A stretch of 64,000 nucleotides of DNA from Sulfurisphaera ohwakuensis. Its GTDB lineage: Archaea > Thermoproteota > Thermoprotei_A > Sulfolobales > Sulfolobaceae. Location of the stretch: positions 1,984,001-2,048,000 of the forward strand of contig NZ_CP045484.1 of assembly GCF_009729055.1 (NCBI RefSeq). The letters run 5' to 3'. Of the stretch, positions 1 to 64,000 are shown piece after piece. The notes under the pieces are model-generated. The model did not search any database. It was given only the letters and a program-made list of their open reading frames with translations, and was not told the DNA's origin. Every line of letters starts with the position of its first letter. Within the stretch, counting starts at the first letter, position 1. A program made the translations under genes and the position numbers.

Positions 1-222
1 AGTGAAGAAGAGGCTTCTTACATGGCCTATTTGTTTGTTATTCTGTACTATTTAACTGAGAGGAATATCATAGACAAAAAGTTTCTAATTGATAAGCTTA
101 GGTGTAATAGGATAGAACTCATAGACAAATTATATGAGTTATCTCCTATAATTTCCGCTAGGATAAAGAGGTATTTAATGGCAATTAAGAGGTTAGCTGA
201 GGCTGTAATAGAGGGGAGGTAA
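1..222 (+). CDS. cmr5: Cmr5, type III-B CRISPR small subunit (C-terminal part)
   Basis: The reading frame is open to the left window edge (residues SEEEASY precede the first ATG at 22), so this is the C-terminal ~73 residues of a longer protein. The visible part is all-helical and ends in RYLMAIKRLAEAVIEG, which resembles the last helix of Cmr5 (a run like YLxxLKRxAEAL). Cmr5 packs as the small subunit along the belly of the Cmr RNA-targeting complex. Its place directly before cmr1 matches the S. solfataricus order Cmr7-4-5-1-6-2-3. The stop codon abuts the cmr1 ATG. The identity rests on the tail motif and gene order, because most of the gene lies outside the window. Confidence 0.75.
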   Translation, partial: SEEEASYMAYLFVILYYLTERNIIDKKFLIDKLRCNRIELIDKLYELSPIISARIKRYLMAIKRLAEAVIEGR

Positions 223-1686
223 ATGGAAGAGTTGTTAATGTCTTTTAAGCTGAAGGCTCTTTATCCGTTAACCGGAGGATATAATAGGCATAGCATAAAC
301 CAGTTTTATGAAGAGAGTGTTAGGCCTACAGAGATTAAGGGATTGTGGAGGTGGTGGAATAGGGTTTTATTTAATACTGTAAGTCATGCTAATGGAGGTA
401 AGCTCTATACTTATGATTCTATAGATAGACTTTTCGAGGACGTTTTTGGAGGAGAGAACATGAAGTCTGCAGTGAGGTTAGAGGTAATAAGTGATGAGGA
501 TAACAATAATCGATTTGAGTTATTTGATGTAGAGTTAGATAAGGCAATAGATTGCTTAAAGAACTATAAGGGGAAAGTGACTGTAGACTTAAAAGATAAC
601 GAAATAGTAATCAAAACAGAAAATTCCTCAATTCCTATAGTTTTTAAATCTAATTTAGATGTAAGTAAAATCAAGGATCTAGTGTACAATAATAAACTTC
701 TTAACTTTGATCTCTTAGGTTTTAAGAGTATCTATATAGACACTACTAAAATTTCTAATAAAGAGATCCTCAGGGAAATTTTACGCGATTTAATTACGAA
801 TTATTTAGAGTACTTTAACATTAAGCAAGAAGTCACATTTACTCTTAACATTTATTTAGATAAGAATCGTGAGAAAGTATACGAGAGTAACCAAAAGGTT
901 AAGCAAAATTTTGGCTTTAATGATAAGCTTAAGTTTGCATTATACAGCTTATTAATTTTTATACTGCTTGGAGGGATTGGTAGAAAAGCTAATAGGGGAT
1001 TTGGTAGTTTGTCAATAGTAGATGTTAAGTGTTATGATAATATGTGTGAAGAAATAGAAAATTTAGCTAAAAGTTTTCTCTTAATTTGTAATGAAAACGA
1101 ATTAAGAGGCAAAATATATTCTATTTTAGATGGCGCTAAAAAGTTGTATGTTAATACACAATACTTTGGAAATAATTCACTATTGGAAATAGATCCTAAG
1201 AAAAATGTTGTATATTTCATAAATACTGACTTATTAGAGATCAGAAAGATAAAAAGTAAAGAGAAAGTATTAACTAATATTCCTAAGGCTGTATTATCAA
1301 ATGGAGATTGTATCAAATCTATTACTCAAATTCAAGATAAATATGCAAGAAAATCTTTCCTAGTAGCCTTTGGAGGGTATAGGGAACTTAAAAGAGATAT
1401 AAGATGGATCAAAAACTTTCTTTGCGAGACTTCTGAGACTGTTCCGTCATTTAATATAGTAGATTTTCCAGTTTCAGCTAATGAAGACTCATTCATGAGC
1501 AAGTACGTACTTTACCATAAACATAGGAGCTCATTACTAAGGTTTAAACTAATTAGTGATAAAAAAGATAACTCTTATCTTATTAATTATATTCTTTACT
1601 CATCCTACTTCAAAAAAATTGATATTAAATTAATTAGTGATATACTACGAGAATTAACTTCTTGTGTGATTCAAAATGACAATTGA
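223..1686 (+). CDS. cmr1: Cmr1, type III-B CRISPR RAMP subunit
   Basis: This RAMP protein is expected to sit at the target 3'-end (head) side of the Cmr complex. The N-terminal RAMP fold shows the Cmr1 hallmark RPTEIKGLWRWWNR at residues 34-47, and a glycine-rich stretch GGIGRKANRGFGS lies near residue 250-265. The length of 487 aa suits a two-RAMP-domain Cmr1. The chosen ATG follows the cmr5 stop with no gap and has a GAGGGGAGGT Shine-Dalgarno-like run before it; an in-frame ATG five codons later is a weaker alternative. The last 11 bases overlap cmr6, which indicates translational coupling. Confidence 0.93.
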   Translation: MEELLMSFKLKALYPLTGGYNRHSINQFYEESVRPTEIKGLWRWWNRVLFNTVSHANGGKLYTYDSIDRLFEDVFGGENMKSAVRLEVISDEDNNNRFELFDVELDKAIDCLKNYKGKVTVDLKDNEIVIKTENSSIPIVFKSNLDVSKIKDLVYNNKLLNFDLLGFKSIYIDTTKISNKEILREILRDLITNYLEYFNIKQEVTFTLNIYLDKNREKVYESNQKVKQNFGFNDKLKFALYSLLIFILLGGIGRKANRGFGSLSIVDVKCYDNMCEEIENLAKSFLLICNENELRGKIYSILDGAKKLYVNTQYFGNNSLLEIDPKKNVVYFINTDLLEIRKIKSKEKVLTNIPKAVLSNGDCIKSITQIQDKYARKSFLVAFGGYRELKRDIRWIKNFLCETSETVPSFNIVDFPVSANEDSFMSKYVLYHKHRSSLLRFKLISDKKDNSYLINYILYSSYFKKIDIKLISDILRELTSCVIQNDN

Positions 1687-2521
1687 TTTTTTAGTTAATA
1701 TCTTAAAAATAATTAATGAAGAAAAATGTAATATTAACTTATTCTCAGCATTAAGTTTAACTAGCATAGTATACAATAACTTAGAAGAATTTATTTCTGA
1801 AAAATCTCATTCAAACAGCCAAACATATAGTGAAAATAATCTCCTAATAAAATATAAAATATTAAACCTAGACGAGAAAGAGAAGAAAAACCTATTTAAG
1901 AAGGAGATAGCTGAACTTATCTCAAAGAACTTTAAATTAAAGGGCGAAGAAGTAAGGGAATTCTTTAATAACCTTAAAGGAATACTAAAGTCGTTAAAGT
2001 ACACAGTAGTAGATGTTGAAATAACTACTAGGACAAGAGCTCTAGTTGGAGTTTCAACATCTTTGGGCAAGCTAATTTTCGATTCTGGGATCTCTTTTGA
2101 TCCCTACATGAATTTGCCTTACATACCTGCTTCTGAAATTAAAGGTATTGTGAGAAGTTACATTGAAGATAAATTAGGTAAGCAAGAAGCTAAGGAAATT
2201 TTTGGAGACGAGGAAAGAGAAGGGAGTGTAAACTTTACAGACGCTTACCCCGTGAGAGCTGAGAGTTTCGTTTTTGTTCCGGATATAATTACACCGCATT
2301 ATAATGGGAAGAAGTCTGAGGCTGATGTAGAGCCTAAGCCGATTATATATTTAACAATTGCCCCTAAGGTGACTTTTCGCTTTTTAATTTACTACAAAAG
2401 GGAAGATGTTGGAAAACCTCTATGTGACGTACTGCCCTTAGTAATTACGAGAGGTTTAGGGGCTAGATCCTCGGTAGGATATTCCTTATTTGAATTGAGT
2501 AAGATAGAGGTGATAAGATGA
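1676..2521 (+). CDS. cmr6: Cmr6, type III-B CRISPR RAMP subunit
   Basis: Cmr6 is a backbone RAMP located next to Cmr1 in the complex. After a helical lead of about 110 residues, the RAMP core shows TRALVGVSTSLGK, the loop YIPASEIKGIVRSYIED near residue 160, a FTDAYPV/ITPHYN segment, and the C-terminal glycine-rich loop GLGARSSVGYSLFEL. This succession is characteristic of Cmr6. It overlaps cmr1 by 11 bases and cmr2 by 4 bases (ATGA), so all are read from one transcript. The size of 281 aa is normal for Cmr6. Confidence 0.92.
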   Translation: MTIDFLVNILKIINEEKCNINLFSALSLTSIVYNNLEEFISEKSHSNSQTYSENNLLIKYKILNLDEKEKKNLFKKEIAELISKNFKLKGEEVREFFNNLKGILKSLKYTVVDVEITTRTRALVGVSTSLGKLIFDSGISFDPYMNLPYIPASEIKGIVRSYIEDKLGKQEAKEIFGDEEREGSVNFTDAYPVRAESFVFVPDIITPHYNGKKSEADVEPKPIIYLTIAPKVTFRFLIYYKREDVGKPLCDVLPLVITRGLGARSSVGYSLFELSKIEVIR

Positions 2522-5500
2522 GTGAAAATAATATTTCTAGAGGAGAATTCTTAAATTATAAAATTACGGCATTACTTCATGATCCTCCAAATAAGGCATG
2601 GGTAATAACAGGCCGTGCAACAACATTAACATCACAATTAAATAAAGTTAACACTAAGAAAAAGCATGAAGAAGTCGCTAAGTATATACTCAATCAATTA
2701 TTTAGTATAAATTATAGCTACTATAGTAACAAAGTTGGCAAAGCAGATAATATAGCTAGTTCCGTAGATAGATATTTAGGTAGTATTGTATATAAAGAAC
2801 ATAGCTTTTTTAGAAATAGAGAAATATTCTTAAAGAATATACTTTCACCCGACATTCAAAGAGTTGTAAATAATTTATTTCCTGAAGATAAATCTAAATT
2901 AGATAATTTAATATCAAGATATAATAATCTATTAAATGCTATAAGATCCACTAATCTCAATGTTTCGAAATATCAGCTGTTTTACTTAATATACGAATTA
3001 GTATGGATAGAATCTGGGTATGAAAATAGTCCTTCAGATACTAGAAATCCTACTCATACAATTTTTGACCATTTATACGCAACTGCTGCAATGATGAACT
3101 GGATATTAACATTTAAAGATAAAGAAAGGGGAGGAAATAAAGGGAAAGGTTACTTGCTAGGAATAGATACTATAGGCGTTGCTGACTTCATAAGTAAGGG
3201 AAGGAAGACTAGGGACTTATGGATTTCCAGCTATTTAGTCTCTGCACTGCTCTGGTACGTAATTACCTGGTTCATTGAGGAATACGGTCTAGACGTTGTA
3301 CTATTCCCCTCGTTAAGGTTTAATCAATTTTATGCGTTTTATCTTTTAGAAAAATTAAGAAAAGAAGGGGTATCAGAGGATGTTATAGATGAAGTAAAGG
3401 AGTTAATAACTAAGTACATATTTAATGGTGACGATCTGTTTGAGGATTTGAAAATACCACCTTATCCAATAATTCCAGGTAGGGTTACGTTAATTTTACC
3501 GGGGTTAATAAGGGAAGGTGAAGAATATAAGAATCTTTCGGACGACGATTACTTTATCTCTAAGGCAAAGGATAGGTATAACGAGGGTTGGCGTAAACTA
3601 ATTGAGGGATTAAAGCTTTATTCTGAAAGAAGGAGAGAAGACGGTTTTTGGAATTTAGTGTGTAGAGTGCTAACTTTGACTGAAGATCTCCTTCAAATAA
3701 CTCCCTTAAACATTCGTGTGAAACAAGTGAGTGTAACTAAGGACGAAATATTTGATAAAAATGGTAGTTTACGCTCAGATGCATGGAAGGTTTACGACAA
3801 TAAGTATCGCAAGTTGGTTAGTGAATTTAAAAGGAGTAAGTTAGTTAAAGTTACTCCAGAATCACGCTTAAAATTATTCGAATTAACTAAATTTGATAAG
3901 TTACCTCAAATCGGTGAGAAGTCTAAGAGGGGTTATGAGTTCTGTACATCATGCGGAGTTTTGCCTGCAGTAGTTATTATGCCTAAAGAGGAAGACTTCG
4001 AGAAAAAATTAATTGACTCTGGAATAGCCAGCAATGAGAATGACGTTAAGTCGATCAAGAACATGATATCACCAGGTGAGAGGCTTTGCCCATGGTGTTT
4101 GGTTAAAAGGGCTTTAGGAGCTGAACCTAGGCTTTTAAGGATTTTACTTCTGGGTGATCTTTATAGTGTTGAAGATATAGTTGACGAGATTATAAATGAG
4201 GAAACAAAGAATAATGGAAATAATAAGAAGATAGAGATACCATCTACTAGCGATATTGCATCAATTAAGACCTTTGAGGAGATGATTGAGAAGAAGGACG
4301 AGCTATGTAAGGAGTTAGATAATGAAATATGCAAGCAAGTGCCAGAAAGGCTTTCCATGTGGAAATGGTTTAATGAAAACAAGTCAAAAGGGATAAATCT
4401 TACCATAGACCCGGAAGAATATTGGTTTAGTGAAGAACGTAGAAGATATTATTTCTCTATCTTTAGAAGATATGGAATAACTTTTCCTTCACCTTATTAC
4501 GCTTTGATTAGGGCTGATAGCGACTATTTAGGTGATTTATTAGAGGGTAAACTAACACCTTATTTAGCGGGAATTATTGATTCTGGAGATTATGCTAATA
4601 TTGCTGAAAAGAAGGAAGAGATTGTTAAGTTTTTAGAGGATTACTTATTAAACGCCGGTAGCGGGAGAATAGTAGAATATGTAAAAAATGTTATATATTG
4701 TATAAGTGCTAGAGAAGATACGTCTAGGTGTCCTTGTGCAGTAAAAATTTACTCCGATGAAATTGCGAGATCTAGATATAAAAATAGCATAAATGTTGAA
4801 AAGAGTGTCGAAAACTCGATTAATTATTTTAAAGAAATACTCAGAGAAGGAAGGATAATAGTTACTCCGGCTTGGCACGTTTCAATTTCTTCTGCACTTA
4901 ACAGAGGGCTTATTGCTGAGATAAATTTGATTAATAAACATAAAGGATTCGTCATATATGCTGGTGGGGATGATTTACTCGCTTTACTCCCTGTAAGCGA
5001 AGTTTTAGATTTTATTAAGGAAAGTAGGAAAGCATTTGCAGGATATGGAGGCAGAATAGGTAATTTATATTTAGAAAACGGTTTTGTAGAGTTTAATAAT
5101 GCGTATTACCCATCCTTACCAACAGTAGGGAGGAGTTATTCCGTAATAATTTCTCATTATGCAGACCCCTTATCAATGGTAGTTAATGAGTCCTATTACT
5201 TACTGGAAGAGGGAAAGGAAATGGTGAGTATATATAATGGAGATAAAAGAATGAAGAAGGATATTGCAATCTTTGAATATCATAAGTTATTATCTGTGAT
5301 TCCACTGTCTTTAAATAGGCCTATAGTATCTTCAGTGAGGGATTTTAATGATATTGCAAGTATCATAGATCTAATTTTAACGTTAAAGAAGAAGATTGAT
5401 GAAGGGGAAATTTCAACTTCATTACTTTATGATTACGATAATTACAGAGATTTGATAAGTTCAGAGAACGGTTCATCTCTTATAGAATTTTTGCTAAAAT

Positions 5501-5667
5501 ATTGGATAAGAAGAAATTCTGCATCTCTTAAAGATGTAGATGAGCTAATGAGTCTATTTAAACCGGAGTACTTTACAACTAAAATGAAGTCAAGAGGTTA
5601 TCATTTTAAGGAGGATCTAGTATCTAATGTAGTTTACGCTTTAAGGATAATTTATGGTGGTGCATGA
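2518..5667 (+). CDS. cmr2: Cmr2 (Cas10), type III-B signature subunit with HD and GGDD palm
   Basis: This is the large Cas10-family subunit. An N-terminal HD motif lies in ALLHDPPNKAW (H21-D22). A zinc finger is formed by CTSC (C476, C479) and CPWC (C524, C527). The second palm carries an intact AGGDD motif (G816-D819), the catalytic site for cyclic oligoadenylate synthesis in active Cas10 proteins. The length is 1049 aa. The family HD domain is a target-activated DNase, but only the core HD pair can be seen here and the full metal site was not checked. The start overlaps cmr6 and the stop overlaps cmr3 (ATGATGA), as expected for a co-translated complex. Confidence 0.96.
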   Translation: MSENNISRGEFLNYKITALLHDPPNKAWVITGRATTLTSQLNKVNTKKKHEEVAKYILNQLFSINYSYYSNKVGKADNIASSVDRYLGSIVYKEHSFFRNREIFLKNILSPDIQRVVNNLFPEDKSKLDNLISRYNNLLNAIRSTNLNVSKYQLFYLIYELVWIESGYENSPSDTRNPTHTIFDHLYATAAMMNWILTFKDKERGGNKGKGYLLGIDTIGVADFISKGRKTRDLWISSYLVSALLWYVITWFIEEYGLDVVLFPSLRFNQFYAFYLLEKLRKEGVSEDVIDEVKELITKYIFNGDDLFEDLKIPPYPIIPGRVTLILPGLIREGEEYKNLSDDDYFISKAKDRYNEGWRKLIEGLKLYSERRREDGFWNLVCRVLTLTEDLLQITPLNIRVKQVSVTKDEIFDKNGSLRSDAWKVYDNKYRKLVSEFKRSKLVKVTPESRLKLFELTKFDKLPQIGEKSKRGYEFCTSCGVLPAVVIMPKEEDFEKKLIDSGIASNENDVKSIKNMISPGERLCPWCLVKRALGAEPRLLRILLLGDLYSVEDIVDEIINEETKNNGNNKKIEIPSTSDIASIKTFEEMIEKKDELCKELDNEICKQVPERLSMWKWFNENKSKGINLTIDPEEYWFSEERRRYYFSIFRRYGITFPSPYYALIRADSDYLGDLLEGKLTPYLAGIIDSGDYANIAEKKEEIVKFLEDYLLNAGSGRIVEYVKNVIYCISAREDTSRCPCAVKIYSDEIARSRYKNSINVEKSVENSINYFKEILREGRIIVTPAWHVSISSALNRGLIAEINLINKHKGFVIYAGGDDLLALLPVSEVLDFIKESRKAFAGYGGRIGNLYLENGFVEFNNAYYPSLPTVGRSYSVIISHYADPLSMVVNESYYLLEEGKEMVSIYNGDKRMKKDIAIFEYHKLLSVIPLSLNRPIVSSVRDFNDIASIIDLILTLKKKIDEGEISTSLLYDYDNYRDLISSENGSSLIEFLLKYWIRRNSASLKDVDELMSLFKPEYFTTKMKSRGYHFKEDLVSNVVYALRIIYGGA

Positions 5668-6659
5668 TGAAGAAGATTAGGATAAGGCCTTTAGAGCCGT
5701 TAATGCTGAGGACTCAAGGAGAGTTTGAACCATTAGTTACTGGTTCTCACACTTCTGCACAATCATTGGTAATTCCCAGACCTTCAACGATAGCCGGACT
5801 TTTAGGATACCTTAAATTTAATGGAAATGTAACGGAAGATTGGCTTGATACCTTAATTCACCAATTAGGAGATGATGTAAAGATTTACGGAACTTTAATA
5901 GAGAGTGATGATGAAAACTATTTTTACCCATTAAGAATGGGGAATCTGTTTGCTCTCGTTAATAGAGAAGCCTTATGTCCTTTGCCAAAAATTTTTGAAA
6001 GTATAAGTGAAAGGTACGAAAAGTGGGAAAAAGAAATTTACGATATTTTTTATGGAGAGAAGAATAAACTTTTTGAATTAATTGATTTTCAAGATAGGAT
6101 TGGAATAGGTTTAGATAGGCAAAAGAAGACAGCTAAGGAGCATTATCTATATACTGCAAGATACTTATCTTTCAAGAAGGAGATAAGATATGTAATATTC
6201 GTGGAGGGTAACCTGGAACTAAAAGAGACTGTAGTTAATTTTGGTGGGGAAGGAAGAATTGCTAAGCTAGAAGTAGAGGATGAGGACAGTGTGGTAGCTA
6301 CAAACTTGTCTGGAGATTATTATCTTGTAGTATCCCCGATTTTGGTACCAGATAATATTATAGACAATATCTTAGAAGAGGATTTAATAGTTATGGGAAA
6401 AGTGGATAAGATTAGTTTAGGATTTAATATCGCTCACAATAGGAGGAAAGAGATACTAACTGCAGTACTTGAAGGTAGTGTAATTAAGAAGAAATTTATT
6501 GAAAGATATAATGTACTTATTAATAATAATTCTAGTGATAATGACTTGTTTTCAAAATACGAAAAAATAGGATATAATACAATTTCTAGGATAGATTGTC
6601 AAAATATGGAAATGAGAAAATTATTAGATGGCAATGATAGTGTCGTCATTAAGCTATAA
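5664..6659 (+). CDS. cmr3: Cmr3, type III-B CRISPR RAMP subunit (crRNA 5' tag side)
   Basis: Cmr3 binds Cmr2 and caps the 5' repeat tag of the crRNA. The N-terminus IRPLEPLMLRTQGEF followed by PRPSTIAGLLGYL (residues ~33-46) is typical of Cmr3/Cas5-like RAMPs. The length of 331 aa is in the family range. Two adjacent ATG codons (5664 and 5667) can serve as start and both couple to the cmr2 stop. It is the last gene of the operon; no further cas gene follows before the minus-strand glycosyltransferase. Confidence 0.9.
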   Translation: MMKKIRIRPLEPLMLRTQGEFEPLVTGSHTSAQSLVIPRPSTIAGLLGYLKFNGNVTEDWLDTLIHQLGDDVKIYGTLIESDDENYFYPLRMGNLFALVNREALCPLPKIFESISERYEKWEKEIYDIFYGEKNKLFELIDFQDRIGIGLDRQKKTAKEHYLYTARYLSFKKEIRYVIFVEGNLELKETVVNFGGEGRIAKLEVEDEDSVVATNLSGDYYLVVSPILVPDNIIDNILEEDLIVMGKVDKISLGFNIAHNRRKEILTAVLEGSVIKKKFIERYNVLINNNSSDNDLFSKYEKIGYNTISRIDCQNMEMRKLLDGNDSVVIKL

Positions 6660-7014
6660 TACCTTTTCTGAAATTCTGAGCTCCTCTGACTTTATATGGA
6701 GAGTTTCTCTATTTAATAAATTTATAATTTAATAACGACTCTGTCTGTAGGCTAAGAAAAACTAAAGGACATGGTATTCTCGAAACAGGGTTTCCGCGTA
6801 ATTTGAAGGCTTATTGTTTCCCTTTATGACTTTGCATATAAAGTTCATGTCAAAATTGCTTTATGTATTGGGCTGAATTTTTATCAGAGATAACGTTAGA
6901 CTTTGCTTTTGAATTAATGCTTGATTTAATAAAAATTTATAGATAAAACCTAGAAAATTGAATTCCACGAAGCATGGTCAAATTATTATCTAAACTAGTG
7001 TATTTCACTTTCGT
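6660..7014. other. intergenic region after the cmr operon
   Basis: This 355-base stretch separates the cmr operon from a convergent glycosyltransferase gene. It is AT-rich, with no reading frame that resembles a known protein, no direct-repeat array and no obvious insertion-sequence end. T-rich runs shortly after the cmr3 stop could act as a transcription terminator. I see nothing else I can support. Confidence 0.5.
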
Positions 7015-8076
7015 TTACCCATATATTTTAGATAATAATTCGTATAATTTTCTAGCATGGTTAGTCCAACTCAAGCTTTTAGCAATTTCCCAAGAGTTAA
7101 TGCTCATTTTCTTCCTTAAATTTTCATCTTCCAATATCTCATTTATTCTATCCACAGCTTCATCCCAATCTCTTACCACATATCCGTTATCTTTTATTAG
7201 TTCCTTACTACCCAAACCCTCATTCACTATTACGGGCATCCCAGCTCCCATAGCTTCTAAAACTCCCATACCAGGCCCTTTTTCATTAAAACCGAATCGT
7301 ATTAGCACTGATGCTTTATCATAAAGTTCTTGCAGTTTGCTCTCTGAAATAGGCCCGGTTATTATTACCTCCTTATATTTGCTCATGAATTCGTTTAATG
7401 TGTCTTGTCTAGTCCAGTATCCCGCCATTACCAGTTTTCCCTTAATTTTTTTACTAATCTCCCCGTAAATCTCAGGCCTTCTTCCAGAATCCCATACTGA
7501 AACTGCCAAGACAATCTTTTCTCTCTCAAGATTTATTTTCTCTCTGGGATAACAACCGGGATATACTACTTCAGCGTTAAAGCCCTTACTAGCTAAGATC
7601 TCTTTGTTCCATTTACTGTTCGTGATTATTAATTTGCTCTTCTCTAAAATTTTTTTCTCCATAAATTTGGGTAAAGCCCATTTTATTCCTTTGTTATCAA
7701 AAGAGGTTTCATGAATGTAAATTGCGTAATCTTCTCCGTGTTTTATTTTCCTTAAATACCCCGTTAACCCGGCAAATTGGTCGTGAAATAATGCGGGTCC
7801 TTTAATTATATCACTGGCTTTTATGATTCTGTCTAAGTCTACTGTAGCTTCATCTCCCCTCTGACCTGCATAAATAGATGTTAACACTTTAAAAATCCAC
7901 TTAGATTTACCGTCAAAAAGGACTTTCACATCTATGTTAGAAAGATCATATTGTGTCCCGGCATGTCTGTAAACTATTAGTGTACTTTTCATATTCCTGG
8001 CTTCTTCAACCGCAACTCTAGTAACTCCTCCTTTCCAAAGGATTCTTAGCACGATGTTTATCTTCTCATCTTTCAT
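7015..8076 (-). CDS. glycosyltransferase, family 4 (GT-B fold)
   Basis: The 353-aa protein has a two-lobed GT-B layout. The C-terminal half holds the nucleotide-sugar binding region [19 protein letters not shown] followed by [16 protein letters not shown], a GT4-type E-x(n)-E region in which the spacing between the two glutamates is one residue longer than the usual EX7E. The N-terminus ([18 protein letters not shown]) fits the donor/acceptor Rossmann lobe. No membrane segment is seen, so it is probably peripheral and cytosolic, acting on a glycan or lipid acceptor that cannot be read from sequence. It is a single gene between the cmr operon and mobile debris; the next minus-strand feature upstream is 170 bases away. 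Confidence 0.85.
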
Positions 8077-8247
8077 TATGCTTAACTGAGATTTTAGTTA
8101 TTTATTATTTTTCTTACTTACTATGTTACGTGATGTTTTGTACTCTATCAGAGCTTATAATGCAAGACAATATCCTTAATTATATGAACTTAGAGAGAGT
8201 GTTGTACTTTAAATTATGAATGAGTATAACAGCTCGTTGATTAACCA

Positions 8248-9022
8248 TTACTGATATATTATAACGTTTAAGCCTTTTGCGTAACCCCTTACAGCTTTAC
8301 TAATCTTTGTACCAGCAAGTACCGGGATAATCCTTTTGGCTTGATACTCCTTCTCAACTTCCTTAACTTTAGTTAATAAATCATCAACATCCTTAATCTC
8401 AGCCCTAAACTTAACCTCAATAACATAAACAGCCCTATCAGTCTCAACAAGAGCATCAACCTCAACAACAGAAGTCTCATAATGCCTATAAACACTAACC
8501 ACTTTTTTCGCCCCCTTCTTTAATACTACCCAAAAAATTACTAACAAAAAACGACTCAGTAAGAACACCCAAATCACTCCTAAGAGCTGAAACCTCACCC
8601 TTCACCTCATTAATCTTAGCCTCAAGCTCACTCTTCATCCTCCCATCATTCTCTAGTAGTTCTTTCTTTATTCTTTCATCATTCTCTAGTAGCTCCTTCT
8701 TAACACCATTAACATATTCTATTATTTCTTTCTTCACTCTTTCATCGTTCTCCAATAATTCCTTCTTAGACTTATCGACATATTCTATTATTTCTTTCTT
8801 TATTCTTTCATCATTAGTTAATAGTTCTTCTCTAGTTTTTCTTATTTCATCCCTTAAACTCCTCTCCAACTCCTCTATCTTCTTCTCAAAAGATTGTGAA
8901 TAGATATACGTTAGGGCAATATAAATCTCAGTATTTGTTAACTCTTGTCCACTCTTCAGTTTCTCAACTATCTTCAAAATACTCTCACTGAACCACTTTG
9001 CAATTTCATCTTCCATAGTCAT
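8248..9022 (-). pseudogene. coiled-coil PD-(D/E)XK nuclease-like protein (DUF3782 type), frameshifted
   Basis: Two overlapping frames form one gene. The first half starts at ATG 9022 or 9016 (MEDEIAKWFSE) and carries a charged coiled coil of repeated units such as KKELLENDERVKKEIIEYV, then SDLGVLTESFFVSNFLGS. The second half continues in the next frame with KKVVSVYRHYETSVVEVDALVE and YVIEVKFRAEIKD, a D...ExK arrangement typical of PD-(D/E)XK nucleases. The frames meet at a run of five G (minus strand, near 8511-8515); removing one G would restore IKEGAKKVV. An upstream ATG at 9124 only adds an unlikely leader. It could be a pseudogene, a sequencing error or a slippage-controlled gene. The family is common in Sulfolobales and its function is not settled. 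Confidence 0.75.
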
Positions 9023-9349
9023 ATACTCCGCACTCACTTTAATATTTATTTTGAACGGAGATAAACCAAAATAACTGAGTACATCAGTATGGGAATCTCT
9101 TTTTTCTGAGATAAATAATAACATTAATCAAAATTGAATAAAACCAGTATCATTCAAATAAAACCACATATATTTTATGATACCAATAGCGGTTTACGTA
9201 AAATCCTAACGATAAGATAGTTTTTAAATAAACCATTCTCGTTGGCGAATATTCTTACTATAAAAACGATAGAACTTATCCTATTTACTAAAATTAGATA
9301 TAAGTATTAGAAAATTCTTTGTAAGAATTAATCTTGTGCAACGATTTTC
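9023..9349. other. AT-rich intergenic region with no recognised gene
   Basis: This is about 330 bases upstream of the broken nuclease-like gene. It contains A/T-rich runs such as those around 9160-9180 and 9225-9260 that could hold the promoter of the minus-strand gene. I find no coding similarity and no repeat that I can support. Confidence 0.4.
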
Positions 9350-9668
9350 CAATAAATGCTATTTGTGATAGTAGGTTGTAGAGTACAACGAAAACATCTG
9401 GGTCATAGTCTTTCCACAGTCTTATAACTTATTTCTACACTTGTCAAGTTAAGTAGTGATGCTAGTTCTGCTGTTTCCCTATTTGTTAACAAGTATTCCT
9501 TTTATTAGTATGTATGCTTTTTCTTGTGGTGTTAGTTTACTCTTCCTCCCCAGCTCATTCCCTAACGAATTTTGCAGTCTTTTCCAAGTCTTCCTTCAAC
9601 TCTTGCCCAAATCTCCTCAACGTTGTCAACCTTTCCTCCTCACTCATCTCAGCAGTTTTCTCCTTGTC
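9350..9668 (-). pseudogene. decayed ORF, probable transposase N-terminal remnant
   Basis: Reading the minus strand gives a continuous protein-like series only if frames are switched several times: DKEKTAEMSEEERLTTLRRF near 9665-9605 running to KFVRE and a stop, then ELGRKSKLTPQEKAYILIKG in another frame to a stop near 9490, then TAELASLLNLTSVEISYKTV, then DPDVFVVLYNLLSQ ending near 9360. Each junction is a one- or two-base shift. The helical, HTH-like character and the position among insertion-sequence debris suggest the N-terminal part of a Sulfolobales transposase. The family is not identified. No intact ORF survives. Confidence 0.55.
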
Positions 9669-10030
9669 ACGGGGCATTGCCCCATTCATCCCTCTCCGTC
9701 CCTTTAGCGGGATAACCTATATAGGTTTTATTAGCCCTAACCCACACCCGTGGAATATCACGGATGTGAGGAAACCCGCACATCTTAAGGTAGATATTTA
9801 GAGATGCATTCAACTGCCTATCAAGGGCGAACCCACACCTCTCGCAACGAAAAAGTTCTGCCAACCTTTCGGGAAACCCATCCACATCTGGGACAGGACC
9901 TAGATGTGAGGTATGGGTTCACCTCCTTTACAAAAGAACCGTAAAGGGGAGCCTTATACCTCAACACACGGTGTAAAGTCCTCCATACAGTCTTCGATAT
10001 CTTCCTAGAGTATATAAACCCATGGTGTAG
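9667..10030 (-). pseudogene. tnpB: TnpB (IS200/IS605) C-terminal remnant, frameshifted
   Basis: This is the C-terminal part of an OrfB/TnpB protein. From about 10030 the frame reads SRKISKTVWRTLHRVLRYK, then VNPYLTSRSCPRCGWVSRKV (first half of the TnpB zinc ribbon). The second half, FRCERCGFALDRQLNASLNI with the D-R-x-x-N-A RuvC III motif, lies in a neighbouring frame. The shift maps to a run of five T (minus strand) near 9850, where one T fewer would give GRTFRCERCGF. A stop near 10036 and the loss of everything upstream (RuvC I and II) show that it is dead. It stands back to back with another tnpB remnant on the plus strand. Confidence 0.85.
9671..9683 (-). repeat. GC hairpin at the 3' end of the tnpB remnant
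   Basis: GGGGC-ATT-GCCCC is a perfect 5-bp stem with a 3-base loop at the very end of the minus-strand tnpB remnant. IS200/IS605 elements carry hairpins at their right end, where the guide (omega) RNA scaffold of TnpB is also encoded. Hairpins of matching style sit at the ends of the two other tnpB remnants in this window. Confidence 0.5.
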
Positions 10031-10107
10031 TTAACACCAAGAGCCAGTTACACAATAAACTTTAACAAGATGACTGTTAGGATAACAAGTATTGGTGATT
10101 ACCCATC

Positions 10108-10614
10108 TTGGGTTATCCTAGGAATCTCTCCTTCTACAGGTGGAGGGAGAATAAGCGTATTATGGCTAGGATTAGGCATTTTTACGCTAAGGCTAAGAGA
10201 ATTATGGAGGACTTTGCTAGAAAGGTTGGGAAGTGGGTTGTTAAGGTTGCTAAGGATTTTGTTGTTGATGTTATTAAACTGGAAAATTTGAGGAATATGA
10301 TTAAGCGCGTGAAAGGATTACCTTCTGAGTTTAGGGATAGGTTGTATTTGATTCAGTATCGTAGAATTCAATATTGGGTTGAGTGGCAAGCTAAGAAGCA
10401 CGGCTTGTTGGTTCAATATGTTAATCCTAGTTATTCTTCTGTTTTATGTCCTAAGTGTGGTAATAAGATGAGGGAGGTTTCATATCGTTGGTTTAAGTGT
10501 GGTTGTGGTTATGAGAATGATAGGGATGTTATTGCTGTAGTTAATTTGAATAGGAGGGGGTCTCTGACCCTCTCGTCTGCCCCTCAAATGAGGGATGTAG
10601 ACCCGAACCGATGA
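10108..10614 (+). pseudogene. tnpB: TnpB (IS200/IS605), N-terminally truncated
   Basis: The 168-residue frame covers the end of the RuvC-like Tnp[21 protein letters not shown], then [20 protein letters not shown], the zinc ribbon CPKCGNKM...[20 protein letters not shown] with the final RuvC Asp in NDRD, and the usual tail [12 protein letters not shown]. Full-length TnpB is about 400 residues, so the first half with RuvC I is missing and no true start can be assigned. Upstream sequence (10070-10140) has TnpB-like scraps in another frame. It belongs to a different tnpB type from the minus-strand remnant beside it. It is likely inactive as a nuclease. Confidence 0.85.
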
Positions 10615-10640
10615 GGTTAACAACCGCCCTTAGGGCGATG
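10578..10640 (+). ncRNA. IS200/IS605 right end, omega-RNA-like hairpins
   Basis: Two hairpins bracket the tnpB stop: CCCTCA-AA-TGAGGG at 10581-10594, inside the last codons, and CGCCC-TTA-GGGCG at 10625-10637, just after the stop. In this transposon family the tnpB 3' end doubles as the scaffold of the TnpB guide RNA and as the right-end hairpin recognised by the transposase. Transcription of this piece is inferred, not shown. Confidence 0.45.
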
Positions 10641-11045
10641 CAAAAGTTAGTTAGTTTAAGGTAATACATGCTTAGAGCTAAAAGAGTTTGATCATGGCGG
10701 AATTAAAAGGAAAGGAAAAGGGTTAAACATAGACCGTTAAAAATTTAAATAAAATTGTAAGAACTTTTCTAGTGTAGCCATTAACTTAATATCATTTTCG
10801 AAAAACTCTAGGATTTAATAGTTTTTAAAAATCTATTATCTAAATCATTAAAATTGCATCTAAAATAGGTTAAATCTTTTATTTTATCGCTATACATGGA
10901 ATAAATGTTTACGAAATTGTTTATAAGAATTATGAGATTCAACCTACAAATACGTTTTGAAATTATTTTTAAAAAAGAATAAAATCTATAACAAACTATT
11001 ACACACTAGAAGGATTCTTAGAGTTTCCATAGTTAGTGAACTCAT
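10641..11045. other. intergenic region, no gene seen
   Basis: This is roughly 400 bases of AT-rich sequence between the tnpB right end and the PaREP1-like genes. A purine-rich patch (AAAAGGAAAGGAAAAGGG) lies near 10706-10725. I find no reading frame or repeat that can be supported. Confidence 0.4.
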
Positions 11046-11423
11046 TCAGGTTTGCTTATTATAATTATTTATGATATCTAATATTTTGTGAATATTCTGA
11101 GAGATCTTTTTTGCCTCATCATAATTAATCCTCATCTCATGAAAACCGTAAATATGAAGATACCAAGAATCAGCCCATATAGAATACATTTCAGGTGAGA
11201 TAGCTCTAGCTCCTTCAAAAAGTAAAGAGGAAGACCATCTACCAGCTTTTTTAACTTTTTCTAGTATTTCTGTCAAATTTAACTCCTTTACCATCAACTT
11301 AACTGCCTCCTCAGCAGCCTTATAATACTTTTCCGAAGCTTGAACAACATCACCCCTCTCCAACAACTCATCAGCTTCTTTAACCCAATTTAAAATCAGC
11401 GATCTTATCTGAGAGCTCGACAA
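11046..11423 (-). CDS. PaREP1/HEPN-like protein, second copy
   Basis: The 125-aa all-helical protein has an N-terminal segment ADELLERGDVVQASEKYYKA and EEAVKLMVKELNLTEIL, which is the PaREP1 family pattern, a HEPN-related group abundant in crenarchaea. The C-terminal half (SIWADSWYLHIYGFHEMRI) differs from its neighbour. No catalytic R-x4-6-H of RNase-type HEPN proteins is evident, so toxin or RNase activity cannot be claimed. The ATG at 11423 lies inside the end of the upstream paralogue (44-base overlap); coupling is likely. It shares a 126-bp identical segment with that paralogue. Confidence 0.75.
   Translation of the reverse strand: MSSSQIRSLILNWVKEADELLERGDVVQASEKYYKAAEEAVKLMVKELNLTEILEKVKKAGRWSSSLLFEGARAISPEMYSIWADSWYLHIYGFHEMRINYDEAKKISQNIHKILDIINNYNKQT
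11250..11375. repeat. 126-bp perfect direct repeat, copy 1
   Basis: Bases 11250-11375 are identical to 11590-11715, 340 bases away in the same orientation. The repeat encodes the shared core ADELLERGD...LTEILEKVK of the two PaREP1-like genes. Sequence on either side diverges at once. Confidence 0.95.
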
Positions 11424-11766
11424 GTTCCTTCACTTTTTCCGCTTCTATAACTAAAATATCTTTTGTTAAGTTAGCAGTAAGTATTATCACTGCGGATTTC
11501 CAAAGTTCTACAATCTTATCATTACCTAATAGTTTAGACAGTTGAATAACTGCATCATGTAAAATTCCTAAACTCCAATAACCTTCTTCTTTAACTTTTT
11601 CTAGTATTTCTGTCAAATTTAACTCCTTTACCATCAACTTAACTGCCTCCTCAGCAGCCTTATAATACTTTTCCGAAGCTTGAACAACATCACCCCTCTC
11701 CAACAACTCATCAGCCTCCCTAAGTAATAGATCTGCTGCAGAAAGAATGTTAATACTAGACATCAT
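11380..11766 (-). CDS. PaREP1/HEPN-like protein, first copy
   Basis: This is a 128-aa helical protein of the PaREP1 family and a tandem paralogue of the next gene. Residues ~15-58 (LLREADELLERGDVVQASEK through LTEILEKVK) are the family core and are encoded by DNA identical to the other copy. The C-terminal part (YWSLGILHDAVIQLSKLLGN onward) is specific to this gene and is closer to typical PaREP1 proteins. The start is ATG 11766 or 11763. The function of the family is unknown; HEPN relatives often act in defence or stress, but nothing here shows that directly. Confidence 0.78.
   Translation of the reverse strand: MMSSINILSAADLLLREADELLERGDVVQASEKYYKAAEEAVKLMVKELNLTEILEKVKEEGYWSLGILHDAVIQLSKLLGNDKIVELWKSAVIILTANLTKDILVIEAEKVKELVELSDKIADFKLG
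11590..11715. repeat. 126-bp perfect direct repeat, copy 2
   Basis: This is the partner of 11250-11375, in the same orientation and identical over the full 126 bases. Perfect identity flanked by diverged sequence points to recent gene conversion or a very recent partial duplication. Confidence 0.95.
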
Positions 11767-12353
11767 TCTATAATATCCCTCTAACTCTAATAAATTTTAG
11801 TAAAAAGTCATGGTTTGTAGTATAACATAATAGTCATTTATTTGTTCGCTATTCAAGTTTTGGAGAATGACAAATTGAGAAGAAAGCCTCGCCATTCAGG
11901 ACGATGAGGGGATCAGTTATAATATTCTGTGCTATTAAAACATTATTAACAGGTTTGTGATCTAATCACATGTAGATAATTTTATTCGTATTCTGCATAG
12001 AAAATATAGCTAACACTTAGTGGTTATATGGAAGTCAGATTTAGAGTATTATCAAGCATATTTTAGATTTAGCTAAGTTAAATTTATATTTCCGAATTCT
12101 TTAATTAATATAAAATTTTTGAAACGATTAAGGATAAGCTATTTTCATCTCGTAACAAGTAAAATGGACTAAACTTATAAATTAGTAAAATCCTCTGCAC
12201 GTTATGTAGTATTACAATATCTTCAAAAGAGCTGAAGTAAGGGCTAATAGACCTCCTAAGGTTACACACTCAGGTTTGCTAGAGACGAAACATATGAGAT
12301 CTATATTATGTATTTAGAGATGTAGTTAGATGCATATCTAAACTAAAATAATG
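11767..12353. other. long intergenic region, possible decayed coding scraps
   Basis: About 590 bases without a supported gene. The promoter of the PaREP1 pair should lie at its left end. Near 12212-12310 the plus strand has a short open stretch (FKRAEVRANRPPKVTHSGLL) with no start codon and a stop directly before it. This could be a relic of a lost gene, but I recognise no family. The remainder is AT-rich with nothing visible. Confidence 0.4.
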
Positions 12354-12854
12354 TTAAGGAATTGGTAACATGACTACCTTGTTTATAACTTTTTTTGTTA
12401 ACTGAGAAATTAAGTTATCCCAAATTTCATTTAGTGATCTACCTTTTGGTTTTATTTTCAGCTGAGACGCAACATTCTTTAAGCCGTATTTGCATTCTGC
12501 CTTTAATGGGCAAGAATCGCACTTGTATTTATCAGAATTTAGATCAATTAGGACTAATCCATTTTTAGTAACAGATAATAATGCTTTATCGAGGACTATT
12601 TTATCATTTTCAACAACAAAAGGAATCACAGTGGCAGAAACTAAAGCATTATCTTCTATTAGTCCGACATTTTTATAGAAATCTAAAATGTAGTAATAAT
12701 AGCTTTTACTAAGCCCGTCTCTATCTTGGGAAATGAGAACCCTAAAATATTTTTCATCAAATATCTTATTAAATATTTCTCTACTCACTAACAATATCTT
12801 TTCAGTTTTTTTCAACGGTCTATCATATTTACTCAGCTTATAATCACACATCAA
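12354..12854 (-). CDS. unidentified protein with C-x2-C-x5-C motif
   Basis: The 166-aa protein is not assigned to a known family. The N-terminal two thirds look like a small alpha/beta or winged-helix fold (SREIFNKIFDEKYFRVLISQ, then a predicted strand region VSATVIPFVVENDKIVLDKA). A cysteine cluster CDSCPLKAECKYG near residue 114-126 could bind zinc or an Fe-S cluster. The conserved-looking tail KPKGRSLNEIWDNLI follows. It is soluble, with no signal peptide. It stands alone between the PaREP1 pair and an insertion sequence, so context gives only an accessory-region setting. Confidence 0.6.
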   Translation of the reverse strand: MMCDYKLSKYDRPLKKTEKILLVSREIFNKIFDEKYFRVLISQDRDGLSKSYYYYILDFYKNVGLIEDNALVSATVIPFVVENDKIVLDKALLSVTKNGLVLIDLNSDKYKCDSCPLKAECKYGLKNVASQLKIKPKGRSLNEIWDNLISQLTKKVINKVVMLPIP

Positions 12855-13013
12855 TTATATATATTGTAAAATCAAAATATATTTCTTAAACGTTGGACTA
12901 ATTAAATACTCCTTTAAACTATGAAAATATAAAAAGTAGTTAGACCTACGCAACTAGTTTAAATTACGCAGTTAGCATTTATAGGAAAATCCTTGCAGTT
13001 TAAGGGCACCTTG

Positions 13014-13030
13014 AAAACTTTTTAAAAATT
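13014..13030 (+). promoter_or_regulatory. TATA-box promoter of the transposase gene
   Basis: CTTTTTAAAAATT lies about 20-30 bases before the ATG at 13049, the usual Sulfolobus spacing for a leaderless transcript. It sits inside the element, downstream of the left inverted repeat. Confidence 0.5.
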
Positions 13031-13048
13031 AACTGACAAAAGTATTGG

Positions 13049-14116
13049 ATGAATACAAACTCATTACTCCAAGCGTATTACAATGCACTTCAAGAAGCAC
13101 TCCAACAAATATTCATCGCCTTGACTAGCTTGAGAAAAGACACACTAGCAAAACTAGTACTTGGAGGAGTAATGGGTGGAACAGCAACAGAAATAGCCCA
13201 AGCAACGGGCATGGACTACGAGACAGTACTAAAAAACCTTAACAAACTAGCAAACACAAACCTGATCAAAATAGTAAAAGAGATAGTACAAGACCACCCA
13301 GTACAACTAATAATAGATGACACACATGATCACAAACAACACGCAAGAGCACTACCAGTATCAAGAAACGGAGCACAAGTCTTCTACTGCAGAGAACACA
13401 AAAGATACGAACCAACAATACAACTACTCATAATAGCAATAAAAGACTTGAAAACAAACGAAACCTACATAGTAACAATAATACCCTACATACCACAAAA
13501 GGTTGTTGAGATATTAAGGGAGAGGGGAGAGGAGGTTGAGTTCAAGACAAAGATACAAGAATACTTGGAAACATTGCCAATTCTCGAGAAGGAGTTTAAT
13601 GTTGTGTGCAAGGTTTTTGATTCTTGGTATGTTAATTCTAGGACTCTTTTATCTAATACCGTCGGGGAACTCAAGGCCAACTCGCGGGTCACCGAGGGTG
13701 GTAGGCTCGTGCCAGTTGGCGAGTTCCCCGAGGGGGAATACCTAGTTGAGTATTTAGGTATTCCCATAAAATTACTTGTAATAGATGATTATAAGGGTTT
13801 TGGAAGGAGGTACTTCTTCTCCACAAACGTTAATGATACTGCTGAGGAAATAATAACTACATGGGAGAATCGTTGGGATATTGAGGTTTTGATTAGGGAG
13901 CTTAAAGCCTTGGGATTGGAGAAAGGTTCTTTCCTCACTTGGGTTAGGAATAAGGGGTTTATAACCCTTAAGGCTCTCTCCTTACTCTTGGTACTCTTGT
14001 TTAAGTATTCCCTTGGTTTGTATTTGGGTGCCAAGAGGATAGCAAGGGTGATAAAAAGTATTTATCAATCTTTGGGCGGGATTAAGAAACTTTTTAAGAG
14101 AAGGAAAAAGACGTAA
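13049..14116 (+). CDS. DDE transposase, ISH3/IS4-like
   Basis: The 355-aa transposase appears complete. A predicted helix-turn-helix (GGTATEIAQATGMDYETVLK) near residues 30-50 would bind the ends. Acidic catalytic candidates are D in LIIDDTHDHK (~92), D in KVFDSWYVNSR (~197) and E in WENRWDIEVLIRELKALGL (~285), the last matching the Y/W-x-x-R-W-x-I-E...E..K signature of IS4-superfamily enzymes. The basic C-terminus (KKLFKRRKKT) fits DNA binding. The reading frame is uninterrupted, so the element may be active. The 5' third is A/C-rich while the rest is G/T-rich, and a long palindrome interrupts the middle. Confidence 0.88.
   Translation: MNTNSLLQAYYNALQEALQQIFIALTSLRKDTLAKLVLGGVMGGTATEIAQATGMDYETVLKNLNKLANTNLIKIVKEIVQDHPVQLIIDDTHDHKQHARALPVSRNGAQVFYCREHKRYEPTIQLLIIAIKDLKTNETYIVTIIPYIPQKVVEILRERGEEVEFKTKIQEYLETLPILEKEFNVVCKVFDSWYVNSRTLLSNTVGELKANSRVTEGGRLVPVGEFPEGEYLVEYLGIPIKLLVIDDYKGFGRRYFFSTNVNDTAEEIITTWENRWDIEVLIRELKALGLEKGSFLTWVRNKGFITLKALSLLLVLLFKYSLGLYLGAKRIARVIKSIYQSLGGIKKLFKRRKKT
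13663..13730. repeat. long imperfect palindrome inside the transposase gene
   Basis: The left arm CGGGGAACTC-AAG-GCCAACT pairs with the right arm AGTTGGC-GAGTTCCCCG: a 10-bp and a 7-bp helix separated by a 3-base bulge, enclosing about 31 bases. It is the most GC-rich part of an otherwise AT-rich gene and encodes GELKANSRVTEGGRLVPVGE. It could form a cruciform in DNA or a stable hairpin in mRNA. Confidence 0.85.
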
Positions 14117-14198
14117 AATGCTAACGCAGTGTTTACCCTTGGCGTAACTTATGCTTATTTTTGACTATTTCTGATTCCGCCATGGCACATCTATGTGA

Positions 14199-14285
14199 GC
14201 TACCCCGCCCTGAAGGGCGGAGCTTCCTGCTTCATAGCCCCACCTTGCCCGTAGCTTTTCGCTACGGGTAGAGGGTGGAGCTCCA
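14199..14285 (-). ncRNA. IS200/IS605 right end, omega-RNA-like double hairpin
   Basis: On the minus strand, a stem CCCGTAGC/GCTACGGG (14248-14268, 5-base loop) is extended by CCACC/GGTGG (14240-14244 with 14274-14278). A terminal CCGCCC-TGAA-GGGCGG hairpin (14205-14220) follows, then GGTAGCTCAC. This nested arrangement at the end of tnpB is what a TnpB guide-RNA scaffold and transposon right end look like. The structure is seen in sequence; expression is inferred. Confidence 0.55.
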
Positions 14286-14478
14286 CAGGCACTAAGGATG
14301 GCTCCCACCCCGATCTCTTCAATATGTTTAAGGAAGCGTTATAGTCACGATCAGTAACCCAACCGCACTTAGGACAGCTGAACACACGGTCAGTCAAAGT
14401 TAACTCTTTCTTTACGTACCCGCATTTGGCACACATCTTTGAAGTATATGCTGGGTTTATAAACATAATAAAGATCAT
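14200..14478 (-). pseudogene. tnpB: TnpB (IS200/IS605) C-terminal fragment
   Basis: This 92-residue fragment contains the complete TnpB zinc ribbon and last RuvC motif: [20 protein letters not shown], then [20 protein letters not shown], with the tail [16 protein letters not shown] common to one Sulfolobales tnpB type. More than 300 N-terminal residues of a normal TnpB are absent, so it cannot be a functional nuclease. The minus-strand insertion ends at a GC hairpin at its 3' end. It lies 50 bases from the right end of the DDE insertion sequence. Confidence 0.85.
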
Positions 14479-14973
14479 ATTGAGAGATGATTAAAAGTAA
14501 TCAAAAGCTATGCAAAACTGCCATAGTCTGATTATATTCTGCCAGCAATTTAATCCTATATTTTAGCTACGTAGCACTTATCAGAATATAGTTACGTTTT
14601 TACGTTACACTAAAGTTTTGTTAAAGATATTCCTTTATTGGCTTAGGGATATTTCAGTTATAATTAATAAAAATCAAGTCTTAAGTCAAAGAGATTCATT
14701 CGATGAAGGAATTTTTTGGGAAATTCATGGCTCTTTTGCAAATTCACTTTATTTTCTCATTTTGAGATTAAAAAATTGATTATGCAGCGACAATTTAGGA
14801 GACCAAGGAGTTTATATCGCAGACTTAATGGGGATAGTAACATATAATCAATTATTTCTTCATGCAATTATTCTAATTCTATGAGAATATTGCAATTCTC
14901 AAAGGAAACTTAACTCATTCTATTTTTTGTCAATACCTAGATACTTAAAATACTGCTCATGAATAAAATTCAT
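14479..14973. other. intergenic region between mobile debris and the glycosidase gene
   Basis: About 500 bases, AT-rich, with stops in all frames. It marks the boundary between the accessory zone and chromosomal metabolism genes. No insertion-sequence ends, tRNA fragment or attachment-type repeat is visible. Confidence 0.45.
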
Positions 14974-16773
14974 TTATCCTAACTGCTTAAAATAATAAAT
15001 GGTTTTAACGAATTCTGCATGACTCCAAACTAATGGAGCAACCGACGGATACGTATTTTTAGGACTTACTTGTTCTGGAATAATCCCCGTTGGTAGCATA
15101 TGAGATATAACCCAGTCTATATATTTTTTAGCTTTTTCTTTATTACCTTCAAGAATGTATTGTTGAGCTAGCCATAGTGTTGTAATAAACCAAGCATTAG
15201 ATTTTTCGTCTTGTTTTAAATACCAATCATTTTCATATCTAGCAATTCCGCCATTTATATTAAGCTTCTCTTCTACGGCTTTCCTATTACTTATAACTCT
15301 TGGGTCTTTAGGATCAAAAGGTCCTAAAATTGAGGCAAATAATGTGCTCGCATCTACAGTTTTATCAATACTGTTATCTTCATAAATAGTCCTAGCAAAA
15401 TGATCACCAACATAAAATCTTTCTAATCCTTTTTTCACTTCGTTAGCCGCTGTGAGATATTTATCCTTTAAGTTTTCATCACCAAAGAATTCAGCAAACT
15501 TATAAGCTGACATTAATCCAGCATATACGGCCAAAGATGTAAAGAAGTGTGTCCCAAGCCTTTCTTCCCATAAATCATATGATGGTAAAGGTAAACCGGT
15601 CTCTTCATCTCTATAAGAGACTAAAAATTCGGCAATCTTCTTTACGAAGGGAGCATAAAGCGGCTTTACAAAATCTATGTCAGTAAATCTACTAAAATGA
15701 ACCCATAAGGCATAAAGCATTAATGCTGTTTCGTCTTCTTGTATTGGTATGCTTCTTGGATTCCACGGATGCCAGGTAGAACCCCAATTGCCATCGCAAG
15801 TATACTTCTGGAAGAGAAAACCATTAAAAATCAAGGGTTTAGTAAAATTAAAAAGATTTCTTATAGGATCTTGATAGCCATAAAGTGTTAACGCTATTGC
15901 TGCAAAAGCCGCGTCTCTATGCCAAACATAATTGTATGTATCTTTGTTAAATCTCATAATATCAGTGTCTAAGGCTGCTGGAAGTGCGCCATTATTTTGC
16001 CAATGAGCTGCAATGATTAGTAAACTTCGTCTGACTAGGCTATCATAATCTCTGGCTTTAACTAGCCATGCCTTCCAATAATTTTCTGTTCTTCTTAATA
16101 ATTCTCTAGGAGTTTTTCTCAAAGCATAGTTATTCTTTTGAAACACTTCATTATAATTTCTTCCACATACTAGCCAGCAATAGAATACTGTATTTGAGGA
16201 TACCCTTATACTTGTAACGGAATCTACTGCTCCTTGTGCTATTGGATTTCCGGAAAGTTCTCCATCTTCTGCATCTTTCCATGTACCTAAATATCCTGCG
16301 GTTTCCTTATAGCCAGTAGCATATTGATAGAACGGAATATCACACTTAAACATAAACCATTTATCTCTTTTATAATGAATAATAGAAGATGTGAATGGGT
16401 CATATAAAGCTGTATCACCTATATCATTTCCATTTATATGAAAATCCCAATGGAAAAATACTCTGGTCTCCTTATTAGTAGTTAAGCTAATTTCTCTAAC
16501 TAAAATATTATAAGCCATATCTACAGCATCTTTTACTTTGACTTTTACTCCGTTAAATTCGGCTGATGCTGTTACAGAAAGAGTATCTTCTTCGTAATTT
16601 AATTTTATTGGTAAATCAGAAAACCATGAAAATTTCCCATCTACCCATAGGCCGATCTTACTTTCATGAAGATGATTATCAATAGGAAGTGGATAATATA
16701 ATTCTCTATAATTTAATTTAGAATCAGCTAATAATGTTAGTGATCCATTTCCCAGTATAACATATCTAACCAT
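14974..16773 (-). CDS. GH15 glycosidase (glucoamylase or trehalase type)
   Basis: The 599-aa enzyme has an N-terminal beta-sandwich domain (~1-230) and a C-terminal (alpha/alpha)6 barrel. Barrel motifs include YNYVWHRDAAF, IQEDETALMLYALW, the general-acid region SYDLWEERLG (~400) and the general-base region LPTGIIPEQVSP (~565). GH15 enzymes invert alpha-linked glucosides. Archaeal members include glucoamylases, while GH15 proteins of Sulfolobus acidocaldarius have been shown to be trehalases, so substrate choice is open. There is no signal peptide, hence an intracellular enzyme for storage glucan or trehalose. It has its own transcription unit, and the next gene upstream is 36 bases away on the same strand. 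Confidence 0.88.
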   Translation of the reverse strand: MVRYVILGNGSLTLLADSKLNYRELYYPLPIDNHLHESKIGLWVDGKFSWFSDLPIKLNYEEDTLSVTASAEFNGVKVKVKDAVDMAYNILVREISLTTNKETRVFFHWDFHINGNDIGDTALYDPFTSSIIHYKRDKWFMFKCDIPFYQYATGYKETAGYLGTWKDAEDGELSGNPIAQGAVDSVTSIRVSSNTVFYCWLVCGRNYNEVFQKNNYALRKTPRELLRRTENYWKAWLVKARDYDSLVRRSLLIIAAHWQNNGALPAALDTDIMRFNKDTYNYVWHRDAAFAAIALTLYGYQDPIRNLFNFTKPLIFNGFLFQKYTCDGNWGSTWHPWNPRSIPIQEDETALMLYALWVHFSRFTDIDFVKPLYAPFVKKIAEFLVSYRDEETGLPLPSYDLWEERLGTHFFTSLAVYAGLMSAYKFAEFFGDENLKDKYLTAANEVKKGLERFYVGDHFARTIYEDNSIDKTVDASTLFASILGPFDPKDPRVISNRKAVEEKLNINGGIARYENDWYLKQDEKSNAWFITTLWLAQQYILEGNKEKAKKYIDWVISHMLPTGIIPEQVSPKNTYPSVAPLVWSHAEFVKTIYYFKQLG

Positions 16774-16809
16774 GATATAAAGTTATTAAGTTAAAGAAAA
16801 AACATTTTG

Positions 16810-17172
16810 TTAATAATAGTGATGATGATGTTCCTCATGTGTAGGTTTTATGATTTCCGGTAATTCTCCTTTTATAAACTTCTCTATTGCTGTTTTTACG
16901 TCTAACCCTTCAGCTAAATATGCTTTTATCTTATAGTTTTGAAGTAATCTTAATCCTGGTGGCCCCATTTCAGCAACAATTACAGCGTTTACACCTCTAT
17001 CTATTGCCGATTTTAGCATATGTGCTCCCCTGACAGCCATAGCTTTTAAAGCTGGATTTTCGTATTCTTCTATTAACTTGTATTCTTGCCCTTCTATTTC
17101 ATATATTTGAACTTTTAGTGCTTCTCCAGGTCCTTCTACATATCCATTTGTTACGGGTATTGCTACTTTCAT
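16810..17172 (-). CDS. NifX/NifB C-terminal-like (Di-nitrogenase Fe-Mo cofactor) protein
   Basis: The 120-aa protein has the small alpha/beta fold of the dinitrogenase iron-molybdenum cofactor family: MKVAIPVTNGYVEGPGEA at the start, KSAIDRGVNAVIVAEMGPPG in the middle and IKAYLAEGLDVKTAIEKF near the end. In non-diazotrophs such proteins are thought to carry Fe-S or metal clusters, but the role is unknown. The unusual C-terminus EEHHHHYY is a likely metal-binding tail. No nitrogenase gene is nearby. The divergent acyl-CoA synthetase gene starts 187 bases away. Confidence 0.82.
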   Translation of the reverse strand: MKVAIPVTNGYVEGPGEALKVQIYEIEGQEYKLIEEYENPALKAMAVRGAHMLKSAIDRGVNAVIVAEMGPPGLRLLQNYKIKAYLAEGLDVKTAIEKFIKGELPEIIKPTHEEHHHHYY

Positions 17173-17320
17173 TCCAATATCTAATTCGATATCGGAATAT
17201 AAAAATTTAACTAATGATATAAACTTAATCTACCCTCCGAATTATCAACTTATTGACCTTAGTTTTATTTCATAAATCTTAAAAATAGTCTAATTCAGAT
17301 TTTCGTTAAGGTATAATCAT

Positions 17321-17338
17321 ACTTAAAAACTTTATATT
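17321..17338 (+). promoter_or_regulatory. TATA-box promoter of the acyl-CoA synthetase gene
   Basis: ACTTAAAAACTTTATATT lies 22-39 bases before the ATG at 17360, the distance expected for a leaderless Sulfolobus transcript. Confidence 0.5.
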
Positions 17339-17359
17339 GGTTTTTTCCTATTTTAATTT

Positions 17360-19345
17360 ATGTCAGTAAACTGGTCTCTTCCATTTGAAGAGAAAATAAT
17401 ACCAAGTAAGTACCAGAGTAAAGTAATTTCACCATCAATATATAAGGAGTTACATAAAATAGCTACTGAAAATTATAAAGATTTTTGGGCATCAATTGCC
17501 TCTCAATTAGAGTGGTTTAAGCCTTGGGAAAAGGTACTTGATGATTCTAATCCGCCATTTTATAAGTGGTTTGTTGGTGGCGAAATAAATGCTTCCTATT
17601 TAGCTGTGGATAGACATGCAAAGAGTTGGAGAAAAAATAAGGTAGCAATAATTTGGGAAGGAGAACCGGCAGAAGGTGATAAGCCAAAAGAGGTAAGATA
17701 TATTACATATGGTGAATTATATAGAGAAGTAAATAGAGTGGCTTATATTCTTAAGGAAGTTTATGGGTTAAAGAAGGGTGATGCTATATCATTATATTTA
17801 CCAATGATACCCGAATTACCTATATTTATGTTAGCCGCTGCTAGATTGGGGATAATATTTAGTGTAGTGTTTTCTGGATTTAGTGCTCAAGCGTTAGCGG
17901 ATAGGATTAATGATGCTAAAGCTAAATTATTAGTAACGGCTGATGGAGGTTGGAGAAGAGGTAAAATAGTTCCACTAAAAGATATAGCAGATAAGGCATT
18001 AGAAAATACATCTACTGTAGAGAAAGTCTTGGTTGTAAAAAGAACGAATAATAATATAACTATGAAAGAAGGTAGAGACGAATATCTCGATAATGTATAT
18101 AAGCAAGTTCCTTTGAATGCATATGTAGAGCCAGAGAGAACAAAGAGTGAAGATCCTCTATTCATTCTCTATACCTCCGGAACCACTGGCAAGCCAAAGG
18201 GAATAGTTCATGATACTGGTGGGTATTTAACTATTCTTCGCGCTACAATGAATTGGGTATTCGATATTAAAGATAATGATATAATGTGGACTACTGCTGA
18301 TATTGGTTGGATTACTGGTCATTCATATATAGTATTTGGTCCTCTATTAGAAGGAGCAACAACAGTAATGTATGAAGGAGCTTTAGATTATCCAAACCCA
18401 GATAGGTGGGCATCTATAATTGAGAGATACGGTGTTACGATACTTTATACTTCACCTACAGCAATAAGGTCTTTCATGAAATTAGGAGAGGATGTATACA
18501 AAAGTAGAGATTTCTCTTCTGTAAGATTAATGCATTCTGTAGGAGAGCCAATAAACCCAGAGGCATTTAGATGGTTCTTCAGATTGGTAGGAAAAGAAAG
18601 CATACCGTTTGGTAGTACTTGGTGGATGACTGAGACCGGTGGTATTATGATTAGTCATTTACCCGGCCTTTATTTAATTCCTTTGAAACCAGGAACTAAT
18701 GGAATGCCGTTACCGGGAATTGATGTAGATGTTGTTAGTGAAAACAGTAATCCTACAAAACCTGAGGAAAGAGGATACTTAGTGATTAGAAAACCATGGC
18801 CCGGAATGCCATTAACTATTTGGGGAGATCCAGATAGATATGTTAAAGTATACTGGTCTAAATTCCCGGGTATATTTTATCCCGGCGATTTCGCTGTTAA
18901 AGATTCTGATGGATACTTCTGGATATTAGGTAGGGCTGATGAGGTAATTAAAGTAGCAGGACATAGGCTAGGAACATATGAGTTAGAGTCTGCTTTAATA
19001 CATCACCCAGCCGTTGCTGAAGCAGCAGTTGTAGGAGTCCCAGATCCATTAAAAGGTGAAGTACCAGTTGCATTTGTAGTATTGAAAGTAGGACAAAAAG
19101 CAAATGAGGAGTTGAAAAAGAGCTTAAATGAGTGGGTAAGAGAGCAAGTAGGACCTATAGCGTCATTAAGTAGTATTTACTTTGTATCTAAACTTCCAAA
19201 GACAAGAAGTGGTAAAATTATGAGAAGAGTAGTAAAGGCTGTTATTACTAATCAGCCAGTAGGCGATATCACAACTCTTGAAGATGAAGCTTCGGTAGAA
19301 GAAGTTAAAAAGGCATACGAAGAATTAAAGAAGGAGATATCATAA
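17360..19345 (+). CDS. AMP-forming acetyl-/3-hydroxypropionyl-CoA synthetase
   Basis: The 661-aa enzyme belongs to the ANL superfamily. It shows the ACS N-terminal region (residues ~20-80, FWASIASQLEWFKPWEKVL), the phosphate-binding loop YTSGTTGKPKG (~270-280), WWMTETGGIM, the hinge region LGRADEVIKVAGHRLG and the C-terminal catalytic lysine in PKTRSGKIMRR (~619). It activates a short carboxylic acid to its CoA thioester through an acyl-adenylate. Sulfolobales have both acetyl-CoA synthetases and 3-hydroxypropionyl-CoA synthetase of the 3HP/4HB carbon-fixation cycle, which look alike and have this length, so the substrate is not decided by sequence reading alone. It is followed after 10 bases by a small SWIM-like gene. 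Confidence 0.9.
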   Translation: MSVNWSLPFEEKIIPSKYQSKVISPSIYKELHKIATENYKDFWASIASQLEWFKPWEKVLDDSNPPFYKWFVGGEINASYLAVDRHAKSWRKNKVAIIWEGEPAEGDKPKEVRYITYGELYREVNRVAYILKEVYGLKKGDAISLYLPMIPELPIFMLAAARLGIIFSVVFSGFSAQALADRINDAKAKLLVTADGGWRRGKIVPLKDIADKALENTSTVEKVLVVKRTNNNITMKEGRDEYLDNVYKQVPLNAYVEPERTKSEDPLFILYTSGTTGKPKGIVHDTGGYLTILRATMNWVFDIKDNDIMWTTADIGWITGHSYIVFGPLLEGATTVMYEGALDYPNPDRWASIIERYGVTILYTSPTAIRSFMKLGEDVYKSRDFSSVRLMHSVGEPINPEAFRWFFRLVGKESIPFGSTWWMTETGGIMISHLPGLYLIPLKPGTNGMPLPGIDVDVVSENSNPTKPEERGYLVIRKPWPGMPLTIWGDPDRYVKVYWSKFPGIFYPGDFAVKDSDGYFWILGRADEVIKVAGHRLGTYELESALIHHPAVAEAAVVGVPDPLKGEVPVAFVVLKVGQKANEELKKSLNEWVREQVGPIASLSSIYFVSKLPKTRSGKIMRRVVKAVITNQPVGDITTLEDEASVEEVKKAYEELKKEIS

Positions 19346-19355
19346 ATTATTTTTT

Positions 19356-19574
19356 ATGGATATAAAAATTATAAAAGCTGAGAAGAAAGGAGATTTTGAA
19401 GAAATAGAGGGTTTAGTCCCAGCTAGATGTGCTTTAGGTTACTATCATGTAAAGGTAACTGTAAAGGGATTTAGGCTAATTGATTCTTCTTGTGAATGTG
19501 GGGAAAAATTGTGCCCTCATGCGGTTAAGCTTGAAATGGCCTTTTTTAGAAAGAGAAAAGAGTTATCTAGTTAA
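19356..19574 (+). CDS. small SWIM-type zinc-finger-like protein
   Basis: The 72-aa protein ends with CECGEKLCPHAVKLEM, a C-x-C-x(n)-C-x-H pattern of SWIM zinc fingers. The first 45 residues are beta-rich (VPARCALGYYHVKVTVKG). SWIM domains bind nucleic acid or protein. It lies 10 bases after the acyl-CoA synthetase stop and probably shares its transcript. Its last 12 bases overlap the end of the convergent glycosyltransferase gene. Confidence 0.75.
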   Translation: MDIKIIKAEKKGDFEEIEGLVPARCALGYYHVKVTVKGFRLIDSSCECGEKLCPHAVKLEMAFFRKRKELSS

Positions 19575-20810
19575 CCAATCTTGCCACCAGAAAGTTATCA
19601 TAGCATATAGGGAAGCAATATATTGTACTGCTAGTGCGATAGAACCGTATATTAGAGTTTTCAATTTATCTTCTGGAATTAAATAAATCATGGTCATTAC
19701 AAAGGGTATTATAGCTATAAATCCTCCGTAATGCAAGAATAAATAAAAGATAAAGAAGTCGGAATGGTAACGGGTTGGCAGATACAATAGTAATAAGAGC
19801 TTAGTAGTAATTACATTAATTGAGGAATAGATCTTAAGAATTCTAGTGAAACTCATATAAAGGAACAAGAGCGTAAATAATGGTAACAGATTAGTGTATA
19901 TCATATTAAAAACGTATAATGAACCCCTTTTACTTATACTACCGTCAGCTATCTCCCTTATAAAATTAAGATAATTTGCTCTTGTCCATCTAGTTACTTG
20001 TTTCGTAAACATTTTTATGTCTCTAGGGGGTTTTGTATATGCCACTGCATCAAAGACTTTTACAGCCCTATACCCTTTTTTTATAACAAAATCGGTTAAA
20101 TCTCTATCATCGGAAATTTTAATTGGTCTTCCAAACATTTTAGGCTCTAAAAACTCTTTAGATAATATATATGGCTTTACGAGTTCGGTCCTATATATTA
20201 CACACTGTCCACTTAATATTATAGCACTTCCAAAATAGTTTACCGCCCTGTTTACTATCTCACTTAATCTCTCAAAGAACTCGCCATAATAATATGCATA
20301 TTTATTTTTCTCGTCATACATAATTCTAATATTTGGCCCTACTCCACCTACTGACTCATCAAAAACACTTAACATCTTTAGTATAGAGTCTTTGTAAATA
20401 ATCGTATCACTATCTAGAAACATCACTAGAGGAGATCTTACATACTTAACTCCCTCGGCTAACGCGTATCTTTTCCCCTTATGTTCACGCATATAAATAA
20501 ATTTACCACCATATCTTTCCGTAATTGATTTGTATGGTTCTAGAACACTATCCCCTACAACAATAAATTCTAACCTTGTGTCATATAAAGTCCTTATAAC
20601 TTTTTCAAAAATATCTATTTCCTCCTTGTAAACTGGTATCACAACTGTAAGATCAGAGAGGTTATAAAAACTTGAGCGTTGAGTTTTTCTATTATTACTT
20701 ATTACTGCAAAAAATGAATTTAAAAAGAAATAAAGAATAGTTATAATTGTGAATGAAAGAGAATAAATGAAATATGAAATTCCGTGAAATAAGTGAAACA
20801 TAATTACCAC
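19563..20810 (-). CDS. membrane glycosyltransferase, family 2
   Basis: The 415-aa protein resembles processive GT2 synthases. A membrane segment lies at residues ~5-35, followed by a cytosolic GT-A domain with LTVVIPVYKE, a DSD metal site in VMFLDSDTII, a SDDRDLTDF acidic motif (ED(R)-type) and the product-binding QVTRW (Q-x-x-R-W). Several C-terminal membrane helices follow (~310-410). The Q-x-x-R-W motif is typical of hyaluronan/cellulose-synthase-like enzymes, so it likely makes or extends a polysaccharide at the membrane. The substrate is unknown. It starts at the 20810 ATG; a later in-frame ATG at 20801 is possible. Confidence 0.85.
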   Translation of the reverse strand: MVIMFHLFHGISYFIYSLSFTIITILYFFLNSFFAVISNNRKTQRSSFYNLSDLTVVIPVYKEEIDIFEKVIRTLYDTRLEFIVVGDSVLEPYKSITERYGGKFIYMREHKGKRYALAEGVKYVRSPLVMFLDSDTIIYKDSILKMLSVFDESVGGVGPNIRIMYDEKNKYAYYYGEFFERLSEIVNRAVNYFGSAIILSGQCVIYRTELVKPYILSKEFLEPKMFGRPIKISDDRDLTDFVIKKGYRAVKVFDAVAYTKPPRDIKMFTKQVTRWTRANYLNFIREIADGSISKRGSLYVFNMIYTNLLPLFTLLFLYMSFTRILKIYSSINVITTKLLLLLYLPTRYHSDFFIFYLFLHYGGFIAIIPFVMTMIYLIPEDKLKTLIYGSIALAVQYIASLYAMITFWWQDWLTR

Positions 20811-20851
20811 TATAATGCTCGATATCGAAATATATAACGATTTTTCCTAAT

Positions 20852-21451
20852 TCACCATTCGAATTCTCCGTTCAAAAAGGGGTTAGTTAACTTTTCGTAT
20901 CCCAGAGTTGTAAAGAAACCATGACCAGGATAAACTGTTAATCCGTCATTTAATTCCATTAACTTATTTAGACTCTTTTTTAGTAAATTTTTGTCTCCTC
21001 CTAAATCATACCTTCCAATACTTCCGTTAAATAATGTGTCTCCCGTAAAAATTCCGTCATCAAAAATATAACAGACACTACCCATTGTATGTCCTGGTGT
21101 CTCTATCACTTTTAGTTCTTCATTCCCTATTTTTATTATAGATTTTTCATCTATGAAACCATCTGGTACTATTCCTTTAGTCCTTTCATCTCGTCTTAAT
21201 AAATGTAAATCACTTCTATGTAAGAAGAATGGAACATTAAAATATTTCTTTACTTCAGTAACACCCAATACATGATCAAAATGCCCATGCGTGGCATAAA
21301 TTGACTTAAGTTTTATGTTATTTGTTAAGATATAATCTATAACCTCAGATGGATTTTCTGCGACGTCTATTAATATTCCTTCATCTCCAGAAATAACTAA
21401 GTAAGTATTGGTAGAATACTCGCCTAAGATAAAACGTTTAACTATCATCAT
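20852..21451 (-). CDS. metallo-beta-lactamase fold hydrolase (glyoxalase II-like)
   Basis: The 200-aa (approximately) protein carries the metal site THGHFDHVLG, a downstream histidine in ETPGHTMGSVCY, FTGDTLFNGSIGR and YPGHGFFT, in the order of glyoxalase II/MBL hydrolases. The likely substrate is a thioester such as a glutathione-like conjugate, but MBL proteins vary widely. The start is set at MMIVKRF or MIVKRF (21451 or 21448). A longer frame to 21709 exists but would run into the fumarase gene on the other strand, so I reject it. The divergent fumarase begins 66 bases away. Confidence 0.85.
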   Translation of the reverse strand: MMIVKRFILGEYSTNTYLVISGDEGILIDVAENPSEVIDYILTNNIKLKSIYATHGHFDHVLGVTEVKKYFNVPFFLHRSDLHLLRRDERTKGIVPDGFIDEKSIIKIGNEELKVIETPGHTMGSVCYIFDDGIFTGDTLFNGSIGRYDLGGDKNLLKKSLNKLMELNDGLTVYPGHGFFTTLGYEKLTNPFLNGEFEW

Positions 21452-21517
21452 AAAAAATCTTTCTGATATCCTAAATAAGTTAACGTAAAAGTAATTAATG
21501 ATTAATACTTTAGTTAT

Positions 21518-22837
21518 ATGATGAAATACACTGAGACTGCACCAAAACTTTTTATGAACACAGGAACTAGATTTCCTAGAAAAATAATCTGGGCTATGGG
21601 ACTTATAAAATACGCAGCAGCAAAAGTTAATTCTGATCTTAACCAGTTGGAAAAAGAAATAGCTAAAGGTATTATGCAAGCAGCAAAAGAAGTTATGGAA
21701 GGAAAACATGATGATAAAATAGTTTTAGATGTATTTCAAACAGGCTCTGGTACTGGACTAAATATGAATATTAATGAAGTGATAGCAGAAAGGGCAACTG
21801 AAATGATTGGAAAAAAAGTTCACCCAAATGATCACGTAAATTTAGGGCAATCATCTAACGATACTGTTCCTACCGCAATAAGAATAGCAGCAACTTCAGC
21901 AGTTGAAGAACAACTTATACCAGCACTTAGTAAATTTGTTTCTATTCTTAATAGAAAAAGTGAAGAATTTAAGGATATTGTGAAATCTGGAAGGACTCAT
22001 TTAAGGGACGCGTTACCAGTTACCTTAGGTCAAGAGCTTTCAGCATATGCAGACGCTTTCTACCACGATATGACCAATTTACAACAAGTACTAGAATATG
22101 TTAAGGAGCTTCCTATTGGTGGCACTGCAGTAGGTACTGGATTAAACTCACATCCAGAATTTCAACTGAGAGTTATTCAAGAGGTTAATAATGAAACTGG
22201 ATTAGGCTTCAAACCAGCTAATAAGTTTAGAGGATTAAGGCTTTTAACGGACTTACTTAGTCTAAGCGGTATTATGAGAACAATTGCGGTAGATCTTTAC
22301 AGACTTGGACAAGATATTAGATTAATGTTTTCTGGACCAATGACTGGTTTCAATGAAATAGATCTACCTACTCAAGAAGAAATAGCTGGAAGTAGTATTA
22401 TGCCGGGTAAAACAAACCCAGTTACTGCGGAGGCAACATTATTAGTCTCAGCTCAAGTAGTAGGATTAGATCATGCCAATCAATTTGCATCAATGTTAGG
22501 CGAGTTTGAGTTAGCCATGGGCGTTCCTTTGATTGGATATAATGTGGTTACTCAAATAAACTTACTTACAGAGGCATTAAATAAATTTGGAGATTTGGTA
22601 ATTAATGGTATGATTCCTAATATAGAAAAAATGAAAAGATATGCTGAAAGCAGTCCTTCGTTAATTACTGTAATATCACCTATAATTGGTTATGATAAGG
22701 CTAGCGAAATAGGAAAGAGATTAAGTAAAGGAATGTCTATAAGAGAAGCATTAAAAGAGTTAGGGTTTAAGGATGATGAAATAGATAGGATACTAGATTT
22801 ATCAAAATTAGTTAAGCCAGGTTTTCCTGCAAAATGA
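21518..22837 (+). CDS. fumC: fumarate hydratase, class II
   Basis: The 439-aa enzyme hydrates fumarate to malate in the TCA cycle. It shows the fumarase/aspartase superfamily signature [11 protein letters not shown] near residues 291-301, the active-site loops [26 protein letters not shown] and [16 protein letters not shown], and the [10 protein letters not shown] turn. The asparagine and histidine pattern favours fumarase over aspartase. Two adjacent ATG codons (21518, 21521) are possible starts. The stop overlaps the next start by 4 bases (ATGA), tying it to a Nudix gene. Confidence 0.93.
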
Positions 22838-23289
22838 TTACTTGTTTAGTAATTATAAAGGCTAATAATAATTTTTTATTATTTATAAGGAAAAAGAGAG
22901 GATTAGGGAAAGGTCTAATTACATTCCCTGGAGGTAAGGTTGAAGATAAAGAGAAGATTGAAGAATGTGCAATAAGAGAAGTTAAAGAAGAAGTTAACAT
23001 TACTATTTTTGAACCTAAGCTTGTAGGAAAAATAAAGTTTTACCTAGATGATTATGAAGCGGAAACAACATATGTGTTTGTTACAGATAAATACGAAGGA
23101 AAACCGGAAGAAACTGATGAAGCAATACCTATTTGGCTAAATTATATACCTTATGAAGAAATGTGGGAAGACGATAAAGTATGGTTACCTCTTGTACTAG
23201 AAGGAAAGAAAATTTGCTGTGAATTTAAATTTGATAAGAACTGGCAAGAATTTAAGGGAGGATATTGTAATTTATGCGAACTTACATGA
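22834..23289 (+). CDS. Nudix hydrolase (MutT/MTH1-like)
   Basis: The 151-aa protein carries the Nudix box [10 protein letters not shown]...REVKEEVNI (residues ~29-52) that binds Mg and hydrolyses nucleoside diphosphate-X compounds. The C-terminal [17 protein letters not shown] is like the MTH1 8-oxo-dGTPase branch, which suggests sanitising oxidised nucleotides, though this is inference. Four C-terminal cysteines (ICCEF, YCNLC) are unusual. It is translationally coupled to fumarase through an ATGA overlap. Its end overlaps the convergent 80-aa gene by 18 bases. Confidence 0.88.
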
Positions 23290-23514
23290 TTTTTTTCTAG
23301 TAAATAAAATATTGTATATTTTATTAAGGCAGTCTTTAACATCATCCTTGCACTCGAAAAGCTTATACCCGTTCTCCTTAGCTTTTATGATTTCTTCTTC
23401 ATTAACTGTGTGGACAACTAGCACATCTATCTTTTTTATATCCTCGTTTAACTCCATTACTCCGTCTTCGTTCAAAAGAAAAAACTTTTCCTTAATCTTA
23501 ACTATTGTCACCAT
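23272..23514 (-). CDS. small protein of unknown function
   Basis: The 80-aa protein ([19 protein letters not shown]...) is predicted alpha/beta and soluble. Its middle [20 protein letters not shown] resembles a short Rossmann-like beta-alpha unit. I recognise no family. It starts inside the 3' end of the upstream esterase gene (17-base overlap), so the two are probably co-translated, and it overlaps the convergent Nudix gene by 18 bases. Confidence 0.6.
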
Positions 23515-24466
23515 TAAACACCTTACTTATTAACGAAATGGATATATCGTATCTATAAGAAGTATTAAAATGACCTCCCTCATATTCTTCAAATTCATGC
23601 TTAACATTATACCTTAGCATTTTCTTGTGTAGTATCCTCATACCAAAATTTAACCTAAACTCATCTTTATTACCCACATCAAGATAAATCAGCCTTAATT
23701 TTTTCAAATTATCAGCATATTTTTCTACCAATCTTACTGGATCTTTTTCTAACCATTTTTTCCAAACATCTTCAATTATTTCTCCGGTATCAAGATCGAA
23801 TGGCAAAACAATCTCTGTACCTTCTGGCGAATAAAATGCGGCCATGGCAATAATATTTAGTGTGTTAAGATCATCTTTATCCTTCTTATTTTCCTTACTC
23901 CAATATTTTTCTAACCACTTATTAAGGCTACCTTCTCTCCTTATATGCCTAATAGCATGAGGAAAATAAGGTAAGTAAACATATTCAAAATATGAATCTC
24001 CAGAATGATCTATTAGACCACTTATTACTTCTGGGTATTTCATAGCTAAAACTATAGAACCATAACCCCCAGAAGATTTTCCCATTAATATTACATCCCT
24101 CTTTCCGTATACATCAAAAAGGTAAGGGATTAATTCTTTTATAATAAAATCCTCGTACATCCCTACTGCTGACGAATTTATGTATTGATTCCCACCCAAT
24201 TTTGTAAAAAGATCTGGAAGTATGAAGATTAAGTTCTTAACTTTTCCCTCCTTATGTAGTCTTTCTAGTTTTTCATTTATAGATTCTGATAAGGGATCAT
24301 AGTTTAAGAGTGTGATAGAAGAAGAGAAAAATCCACTCAAATAAATTACTATTGGAGCTTGAGTTACATCTCCAACCTCTATGGAATAGAGTTTTCTAAC
24401 ACTGGGATCTTTTAAAGGATTATCTTTTAATATATTGCTCTCGATTGTAAAGCTTTTGATTAACAT
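23498..24466 (-). CDS. alpha/beta-hydrolase esterase (enterochelin-esterase-like fold)
   Basis: The 322-aa enzyme starts with a beta-rich lead and then [19 protein letters not shown] with the oxyanion region. The nucleophile elbow GKSSGGYGS fits G-x-S-x-G, and a final histidine sits in [11 protein letters not shown]. This layout matches the putative esterase group related to S-formylglutathione hydrolase and Fes. There is no signal peptide. The exact ester substrate is unknown. A small unknown gene follows with 17 bases of overlap. The divergent antiporter gene starts 41 bases away. Confidence 0.82.
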
Positions 24467-24507
24467 CTACAAAAATAGTTATATTGACAAGGAAATAATT
24501 AATTTTT

Positions 24508-26073
24508 GTGAGTGAATTTACTAGCTTAGCTGAAGTACTTGTTATTGCTAGCTTCTTAGGGCTTTTGCTCAGAAGAATAAACGTTTCTCCAGTTATTGCT
24601 TATCTTGTATCTGGAATAATAGGAGTAGAATTAGGATTAAATTATAGTAGTTCAATATTTCAGTTTCTAACTTTTCTTGCAGTAAATTTGCTTTCATTTG
24701 AAATGGGCGTATCTGTTAATTTAATTGATTTAAAGAAAATATTTAGGAGAGCTTTATTCATAGTTCTAACTGAATTTCTAGTTGTTACTACAGTAGTTAT
24801 GCTAATTTCCCTTTTCATAAGACTTAATTTCATAAGTACAATCCTTCTTGTAGTAATAGGATTTAATACCAGTACTTCAATTGCGTACAAATTAGCTGAG
24901 AAAACACTTGATCAGAATGATTTAAAAATAGTACTCTCAGTTTCATCTTTAGAAGACACAGTAGCTTTTGTGGTTCTGGGTGTAATCTCATCTAATTCCT
25001 TTAACCTTATAGAAATAATAGTTTCAGCACTTATTTCTATTACTTTAGGATACTTAATATCCAAATTATTAATAAATCCTACCATAAACTTCTCTGATGA
25101 CTCAATAATTTTATCTGGTGTGGCTTCCGTATTTCTTTTTAATATTTTAAGTCAGTTACTTAATATACCTTCTACTTTAGCTTCTTTTCTTCTAGGGATA
25201 GGAACTTCTTATGCTTCTTCAGATAGTGAAAAAATTGTGAAAAGCATTAAGCCTTTAACAGATTTTACGCTAATCCTATTCTTCTTTGTCGCAGGAAGTT
25301 ATATTAAACTTTCAACTTACTTATTTTATGCTCTACCTATTTCTATAGTTCTAGTACTTACAAAATATATAGCATTTAGTACTGCGTATTGGATATCTGG
25401 CATAGAGTTTATTAGAGCATTTAGAACTGGACTTTTCATGAGCTCTCTTAGTGAATTTGGAATCGTAATTTCATTAACAGCTTTACAAGAAGGATTACCA
25501 GTACTATCAGCGTACAATATTTCTAGCATTGTAGTAGCAATATCATCTACAATCGCAAGTATAGTAACAACTAGGAACAAGGCAATAATCTCTATTCTAA
25601 ATAAAATTTACTATAAATTAAGCCTAAACAAAGTAGATAATATTGTAAGAAGAGCTTCATCTCACCAATTTAAAATCCCAGAAATAGTGATAGTAATGGT
25701 AAGGTACATAATTATAAGTGTAACTATAACTTTTTCTGGGGCTTATCTGATTTATTTACTATACACAATAAGCCCTTTCTTGATTTATGTTTCTTACATA
25801 TTAATCGTAGTAATCCCAGCTATGCTTTTTATTCTCCTTGTAACCACAACAAATAACATTAGAGGAAAGTATGGGGAGGCTGAATTTATAGTAGAATTAT
25901 TCTTTGTAATAGTTTTTATAATAAATGTTTTTGAATTTGAAATATTCTTCCTAAAACTAATCTCATTTAACATAATAGCTTTTATACTTTCGATAGTCAT
26001 AGGCAGTATAATCACTATCTTATCTTTCTCAAGAATTAAGAAACTCCTTGAAGATATTGAGAAATTATTCTAA
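24508..26073 (+). CDS. cation:proton antiporter (CPA2/KefB-type membrane protein)
   Basis: The 521-aa membrane protein has about a dozen hydrophobic segments, beginning EVLVIASFLGLLLRRINVSP and VIAYLVSGIIGVELGL, as in monovalent cation:proton antiporter-2 proteins. The core motif region FNTSTSIAYKLAEKT and LEDTVAFVVLGVIS carries the acidic residue expected for ion exchange. There is no TrkA-type cytosolic domain at the C-terminus; instead extra helices follow residue ~390. It starts with GTG. It likely helps Na+ or K+/H+ homeostasis in an acidophile. The end overlaps the convergent DUF429 gene by 38 bases. Confidence 0.82.
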   Translation: MSEFTSLAEVLVIASFLGLLLRRINVSPVIAYLVSGIIGVELGLNYSSSIFQFLTFLAVNLLSFEMGVSVNLIDLKKIFRRALFIVLTEFLVVTTVVMLISLFIRLNFISTILLVVIGFNTSTSIAYKLAEKTLDQNDLKIVLSVSSLEDTVAFVVLGVISSNSFNLIEIIVSALISITLGYLISKLLINPTINFSDDSIILSGVASVFLFNILSQLLNIPSTLASFLLGIGTSYASSDSEKIVKSIKPLTDFTLILFFFVAGSYIKLSTYLFYALPISIVLVLTKYIAFSTAYWISGIEFIRAFRTGLFMSSLSEFGIVISLTALQEGLPVLSAYNISSIVVAISSTIASIVTTRNKAIISILNKIYYKLSLNKVDNIVRRASSHQFKIPEIVIVMVRYIIISVTITFSGAYLIYLLYTISPFLIYVSYILIVVIPAMLFILLVTTTNNIRGKYGEAEFIVELFFVIVFIINVFEFEIFFLKLISFNIIAFILSIVIGSIITILSFSRIKKLLEDIEKLF

Positions 26074-26572
26074 AACATTTATCACTAATTTTGTTTATTT
26101 CAATCTTTTCTTGAGGTAAAATATATATAATTCCATCAACGGACGAAATCTCCATTGTTTTTCTTATGAAATAATAATATGAAGTTAGAGCACATATAAC
26201 TGCATCTATAATATCTTTTTTACTACTAAACTCTCTCCAATTTAAATTAAGATTCTTAATGGAAGAAGTAGGATGAGTTTCTATCACGATTTTATTAACA
26301 AACATTTCCTTTAGAGCTATAGCCTTATTAACTAATTCTCTCATCCATGAAGGAGGTAAAACTTTATAACCTTTTCTTAGCATCTCTTTGTCAACTTCCC
26401 TAAATCCATTAGAAGTAGATAAAGGCGCATCTATTGAAATAACTAAAGCATCCTTACATTCTTCATAAATCTCTATATTATCCATAAGCTCTTTAACACA
26501 TACAATGTTATTTTCTAATATTCCAACAGCTGAAGGTCTTTTAACAGCCAAATCAATACCACAAAATTTCAA
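26036..26572 (-). CDS. DUF429 family protein (RNase H-like fold)
   Basis: The 178-aa protein begins with [19 protein letters not shown], the DUF429 opening with the first acidic residue, then [10 protein letters not shown] and [12 protein letters not shown], and [15 protein letters not shown] with a further acidic pair. DUF429 proteins are predicted RNase H-like nucleases of unproven function. It overlaps the antiporter gene tail to tail by 38 bases and lies divergent from tpiA with 23 bases between the starts, so both may be leaderless from overlapping promoters. Confidence 0.8.
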
Positions 26573-26595
26573 TATTTCCTACCAGAGAAAATATT

Positions 26596-27285
26596 GTGAA
26601 ACCCCCTATAATATTGATCAACTACAAGGCATATGAGAATTCCTATGGAGAAAAAGGAGTAGAGATATCTAAAAAGATAGAGAAAGTCAGTAAGGATTAC
26701 GGAGTACCCATTATTATATCAGTTCCAGCAACAATGATATATAAACTCTCTCAAATTTTGGAAATACCAGTATATGCACAGCATGTTGATGCATTAAGAC
26801 ATGGAGCACATACAGGTGCAATCTTACCAGAGATGATAAAAGATGCTGGAGCTAAGGGATCATTACTTAATCACAGTGAAAGAAAAATTAGATTAGACGA
26901 AATACACGAGGCAGTTACAAGGATAAGAGATTTAGGATTAGAGAGTGTTGTTTGTGCCGACTCTTATGAACTAGTTCATCCTCTAGCATTACTTAGACCC
27001 AACGCTATACTTATAGAACCTCCGGAATTAATTGGAAGTGGAAGAGCAGTATCTAAAGAAAAACCAGAAGTTATAACAAGAGCAGTTAACGAGATAAAAA
27101 AGGTAGAAGGAGTTTACTTAATTGCTGGAGCTGGGATTACGACAGGCGAAGATGTATATAAAGCAATCGAATTAGGAGCTGATGGTATTGGTGTTGCTAG
27201 TGCAGTAATGAAATCATCAACACCAGAAAAAATAGTAGAAGATTTCGTTATAAATGCTTTGAAAGCTATTGATAAAAAGAAATAA
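26596..27285 (+). CDS. tpiA: triosephosphate isomerase (archaeal short type)
   Basis: The 229-aa enzyme interconverts dihydroxyacetone phosphate and glyceraldehyde 3-phosphate. Key residues are the N-x-K motif in LINYKAY (catalytic Lys 11), the catalytic His in LLNHSERK, the catalytic Glu in [10 protein letters not shown], and the phosphate loops [12 protein letters not shown] and GADGIGVAS. The shortness compared with ~250-aa bacterial enzymes is typical of archaeal TIM. The start is GTG at 26596. The stop overlaps a convergent small gene by 20 bases. Confidence 0.95.
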
Positions 27286-27577
27286 AATCAATAACTATAT
27301 CAAAATAATTTCTATATTTTTCAAAAATTTTAATCAGTATTTCTTTTCTATTTCTTGATTCGATATACTGGATAAGGTATAAAGAGATTGCTATAATTAA
27401 ATCACAAAAAGAATAAAATCTTGATAAAAATTCTATTACTGAGATATTTATTTTTATCCTTCGTCTCTCAACGTAATAAGGTCTAAAACCTGAGAATAGT
27501 TCTATTTCTATATTCTTAAGTTCTTCTGGTATATTATAGCACAATATCGATAAGTTTAAATACAACAGAATTTTCAC
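27266..27577 (-). CDS. unidentified small protein, downstream copy of a tandem pair
   Basis: The 103-aa protein is not recognised. It is strand-rich at the start ([20 protein letters not shown]) and helical at the end ([18 protein letters not shown], then [17 protein letters not shown]). The helical end can be aligned by eye with the upstream gene (LLIAILYAFIKNIDKIKEII...VFKLIDIV), so the two may be a diverged duplication. It overlaps the upstream gene by 44 bases and tpiA by 20. The start codon is uncertain. Confidence 0.5.
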
Positions 27578-27866
27578 CGAAGTATTTTCTTATAATCTCC
27601 TTTATTTTATCTATGTTTTTTATAAAAGCGTAAAGTATAGCTATTAGAAGATAAGAAGAAGTAATCTCATACTCTCCGCTACTTTGAACAGAAAAACTCT
27701 CAAATCTAACTGAATTTATCTTAACTGTTTTATCCTCTACTAGGGAAATTACATTATAGGGTAAGTCTATTATAATAACGTTAAAGTTCTCATTTGATAT
27801 ACCTTCCTTAAGCAGTATATCATTAGCTATTTTAGTTATACAATCTAAATCTTTACAGTTTATCAT
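27534..27866 (-). CDS. unidentified small protein, upstream copy of a tandem pair
   Basis: The 110-aa protein begins MINCKDLDCITKIANDILLK, has a beta-rich middle (FNVIIIDLPYNVISLVED) and an amphipathic helical end. No family is recognised. It is possibly related to the gene after it. It is not obviously membrane-bound. About 250 bases of non-coding sequence lie upstream, where its promoter must be. Confidence 0.5.
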   Translation of the reverse strand: MINCKDLDCITKIANDILLKEGISNENFNVIIIDLPYNVISLVEDKTVKINSVRFESFSVQSSGEYEITSSYLLIAILYAFIKNIDKIKEIIRKYFGENSVVFKLIDIVL

Positions 27867-28115
27867 CAGGTGAACAACCCATCATCACTTTTTCAGTTAA
27901 GGTTGGTTTCCTCATTAATTACATTTTCTTATTAATCATTTTTAAGTATTTACTTGAGATTAAACTTTTCGTTAATTAAGTTAAGAGTAATTATCTTCAG
28001 ATAGTGTTTATAATCTGAAAAAAGAGGTATTGATAAAAGATTTTTGACATAAAACTTTAGGGACTAAATGAGCTGGATCAAAAAATTAGAAATTATTGAA
28101 AATAACGATAAAACA

Positions 28116-28922
28116 TTACAATCCTTCTCTCTTAAAACTAAAGTAAATAAACACTCTTGTAATTGCTACTAGAATTAGAGAGAAGAGAATTAATGTTGAA
28201 GCTTCAGTTACTGATGCATTAAAGTATGTTAAAAATGTATTGTAGACACATACTGAGGCTACCGGAACACCATTAAATATCCATCCAGAAACATAAGGTG
28301 CAACAATAACAACTGAACCAAACTCACTTATAGCTCTAGCCATTGAAGTTAAACCAGCAGATATTATACCTCTTACTGAGGATGGTAAAATCACTCTAAA
28401 ATAAGTTCTTAGTTCTGAAGCTCCTAGACTTAATGCATAATATTCATGGCTTCTTGGAAGAGCTTCATAAAAGTTCTGCATTGCTCTTACATAAATAGGT
28501 GAAGAAACTATCATTAAGGCAAGTATTAAACCTAAATATGTAAAGAAGAAATTTATTCCATGGGTTTCTAAAAATCTTCCTAGAGGATTTAATGGACTAT
28601 CTATAAAAAGTAAAGCTATACCAACTACTGGATGAGGAACTGAAGCAGGAATGTCAACAATAGCCTCTATGATCGGATTTCTATGTCTAGCTAAGTAATA
28701 GGCTAAAGGAGTAAATAGAATTATGATTAACATAATGCTAATGGAGGAAGCAAAAAACGTTAACTCTATTGATCTTACTATGGCACTCCCGAAGGCATAT
28801 TTCATAGAAAAATAAGGACCATAACCATAATAAAGAACTGCAAGAATTGGGAAAATGAGGAGAAAAGCTAGAAAAAATACTAATGCCTTAAAAAGATTAA
28901 ACTGCACTGAAGTTCCCGCCAT
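28116..28922 (-). CDS. ABC transporter permease, molybdate/tungstate type
   Basis: The protein is about 268 aa with five to six membrane segments and the cytoplasmic EAA loop YYALSLGASELRTYFRVILP, followed by ARAISEFGSVVIVAPY, which is highly typical of ModB/WtpB/TupB permeases. It passes the oxyanion through the membrane using the ATPase encoded on the other strand. I choose ATG 28922 (MAGTSVQF) because it overlaps the binding-protein gene less; ATG 28934 is also possible. It follows the binding-protein gene as an operon. Confidence 0.87.
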   Translation of the reverse strand: MAGTSVQFNLFKALVFFLAFLLIFPILAVLYYGYGPYFSMKYAFGSAIVRSIELTFFASSISIMLIIILFTPLAYYLARHRNPIIEAIVDIPASVPHPVVGIALLFIDSPLNPLGRFLETHGINFFFTYLGLILALMIVSSPIYVRAMQNFYEALPRSHEYYALSLGASELRTYFRVILPSSVRGIISAGLTSMARAISEFGSVVIVAPYVSGWIFNGVPVASVCVYNTFLTYFNASVTEASTLILFSLILVAITRVFIYFSFKREGL

Positions 28923-30030
28923 ACTGTAGTACACCTTGATTTAACAGATTAAGAATTTGTGATGGAACATCGCTCTTGTTTTGATAGAATAATAATGGGT
29001 GAGTTATCGGTGTTACACCAAACATTGATAGTTCTTGAACATGATCTACTATAAACTCAACAAACTCTATAGCTCCTTGTTCATTTGAGGCATTTACTGG
29101 AATAGTTATATATAGATAAACAGGATTTCCATAAATCTTCAACGTTTGGCCATTAACTGTTATTTTATAGAAGAAGAAACTATCCCAACTAGTTTCATTA
29201 GGATAATATCCAAAGCTTAACCATGGAGGAAGTTTTAAATATTGTAAGTGCTGAGAAATTGCATAAGATACATAAGAGAACGTAAAATCAAGTTTACCTG
29301 TTGCTAGATCTGGGACAAAGTCTGCTGTAGTAGGTGCTGATACAACATTTGGATTGTGATTAACTAAGTTAATAAAGTAATCAAAACTATGATTAGCATA
29401 CAGATAACCCGCCATCTTTAAAATCAAATAAGCATATAAGCCTTCAGGATCACTACTTGGGTTTGAAATACCTAGACTAAACTTTGTTGTTAATAAATAG
29501 AAGAAGTTATACCAGTATTGGCTTTCATTAGTTTTCATAGCCATCGTATAGTTTGAATATAACTGATTCCAGTAAGGACTTTGAGTAGTATAGTTACTGT
29601 AAATTATAGCCATTTGGTCAGAGATAAAAGCTATTGCCCAACCTGGGTCTCTATTACCTTCTAATTCAACAGCTTGAATATAAGCCACTGGTACAAAAAC
29701 GCTAACAGGTTGTCCTTTTGCAATCTGAGCTGCTAATCCGAATGAGCCTCCTGGTACTACGTCTACAGTAATTCCAGTCTGGTTCTCAAACTGCTTAGCT
29801 AAATAGTCAAATATAGCCTTATAGGCACCAGCAACATAGACAATGACCGGACCACTTGATGAAGGAGAAACAGAAGATGATGTAGTTGTTGGTGTGGTAG
29901 TACTTGTAACTGAAGACGATGATGGATGGTGAGTTAGCAACAACACAGCAGCTACTGCTACTATTGCTATTATAACTATTGCTATAATGACATAAGAAGA
30001 GATTGCCTTATATACCTTGTGCCTCGACAT
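28897..30030 (-). CDS. ABC transporter substrate-binding protein, WtpA/ModA-like
   Basis: The 377-aa lipoprotein-like or membrane-anchored binding protein has an N-terminal hydrophobic anchor (~12-35, VIIAIVIIAIVAVAAVLLL) followed by a Ser/Thr linker typical of Sulfolobales surface proteins, then the periplasmic-type fold starting VIVYVAGAYKAIFDYLAKQF. The segment DFVPDLATGKLDFTFSYVSY matches the WtpA group, which binds tungstate and molybdate. It lies beside the molybdenum cofactor genes several kb away, consistent with tungsten- or molybdenum-dependent enzymes. The oxyanion choice is inferred. Confidence 0.87.
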   Translation of the reverse strand: MSRHKVYKAISSYVIIAIVIIAIVAVAAVLLLTHHPSSSSVTSTTTPTTTSSSVSPSSSGPVIVYVAGAYKAIFDYLAKQFENQTGITVDVVPGGSFGLAAQIAKGQPVSVFVPVAYIQAVELEGNRDPGWAIAFISDQMAIIYSNYTTQSPYWNQLYSNYTMAMKTNESQYWYNFFYLLTTKFSLGISNPSSDPEGLYAYLILKMAGYLYANHSFDYFINLVNHNPNVVSAPTTADFVPDLATGKLDFTFSYVSYAISQHLQYLKLPPWLSFGYYPNETSWDSFFFYKITVNGQTLKIYGNPVYLYITIPVNASNEQGAIEFVEFIVDHVQELSMFGVTPITHPLLFYQNKSDVPSQILNLLNQGVLQYGGNFSAV

Positions 30031-30105
30031 TTGTATTTAATTAGAAATATTCCTATATTTAAATATTTTCATCAGTCCCTATATTAGAAGATTATATTTA
30101 TATAG

Positions 30106-30121
30106 TCAAAATTTTTAAAAC
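30106..30121 (+). promoter_or_regulatory. TATA-box promoter of the ATPase gene
   Basis: CAAAATTTTTAAAAC ends 24 bases before the ATG at 30145. The 114-base gap to the divergent binding-protein gene likely holds both promoters and any metal-responsive operator. Confidence 0.45.
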
Positions 30122-30144
30122 TTTTAGATAATTAATAGTAATCA

Positions 30145-30753
30145 ATGCTTGAGGCTGAAGTAGAAAAACGTTATTCTGGTTTTGCTCTCAATATACAGTT
30201 TAAGGATAAAGGTATAATTTCAATAATAGGAAAAAATGGAAGTGGAAAGACTACTTTTCTTAAAATTTTATCTGGAATAATACAACCAGATAGAGGATAT
30301 GTAAAACTTGACGGTAGAGATATTACTAATTTACCTATAAACAAAAGAAATATTGTCCTAGTGAACCAAGAAACATACATACCTAATTTTAATGTTAGGA
30401 AACATCTCGTTTGGGGTGCAAAGATTAGAAAAATAAAAGTTGATGAGAAAGAGATTATTGAAATTGCTAAGATGTTAGACGTACCAATTAATGAAAATAA
30501 AAAAGTTGGACAATTGAGTCTTGGTAATAAAGAAAAAGTTTCACTTGCAACTGCTATTATAGCTAGACCCAGAGTTATACTAGTGGATGAAGGCTTTAGT
30601 AATATAAATAATAAGAGAAATTTCATAAGAAATTATATTAATTTAGCTAGAATTTATGGGATAGATATAATATATGTTACACAAGACATCGAAGATACAA
30701 AGCTAGCTGAGAAAACATATATGATGGAGAATGGAAGCTTAAAATCGATTTAA
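30145..30753 (+). CDS. ABC transporter ATPase, probable partner of the oxyanion permease
   Basis: The 202-aa nucleotide-binding domain has Walker A GKNGSGKTT (~residues 30-38), the Q-loop in LVNQET, and Walker B VILVDEGFSN. The signature motif reads LSLGNKEKV instead of the usual LSGGQ, and the H-loop region is YVTQDIED with glutamine rather than histidine. It lacks the C-terminal TOBE/MOP domain of ModC. The divergent position beside permease and binding-protein genes makes it the likely energiser of that transporter. The degenerate signature may lower activity. Confidence 0.82.
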   Translation: MLEAEVEKRYSGFALNIQFKDKGIISIIGKNGSGKTTFLKILSGIIQPDRGYVKLDGRDITNLPINKRNIVLVNQETYIPNFNVRKHLVWGAKIRKIKVDEKEIIEIAKMLDVPINENKKVGQLSLGNKEKVSLATAIIARPRVILVDEGFSNINNKRNFIRNYINLARIYGIDIIYVTQDIEDTKLAEKTYMMENGSLKSI

Positions 30754-30756
30754 AAA

Positions 30757-31956
<1,200 letters not shown>

Positions 31957-31957
31957 G

Positions 31958-32293
31958 TTATTTAGTCTCCTTATATAGTTCTGACGCAATTTTTTTACCT
32001 TTTTTCGTTAGATCATAATATATTCCCTTAGGCTTATGATCCAATTCCTTGGCCTTAACTTTTAGCCATGGCTTGACTGAAGATGTAACACTTCTTTTTA
32101 AGGCACCTTGAAATCTTTGCAACAGACCCTCTTCTTCTAATTTCTTGCAAGCTTTTTCAATTTCGTCTTCACTATATTTAGGCGCCCAACCACTTTCACC
32201 TAACAACCTCCTAGCCATATACCATGGATTATCGGGACCATATTTGTAAATATGAATAAGTATTTTTTTCTCTAAATCTGAAAGTTCACTCAC
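31958..32293 (-). CDS. DUF2250 winged-helix protein
   Basis: The 111-aa protein starts [20 protein letters not shown] and carries a winged-helix profile ([20 protein letters not shown], then [15 protein letters not shown]) as in the archaeal DUF2250 family of predicted DNA-binding proteins. It overlaps the DtxR-type gene before it by 8 bases and leads directly into glycerate kinase, so the three may be regulated together. The target is unknown. Confidence 0.8.
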
Positions 32294-32921
32294 TAACTAG
32301 CACCTCTTCAGCTAGTGCTTTAGGAATAGATTCTTTTTTACTATCAATTTCTATTACAAAATCATTGTCACTCTTTTTAATTAATTTTATCTCGACCCCA
32401 GGTTTAATATTTAGCTCATCGGCCATAGATAAAATCCATTCTTCTTCTCTTATAATCATTATAACTTTATATTTTTTATTACATTCTGCTTCAGACAATT
32501 TTATTCCATTTATTTTAACTTCTCTTCCCGGAATAGGATGACCATGAGGACAAGTTAAAGGTTTACCAAGAAGTTCATCAATTTTATCTACCACATCTTC
32601 TGGCCAGATGTGCTCAAGTCTATGAGCAAGTTGATGAGCTCTAATCCAATCAAGTCCTATTATATCAGTTAATAACCTTTCAGAAAGCCTATGAGCCCTA
32701 ATTAGCTTCTCAGCAATCTTCTTACCTTCAGTTGTTAATTTAATTTTCTTATTATCTCTTTCAATCAATCCAATTTTCTCTAATTTTTCAAGAGCTTTAC
32801 TAACTGTGCCAGGTGATACATTAAAAGCAAGAATAAGATCAGAAACCCTGGCATATCCTTTAAGTAACTCAATTTCATAAATCTCTTTTAAGTAATTTTC
32901 TAATGGTTCAGATAGTTCCAT
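32286..32921 (-). CDS. DtxR/MntR-family metal-dependent regulator
   Basis: The 211-aa protein has an N-terminal winged helix ([40 protein letters not shown]), the dimerisation/metal domain with [28 protein letters not shown] (histidine and acidic ligands) and PHGHPIPG, and a C-terminal FeoA-like domain. Such proteins repress iron or manganese uptake genes when bound to metal. In this window it may control the adjacent operon or sites elsewhere. It lies 8 bases downstream of an 83-aa gene in the same direction. Confidence 0.9.
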
Positions 32922-32929
32922 ACAAAAAA

Positions 32930-33181
32930 TTACTTAACGATAATTTTAGTTTTTACTGTTTGAATAAGCCTGGGTGTTTCTCCTTCTTCTTTTACAAATA
33001 CATTTACATTAGCCTGAAATTTACCTTCATAACCATGAGTTTTAAGATATTCTCTAACTCTATCAAGGGCCTCATCAATAGCTGATGAAATATGCTCATG
33101 CATTTTAGAAGCAATTTGTGGAACATCTAGATCTAATTCAGTTATCGCATAATATTTTTTTATTTCTTCCGAAGCTCTCAT
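32930..33181 (-). CDS. small conserved-looking protein of unknown function
   Basis: The 83-aa protein starts [20 protein letters not shown], with a helix ([20 protein letters not shown]) and then beta strands to the end ([20 protein letters not shown]). It is charged and soluble. No family is recognised. It is the first gene of the run DtxR-DUF2250-glycerate kinase, only 8 bases before the DtxR gene. Confidence 0.65.
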
Positions 33182-33280
33182 GTGTATCTAAAATAAAACT
33201 TCTTTTCATCAAATTAAAATTTAAGGTTTTAATTTCGAACTAGAAAAGCTTAATATAAATGGAGTAATATCATATCATAT

Positions 33281-33706
33281 ATGTACAAAGTTATTTTTAA
33301 GGTAATTAGCAATGGTTCTTTTACTAATTCCCTTAAGGAATTGAGAAAGGCTGGTTTCATTCCAATATACTTTAGAAGAGATAATGGAGTTGAGGAATAT
33401 ACTACTCTTTACAATTCTAATGATATTAATGAAGTTAAAGAAGCGATTATTGATTTTGCCTATTTGATTTCTAGGCAAGGTAAGAATGGAGGATATGATT
33501 TTGCTAAGATATATAAGGTTGAGGATAAATACATTGGAAAACTAGCAGGAGGAGGTTTAGGAGCTCTATTAGGTTATCAGTTTGGAGGTATTGCTGGACT
33601 TATATTAGGGACATTAGGAGGAATATTTTTAGGTGAGTTATTCGATATATCATATGGTCAAACTTTAGTGGGGTTAATGAATTGGCCAATCCAATTAACC
33701 AGTTAA
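33281..33706 (+). CDS. unknown protein with glycine-zipper membrane segment
   Basis: The 141-aa protein has a soluble N-terminal alpha/beta part (MYKVIFKVISNGSFTNSLKE, LRKAGFIPIYFRR) of about 85 residues and a C-terminal glycine-rich hydrophobic stretch (GKLAGGGLGALLGYQFGGIA, then GLILGTLGGIFLGELF) that looks like a glycine zipper for membrane insertion. The function is unknown. A membrane protein gene overlaps its end by 25 bases, suggesting they work together. Confidence 0.7.
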   Translation: MYKVIFKVISNGSFTNSLKELRKAGFIPIYFRRDNGVEEYTTLYNSNDINEVKEAIIDFAYLISRQGKNGGYDFAKIYKVEDKYIGKLAGGGLGALLGYQFGGIAGLILGTLGGIFLGELFDISYGQTLVGLMNWPIQLTS

Positions 33707-34089
33707 CTAAAAGGGGTTTAAGTATTTTATTAGGAGTTGTTATGTTTTTAACATCAGTACTGCTGATTACTAAAGTTCATGTTAATCTGTCAGAGATATT
33801 ATTCACGTTTAATCCTTATCCATTTTACTTCATAGGGTTAATATTTGGAGTTGAAAGAATATTTTACGGAGTTACGGGTAGTTCAAAACTTCTTTCATTA
33901 ATTATGGGTGGGGGAGAATATTCCTCACTAAGTACTTTGGCCTTATTTATATTCTTCTTAAGTTTTGGATTATATGTAATAATTTATACAATAGCTTATA
34001 CGCAAATAATATTACAGATGTTAAATGTAATTAATGGGATTAGTTATTTGCTTTTCTCTTTAAGTATATTTAAGGCTTGGCACATGTGA
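33682..34089 (+). CDS. small integral membrane protein of unknown function
   Basis: The 135-aa protein has about four hydrophobic segments (SILLGVVMFLTSVLLI, YPFYFIGLIFGVERIF, TLALFIFFLSFGLYVIIYTI, ILQMLNVINGISYLLFSLSI). The likely start is TTG at 33682, within the preceding gene. It may form a complex with the glycine-zipper protein. The end overlaps the convergent methyltransferase gene by 20 bases. No family is recognised. Confidence 0.65.
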   Translation: MANPINQLTKRGLSILLGVVMFLTSVLLITKVHVNLSEILFTFNPYPFYFIGLIFGVERIFYGVTGSSKLLSLIMGGGEYSSLSTLALFIFFLSFGLYVIIYTIAYTQIILQMLNVINGISYLLFSLSIFKAWHM

Positions 34090-34762
34090 AAAATGTCCAA
34101 GCACCAATTTTTTCATAATCTACTTTAAGTCCGACCTCTTCAAATATCTTTATATAATAATCCACAGGATGTATTCTTAATCCCCAAATTGCAGCTAAAA
34201 ATTGACTTATCATGTTATTTTTTGTTAAAATTGTTGCAACACATCTCTTACCATGTTTTAGTACCCTATTTATCTCTCTTACTGCAACTAACACTGAAGG
34301 AAACATATGAAGAACAAACATTGCAGAAATACCATCTATAGATTCATCAGCAAATGGGAGCTTTAATGCATTCCCTCTTACTGCGATCACATTTGGTCTT
34401 TTATCCTTTAATATTTTTAAAAACTTATACGAGATATCAAGACCCATACAGATTTCACATTTAACATAATCAAAGATCTTCCCTGTTCCAGTACCTATAT
34501 CTAAAACTATAGTACCGCTAATCATTTCTCCTGCTTTTCTCATTATATAACTATAACTTTTACCAGAAGTAATCAAAAGACCTAAAGGGGCCCAAACAGG
34601 TTCATAAACGGGAGCAATTAGATCAAGAATCTTTTCACTTTTTATGTTTTCTGTTAATAAATCTATTATTCCATCAACTTCAGAAAATGTATGACCTTTT
34701 TCACATACCCATTTCTTAACAAACTTAGAACCGTCAATAGGGCATCTAAATATATCGCTCAT
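34070..34762 (-). CDS. class I SAM-dependent methyltransferase with N-terminal zinc-ribbon-like region
   Basis: The 230-aa protein opens with CPIDGSKF...VCEKGHTFSEVDGII, a small cysteine ribbon like that of rRNA/ubiquinone-type methyltransferases. The Rossmann core follows: VLDIGTGTGKIFDYV (motif I), the acidic GLDISYKFLK and NALKLPFADESIDGI. The substrate cannot be inferred. It overlaps the membrane-protein gene tail to tail and lies 19 bases downstream of a CBS-domain gene on the same strand. Confidence 0.85.
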   Translation of the reverse strand: MSDIFRCPIDGSKFVKKWVCEKGHTFSEVDGIIDLLTENIKSEKILDLIAPVYEPVWAPLGLLITSGKSYSYIMRKAGEMISGTIVLDIGTGTGKIFDYVKCEICMGLDISYKFLKILKDKRPNVIAVRGNALKLPFADESIDGISAMFVLHMFPSVLVAVREINRVLKHGKRCVATILTKNNMISQFLAAIWGLRIHPVDYYIKIFEEVGLKVDYEKIGAWTFFTCAKP

Positions 34763-34781
34763 TAAAATACCTATACTATAT

Positions 34782-35489
34782 CTAATATATTAAATTTGAT
34801 AAAGCAAAAGCAACCAAATCTTTTAAAGTTACTATCTCTATATTTTTAGAATCAGTTACAATTACACTACCTATATTTCTTTTAATCATCGTACTAACTA
34901 CTGTGTGTAAACTCTCTTCTTTACTTACACTATAAACTTCCACTATCATTATTTTACTAATACTTAAATTGAGATCTATATCGTAATTATAAACAATATC
35001 TCTTGATGAAACTATACCATATAAAAACTTATCATAAACGGGCATATGTCTAATCTTATTCTTTAACATAAGTTCACCAACAGTTTTTATCTTTGTATAT
35101 GGTTCAACAAATATAGCTTCTTTAGATAATTCGCCTATAAGTGCATTACTCTTTGACCAATCTATCTGTGATATAACATCTTTGTACGTTATTATCTTAT
35201 TGTCATAAATTACTGAATCTGTATCGTTAATAATCATACTTCTCGTTATTTCCTTTAACTCATTGCTTTTCACTATGACTGGAAATTTCAATTTAGCATC
35301 TTTTAGTTTAGATTCAACATCATTATTAATTATATGATATAGTGCTTCATCAACACTAAAAATTCCTAAAATATTGTTACTTCTACTAACAACTATTCTT
35401 CTTATATTGTTTCTCTTCATAAAGAAGAGCGCATCTATAACATAAGCGTCTGGATCAACACTTATTATTTCTCTTCCTTCAACTCTCAA
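34782..35489 (-). CDS. CBS-domain protein (four CBS repeats)
   Basis: The 235-aa protein is built of two tandem CBS pairs: DAYVIDALFFMKRNNIRRIV near the start, and later PYTKIKTVGELMLKNKIRHM and ESLHTVVSTMIKRNIGSVIV. CBS pairs usually bind adenosine nucleotides and act as energy or ligand sensors. There is no enzyme domain attached. It overlaps the mobB gene by 11 bases, so it may monitor or regulate molybdenum cofactor synthesis; this is inference. Confidence 0.85.
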   Translation of the reverse strand: MRVEGREIISVDPDAYVIDALFFMKRNNIRRIVVSRSNNILGIFSVDEALYHIINNDVESKLKDAKLKFPVIVKSNELKEITRSMIINDTDSVIYDNKIITYKDVISQIDWSKSNALIGELSKEAIFVEPYTKIKTVGELMLKNKIRHMPVYDKFLYGIVSSRDIVYNYDIDLNLSISKIMIVEVYSVSKEESLHTVVSTMIKRNIGSVIVTDSKNIEIVTLKDLVAFALSNLIY

Positions 35490-35967
35490 TCTTTAATTCC
35501 CTAATCTTAAGATAATTCAACAAATTATATAATAGTACTGTTAATGGATCATTACATTCAACTTTTTTACCGTTAATTATGAGATTACACTCTTTCTTAC
35601 AATTTTCGGCCTCACTAACTATTCTTCTACTAATTTCGTCTACCTCAGTAAGATTATGTATCTCAATTTTCTTTCCTAATTCTAAATCTTTATAGCCTTC
35701 AACAAGAATAATATCGACTGGAAGAAGATAAAGAAGATTTAAATTACATCTATAAAACATAACACATTTTGAATCATTAAAAATTACAATATCCGAACCA
35801 GCTTCCCAAAAACGATATGTATCTTTACCTTGTATGTCAATCTCGTGATGAGAATGCTTAACTACAGCCACCTTATAGCCTTTTTCCTTCAGAATCTTAA
35901 CAGCTCTTTCAATCGCCGAAGTCTTTCCCGTATCCTTTTTGCCTACTACTTGTATAATGCAACCCAT
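35479..35967 (-). CDS. mobB: MobB, molybdopterin-guanine dinucleotide synthesis GTPase
   Basis: The 162-aa P-loop protein has IQVVGKKDTGKTSAIERAV (Walker A), VAVVKHSHHEIDIQGKDTYRF and ILVEGYKDLELGKKIEI, the hallmarks of MobB. It is an adaptor to MobA in attaching GMP to molybdopterin. The divergent moeA gene starts 35 bases away, so this locus holds three Mo-cofactor genes from one promoter region. Confidence 0.92.
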   Translation of the reverse strand: MGCIIQVVGKKDTGKTSAIERAVKILKEKGYKVAVVKHSHHEIDIQGKDTYRFWEAGSDIVIFNDSKCVMFYRCNLNLLYLLPVDIILVEGYKDLELGKKIEIHNLTEVDEISRRIVSEAENCKKECNLIINGKKVECNDPLTVLLYNLLNYLKIRELKIES

Positions 35968-36002
35968 ATGCTAATTTATACCAGTTAGTAATATTTTATA
36001 AT

Positions 36003-37169
36003 GTGCTAATAAGCTTAGAAGAAGCTAGAAAAATAATTGATATTAACATCTCTTCAAAGTATAATTATTATAGATATGAAAGCATTTATAATTCAGTAGG
36101 AAAAATTATCCTAGAAGATATCTACGCAATAAAAAGTATTCCAGAGGTCAATTTATCCGCTATGGACGGGTTTGCGTTTAAGGTGTCTGACTATAAAAAA
36201 CATGGAAAACTAAAAATAGTTGGAAAATTATTTCCCTCGTCTAAGGAAATCCCAGAACTTAAGGAAGGCGAGGCATATTATGTAGCCACAGGTGCACCGA
36301 TACCAAAGGGCGCTGATGCAGTAGTTAGAATAGAAGCTTCAAAGGTTATAAATAATGAATTAATTGTAGGAGAAGAGGTTTTTGAAGGAAAGGATATAAA
36401 ATATGCAGGTGAGGATGTAAAAGAAGGAGAGTTAATAGTTAAGAAAGGAGATGTATTAACTCCTTATCATCTTGGAATATTAACTTATCAGGGTATAAGG
36501 AAAGTGAAAATAGGGAATATAAAGAGTTGTGTTATAGCATCTGGGGATGAAATATCTCCGTTTAATGATCCCTTACCAGAGCTTATACCAGATTCAATAT
36601 CGCCAATTATTCTATCAATACTCGAAAAAATTGGAAAAGCAACCTATTATGGTGTAGTTAGAGATGAAAAAGAAAGCATAAAACAGAAATTAATTGAAAT
36701 GAAAGAATCTTGTGATATTATTTTCTTTATAGGGGGTTCTTCAGTAGGAGAAAAAGATTATGTTAAAAAACTTGTTGCAGAGCTAGGAAAACTTTTGTTT
36801 GAAGGGGTAAGTGTAAACATTATAAAAAGGGGTGGTGTAGGATTGCTAGAAGAAACACCAATTGTAAGCTTGCCAGGACAAGTTGTGTCAGCAGTAACTG
36901 TTTTTCATGAACATGGACTTCATATTATATCTAGAATGTTAGATAGTGAGATAAGAAAATTTGTAAAGGTTAAGTTAGGCAAAGATATGTATGTAGAGCA
37001 TAAAATGGACTCAACTTATTTGTTTAGAATTGAAAATGGGGAAGCTTTTCCTTTAAGATGGGGTACAGGGTTGTACAGTGAACTAATTAAAGCTGATGGT
37101 TTTGGTTACCTTTCAAGGGGAAAGATCCATAAAAGAGGAGAAGAGATTGAAATTCAAAAATTCCTTTGA
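36003..37169 (+). CDS. moeA: MoeA, molybdopterin molybdotransferase
   Basis: The 388-aa enzyme inserts molybdate (or tungstate) into adenylylated molybdopterin. Motifs: VNLSAMDGFAFK (~residues 50-60), VATGAPIPKGADAVVRIE, VLTPYHLGILTYQGI, and the MoCF_biosynth core FFIGGSSVGEKDYV and VSLPGQVVSAV. The start is GTG 36003; an ATG one base earlier is out of frame. It overlaps mobA by 23 bases. A functional link to the WtpA-type transporter several kb away is likely. Confidence 0.93.
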   Translation: MLISLEEARKIIDINISSKYNYYRYESIYNSVGKIILEDIYAIKSIPEVNLSAMDGFAFKVSDYKKHGKLKIVGKLFPSSKEIPELKEGEAYYVATGAPIPKGADAVVRIEASKVINNELIVGEEVFEGKDIKYAGEDVKEGELIVKKGDVLTPYHLGILTYQGIRKVKIGNIKSCVIASGDEISPFNDPLPELIPDSISPIILSILEKIGKATYYGVVRDEKESIKQKLIEMKESCDIIFFIGGSSVGEKDYVKKLVAELGKLLFEGVSVNIIKRGGVGLLEETPIVSLPGQVVSAVTVFHEHGLHIISRMLDSEIRKFVKVKLGKDMYVEHKMDSTYLFRIENGEAFPLRWGTGLYSELIKADGFGYLSRGKIHKRGEEIEIQKFL

Positions 37170-37740
37170 TGTAATTATTTTAGCTGGAGGAGAATCAAAA
37201 AGATTTGGATCTGATAAATGCTCATATGAACTTGACGGGAAAACATTTCTAGAAAGAATAGCGGATAATTTTCAAAATCCTATTATAGTTACCCATAAAA
37301 AGAGAAATATCTTTCATGGCATCCAAATAATAGATACAGAAAGAAAAGGTCCAGTAAAAGCAATAGAATTAGCTTTACCTTATCTTACTAATAATAAAGT
37401 CTTTATAACCGGTTGCGATTTTCCTTTCATAACATACGATTTAGCAGATTTTATTTGTAGTAAAGACAGTGAAATAAGTATTATTTTAGAAGAAGAAGAA
37501 CAACCGTTACTAGCATGTTATTCAGTGAAACTTCTGAGAAAAAATATTAAAAGTGTCTCTTCTTTACAACATCTCCTTAATTTTGCTAATACGATTTATT
37601 TTATAGGTACCTATGAACTTCAACTTCACGGTTTTTCATTATTTCAACTCAAAAATATTAACTCTTGGATGGATTTTTTTAAAATACCAGATAAATACAC
37701 GCTTAGCAAATACATTATACAAGGTAACCAAAAGTGTTAG
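37147..37740 (+). CDS. mobA: MobA, molybdenum cofactor guanylyltransferase
   Basis: The 197-aa nucleotidyltransferase has the signature [20 protein letters not shown] at its N-terminus, followed by [12 protein letters not shown] with the metal-binding acidic residue. It joins GMP to Mo-molybdopterin. I choose TTG 37147 because the signature then begins at the usual place; an ATG at 37096 would add 17 residues read from the middle of the moeA end. The gene overlaps moeA (23 bases) and the next methyltransferase gene (7 bases). Confidence 0.88.
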
Positions 37741-38195
37741 TACCGTTCGTACCTACACCAGATGAAGTTGCGATAGAAATGCTAAAATGTGCTAATGCTA
37801 AGAAAGGCGATATAGTACTTGATCTAGGTGCGGGTAATGCTAGGCCCTTGATAATAGCGAAAAAGCAATTTAATGTAAAATTAGCAATAGGTGTAGAAAT
37901 AGATAAGAGATTATGCAAAGAAGCTTATGAGGATAAATCAATAGAAATAATTTGTGGCGATATGCTTACTATGGCTCCTATTTTACTCCCTAAAGCAGAT
38001 ATATTGCTTTCCTATTTATCTACAAGAACTAATGAACTCTTAGAGCCTTATATATTAAATTATGGTAAGAAAGGATTGAGAGTAATATCTCATGATTTCC
38101 GATATGATCATCTTACACTTTATGATACAAAAAGAGTAAAGGCAATGGGAATATTAGGAGAAACTGAACATATAATCTACTGTTACAAACTATGA
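37734..38195 (+). CDS. SAM-dependent methyltransferase, aKMT-like
   Basis: The 153-aa protein starts (GTG) [20 protein letters not shown], then motif [18 protein letters not shown], the acidic GVEIDKRLC and [20 protein letters not shown]. The VPTP opening and small size resemble the Sulfolobus protein-lysine methyltransferase aKMT, which modifies many chromatin and other proteins. Because aKMT has its own gene elsewhere in known Sulfolobus genomes, this may be a paralogue with another target. It sits between mobA and dph6 with overlaps of 7 and 4 bases. Confidence 0.8.
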
Positions 38196-38860
38196 AAATT
38201 TGCACCTTATTCTCTGGAGGTAAAGATAGTACGTATTCCTTACATTGGGCTATGTTCAAAGGTTTTGAAATCTTGTGCCTTATTACTCTTCTTCCAAAGA
38301 AAGAATATTCATGGATGTTTCAAGTTCCTAACGTTGAACTTACGAAATATCAGGCAGAAGTTCTTGGAATCCCCCTTTTACAAATTCCTACTTCTGGAGA
38401 AAAAGATAAAGAACTAGAAGATTTAAAAATAGCATTTAAAAAAGCAAAGGAGCTTGGTGCTCGTGGAATTGTAACTGGTGCACTACTTTCAGATTACCAA
38501 AGGCTAAATATTAACATAATAGCAGAAGAAGTAGGATTAAAAACATATTCACCTTTATGGAGGAAAAAGCAAGATGAATACCTTAGAGAACTTATTGAGG
38601 AGGGATTTAAATTTATAATAACCTCAGCAACAGCATACGGTTTTCCCTTTGAGTTGCTAGGAAAAATTATAACTGAAAAAGATGTTGAGATCATTATTGA
38701 AAGAGCCAGAAAATTTGGATTTAACCCGGCATTTGAAGGAGGAGAAGCTGAAACTTTTGTGGTTTACGCACCATTGTTCAAAAGAGAATTAAAGATTGAA
38801 GGTTATAAAAAGAAAATAAGTGAATACGAGTGGAGATTTATAATAACACATATACATTAA
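38192..38860 (+). CDS. dph6: diphthine-ammonia ligase (Dph6)
   Basis: The 222-aa PP-loop ATPase has the nucleotide motif [15 protein letters not shown] at residues ~6-20, [19 protein letters not shown], and the Dph6 hallmark [19 protein letters not shown]. It performs the last, ATP-dependent amidation in making diphthamide on elongation factor 2. The start overlaps the methyltransferase stop by 4 bases (ATGA) and the end overlaps the amidohydrolase gene by 31 bases. Confidence 0.92.
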
Positions 38861-40065
38861 AAAATTGCAGCTTTATTGTAAATTACGATTCTATCATAGA
38901 AAACAACAACATTGTAATTGAGAATGGAATCATTAAAAATATAGGGAAAGAAGTTGAAGGAGATGAAATAGATTGTAGTGACTTTATAGTTATACCCGGT
39001 CTAGTAAATGCACATACTCATACGCCAATGAGCATATTAAGAGGGTATTATGATGATGCAGAATTAAGTGAATGGTTAAATAAGATATGGGAGTTTGAGA
39101 AAAATTTTGACAAAAAACTAATGAGATTAGGTTCTGAAATCTCCATACTTGAGATGCTAATTAATGGAATTACAGCGTTTGTAGACATGTATTTTAATCC
39201 GCTGGACGTTAAAGAATTAGCAGAAATATACAAAATAAGAGCTTTTGCTGGATTCACATTTCTTGACTCATTAAATGATCCTTACTTTATTGATAAACTT
39301 CAAAGAAATTTAACTCCTACAACATATTTTAAACCTATAATAAATGTACATAGTGTATATACCGTAAGTGAAAATACATTAAAGTTAGCAATACAATTGC
39401 AAGAAGAATTAAATGAATGGGTTCATATTCATGTATCTGAAACCAGAAAAGAAATTTATGAGATAAAAAAGAAATATGGCGTATTCCCAATAGAGTATTT
39501 AAACCACCTAGGACTGTTAAACAGAAAAATTCAATTAGTTCATGTTGGTTGGATAGCTAGTTGGGAGATTGACCTTCTTAAAAATGCCACAGTAACATAT
39601 TGCCCTACATCTAACATGAAATTAGCAACAGGTGGTTCGTTCCCCCTGTTTGATATGTTTAATAAGGGAGTAAATATAACTTTGGGAACTGACGGACCTG
39701 CAAGCAATAATTCTTTAGATCTATTCATAGAAATGAAATATGGAGTTTTACTTCAAAGACAAATGTATTGGAATACTGACGTTAAAGCATGGCATTTATT
39801 TAAAATAGCTACCTTAAATGGATACAAACTCTTAGATTTACCGGGTGGATATATAAAAGAAGGAAATATAGCTGATCTTGTCTTATTGGATAAAAACAAA
39901 ATATACCCTCTTTTTAGAGATAGACTATTATCACACTTAGTATATTACGCCACTGGGAATCTTGTTAAAGGCATAATAATAAACGGAGTATTAAGATGGA
40001 GAAAAGAACTAGAAAGTCTTCTATTAGAAAAAATCACACAGATCTATGAACTACTAAATTCTTGA
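38830..40065 (+). CDS. amidohydrolase, SAH/5'-deoxyadenosine/MTA deaminase-like
   Basis: The 411-aa enzyme has the metal-binding [14 protein letters not shown], the [12 protein letters not shown] and QLVHVGWI histidines and [20 protein letters not shown], the pattern of the S-adenosylhomocysteine/methylthioadenosine/5'-deoxyadenosine deaminase group. It likely converts a purine nucleoside to its inosine form and so recycles SAM by-products, which would suit its place after a methyltransferase gene. The start is GTG 38830, inside the dph6 gene. It overlaps a convergent regulator gene by 22 bases. Confidence 0.87.
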
Positions 40066-40430
40066 TCTACTAACTGTGCCATCTTTTCAGCACAATCTTT
40101 AATATCACTTAGAATTTTCTGTTTCAATTCATTATAATCCTTTGTTTTATAAAGATATCTTGGCCTTCCAGCCTTGTTACCAGGTTCTTTTATCCTCATC
40201 ACTAAACCCATTTCCAAGAGCTTATTTAGGCTCCTATTGATTGATGCTTTAGATAACTTTAAATCAGATTCTAAATCTTCAGTTCCCCTTGCCTCAGATT
40301 TTGCTAAAGCTATTAATACTTGTACATCCGTCTCTGATAGACCATAACAAAATGACAGAATATCCACTAATCCAGCATCCTTTCCAGAGGGTAATTTTAT
40401 TCTTGTCCCACTAATCTGAGTTTGAGACAT
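40044..40430 (-). CDS. winged-helix transcriptional regulator (TrmB/MarR-like)
   Basis: The 128-aa protein has a winged helix in the centre: LSETDVQVLIALAKSEARGT, LESDLKLSKASINRSLNKLL and MGLVMRIKEPGNKAGRPRYL. The C-terminal amphipathic helix probably mediates dimerisation. No ligand-binding domain is present. It resembles small Sulfolobales TrmB-like regulators and its target is unknown. About 250 bases of non-coding DNA separate it from the AbrB-like gene, room for its own promoter and a divergent one. Confidence 0.82.
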   Translation of the reverse strand: MSQTQISGTRIKLPSGKDAGLVDILSFCYGLSETDVQVLIALAKSEARGTEDLESDLKLSKASINRSLNKLLEMGLVMRIKEPGNKAGRPRYLYKTKDYNELKQKILSDIKDCAEKMAQLVDQEFSSS

Positions 40431-40637
40431 TTATATCACAAATAAAGATTCTATTATTACTCCTATTTATATTTTTTCGTTATAATTAAAGAGACCTTTA
40501 CTAATCAGTTAAACTTACATATCAATATTTATTGCATAAGGAATTGAAACTTCTAGTTTGTATAAATGAAGAATAATCACATTTACTACTATTTTCGCTT
40601 TATCTATTTAAATCTGACTTTTCCCTACTATAGTAAA

Positions 40638-40650
40638 GTTTTAAATATAA
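40638..40650 (+). promoter_or_regulatory. TATA-box promoter of the AbrB-like gene
   Basis: GTTTTAAATATAA lies 30-42 bases before the ATG at 40680. This leaves a short leader of about ten bases containing GTGAGAT, which could be a weak ribosome site. Confidence 0.5.
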
Positions 40651-40679
40651 GTATCAATATACATTAACTTGTGAGATAG

Positions 40680-40844
40680 ATGGCTGTCGAAGAAATAGTT
40701 AAAGTATCAAGAAACTATCAAGTTACCATACCAGCTAAAATAAGGCAAAAGTTTCAAATAAAAGAAGGAGATCTTGTAAAGGTAGTTTTCGATGAGAATG
40801 AAAACGTAATTAAAATACAAGTACTAAGAGAACCATGGAAATAA
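40680..40844 (+). CDS. SpoVT/AbrB-like small DNA-binding protein
   Basis: The 54-aa protein (MAVEEIVKVSRNYQVTIPAK, then IRQKFQIKEGDLVKVVFDE) shows the full swapped-hairpin AbrB fold with the VTIPAKIR-Q and EGD-V-V landmarks. Proteins of this size are often antitoxins (VapB-like) or free-standing regulators. No toxin gene (PIN domain) follows, since the next gene is TatD-like. It is thus probably a solitary regulator. The gene has its own TATA box and ends 33 bases before tatD. Confidence 0.85.
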   Translation: MAVEEIVKVSRNYQVTIPAKIRQKFQIKEGDLVKVVFDENENVIKIQVLREPWK

Positions 40845-40877
40845 ACATAAATTTTCTTTTTTCTCTTCTTTTATTAA

Positions 40878-41606
40878 ATGCTAGTAGATGCGCACGCTCA
40901 TATAGATGTTAAGGATTTTGATAAAGACAGAGATCAAATACTAAAAAAATGTAACATAATAGTAGTAAATGCAGGAGTAGATTTAGAAAGTAACTTAAAA
41001 TCGCTTGAATTAGAAAAAAAATATAGTAATGTTATCGCAGCAGTAGGATTTCACCCAGAATTTGTCAAAGATAAAATAAATGAATTAGATAAATGTTTAG
41101 AACTTGTTGAAAAGGCAAGAATAATTAGTGAAGTAGGATTAGATTATTTTTGGGTAAAAGAAGATGAACTAAGAAAGAAAGAAATAGAGATCTTATCTAG
41201 GTTTTTAGAGATAGGTGAAAAAGAGCAAAAACCATTAATTATACACGTTAGAGGAGGATTTAATGACCTTGTTACCATTTTATCATCATATAAGGTTAAG
41301 TTTGTTATTCATGCATTTGAAGGAAGTATAAAAAATGCAAAAAGAGTTATTGAATTAGGTGGATTAATCTCTATGCCTCCAATACTTTTGAGAGATAAAA
41401 CAAGACAAGAGATCATAAAAAATGTGGACTTAGAATATATTTTAACTGAAACTGATTCACCTTTTATGGCTCATGAGAAGATGATTAGAAACGAACCATG
41501 TAATGTACAATTAACAATAGAGAAGATTGCAGAATTAAAAAACATTGATATTCAAGAAGTAGAGAAAAAAATAGAAAATAACTTTAAAAAATTACTTTAC
41601 TTATGA
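40878..41606 (+). CDS. TatD-family metal-dependent hydrolase
   Basis: The 242-aa TIM-barrel metalloenzyme has the metal ligands VDAHAHID at the start, EVGLDYFW, IIHVRGGF, FVIHAFEG and TETDSPFMA, the ordered motif set of TatD DNases. These act as 3'-5' exonucleases or deoxyribonucleases in known cases. It lies downstream of the AbrB-like gene, possibly in one transcript. The end overlaps the convergent oxidase subunit gene by 10 bases. Confidence 0.9.
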   Translation: MLVDAHAHIDVKDFDKDRDQILKKCNIIVVNAGVDLESNLKSLELEKKYSNVIAAVGFHPEFVKDKINELDKCLELVEKARIISEVGLDYFWVKEDELRKKEIEILSRFLEIGEKEQKPLIIHVRGGFNDLVTILSSYKVKFVIHAFEGSIKNAKRVIELGGLISMPPILLRDKTRQEIIKNVDLEYILTETDSPFMAHEKMIRNEPCNVQLTIEKIAELKNIDIQEVEKKIENNFKKLLYL

Positions 41607-41806
41607 CTTTCTTCCTCTTCTGTTGGTGCAAAATATACGAACAAGAAGTACGCTAGAAAGCCGATAAATGCTGCAATAGTAAATGGCAGTACGTATGGTA
41701 CTGCAGCTTGATGAAGTGTTATTTCTGAGATTTCCCAAACTAACCCAGCTATTGCTAATACATATCCAATTCCTAATAGCTTAAAGAAGCTAACCATTTT
41801 TATCAC
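41597..41806 (-). CDS. doxE: terminal quinol oxidase small subunit (DoxE-like)
   Basis: The 69-aa protein has two hydrophobic helices (LLGIGYVLAIAGLVWEI and VLPFTIAAFIGFLAYFLFVY) and an acidic tail. Its size and place as the last gene of the operon match DoxE of the Acidianus ambivalens aa3-type quinol oxidase. Its ATG overlaps the DoxC stop (ATGA), so expression is coupled. The assignment leans on gene order. Confidence 0.78.
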   Translation of the reverse strand: MIKMVSFFKLLGIGYVLAIAGLVWEISEITLHQAAVPYVLPFTIAAFIGFLAYFLFVYFAPTEEEESHK

Positions 41807-42891
41807 CCTTCAACCAAAATTGTTCCCCATAAAGACATTAAATAACCTGCTTGTTCACCAGTTAGCGGATTAGACATTCCATCTAAGTTATATACATAGT
41901 ATGCTGGATAAATAATTCCATAAACATATGCTGGTGCATTTGCCCTAAATGTAAATGTCATATAAGTATTATATGTTGATGCATTAAGCATTTGATATGC
42001 TACTGGAGTTATTGTACCATTCCACCAAACTGCATAGACACCAACATACAGACCAGTCATTGGTTCTGGAGTCCCACTAGCAGTATAATTGTCCAGCCAA
42101 TTATGATCATTATCTGGAGTCGGTATGTATAGTTTTAATGTAGCAGTTGAGTTAGCATTTATTATAAATGTCGGACCGGGTATTGAATCATTAAATGCAG
42201 CGTATTTATCGGAGACTGCATATAACACTGGTGAGGAACCTGAGACTACTATTATTGGTGGATTATAGGGGTCACCGACTAGGCCACTAGAGTGCGCGGC
42301 GTTTGAAGAGCTAATGTAACTGCTTATATCATTAGGTGAGAAATAACCACTTGTTGGAATAACTAATATTTCACCTACATCATAAGAGAACCATGGACCG
42401 TTATATTCACCATCTAAGAATGCGTATGCACCTTCAGCGATTGGTGTACCACTTGAAGTAGCAGCATACCATACAGCATATTGAGTTAGTCCAGGTACAA
42501 TTTGAGTATCTACAACATACTTGGAATTATATACTGGTATATACATGTTCTCAGTTGCAGTCTTGCCCATAACAGCATACATCGTCATATTCAGATACTG
42601 ACCGGGATGAACTACCATTAGATTATAGTAGTATGGCAAAACTGTACCATTTGGTAACACTAATTCTGAATCTATTCCTCCTCCATGTTCTTGAACCATA
42701 AATACGTACTCTTCAGCGTATACAGTAGTTTGTATCACCATTGAAGTAGGAGTGTTTGATGGAATATCAGCAGAAAAAACAGTAGACGTACCTCCAACAG
42801 TAAATACTTGAGGTAAAGTTGTAACTACAACTATTGCTAAAAGTAAAATTGCAAATCCAGTCCAAATCCATTCCCAAGTTTCTTTCTTCAT
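41803..42891 (-). CDS. doxC: terminal quinol oxidase subunit II-like (DoxC)
   Basis: The 362-aa protein has one N-terminal membrane anchor (WTGFAILLLAIVVVTTLPQV) and a large extracytoplasmic beta-rich domain with many Tyr/Ser/Thr residues. It lacks the CuA ligand motif of cytochrome c oxidase subunit II, as expected for a quinol oxidase. Size and order (after DoxB, before DoxE) match DoxC of Acidianus. It sits outside the membrane beside subunit I. The gap to doxB is 60 bases. Confidence 0.83.
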   Translation of the reverse strand: MKKETWEWIWTGFAILLLAIVVVTTLPQVFTVGGTSTVFSADIPSNTPTSMVIQTTVYAEEYVFMVQEHGGGIDSELVLPNGTVLPYYYNLMVVHPGQYLNMTMYAVMGKTATENMYIPVYNSKYVVDTQIVPGLTQYAVWYAATSSGTPIAEGAYAFLDGEYNGPWFSYDVGEILVIPTSGYFSPNDISSYISSSNAAHSSGLVGDPYNPPIIVVSGSSPVLYAVSDKYAAFNDSIPGPTFIINANSTATLKLYIPTPDNDHNWLDNYTASGTPEPMTGLYVGVYAVWWNGTITPVAYQMLNASTYNTYMTFTFRANAPAYVYGIIYPAYYVYNLDGMSNPLTGEQAGYLMSLWGTILVEG

Positions 42892-42951
42892 ATTTCCCCA
42901 CCAAATTTACAAGTTTTAAAATAAACTTCATATAATAAAAAATTAACTAAC

Positions 42952-44733
<1,782 letters not shown>

Positions 44734-45138
44734 TATGATTCACCATTTTTAATTTCGCTATCCCTTTTTTAAATCTTATTTTTATAAAAGTTACGTTTTT
44801 TATGATTAACTGAGTTTAATATTATATAATGGTTTAAAAAAACTAAAATGCATAATTATTGAATATATTTTATCATTTGATCAAAGTCTTTTCTAAATAA
44901 TAGACTAATTAACGGAGATGTTTATTTTCTCTAACAAGTACCTATAATTAGATGCTTAAAATGTTTTAATATACTTTTTAACAAACTCATATAACAAAAT
45001 ACAAATGAAAATATCTATATAATAATTTATATTATATATAGTTATAAAAAGAGAAATATACTATCATATTGCTGTTAATTAGAAACGTTGATAAATAGTG
45101 TACATTCATAAATGTTAGAAGCTGCAAATATATTATAA
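44734..45138. other. intergenic region upstream of doxB
   Basis: This is about 400 bases between the doxB start and the tRNA-Ser gene, both on the minus strand. It is very AT-rich. The tRNA terminator and the doxB promoter must lie here. TATA-like runs occur (for example near 44750-44785, ATCCCTTTTTTAAATCTTAT), consistent with a promoter about 30 bases upstream of doxB. No ORF or repeat is supported. Confidence 0.5.
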
Positions 45139-45227
45139 TGGCGCCGGGGGCGGGATTTGAACCCGCGCGGGGACGGACCCCAGCGGCTTAGCAGGCCGCC
45201 GCCCTAACCGGGCTAGGCGACCCCGGC
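45139..45227 (-). tRNA. tRNA-Ser (anticodon GCU)
   Basis: On the minus strand, the 7-bp acceptor stem GCCGGGG pairs with CCCCGGC (45221-45227 with 45143-45149). The discriminator is G and CCA is encoded (45139-45141). The anticodon loop CTGCTAA has the anticodon GCT at 45190-45192, giving Ser. A long variable arm (GGGGTCCGTCCCC) and a GGTTCAAATCC T-loop confirm a class II tRNA-Ser. The 86-base body (89 with CCA) shows no intron. Confidence 0.96.
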
Positions 45228-45301
45228 ATACTAATATTATTACAACAACTATATAAATTTTTTCGAGTAAGAGTTTTGGTCATAATTCCTAAATTATAAG
45301 A

Positions 45302-45609
45302 TGGGTCGGCCCCCTTATGCCATGATCCTTTCCTCTCTAGATTTACCCCCAGCCTTTCTCACACCGGTGACCGGTGAACGCGGACGGCCGGACACGGTTG
45401 CTCCCTTCCGGACCTGGCCGATTCCTCCGGTTGACGCGATATCCCCTCTCCCTCCAGAGAGGAGATTCGCGTCCGTCTCGCCCCACCGGGCGGTGCTCAT
45501 CGTTCAGCTGGGATCTAGAGAGGTAGGTATCATGGCATAAGGGTTACTGGTGCCCCATTACGCCACGGGGTTACAGGAGCTGGCGAGACTCCCCACCCTA
45601 CCCGACCCA
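45302..45609 (-). ncRNA. 7S RNA of the signal recognition particle
   Basis: The RNA is read on the minus strand and is about 308 bases long. The ends pair (GGGTCGG at the 5' end with CCGACCC at the 3' end). The SRP54-binding helix 8 carries the invariant AGGTCCGGAAGGGAGCA at 45398-45417. Long helices (helix 5) and Alu-side segments are seen in the remainder. GC content is far above its surroundings, as normal for stable RNA in thermophiles. It lies 74 bases from tRNA-Ser and shares its strand. End positions are approximate. Confidence 0.95.
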
Positions 45610-45630
45610 AATATAAATTATAAAAGTTCT

Positions 45631-46257
45631 TTAAGAGTTTAACTCATTCATAATTTGGCATAAAGAGTTCACTATTTTTATTCCTAGACTTGTTAACTTC
45701 TCAACATCAATAGGTACTTCTGATCTTACTAGATATATTTTGCCTAATCTTGCTTTTTTAAAGGCTATTGCATCAACTTCAGTGTCTCCTATTCCTATTG
45801 ATAATGCTGGATTAAGGTTTAGTTTATCTATTGCCAATAGTATCCCTTCTGGGTCTGGTTTACCATTTATAACATCATCAGACGTTATAAGTAAATCAAC
45901 TGAAATTCCAATAGTGTTTAGAACTTCTATCGCTGATATAGTGTTAGACGAGGTAACTATAGCTGTCTTATATCCGAGTTCTTTAGCCTTTTGTAGTATT
46001 TCTTTCGAACACCTTGTTCCTTTAGCTTTTCTCTTAACCAAATCCAGATACACATTATTTTTTATATTCATTAACTCCTTCCATTTGTCTTTAGCTAAAA
46101 TTTTTGCTATTTCAGCAGTTTTTCTTCCCAACAAAGTCTCTATTTGTATATCTGTGTTTATACCGAGTTTAGATAGTGCTATTTCCCAAGCTTCTTTATG
46201 AATAAAAGCCGTATTAGCTAGGGTACCATCTAGATCAAAAATTATACCTTTATTCAT
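45631..46257 (-). CDS. HAD-superfamily phosphatase (phosphoglycolate phosphatase-like)
   Basis: The 208-aa enzyme has the four HAD motifs: [10 protein letters not shown] (motif I, nucleophile Asp), IVTSSNT (II), GKPDPEG (III Lys) and GIGDTEVD (IV). A helical cap lies between residues ~15 and 80. It dephosphorylates small phosphate esters, the exact substrate being unknown. Its start overlaps the alcohol dehydrogenase stop by 4 bases, so both are likely co-expressed. Confidence 0.87.
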
Positions 46258-47339
46258 GGAACTATCAAACTTCTTATAGCTTCTCCTTCTTCTAATAATT
46301 TTACTGCCTCATTTATCTCCTCTAATCTATATTTACCAGTAACTAACTTACTTGGATCATATTTTCCAGATCTTACTAACTCTAACAATCTGGGCATATC
46401 AATCCTAGGTCTACCTCCATAATTTCCAATTATAGTTATTCCATTTCTTACAATCATTGCTATTCTTAATGGAATTTGCGCTGAAACTGGTGGTAATCCT
46501 ACTAAGACAACTCTTCCACCAATTCTCACACTTTCTATTGCCATTTGCACTGTTTCTTGTGTCCCACCAGCTTCTATAACTACATCTGGCCCTCCGTTAG
46601 TTATTTCTTTTAGTGTTTTAATGGGATCTGTTTCTTTTGTATTTATAACATCAGTTGCACCCAACTCCATGGCTTTTTCAAGTTTCCATTTCTTTGTTCC
46701 TAAGGCAATTATCCTTCCAGCTCCACTTGCTTTGAGTAATTGTATAACTGAAAGACCAACGCCACCTACTCCAACAACTGCTACTGTTTCACCTGGTTCA
46801 ATTTTAGCCGAGTCTACCGCACCATATCCAGTAATTCCTGCACAACCTAATACTGCAACCTTTTGTAAATCCATGTCTTGAGGAACAACTGTTAATGCGT
46901 TTTCATGAACTATTGCATATTCAGCAAATCCTCCTCCAAGAAATGTCCTAACTGCTGTGCCATTTTTTAATCTTAACCTGGTAGTACCATCGAACATTGT
47001 ACCTTTTAATCTTACAGAAGAAAATGTTTCGCAAAGATTTTCATGTCCAGATATACAGTTTCTGCATTTCCCACAAGGATGAATAAACGCTGAAATCACT
47101 CTATCTCCAGGTTTTACTCTAGTTACACCAGGACCTACTTTCTTTACAATTCCGGCTATTTCATGCCCAGCAACTACTGGTGGTGGTACAGGCGTTGCTC
47201 CAACAAACACATTAACATCTGAATGACATAATCCAGTCGCAGCTACTTGTACCATAACCTCGTTTTCTTTAGGATCTTCTATTTCTACTTCCTCAATTTT
47301 TAATGGTTCCTTATAGTTAAATAATATTGCTGCTCTCAT
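46254..47339 (-). CDS. zinc-dependent alcohol dehydrogenase family oxidoreductase
   Basis: The 361-aa MDR enzyme has catalytic-zinc ligands in [11 protein letters not shown] and GHEIAGIV, a structural-zinc lobe [15 protein letters not shown], and the NAD(P)-binding glycine motif [10 protein letters not shown]. In Sulfolobales, enzymes of this family reduce aldehydes or succinate semialdehyde (3HP/4HB cycle); this one could be any of these, and the substrate is not read from sequence. The start codon at 47339 follows a short AT-rich gap of 33 bases. Confidence 0.88.
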
Positions 47340-47372
47340 TCATATTCCTTTTATTTATACAGTATAAAAAAT

Positions 47373-48355
47373 TTATATCTTTATGACTATCTCTTGGAAG
47401 ATTATTGCTAATATTGCAAATATTAATTCAATTCCCCATAATATTGCAACTATTTGATATTCTTTAAATTTTCCTAGTTTCATAACCACATGAGTTAATG
47501 AGTTAGGTTTACCATCCCAATAAAGATAACCATCAGGAGATATCTTACCAAATGATACTCCCTTAAATTTTGTTCTAGCTTTTAAGAAGAATTCTACGGC
47601 ATATGGAATGTAAAGGAAGAATAACGCAGTATACATATAACCAGCTATACCAATCGAGCCTATAACAGAACCTATAAAATATGTTCCTATATTCCCCGGA
47701 AATATTTTTGCAGGGTACTTATTAAATAATAGGAAAGAAAAGAGAACAAATGCTAAAATTAAAGCCATTACGCCAGCATAAAATGTAGGACCGTTTGATC
47801 TTAACCCTATGTAAGCTAAAGCCGAAGCCATAATTAACCCCATACCGGCACCTAAACCGTTAAGTCCCTCTAGCATGTTAAATGCATTGGCTGTTATCGT
47901 TAATACAGCAGGTAAGATAATTATGTAAAAAAATATTCCAAAGTCTATTTGACCTAAGAATGGTATAGAGATAATAGAATGCCCAGAACTATACAATATG
48001 AGTGGAACAGAAGCAAATATAGGTAGAAAAGCTCTTATTGATTGCCTTAAGTTAAATATATCATCTAGAATACCTAAATAACCTATTAAAAGTGAAGATA
48101 ATAAGACTGAAACAATTACTTTTTCTATTATTTCTGATCTTGGGGAATCATTAGAAAATAATAGAAAAGTGAATGCTCCAGCAATAAAACCAGCAACTAT
48201 ACTTACTCCTCCTAAAACTGGAATCTCTGGTTTATCTGGCTTGTTTATATCTTTTCCTACGAACCCTCTACTTTTTGCTATATTAATAACCCATTTAGTT
48301 GATATATAAGTAACAAGATACCCTATTATTGCTGAGATAATGATTGTTGCCAGAT

Positions 48356-48359
<4 letters not shown>
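47373..48359 (-). CDS. aglH: GlcNAc-1-phosphate transferase (AglH-like, MraY/WecA family)
   Basis: The 328-aa polytopic membrane enzyme has about ten helices. It shows DKPEIPVLGGVSIVAGF, LDDIFNLRQS (acidic metal region), NAFNMLEGLNGLGAGMG (in place of the NxxxNxxDGxDGL box, as in GPT-like archaeal enzymes) and NKYPAKIFPGNIGTYFIG. It charges dolichyl phosphate to start N-glycans. It overlaps the GGPP synthase gene by 4 bases, the order also reported for S. acidocaldarius. Confidence 0.87.
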
Positions 48360-51095
<2,736 letters not shown>

Positions 51096-51103
<8 letters not shown>

Positions 51104-51946
51104 CGAACCTCACTGAAAGATATCCTACCACAGAACTTTTATCTCCAGAAGTATCTCCAGATGTTGCATGCTTTAGCACATATGGCTTCTTATTGAATTT
51201 CTTAGCTAGTATTAATACTGTCATCATTGGACCAAAACCACATGCCGTTACATCTTTTTCTTCAACAACATTAAATAAACCCTTATAATCTAGGCTTAGT
51301 ATTTTTTCTATTGCCATATTGTCTTTTTCTATTGTCTTTTCATGAGGTTCATAATGATTCATATCACTACTTGCTATAACTACGATGTCTCTATCTTTAT
51401 ACTTCTGCATAATCTTAGCAATTCCCTCAGCTAAATACTCAGAAATTTCCGGTGTTTGCATCATAATTACTATTGGTACGATTTTTGTTTTTGAATCAAA
51501 GAAATATTGTAAGAAAGGAACTTGCACTTCTATCGAATGTTCATAAAGGTGAGCTTTTTCATCTATATCTATTACTTCGGATTCTCTAACTAGATCCATA
51601 GCTATTTGTTCATCAATCTCAATTTCTCCTAAAGGTGTTTTCCATTTTCCTTTAGGCCATAAGGAAACATAAGAACCCAAACCAGTATGATTAGGACCTA
51701 ATATTATTACAGTGTCTGGTATGCCTTCAGAAGCTAAATAATAATAAGCATGAGCAGCAACTGGACCACTATACATATAACCAGCATGAGGGACTATAAA
51801 GAAAAGATTATTTCTTTTACTTCTTTGAGGAGGTACTTGAGGGATTTTCCCAGGTCCTAAAGGGTGTAAAAAACTCCATTCTATTTGTTTTTTTAACTTA
51901 TCTTCTTCTCCTTCATAAAATGCACCAGCAACAGCTGGTAATCTTA

Positions 51947-51950
<4 letters not shown>
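51096..51950 (-). CDS. MEMO family protein (AmmeMemoRadiSam B)
   Basis: The 284-aa protein starts [20 protein letters not shown] and includes [29 protein letters not shown] and SDMNHYEPH, all MEMO features with conserved histidines lining a metal-site cleft similar to class III dioxygenases. Its biochemical role in archaea is unknown. The start overlaps the uS2 stop by 4 bases (ATGA), placing it in the ribosomal operon. Confidence 0.92.
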
Positions 51951-52624
<674 letters not shown>

Positions 52625-52634
52625 AAATTACACC

Positions 52635-52835
52635 TCAAATTGGTCTAGTGTAATGAATTACCTCCTTTATAATATCTACGTGAGATAAAAGCATTCTCCT
52701 ACAACAATACCTTTTAACACCTAAATCATCTAATACTTTTCCGGGATCTTCTCCATTAGAAACTCTAGTTATGAATGGTTCCCATTTATCACCAATAAGG
52801 GAACCACAAGTAAAACATCTAATTGGAATAATCAT
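52635..52835 (-). CDS. rpo10: RNA polymerase subunit Rpo10 (RpoN)
   Basis: The 66-aa zinc-binding subunit has the CFTCG motif at residues 7-11 and YCCRRML with two adjacent cysteines, the complete Zn ligand set of archaeal Rpo10/eukaryotic Rpb10. It helps assemble the platform with Rpo3. It is located between uS9 (6-base gap) and uS2. Confidence 0.96.
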
Positions 52836-52841
52836 AAAAAT

Positions 52842-53255
52842 TCACCTATATGCCTTCTGCCTCCATCTTCTTGCACTATATCTCATCCATTTTTCTGATT
52901 CTGTTTGCCTTGGATCACCAGCTAACATTGTCCTATCATATACCTTGTATATTTCTTCTAATTCCTTACTTCCAGTGAATTTCACTAGTGCTCTAGCTAA
53001 GGCCATTCTAGCAGCATCAGCTTGACCCATCACTCCTCCTCCTTCAACATAAATTTTTGCATCTATAGAAGATGATATCTTCTCACCAGCTAATAATAAT
53101 GGTTCCATAATTTTCATCCTTACTACTTCCATAGGAATTATTTCTAATGGTATATCATTTACAAATACTCTTCCCTTACCTGGAGTAAGATAACATCTAG
53201 CTCTAGCCATTTTTCTTCTAGCATAAGTAATTATAACTTGTGACTGCTGACTCAT
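52842..53255 (-). CDS. rps9: ribosomal protein uS9
   Basis: The 137-aa protein shows TYARRKMARARCYLTPGKGR, the segment VEGGGVMGQADAARMALARA and the C-terminal basic tail SARRWRQKAYR that reaches the P-site tRNA. The start overlaps the uL13 stop by 4 bases. Co-operon with uL13 is universal. Confidence 0.95.
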   Translation of the reverse strand: MSQQSQVIITYARRKMARARCYLTPGKGRVFVNDIPLEIIPMEVVRMKIMEPLLLAGEKISSSIDAKIYVEGGGVMGQADAARMALARALVKFTGSKELEEIYKVYDRTMLAGDPRQTESEKWMRYSARRWRQKAYR

Positions 53256-53692
53256 TGACTAAAACCTCCTAATAATTTCGATAATTCACCAACAGTTATA
53301 TATTTACCTTTCAATCTTTTCACATCAGCATCCTCAAATCTTATCATTTGTTTATCCTTATATTCAGCTGGAATACCTATAAAGACTATCAAATTCTTAA
53401 ACATCATTTTTCCAGATTTGTTCTTAGGTAACATACCTCTTACGGTTCTTTTTACTATATTTATGGGAGTTCTTGGTCTTTTAATTGTATTTTTTTCTGG
53501 ATTTTGGAATTTTCTTACACTAAATACTAAACTATAACCTCTTACAACTCTAGCCCTAGGCCCACTAATTATGGCTTTTTCAGCATTAACAACAACAACC
53601 CTCTTTCCTTGAATTAAGAGTTTTGCAATATGTGTAGCCATTCTTCCTAATATTTGATTTTCAGCATTGACAACAATTAATTGTTCACTCAT
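53252..53692 (-). CDS. rpl13: ribosomal protein uL13
   Basis: The 146-aa large-subunit protein has [20 protein letters not shown], the basic core [17 protein letters not shown] and the [19 protein letters not shown] tail, all characteristic. The 4-base overlaps on each side (with eL18 and uS9) show tight translational coupling. Confidence 0.95.
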
Positions 53693-54045
53693 CCTTTCAT
53701 CAACCTCACATTCTTAAAATCTTTTACCTCTTCAAGTGCTTTGTATAAACTTATAACTTTTCCTCCACTTTTTTCTATTTTTTCTTTAGCAGACTTAGAA
53801 AAAGATAAAGCTACTACTGTAACTGGATGATCTAAATTTCCAATCCCTAATACTTTCCCTGGAACAACTACTACATCATTTGGTTTAGTATACTTATTTA
53901 TTTTATAAATGTTAATATAAGGACGTTGTCTACTTGGTTTTTGTAGTTCTTCTGCCACCCTTTTCCATAAAGGCTTTTTCTGCTTGCTTAGTAAATCAAT
54001 GAGCTTTCTAACCATTATGTTTGTACTTCCAGTCCTTGCGACCAT
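53689..54045 (-). CDS. rpl18e: ribosomal protein eL18
   Basis: The 118-aa large-subunit protein shows [39 protein letters not shown] and [14 protein letters not shown], matching eL18. Its start lies 1 base after the Rpo3 stop. Confidence 0.95.
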
Positions 54046-54046
54046 C

Positions 54047-54841
54047 TTATAGACCCTCTACCAGCTTTTTTAATTGATTAAGTTTACGTAATAAACTTTT
54101 CCCAGCCTCTATTAAAATTCTCTCTGGCTTTAAACTTCCTACAGATTCAATCTCTAAAATGTACTTATTCTCTATCGCTGAGATAAAGATATTATTTTCA
54201 CAATACTTTATACACTCCTCGCAAAGAGTACAAGCAACTTCATTTTTTACAAATAATTTTCCATTTTCCATTCCAAAAACCCCTTCTGGACAAACTTCAA
54301 AAGCCTTTTCACAATTTCCCTTAACTTCTACATGAGGATAGTGTCTTACTACAGCTATACTTACTGGACTAAATTTTATATGTTCCTTTCCATATCCAAG
54401 ACGTAATCTTGCTTCTAACGTAACTTTTTGCTTAGGACCTAATAAGACAATGGGTATATTCCCAGAAATAGGTACTATAGCTGGATCATCAGTCTTTAAA
54501 TCTCTAGAATAAACCATCACTGTCTCTCCTTCATTTGCTCCTACATCTAAATATACTCTAGCATAACAACCATCACAATTTTCCTTACATTCAGCACATT
54601 CTTCTGGTGGTCTATAATGATCTAATGCCTCATCAGAGGAAAACGGTATCATCGCTAATCTATGTGCCAGAATTTCATCATAAAGAGGACTATTATTTTC
54701 TATAAAATACACTTCATCTACAGCCATTATTGGTACATACAAAATTGAGGCTCTTCTTATTGAATTAACTAATTCTAAAGGATAATTCTCAACGATAAGC
54801 TTAAGAGAATTATTTTCTTTACTTAATAAAGAAATAGGCAT
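54047..54841 (-). CDS. rpo3: RNA polymerase subunit Rpo3 (RpoD) with ferredoxin-like domain
   Basis: The 264-aa subunit forms the assembly platform of archaeal RNA polymerase. The alpha-like N-terminal part shows [20 protein letters not shown] and [13 protein letters not shown] cysteine-rich insert, [20 protein letters not shown], then [15 protein letters not shown], forms an Fe-S ferredoxin-like domain, which Sulfolobus Rpo3 is known to carry. A second cysteine cluster [17 protein letters not shown] at ~80-96 is notable. It is seated between uS11 and eL18, as in other crenarchaea. Confidence 0.96.
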
Positions 54842-54847
54842 AGTACG

Positions 54848-55246
54848 TCAGACTCTTCTTCCTCTTCTGCCTCCTGGCCTCCTAATACTGTCATGAGGTA
54901 TTGGTGTAACATCTTCAATCCTACCAATAATAAAACCAGCTCTTGCTAAAGCTCTTATAGCTGGTTGCGCACCAGGACCAGGTGTTTTAGAACCGTAACC
55001 ACCTTGTGCTCTAACTTTTATATGTATTGCAGATATTCCCTTATCAAATGCTTCCGTAGCGGCTTTATTTGCAGCTAACATAGCAGCGTAAGGTGATGGT
55101 TTTTCTCTGTCCGCTTTAACTACCATACCACCAGAAGCTCTAGAGATTATTTCAGCACCAGTAATATCTGTTATAGTTATTAATGTATTGTTCTGAGATG
55201 CATAAACTCTAGCTATACCCCACCTAATTTCACGCCTGCTGGACAT
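54848..55246 (-). CDS. rps11: ribosomal protein uS11
   Basis: The 132-aa protein starts [20 protein letters not shown]; a further in-frame ATG at 55255 adds three residues. It has the conserved [19 protein letters not shown] and [20 protein letters not shown] and the glycine/arginine tail [11 protein letters not shown]. It lies 6 bases before Rpo3 and overlaps uS4 by 17 bases. Confidence 0.94.
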
Positions 55247-55763
55247 TTTCTTCACCTTGTTGAGTTGGAGGATGTTGTTTGAATGGAGAAGTTGGATAGA
55301 AGTCTATTAAATCTTCCTCTCCTCTCATAACAATATAACCTGGAGAAGTGACTCTTCTACCACCTATTGCTATGTGCCCATGTACTATAAGTTGTCTGGC
55401 TTGGTATATTGTTCTGGCAAGACCTTTCTTATAGACTATTGTCTGTAGTCTTCTTTCAAGATAATTTTCTTCATTTAATCCAAGAATATCATCTAGGGTA
55501 GCATTATCTTTCTCTATTATTCCCATTCTATATAATTTTTGAATTAACTGTTTTTCTCTTGTAGATCTCTCTGCTGGGGGTAAAGCTAACAATGACCTTG
55601 CTTGGTGCCTAAACTTTCTTATTATTGTCTGGGCTAACCATAATTCTCTTTTGTTTCTTAGCCCGTATTTACCAATAAGAACTTGCTCTTTTTCTAAGTT
55701 AATTCTTATCCAAGGATGACCTGGGCCTTCCCACTTTCTTCTGCTTTTCTTAGGATCACCCAT
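55230..55763 (-). CDS. rps4: ribosomal protein uS4
   Basis: The 177-aa primary 16S rRNA binding protein has the [20 protein letters not shown] start, [20 protein letters not shown] and an S4 RNA-binding domain ([20 protein letters not shown]). The tail is rich in Gln/Pro ([15 protein letters not shown]). It overlaps uS11 at its end and follows uS13 by 5 bases. Confidence 0.95.
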
Positions 55764-55768
55764 TTAAA

Positions 55769-56287
55769 TCACCCTTGTTTCTTTTCACCACCAGAAGAAG
55801 CTTGAGCCTTTTGCTGTTGTTGTGCAGGTTGAGCAGCTTTAGATCTTCTCACACCTACTGTAACTCCAGTTCTTCCAGTAGTCCTTGTCCTCTGTCCTCT
55901 AACCTTTAACCCTAACGAGTGTCTAACACCTCTCCAGCTCTTTATTTTCTTTTCTCTTTCTATATCATTCCTAACGTAAAATATAAGATCTGAAGTTACT
56001 AAATGCATGTCAATACCACTTTCATAATCCTTTCTTCTATTATACATCCAATTTGGCACTTCAAGTATTTTCTTATCTGTTAGATAGTTTTCAATTTTCT
56101 TTATATCCTCATCACTTAGTTCTCCTAACCTTCTATCTTTATCTAAACCAAGTTTAAAAACTATCGCCCTAGCTGTATTATATCCTATGCCTTTAACCAT
56201 TGCTAAAGCATAAGGCACTTTCATAGTTCCGTCTACATCCTGACCAAAAAGCCTGACTATGTATTTAAACTGCTGTTGCTGAGACAT
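55769..56287 (-). CDS. rps13: ribosomal protein uS13
   Basis: The 172-aa protein has [38 protein letters not shown] and [20 protein letters not shown]. The C-terminus is a low-complexity Gln/Ala tail ([20 protein letters not shown]) beyond the usual end. It is the first gene of the minus-strand ribosomal block. The upstream AIR-synthase-like gene is 26 bases away and may be in the same transcript. Confidence 0.95.
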
Positions 56288-56313
56288 TAAATATCAACTG
56301 ATACACCTAATAT

Positions 56314-57582
56314 TTAACTCCCTTTTAAAGTTTTCAACACTTTTTCCTTTTTGGCTTTTGCAATCTGAGTAGCTAATTCTAAGCTTTTCTCTATATAATC
56401 TTCAGTATAAGGAGAGTAGTTACCAATAACTTGCTTTATTGGAGTATAAGGAGATTCTCTAAACATAGGTTTTAACGGGGAATCAGTTTCATCAATTATT
56501 GGATAATCTTTATATTTTGTCACTTTCCCAATAATTTCAGCTCTTATTCCTGAAGAATTTAATTTATTCTTAACCAATTCAGGATTATCAGTAAATATCA
56601 AGATAGAATCTATAGATATACCGAAGGGATCAACTCTTAAATTCTGTAACATAGATAAGACTTTCTGATTAATAAGTGATAAAAATTTATTTTTATCAAT
56701 TTGTAATGTCACGTTATTTTCTGAAATTTCTAAAGCTGAAGCTCTAATACCTCCATTAGTTACATCCGTCATAGAATGAATAAATTCAGATAATTCATTA
56801 CTAGCGATTTTACAGCTCACTAGATCTTTTATATTTAGGGTTTCATATATTACGTCATAAAAACCATTATATATTGCAGTAGTCGTTATTGTACCTCCAC
56901 CGTTACCCTCTGTCATAATAATATATTGTCCTTCTGCTATATTTTTTCTTGAAAAATATTTATTTTTCACAATCCCTATTGCACCAACTCCTCCACTTAT
57001 TCTTTCCCCAATCACCATATCTCCCCCAATCCTTAGAGTACTGCCAGAAAGAATTGGTATGTTTAAGGCTTCGGTTACTGTAGCAACACCGGCCTCAAAA
57101 TCTAATAACATTCCTACATCACTATCATCTGACAAATGAATATCTACTATTACTCCTGCTGGTTCTGCGCCCTTTACCATTATATCCCTTAATGCAGCTT
57201 TTGTAGCATGAAAAGCGGCTAAGAATGGAAAATAAGCTAACCTAGAGTGAATACCATCTACTGATGCTATTATTCCCTTATTTATTCTAGCATCTTCATA
57301 TCCTTCTAAATTTGCAATTTCTAAAATTTTATTGTGTATAATATGATCTCCTATTCCTCTGGAACCTAATCCAGCTTCACCAGCCTTAATATTTGTTCTT
57401 GGAAATTCAAAAAATTCTCCCTTTATATTTATTGATTTTTCTACTTCTTTAATTATAGCCTCAACAATTTTTTCTTTCAAAGGATAATTTTTGCCTTTAT
57501 AAAATTCTATTTCCTCTATGAGTTTACGTCTAATTTCATCCTTATCTGGGTAAAGTTTTCTTGCTATTCCTTCTAAATCCAT
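56314..57582 (-). CDS. AIR synthase-related (PurM/SelD/HypE-fold) ATP-binding enzyme
   Basis: The 422-aa protein belongs to the PurM-like superfamily. An N-terminal helical extension (~1-65) precedes GLGSRGIGDHIIHNKILEIA, then the AIRS core with IIASVDGIH, ATKAALRDIMVKGAEPAGVI, GDMVIGERISGGVGAIGIVK and TEGNGGGTITTTAIY, and MTDVTNGGIRASALEI in the C-terminal domain. Such proteins activate substrates with ATP, but the reaction here is unknown; it is not the purine PurM itself. It lies 27 bases divergent from YjbQ. Confidence 0.82.
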   Translation of the reverse strand: MDLEGIARKLYPDKDEIRRKLIEEIEFYKGKNYPLKEKIVEAIIKEVEKSINIKGEFFEFPRTNIKAGEAGLGSRGIGDHIIHNKILEIANLEGYEDARINKGIIASVDGIHSRLAYFPFLAAFHATKAALRDIMVKGAEPAGVIVDIHLSDDSDVGMLLDFEAGVATVTEALNIPILSGSTLRIGGDMVIGERISGGVGAIGIVKNKYFSRKNIAEGQYIIMTEGNGGGTITTTAIYNGFYDVIYETLNIKDLVSCKIASNELSEFIHSMTDVTNGGIRASALEISENNVTLQIDKNKFLSLINQKVLSMLQNLRVDPFGISIDSILIFTDNPELVKNKLNSSGIRAEIIGKVTKYKDYPIIDETDSPLKPMFRESPYTPIKQVIGNYSPYTEDYIEKSLELATQIAKAKKEKVLKTLKGS

Positions 57583-57609
57583 ATATTCTAGTTAGTTAAA
57601 TATTAGCTT

Positions 57610-58014
57610 ATGAAGATAATTTCAAAAGAATTCACTGTAAAAACGAGAAGTAGATTTGATAGCATAGACATAACTGAACAAGTAAGTGAAGCTATAAAGG
57701 GAATAAATAATGGGATTGCTCATGTAATAGTTAAACATACTACTTGTGCTATAATAATTAATGAAGCTGAAAGCGGGTTAATGAAAGATTTCTTGAACTG
57801 GGCTAAGAAATTAGTTCCACCAGATGGTGAATTTGAACATAATATTATAGATAATAATGGACATGCTCATGTAATTTCAGCAATAATTGGAAATTCTAGA
57901 GTAGTGCCTATTATAGAAGGAAAATTAGATCTAGGGACTTGGCAAAGAATAATTTTACTCGAATTTGATGGACCTAGAACTAGGACAGTATTAGTGAAAA
58001 GTATGGGAGAATAA
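57610..58014 (+). CDS. YjbQ/UPF0047 family protein
   Basis: The 134-aa protein has DITEQVSEAIKGINNGIAHV, IVKHTTCAIIINEAESGLM, NNGHAHVISAIIGNSRVVPI and LGTWQRIILLEFDGPR, the full family signature with the metal-site histidines. The family is annotated as secondary thiamine-phosphate synthase, though physiological function is uncertain. It leads a plus-strand set with the small unknown gene and tyrS. Confidence 0.92.
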   Translation: MKIISKEFTVKTRSRFDSIDITEQVSEAIKGINNGIAHVIVKHTTCAIIINEAESGLMKDFLNWAKKLVPPDGEFEHNIIDNNGHAHVISAIIGNSRVVPIIEGKLDLGTWQRIILLEFDGPRTRTVLVKSMGE

Positions 58015-58056
58015 TAGCTTTTTTACCACTTTTTTATTAATTATCTCTGATATTCC

Positions 58057-58374
58057 ATGCCACCTGGGTTTTTCTCTATACTTGATAAGATTCAGTATTG
58101 TTATACTTCTGAATGCATAGAAAAAGTAGTTAATGAATATCTCTTTTCACTAATAAAAGAAAGTGGTAGTAGTAATAATATAAAGCTATTTAACGATGAT
58201 GATTCCGTAACAGAAAATGAATTCTTTAATTATTATAAATTTAGTGAGGCATTACTAGAAAAAGCTATTGAAAATGACATTGATCTCTCGATTATTATAA
58301 ATGATCTTGAAGGAAAACTTGGTAAGACTCATCCAATTGTTGTTCTTTTAAAACAGTTCCTAATTGAGGAATAG
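58057..58374 (+). CDS. unidentified small acidic helical protein
   Basis: The 105-aa protein starts MPPGFFSILDKIQYCYTSEC and is largely helical and acidic (FNDDDSVTENEFFNYYKFSE, then IDLSIIINDLEGKLGKTHPI). No family is recognised. The conserved-looking context (YjbQ before, TyrRS 29 bases after) suggests a real Sulfolobales gene of unknown role. Confidence 0.65.
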   Translation: MPPGFFSILDKIQYCYTSECIEKVVNEYLFSLIKESGSSNNIKLFNDDDSVTENEFFNYYKFSEALLEKAIENDIDLSIIINDLEGKLGKTHPIVVLLKQFLIEE

Positions 58375-58403
58375 AATTTTTTATTGCTTTTGCCTCTTTA
58401 ACT

Positions 58404-59498
58404 TTGGGGATACTTACTTTGAATGTAGAGGAAAAAATTAAAATTATATCAAAAAACACAGCAGAGATAGTAACTATAGATGAGTTGAGAAAAAAGCTTG
58501 AGGAGAATCAAAAATTAAAGGGATATATAGGCTTTGAGCCTAGTGGGTTATTTCATATAGGCTGGTTAATTTGGGCACAGAAGTTAAAGGACTTAGTTGA
58601 TGTTGGAGTAGATATGTCTATATTAGTAGCTACATGGCATGCTTGGATAAATGATAAACTTGGCGGGAATCTAGATAAGATTAAACTTGCTGGGCAATAT
58701 GCTATTGAAGTTCTTAATGCTTACGGCGTTGATATGTCTAAAGTTAAAGTTGTTTATGCTGAAGACTTAGTTAAAGATAGTAATTACTGGGCTTTAGTAA
58801 TAAGAATTGCAAAAAATACTAGTTTAGCTAGAATGAAAAGAGCTTTAACCATAATGGGAAGAAAAGCTGAAGAAGCTGAACTGGATACTTCAAAACTAAT
58901 TTATCCGGCAATGCAAGTTGCTGATATCTTATATCAAGATCTCGATATAGCATTAGGTGGAACTGATCAAAGAAAGGCTCATATGTTAGCTAGAGATGTG
59001 TCTGACAAATTAGGCAAAAAGAAAGTAATTGCAATACATACACCCCTACTTATAGGATTACAAGGGGGGCAGAGGATGGAAGGCGTTGAAGAAGACGATT
59101 ACTTAGCTAGTGTAAAGATGAGTAAATCCAAACCAGAGACTGCTATATTTGTACATGATCCACCAGAAGTCGTTGAAGCAAAATTAAGAAGTGCTTATTG
59201 CCCAAAAGGAGTTGTAATTGATAATCCAGTTCTACAAATAAACAAGTATATAATATTCGCTAAAGATAATGCTACATTAAAAGTAGAAAGGGATATTAAA
59301 TATGGTGGAGATATAGAATTTAAATCGTATGAAGAACTTGAAAAAATATATTCAGAAGGAAAATTACACCCATTAGACTTAAAGCTTGCTACAGCGAGAA
59401 AATTAAATGAAATATTAGACCCAATAAGGAAAAAATTAGAATCAAAAACCGAATTCACGCTTCTCGTAGAAGAACTTGAAAAAGGAGTAACAAGGTGA
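58404..59498 (+). CDS. tyrS: tyrosyl-tRNA synthetase
   Basis: The 364-aa class I synthetase has the HIGH-like motif in GLFHIGWLIWAQKL (~residues 50-60), the Tyr-binding LATWHAWINDKLGG, YPAMQVADILYQDLDIALGG with Asp for tyrosine recognition, and the KMSKS loop VKMSKSKPETAIF. The shape is that of the archaeal/eukaryotic TyrRS. A TTG codon (58404) is the probable start; another TTG at 58419 also fits. dnaG starts 4 bases after its stop. Confidence 0.92.
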   Translation: MGILTLNVEEKIKIISKNTAEIVTIDELRKKLEENQKLKGYIGFEPSGLFHIGWLIWAQKLKDLVDVGVDMSILVATWHAWINDKLGGNLDKIKLAGQYAIEVLNAYGVDMSKVKVVYAEDLVKDSNYWALVIRIAKNTSLARMKRALTIMGRKAEEAELDTSKLIYPAMQVADILYQDLDIALGGTDQRKAHMLARDVSDKLGKKKVIAIHTPLLIGLQGGQRMEGVEEDDYLASVKMSKSKPETAIFVHDPPEVVEAKLRSAYCPKGVVIDNPVLQINKYIIFAKDNATLKVERDIKYGGDIEFKSYEELEKIYSEGKLHPLDLKLATARKLNEILDPIRKKLESKTEFTLLVEELEKGVTR

Positions 59499-59502
59499 AA
59501 AA

Positions 59503-60729
59503 ATGAAATATAATATAGTCTTAAAATTTGAAGTAGAAGGAATAGTAGACAAACCGGATGTAATAGGAGCAATATTCGGACAAACAGAAAACTTATTTGG
59601 AGAAGAATTTGACTTAAGAGAATTACAAGATAAGGGAAGACTTGGAAGAATTTACGTTAACATAAATACTAGTAAAAACAAGACAGAAGGAGAGATAATA
59701 ATACCATCTAACTTAGACCGAATAGAAACAGCATTAATAGCAGCAATGGTAGAAAATGTAGATAAAGTAGGTCCATATAATGCAAGATTTAAGCTCGTCG
59801 AAATCCAGGATATAAGAGAAGAAAAAATAAAGAAAATTATTGATAGAGCTAAAGAGATTTTAGGTACATGGACGAAAGAAAAGACATTAGATATTAAAGA
59901 GGTAATTTACGAAATATCATCAGCTGTTAAGGCAGGAGAGATAATAGAATATGGTCCAGACAGATTACCTGCAGGACCAGATGTAGATAAGGATCCAGAG
60001 TTAATAATCGTAGAAGGAAGAGCTGATGTCATTAATCTATTAAGATATGGATACAAGAATGTAATAGCAATAGAAGGAGCCACTGGAAAGATACCCCAAA
60101 CTATAATAGATCTTGCTAAGCAAAAGAAGACTGTTATAGCGTTTCTTGATGGAGATCATGGCGGAGATTTAATACTTAAGGAACTTTTGGCAAATAATGT
60201 AAAAATTGATTATGTTGCTAGAGCTCCTACAGGTAAAGAAGTCGAAGAATTAACTGGAAAGGAGATAAACAAATCATTAGCAAATATGATGACTGTAGCA
60301 CAATATATGAAGAAACAGCAAGAAGCTCAACAAGCATTAAAAGAAGCATTAGCACCTGAAAGCCAACCTCCAATAGTTGTTTCAAAACCAACTACTCCCG
60401 AGCAAATAAAAGAGATAACAATTAAGATACCGCAAAATATTATTGAAGAGATTAAAAAATTACCTGGAACATTAGAAGGAATAATGTTTGATGAAAATTG
60501 GAATCCCATAGAGAGGATCCAAGTAAGAGATATTGTACAAAGACTTGAGAATTTAACTGATAATCAAAATATTAGTTATATAATATTTGATGGTGTTATA
60601 ACTCAGCGTTTATTAGATTTAGCTTCAGCAAAGAATATTAAACTCTTAGTAGGAGCAAGAATAGGAGGAATATCGAAAAGACCTAAAAACGTAGAAATCT
60701 TAACTATGGCAGACTTATTTACTTCTTAA
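59503..60729 (+). CDS. dnaG: archaeal DnaG primase-like / exosome protein
   Basis: The 408-aa protein has an N-terminal domain with KVGPYNARFKLVEIQDIREE, a TOPRIM domain with LIIVEGRADVINLLRYGYKN (catalytic Glu ~171) and VIAFLDGDHGGDLI (acidic pair ~215-222), and a C-terminal RNA-binding region. Archaeal DnaG is a subunit of the RNA exosome and also shows primase activity. It lies directly after tyrS. The 3' end overlaps the PolB3 gene tail to tail by 11 bases. Confidence 0.93.
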   Translation: MKYNIVLKFEVEGIVDKPDVIGAIFGQTENLFGEEFDLRELQDKGRLGRIYVNINTSKNKTEGEIIIPSNLDRIETALIAAMVENVDKVGPYNARFKLVEIQDIREEKIKKIIDRAKEILGTWTKEKTLDIKEVIYEISSAVKAGEIIEYGPDRLPAGPDVDKDPELIIVEGRADVINLLRYGYKNVIAIEGATGKIPQTIIDLAKQKKTVIAFLDGDHGGDLILKELLANNVKIDYVARAPTGKEVEELTGKEINKSLANMMTVAQYMKKQQEAQQALKEALAPESQPPIVVSKPTTPEQIKEITIKIPQNIIEEIKKLPGTLEGIMFDENWNPIERIQVRDIVQRLENLTDNQNISYIIFDGVITQRLLDLASAKNIKLLVGARIGGISKRPKNVEILTMADLFTS

Positions 60730-63064
60730 AGAAACTCAAAATATCTACGCCACCAGTTTTAAGTGAACTTTCTTTTACTCCAAACCCTTCCAAAATTCTT
60801 AATGCAACTGGTATTATTTGTTTATCTATATAATATTCTACGTCAATCTTGTTTTTCTCTTTAACCAAAAAGTATGGCTCAGCTTTATCAGAAATTTTTC
60901 CAGATCCCTTTACAATAACGTAACCTATCTTAACACCTTTAGACACTAAATATCCAGCCTTTGCCGCTTTTTTAGCTGCAACTACATGAGGGGCTGTAAC
61001 ATCATATTCATCTAAGTTTTTATCGATTGTCTTCCATATTATTAAATCCTCTATTCTAAAGTTATACCTTCTTAAATCAAATATGACTGATTTAACATAT
61101 TTTATTGCATCCTCAACCTTTCCAGATTTAAGAATTAGCTCAATTACATTAGTTTGAACTTGCTTAGCTAAATCACACCAGTCTCCTCTAACAGCCTCAA
61201 ACCCGACAATATCTATCTTACCATCTTCAGTTAATCCAGCATAGCGTTTCTTATTCTCAGTAAAGAATACCCTTTTATATATTTTATCTATTTTAATTTC
61301 TAATCCGAATTTGGAAGATATTTCTGTTATTAATGAATTAATATCCCCTCCTCCCTTAACAAAAATAGAATCAGTATCGCCATATATTACTGTAAAACCT
61401 TTTTCTTTAGCAATTTTTGCTGAGTCAGATATTATTTGTCTTCCCCAGGCCGTAACAGCTTCCGCACCCTCTTTACTGTACCATCTTGCACCTAACCAAC
61501 CCATATAACCATAAAAGGCATTTGCCATTACTTTTAGAGCTCTTTGCCTCGCATCCAATACTCTCTTGTCATATTCATCTATTGTTTTCTCCATTAACTT
61601 CTTTACTTCCTTCCTCTCTTGTATTAGTTTTTCAAGTACATTTTTATATAACCCAGGAGGTTCTTTTCTAAATTTATGTCCTACTGGAGAGACCCAGCAA
61701 TTTTCACATTCTCCCTTTACTAGAGTATCAGGACCAATGTTATATTTTATCATAATTGAGGGATACATTGAAGAGAAATCCAATACGTAAACCTCTTCAT
61801 GAATTCCTGGTAATGGTGAAATTACTAGACCTCCTTCATAACTTTCATATTCTCTCTCCTCTTTATTTGGGATAAGTTCATTATATTTATACGCCTCTCT
61901 CATTAATAGCCACTCAACTCTATGACCAACACTAGCCATGGAAAGTTGATCTAATGGTAATCCGCTAATTCTGGTTAGTTCAATCCCAAAGGGTATGAAT
62001 ACTTCTCCTAAAAGATACGCGGATTTTGCATCATCTAAGTTATATTTAAGTAGAATATCTCGTTTCTTCTCATCATCCCAATACTTCGGAATATCATACC
62101 ATTCCACAATTGTTCTTTTCTCCTTAGGTAATACACCTAAATAGTCTGCTATATTTTCAAGAGTTTTAACTTTTACTTCTTGTATAGATTGGGCAAAACC
62201 ATATAGATCAACATTTAACCTCCCAGTTATTGAGTAATGCCCATAAACTCCTTGAGATGGTTCACCGTTAACTCTCCTTCCTACATCTAATCTAATTCCT
62301 CTTATATTTGCCCTTTCTAGTAAATAGGGCCAATCAAAATTGTTTATATTATATCCTACAATAATGTCAGGATCATAGGTTTGTACAAAATTAATAAATT
62401 CACGTATAGCCCTTAAATCATCATACTTATCAGCTAAAAATTGCTTACCTCCTTCTTTTGTCCACACTCCAATTATTATAACAGGATCTCTCCTTGGATT
62501 AGGAGAACCGTATTTATTATAAACCTCAATATCAAAAGCCAAAACTTTAAGCTCTGGTATTTTATCTTCATAGAGCTTATTTATTTTCTTTAATTCATAA
62601 ACTTTCTTGACTCTAAAATTATTCTCTTTTATTTCTTCTACTTCAGCCTCAATCCAATAAAAAGGCTTTAGATTATTGTCTATCGAATATCTCATATAAA
62701 AGCGAATATCTGCCTCTAAAACACTCTTTACTCCTTTTATTTTCGCTACCTCATCTCTATACACTCTTACATAAGCTGGAATTACTGTTTCTATTTTTAA
62801 AACCTTTACAGGTGAGCCAAAGTATTTCTTTTCTTCTACGTCTATTGAAGTAATCGGCGAGTATGGTTTACTAAGTTTTAATATTTCCTTTCTGATTTCA
62901 TCAATGTTATAGCTATCATCTACCAACGCATAGAAATATGGACGGAATTTTTTCTCTAATAATACAACCCTATTACCCTCTTTATCAATAACCCAAATAT
63001 AAATAACGGGTTTATTTTCAACTACATCATATGAGAAGTCAAGTATAAAGAAATTATCAATCAT
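60719..63064 (-). CDS. polB3: family B DNA polymerase, PolB3 type
   Basis: The 781-aa polymerase has three exonuclease motifs: FDIEVY (~175), VGYNINNFDWPYL and YNLDDAKSAYL. The polymerase motifs are A FSSMYPSIMIKYNIGP (~427), B QRALKVMANAFYGYMGWLG, and C YGDTDSIF (~558). Length and neighbourhood match Sulfolobus Dpo3 (PolB3), a secondary replicative or repair polymerase. All catalytic aspartates appear intact, so both polymerase and proofreading are expected. It overlaps the dnaG 3' end by 11 bases. Confidence 0.94.
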   Translation of the reverse strand: MIDNFFILDFSYDVVENKPVIYIWVIDKEGNRVVLLEKKFRPYFYALVDDSYNIDEIRKEILKLSKPYSPITSIDVEEKKYFGSPVKVLKIETVIPAYVRVYRDEVAKIKGVKSVLEADIRFYMRYSIDNNLKPFYWIEAEVEEIKENNFRVKKVYELKKINKLYEDKIPELKVLAFDIEVYNKYGSPNPRRDPVIIIGVWTKEGGKQFLADKYDDLRAIREFINFVQTYDPDIIVGYNINNFDWPYLLERANIRGIRLDVGRRVNGEPSQGVYGHYSITGRLNVDLYGFAQSIQEVKVKTLENIADYLGVLPKEKRTIVEWYDIPKYWDDEKKRDILLKYNLDDAKSAYLLGEVFIPFGIELTRISGLPLDQLSMASVGHRVEWLLMREAYKYNELIPNKEEREYESYEGGLVISPLPGIHEEVYVLDFSSMYPSIMIKYNIGPDTLVKGECENCWVSPVGHKFRKEPPGLYKNVLEKLIQERKEVKKLMEKTIDEYDKRVLDARQRALKVMANAFYGYMGWLGARWYSKEGAEAVTAWGRQIISDSAKIAKEKGFTVIYGDTDSIFVKGGGDINSLITEISSKFGLEIKIDKIYKRVFFTENKKRYAGLTEDGKIDIVGFEAVRGDWCDLAKQVQTNVIELILKSGKVEDAIKYVKSVIFDLRRYNFRIEDLIIWKTIDKNLDEYDVTAPHVVAAKKAAKAGYLVSKGVKIGYVIVKGSGKISDKAEPYFLVKEKNKIDVEYYIDKQIIPVALRILEGFGVKESSLKTGGVDILSFFKK

Positions 63065-63099
63065 AAATAATTAGTATATAAGATAAGATTTATTTTTAA

Positions 63100-63558
63100 T
63101 TATTCGAAGCTCTTATCCTTAGAAAAGCTTTTAACCATTATAAATGCATGTTTACCTCTTCCATAATAGTTTTTCTGAAGTTTTACTATGATGTAACCAA
63201 GTTTGTGATAGAATTCAATCGCTGTCTTATTTTTGAGGTTAACCTCTAGATATGAATGAGTACATTTATATTCCTTAAATCTCTTTTCTAGCTCCTTTAA
63301 AAGAAGAGAACCTATTCCTTTTTCTCTGTAGTCTTTCTTTACTGCTATCGATACTACATGACCACGATAACCAAATTGAATTATTCCTAGACTATATCCC
63401 ACTACAACATCTCCTTGTTTAGCTACTAAAAATAGTTCTCGTGACAAATAATAATAAGCCTTTAGCAAAGAATAAGGATAAGGGTCCTCAAAACTCTCAA
63501 TCTCTACTTCATACACTTTTGGTAGGTCGTTTTCATCTACATTAGTTATAATTATCAC
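63100..63558 (-). CDS. RimI-type N-terminal acetyltransferase (GNAT)
   Basis: The 152-aa GNAT has [20 protein letters not shown], the acetyl-CoA-binding loop [20 protein letters not shown] (R/Q-x-x-G-x-G/A) and [20 protein letters not shown], matching RimI/Ard1-like protein N-acetyltransferases. It lies 24 bases divergent from the pelA start, so the promoters overlap. Confidence 0.92.
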
Positions 63559-63582
63559 TATCTCTCGTATAAATTATGTATT

Positions 63583-64000
63583 ATGAAGATTTTAGAGTTT
63601 GATGATAAAAAGGGGATAATGAAATTACATATAGAGAATGAGGATGATTTATGGATATTACATATTATACTAAAAAAAGGTGATAGAGTAGTTGCAAAAA
63701 CTACTAGAGACGTTAGTATGGGAAGAGAAAGCAGAAGAATACCAATGATTATCAAGTTACAAGTAGAATATACTGAATTTCAATCATTTACAAGCAGGCT
63801 CAGAATTCATGGGATAATATTAGATGCACCAGAGAGATTCGGAATAAAAGGTTCTCATCATACAATAAACCTTGATATTGGAGATGAAATTGTAATAGAG
63901 AAAGATCATTGGAATAAATTTGAGATCGAGAAGATAAAAAGGCAAGAGGAAAAACATCTAAAGATGCTAATAGTTCTCGTTGATTTTGATGAATATCTTA
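63583..64000 (+). CDS. pelA: PelA/Dom34 (pelota), ribosome rescue factor (N-terminal part)
   Basis: The frame opens at ATG 63583 and runs off the right edge after 139 codons. It shows the pelota N-terminal Sm-like domain: [40 protein letters not shown] and [10 protein letters not shown]. PelA with aEF1A-like aABCE1 partners frees stalled ribosomes. The first 24 bases upstream lie between it and the RimI start, so it is probably leaderless. Confidence 0.95.

Follow-up and report, generated by a model that had tools for sequence, protein, structure and literature searches.

Within the window – the whole 64,000-nucleotide stretch analysed, from the hot-spring archaeon Sulfurisphaera ohwakuensis – two overlapping open reading frames (ORFs) lie in different frames of the minus strand between positions 8248 and 9022. 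The features discussed below, with the evidence for those of the broken gene, are as follows:

8248–9022, minus strand: broken coiled-coil/PD-(D/E)XK gene, both halves (ORFs and comparison with homologues)
8495–9022, minus strand: frame-0 half, with the N-terminal part and the coiled coil, plus helix 1 from the nuclease domain (sequence)
8248–8502, minus strand: nuclease-frame half, after the break (sequence)
8582–8851, minus strand: coiled coil of 11-residue (hendecad) repeats (self-identity by lag)
8251–8581, minus strand: PD-(D/E)XK nuclease domain, extending across the break (motif and predicted fold)
8511–8515, minus strand: G5 run (five G also in the intact relatives G003 and G023)
8503–8508, minus strand: A6 run with an extra base compared with G003, which has A4 and then G (DNA alignment)
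223–6659, plus strand: type III-B genes cmr1, cmr6, cas10/cmr2 and cmr3
7015–8076, minus strand: glycosyltransferase gene, also found downstream of the G003 orthologue

Frame 0 runs from an ATG at 9022 (or 9016) to a TAG at 8497–8495, giving 175 residues from ATG 9022, and the nuclease frame stays open to a TAA at 8250–8248. The nuclease frame has a GTG at 8502 that immediately follows the A run and precedes the frame-0 stop by 5 nt; it is a possible start for a product of 84 residues. Joined by read-through, the halves make a protein of 255 residues from ATG 9016, much as the sequence-only reading had proposed (about 260). The join is a real one and not a chance pairing, as orthologues in three other genomes are uninterrupted at this point.

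The protein begins with a short N-terminal part (about 55 residues), followed by the coiled coil and then by the PD-(D/E)XK domain. The repeat unit of the coil stands out in the self-identity of six sequences, which is 0.36–0.51 at a lag of 11 residues and 0.02–0.10 at a lag of seven. The lengths of the window gene and its orthologues (255, 310, 321 and 244 residues) differ by whole elevens; two paralogues, of 339 and 317 residues, are 22 apart from each other but not whole elevens from the orthologues. Across the window gene and the loci L012, L013 and L017, the length of the rod thus changes by 11-residue units while the register is kept.

Motif and predicted fold both support the nuclease-like end that had been proposed. 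Across 38 family sequences, all non-identical and 60 letters or longer, with the window's included, the D of the D...ExK motif is kept in 37 and the E and K in all 38, and the window gene retains all three; a Glu in helix 1 is likewise E in all 25 family sequences that have a letter at that position, the other 13 having gaps there. A model of the read-through domain, computed from the read-through sequence and three sequences from two relatives, has a mean pLDDT of 88.8, and its alpha-beta-beta-beta-alpha-beta core matches NucS, AF1548, Can2 and type IIS enzymes. The best Foldseek match is NucS/EndoMS (5gke_A, E 1.6e-5); VIA-align gives 2vld_B a Z score of 13.0 (2.8 Å over 101 residues), with AF1548 next at 12.0 and values of about 9 to 10.5 for Can2, Card1 and type IIS enzymes. 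Folded alone, the C-terminal half gives a poor model (pLDDT 62.3; best match E 2.2e-3). Sequence matches to solved structures were set aside as uninformative, the 60 listed of 93 being helical stretches such as apolipoproteins and haemagglutinin.

In the read-through model, the break falls in the loop between helix 1 (residues 3–22 of the domain) and strand 1 (residues 27–35), so that the helix-1 Glu lies in one half and the D...ExK motif in the other. Neither half carries all four conserved positions, which are the Glu of helix 1 and the three motif residues.

Several known systems invite comparison. The likeness to the catalytic domain of NucS/EndoMS lies in the predicted fold and the D...ExK motif; here, however, the domain follows a coiled coil, and the window copy is frame-broken. 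Pfam NucS_C scores of 21.2 and 22.1 bits stay under the cut-off of 24, and those for NCBIfam NucS (20.5 and 23) under its cut-off of 252. A similar layout is seen in the crenarchaeal PD-(D/E)XK endonucleases described in PMC4786415, which combine an N-terminal coiled coil, grouped by Pfam as DUF3782, with a C-terminal nuclease domain; yet their coils are described there as nonads, whereas the unit in the window gene is 11 residues. A search of the S. ohwakuensis genome with DUF3782 (PF12644) returned three matches at E 0.001, two of them over the cut-off, and none at 1992251–1993016, the place of the window gene. A literature search by terms found no paper that combines hendecad, coiled coil, nuclease and archaea. 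Can2 and Card1, ancillary nucleases of type III CRISPR systems, share the PD-(D/E)XK core (7bdv_A, Z 10.5; 6wxw_A, Z 9.1). Unlike them, neither half of the window gene has a CARF domain listed by Pfam, and the relatives' stretches show no DNA match to cmr genes past the end of cmr3. The PADLOC matches of the read-through protein and of the C-terminal half were all weak (best E 0.0079).

The gene had been placed next to the cmr operon, which is true in a loose sense: it lies close by, but cmr3 ends at 6659 and the glycosyltransferase gene intervenes. In G003, the same glycosyltransferase gene follows the intact orthologue at a distance of about 4.8 kb. Among the stretches taken from relatives, no DNA match of more than 150 columns to the cmr genes was found, except for one of 237 columns in G003, which takes in the final bases of cmr3 and the sequence after them. 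On these DNA comparisons, a role in the CRISPR system finds no backing in the surroundings of the gene. A scan with bacterial-type promoter and terminator models, which are ill-suited to archaea, found nothing above shuffled sequence.

The nearest relatives of the gene are continuous: G003 (310 residues, 93% identical to the read-through), G002 (321 residues, 78%) and G023 (244 residues, 80%). At the level of the genus, three of four genomes have a match at E 1e-5, the gene's own included, with none in G001 at that threshold; at the level of the family, the count is 12 of 31, again with its own, and for the phylum a match to alignment A2 at 1e-6 is seen in 37 of 300 genomes. The gene family is spread through the phylum. 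A more distant paralogue of 339 residues lies uninterrupted in the same genome (1773724–1774737). A search of IMG/VR with alignment A2 found no viral relatives, and a scan of named genomes confirmed no locus with the query P0001 and two loci with A2.

Among the 72 matched stretches of the phylum listed, seven contain in-frame stops: the window gene and six others. A broken family member occurs outside the window too: G023 has a second, more diverged copy (L027, G023:C1:136192-136656) with two TAG stops. A contig of 11.5 kb from Sulfolobales archaeon Acd1 bears two near-identical nuclease domains (L072:3613-3936 and L072:5929-6252), oppositely oriented and close to its end.

At the break point itself, five of five homologous sites – those of G003, G002 and G023, of the paralogue in the same genome (L014) and of a paralogue in G003 (L015) – read continuously. 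The sequence-only reading had rightly recognised a frame break and attributed it to one extra G in the G5 run. That position does not hold: G003 and G023, both intact, read GGGGGT at the site (G002 and the paralogues differ there), which makes G5 ancestral and rules it out as the site of the break. With homologous sites lined up, the window reads GGGGGCGAAAAAAGTGG where G003 reads GGGGGTGAAAAGGTGG, the extra base being in the A run, and the DNA alignment likewise puts a single extra base there (window GAAAAAAGTGG, G003 GAAAAGGTGG). On these sequences, the simplest reading is that one base was inserted after the split from G003.

We consider it likely, with a probability of about three in four, that the window carries a nascent loss-of-function allele – one nuclease gene broken by the gain of a single base after its lineage parted from that of G003. 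The locus was originally a single gene, its product nuclease-like, of PD-(D/E)XK type and borne on a coiled coil; comparison shows that one base was then gained in the A run, inside the nuclease domain. By the sequence, translation from the usual start now stops within two codons (Ser, Gly) past the run and leaves a 175-residue protein that has the coil and helix 1 and lacks the nuclease core, so that probably no functional nuclease is made. As neither half has all four conserved positions, nuclease function is, to judge by sequence, most likely lost. The frame is broken and intact orthologues exist in G003, G002 and G023, as expected of a loss-of-function allele; in a survey of frame transitions (PMC3711429), singletons are described as likely indel mutations or sequencing errors. 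A joined protein may be made at a low level, which counts against the loss reading.

How old the break is can be judged from the substitutions around it. Compared with G003, the first 65 codons have a dN of 0.026 and a dS of 0.223, the 40 codons before the break 0.033 and 0.081, and the 84 codons after it 0.031 and 0.117, segments that leave out the repeats in between. Long divergence of both halves at a neutral rate, named beforehand as evidence against the sequence-only reading, is not what is seen, dN being below dS on either side of the break. When changes were polarised with G002 and G023 (leaving two nonsynonymous and seven synonymous changes unpolarised and uncounted), nonsynonymous and synonymous substitutions stood at 6:5 on the window branch and 5:3 on the G003 branch (Fisher p = 1). 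On the window branch, the downstream half has 4:2 and the upstream half 2:3 (Fisher p = 0.57), with tiny numbers throughout. The polarised counts, small as they are, give no sign of relaxed selection between branches or between halves, a point against the loss reading; on that account the break is probably recent. As far as the sequence tells, it is either very young or tolerated, and recent enough, on the first of these readings, for the remainder of the gene to be still undecayed. A Gly-to-Val change next to the motif, private to the window among seven A2 sequences, was considered as a sign of decay and dropped, Val occupying that position in 10 of 37 other family sequences.

An error of sequencing or assembly, leaving the true gene intact, would suit a homopolymer such as the A run, which is a classic site of error, and an otherwise undecayed gene. 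Yet the closed genome of S. ohwakuensis DSM 12421 is described as resting on 362x PacBio and 481x Illumina coverage with short-read correction (PMC7067957). In a comparison with 120 kb of G003 – taking G003 ORFs of at least 100 residues that are matched in the window at 85% identity or more over at least 200 bases, leaving out ORFs overlapped for more than half by a longer one, and covering 47,652 bases – the window gene alone among 60 ORFs has a frame-breaking indel (a length not divisible by three), the other 59 being free of them. The best matching piece covers 0.55 of the G003 ORF for the broken gene and 0.41 for one row at the window end, and 0.99 or more for the rest. Within the matched stretches of all 60 ORFs, A/T runs number 70 at length six, 18 at seven and one at eight, 89 in all, and there are 12 G/C runs of five or six. 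With sequencing so deep and short-read corrected, and with one ORF in 60 broken despite 89 A/T runs of at least six, the error that the sequence-only reading had offered as an option is unlikely.

The other readings take the break as real and ask what might still be made across it. Translational coupling, by which ribosomes ending at TAG 8497 would restart at GTG 8502 and yield a separate 84-residue nuclease core acting with the coil protein, is unlikely. It has in its favour the position of the nuclease-frame GTG, which adjoins the A run and has the frame-0 stop 5 nt further on, the good conservation of both halves, and the standing of coupled overlapping frames as a recognised class in PMC3711429; but the cut parts helix 1 and its conserved Glu from the core, the overlap is due solely to the new break (the relatives lined up with it are continuous), and ahead of the GTG there is a G-rich stretch alone, with no clear Shine–Dalgarno sequence established. 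Marginally less likely is recoding, in which transcriptional slippage on the A6 run or ribosomal frameshifting would supply some full-length protein. Here the precedent is fucA1 of Saccharolobus solfataricus, for which PMC8211752 describes −1 frameshifting at A-AAA-AAT, the A stretch of full-length Sulfolobales genes being one shorter; in both cases two overlapping ORFs are parted at an A run longer than that of intact relatives. The window shift, however, is opposite in direction and lacks a matching slippery heptamer. No X-XXY-YYZ heptamer is present in frame – frame 0 reads GGC GAA AAA AGT – and it is the +1 frame that encodes the nuclease, so fucA1-type frameshifting fits poorly: the shift needed is +1 (or −2), and a −1 shift would give 44 unrelated residues and then a stop. 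Downstream RNA structure is unremarkable (z −0.90), and the break is absent from all five homologous sites. As to slippage, an A6 run falls short of nine A/T, the length at which, according to PMC1088944, a large share of the genomes studied there show selection against slippage, though the run length needed varies and some bacteria may, by the same account, slip on shorter runs.

It is very unlikely that the overlap yields a coil protein with helix 1 alongside a coupled or occasionally fused nuclease core, two proteins from one ancestral gene, by which a once tethered nuclease would have turned into a two-part or low-dose one. Were a two-product reading true, the undecayed state of the halves would reflect selection and not youth. 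Any joined or coupled product, if found, would add to very few archaeal cases: according to the 2021 review in PMC8211752, a single case of −1 frameshifting had been reported for archaea, and events in some viruses of archaea are mentioned there as well. Several points speak against the slippage switch with two products that the sequence-only reading had entertained: five G are the ancestral state, the A run has only six bases, none of the five homologous sites shares the break, and the cut falls inside the nuclease domain. Of the options put forward, recent decay, understood as a break of recent date, has the best support: orthologues are intact, the break is private among the compared sites and the halves are well preserved. 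The locus looks like an ordinary, lineage-specific break rather than a hidden switch; the analysis corrects the site of that break and points to a recent, lineage-specific loss in a family found phylum-wide.

The DNA on the far side of the gene holds some features of separate interest. Three ORFs (9667–9885, 10108–10614 and 14200–14478) contain the zinc-finger domain of TnpB/Cas12f-like proteins (Pfam PF07282); they fall short of the length of a whole TnpB and are, on that account, apparently remnants of mobile elements. Between 11046 and 11766 lie two neighbouring PaREP1-family ORFs with a slight overlap and near-identical stretches. A transposase gene of the ISC1217 type (13049–14116) sits inside a stretch, at about 12969–14124, that has further copies in G003. 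This element adjoins the 5' end of an ORF at 12354–12854 that is longer in G003 (199 residues) and that the element may have clipped.
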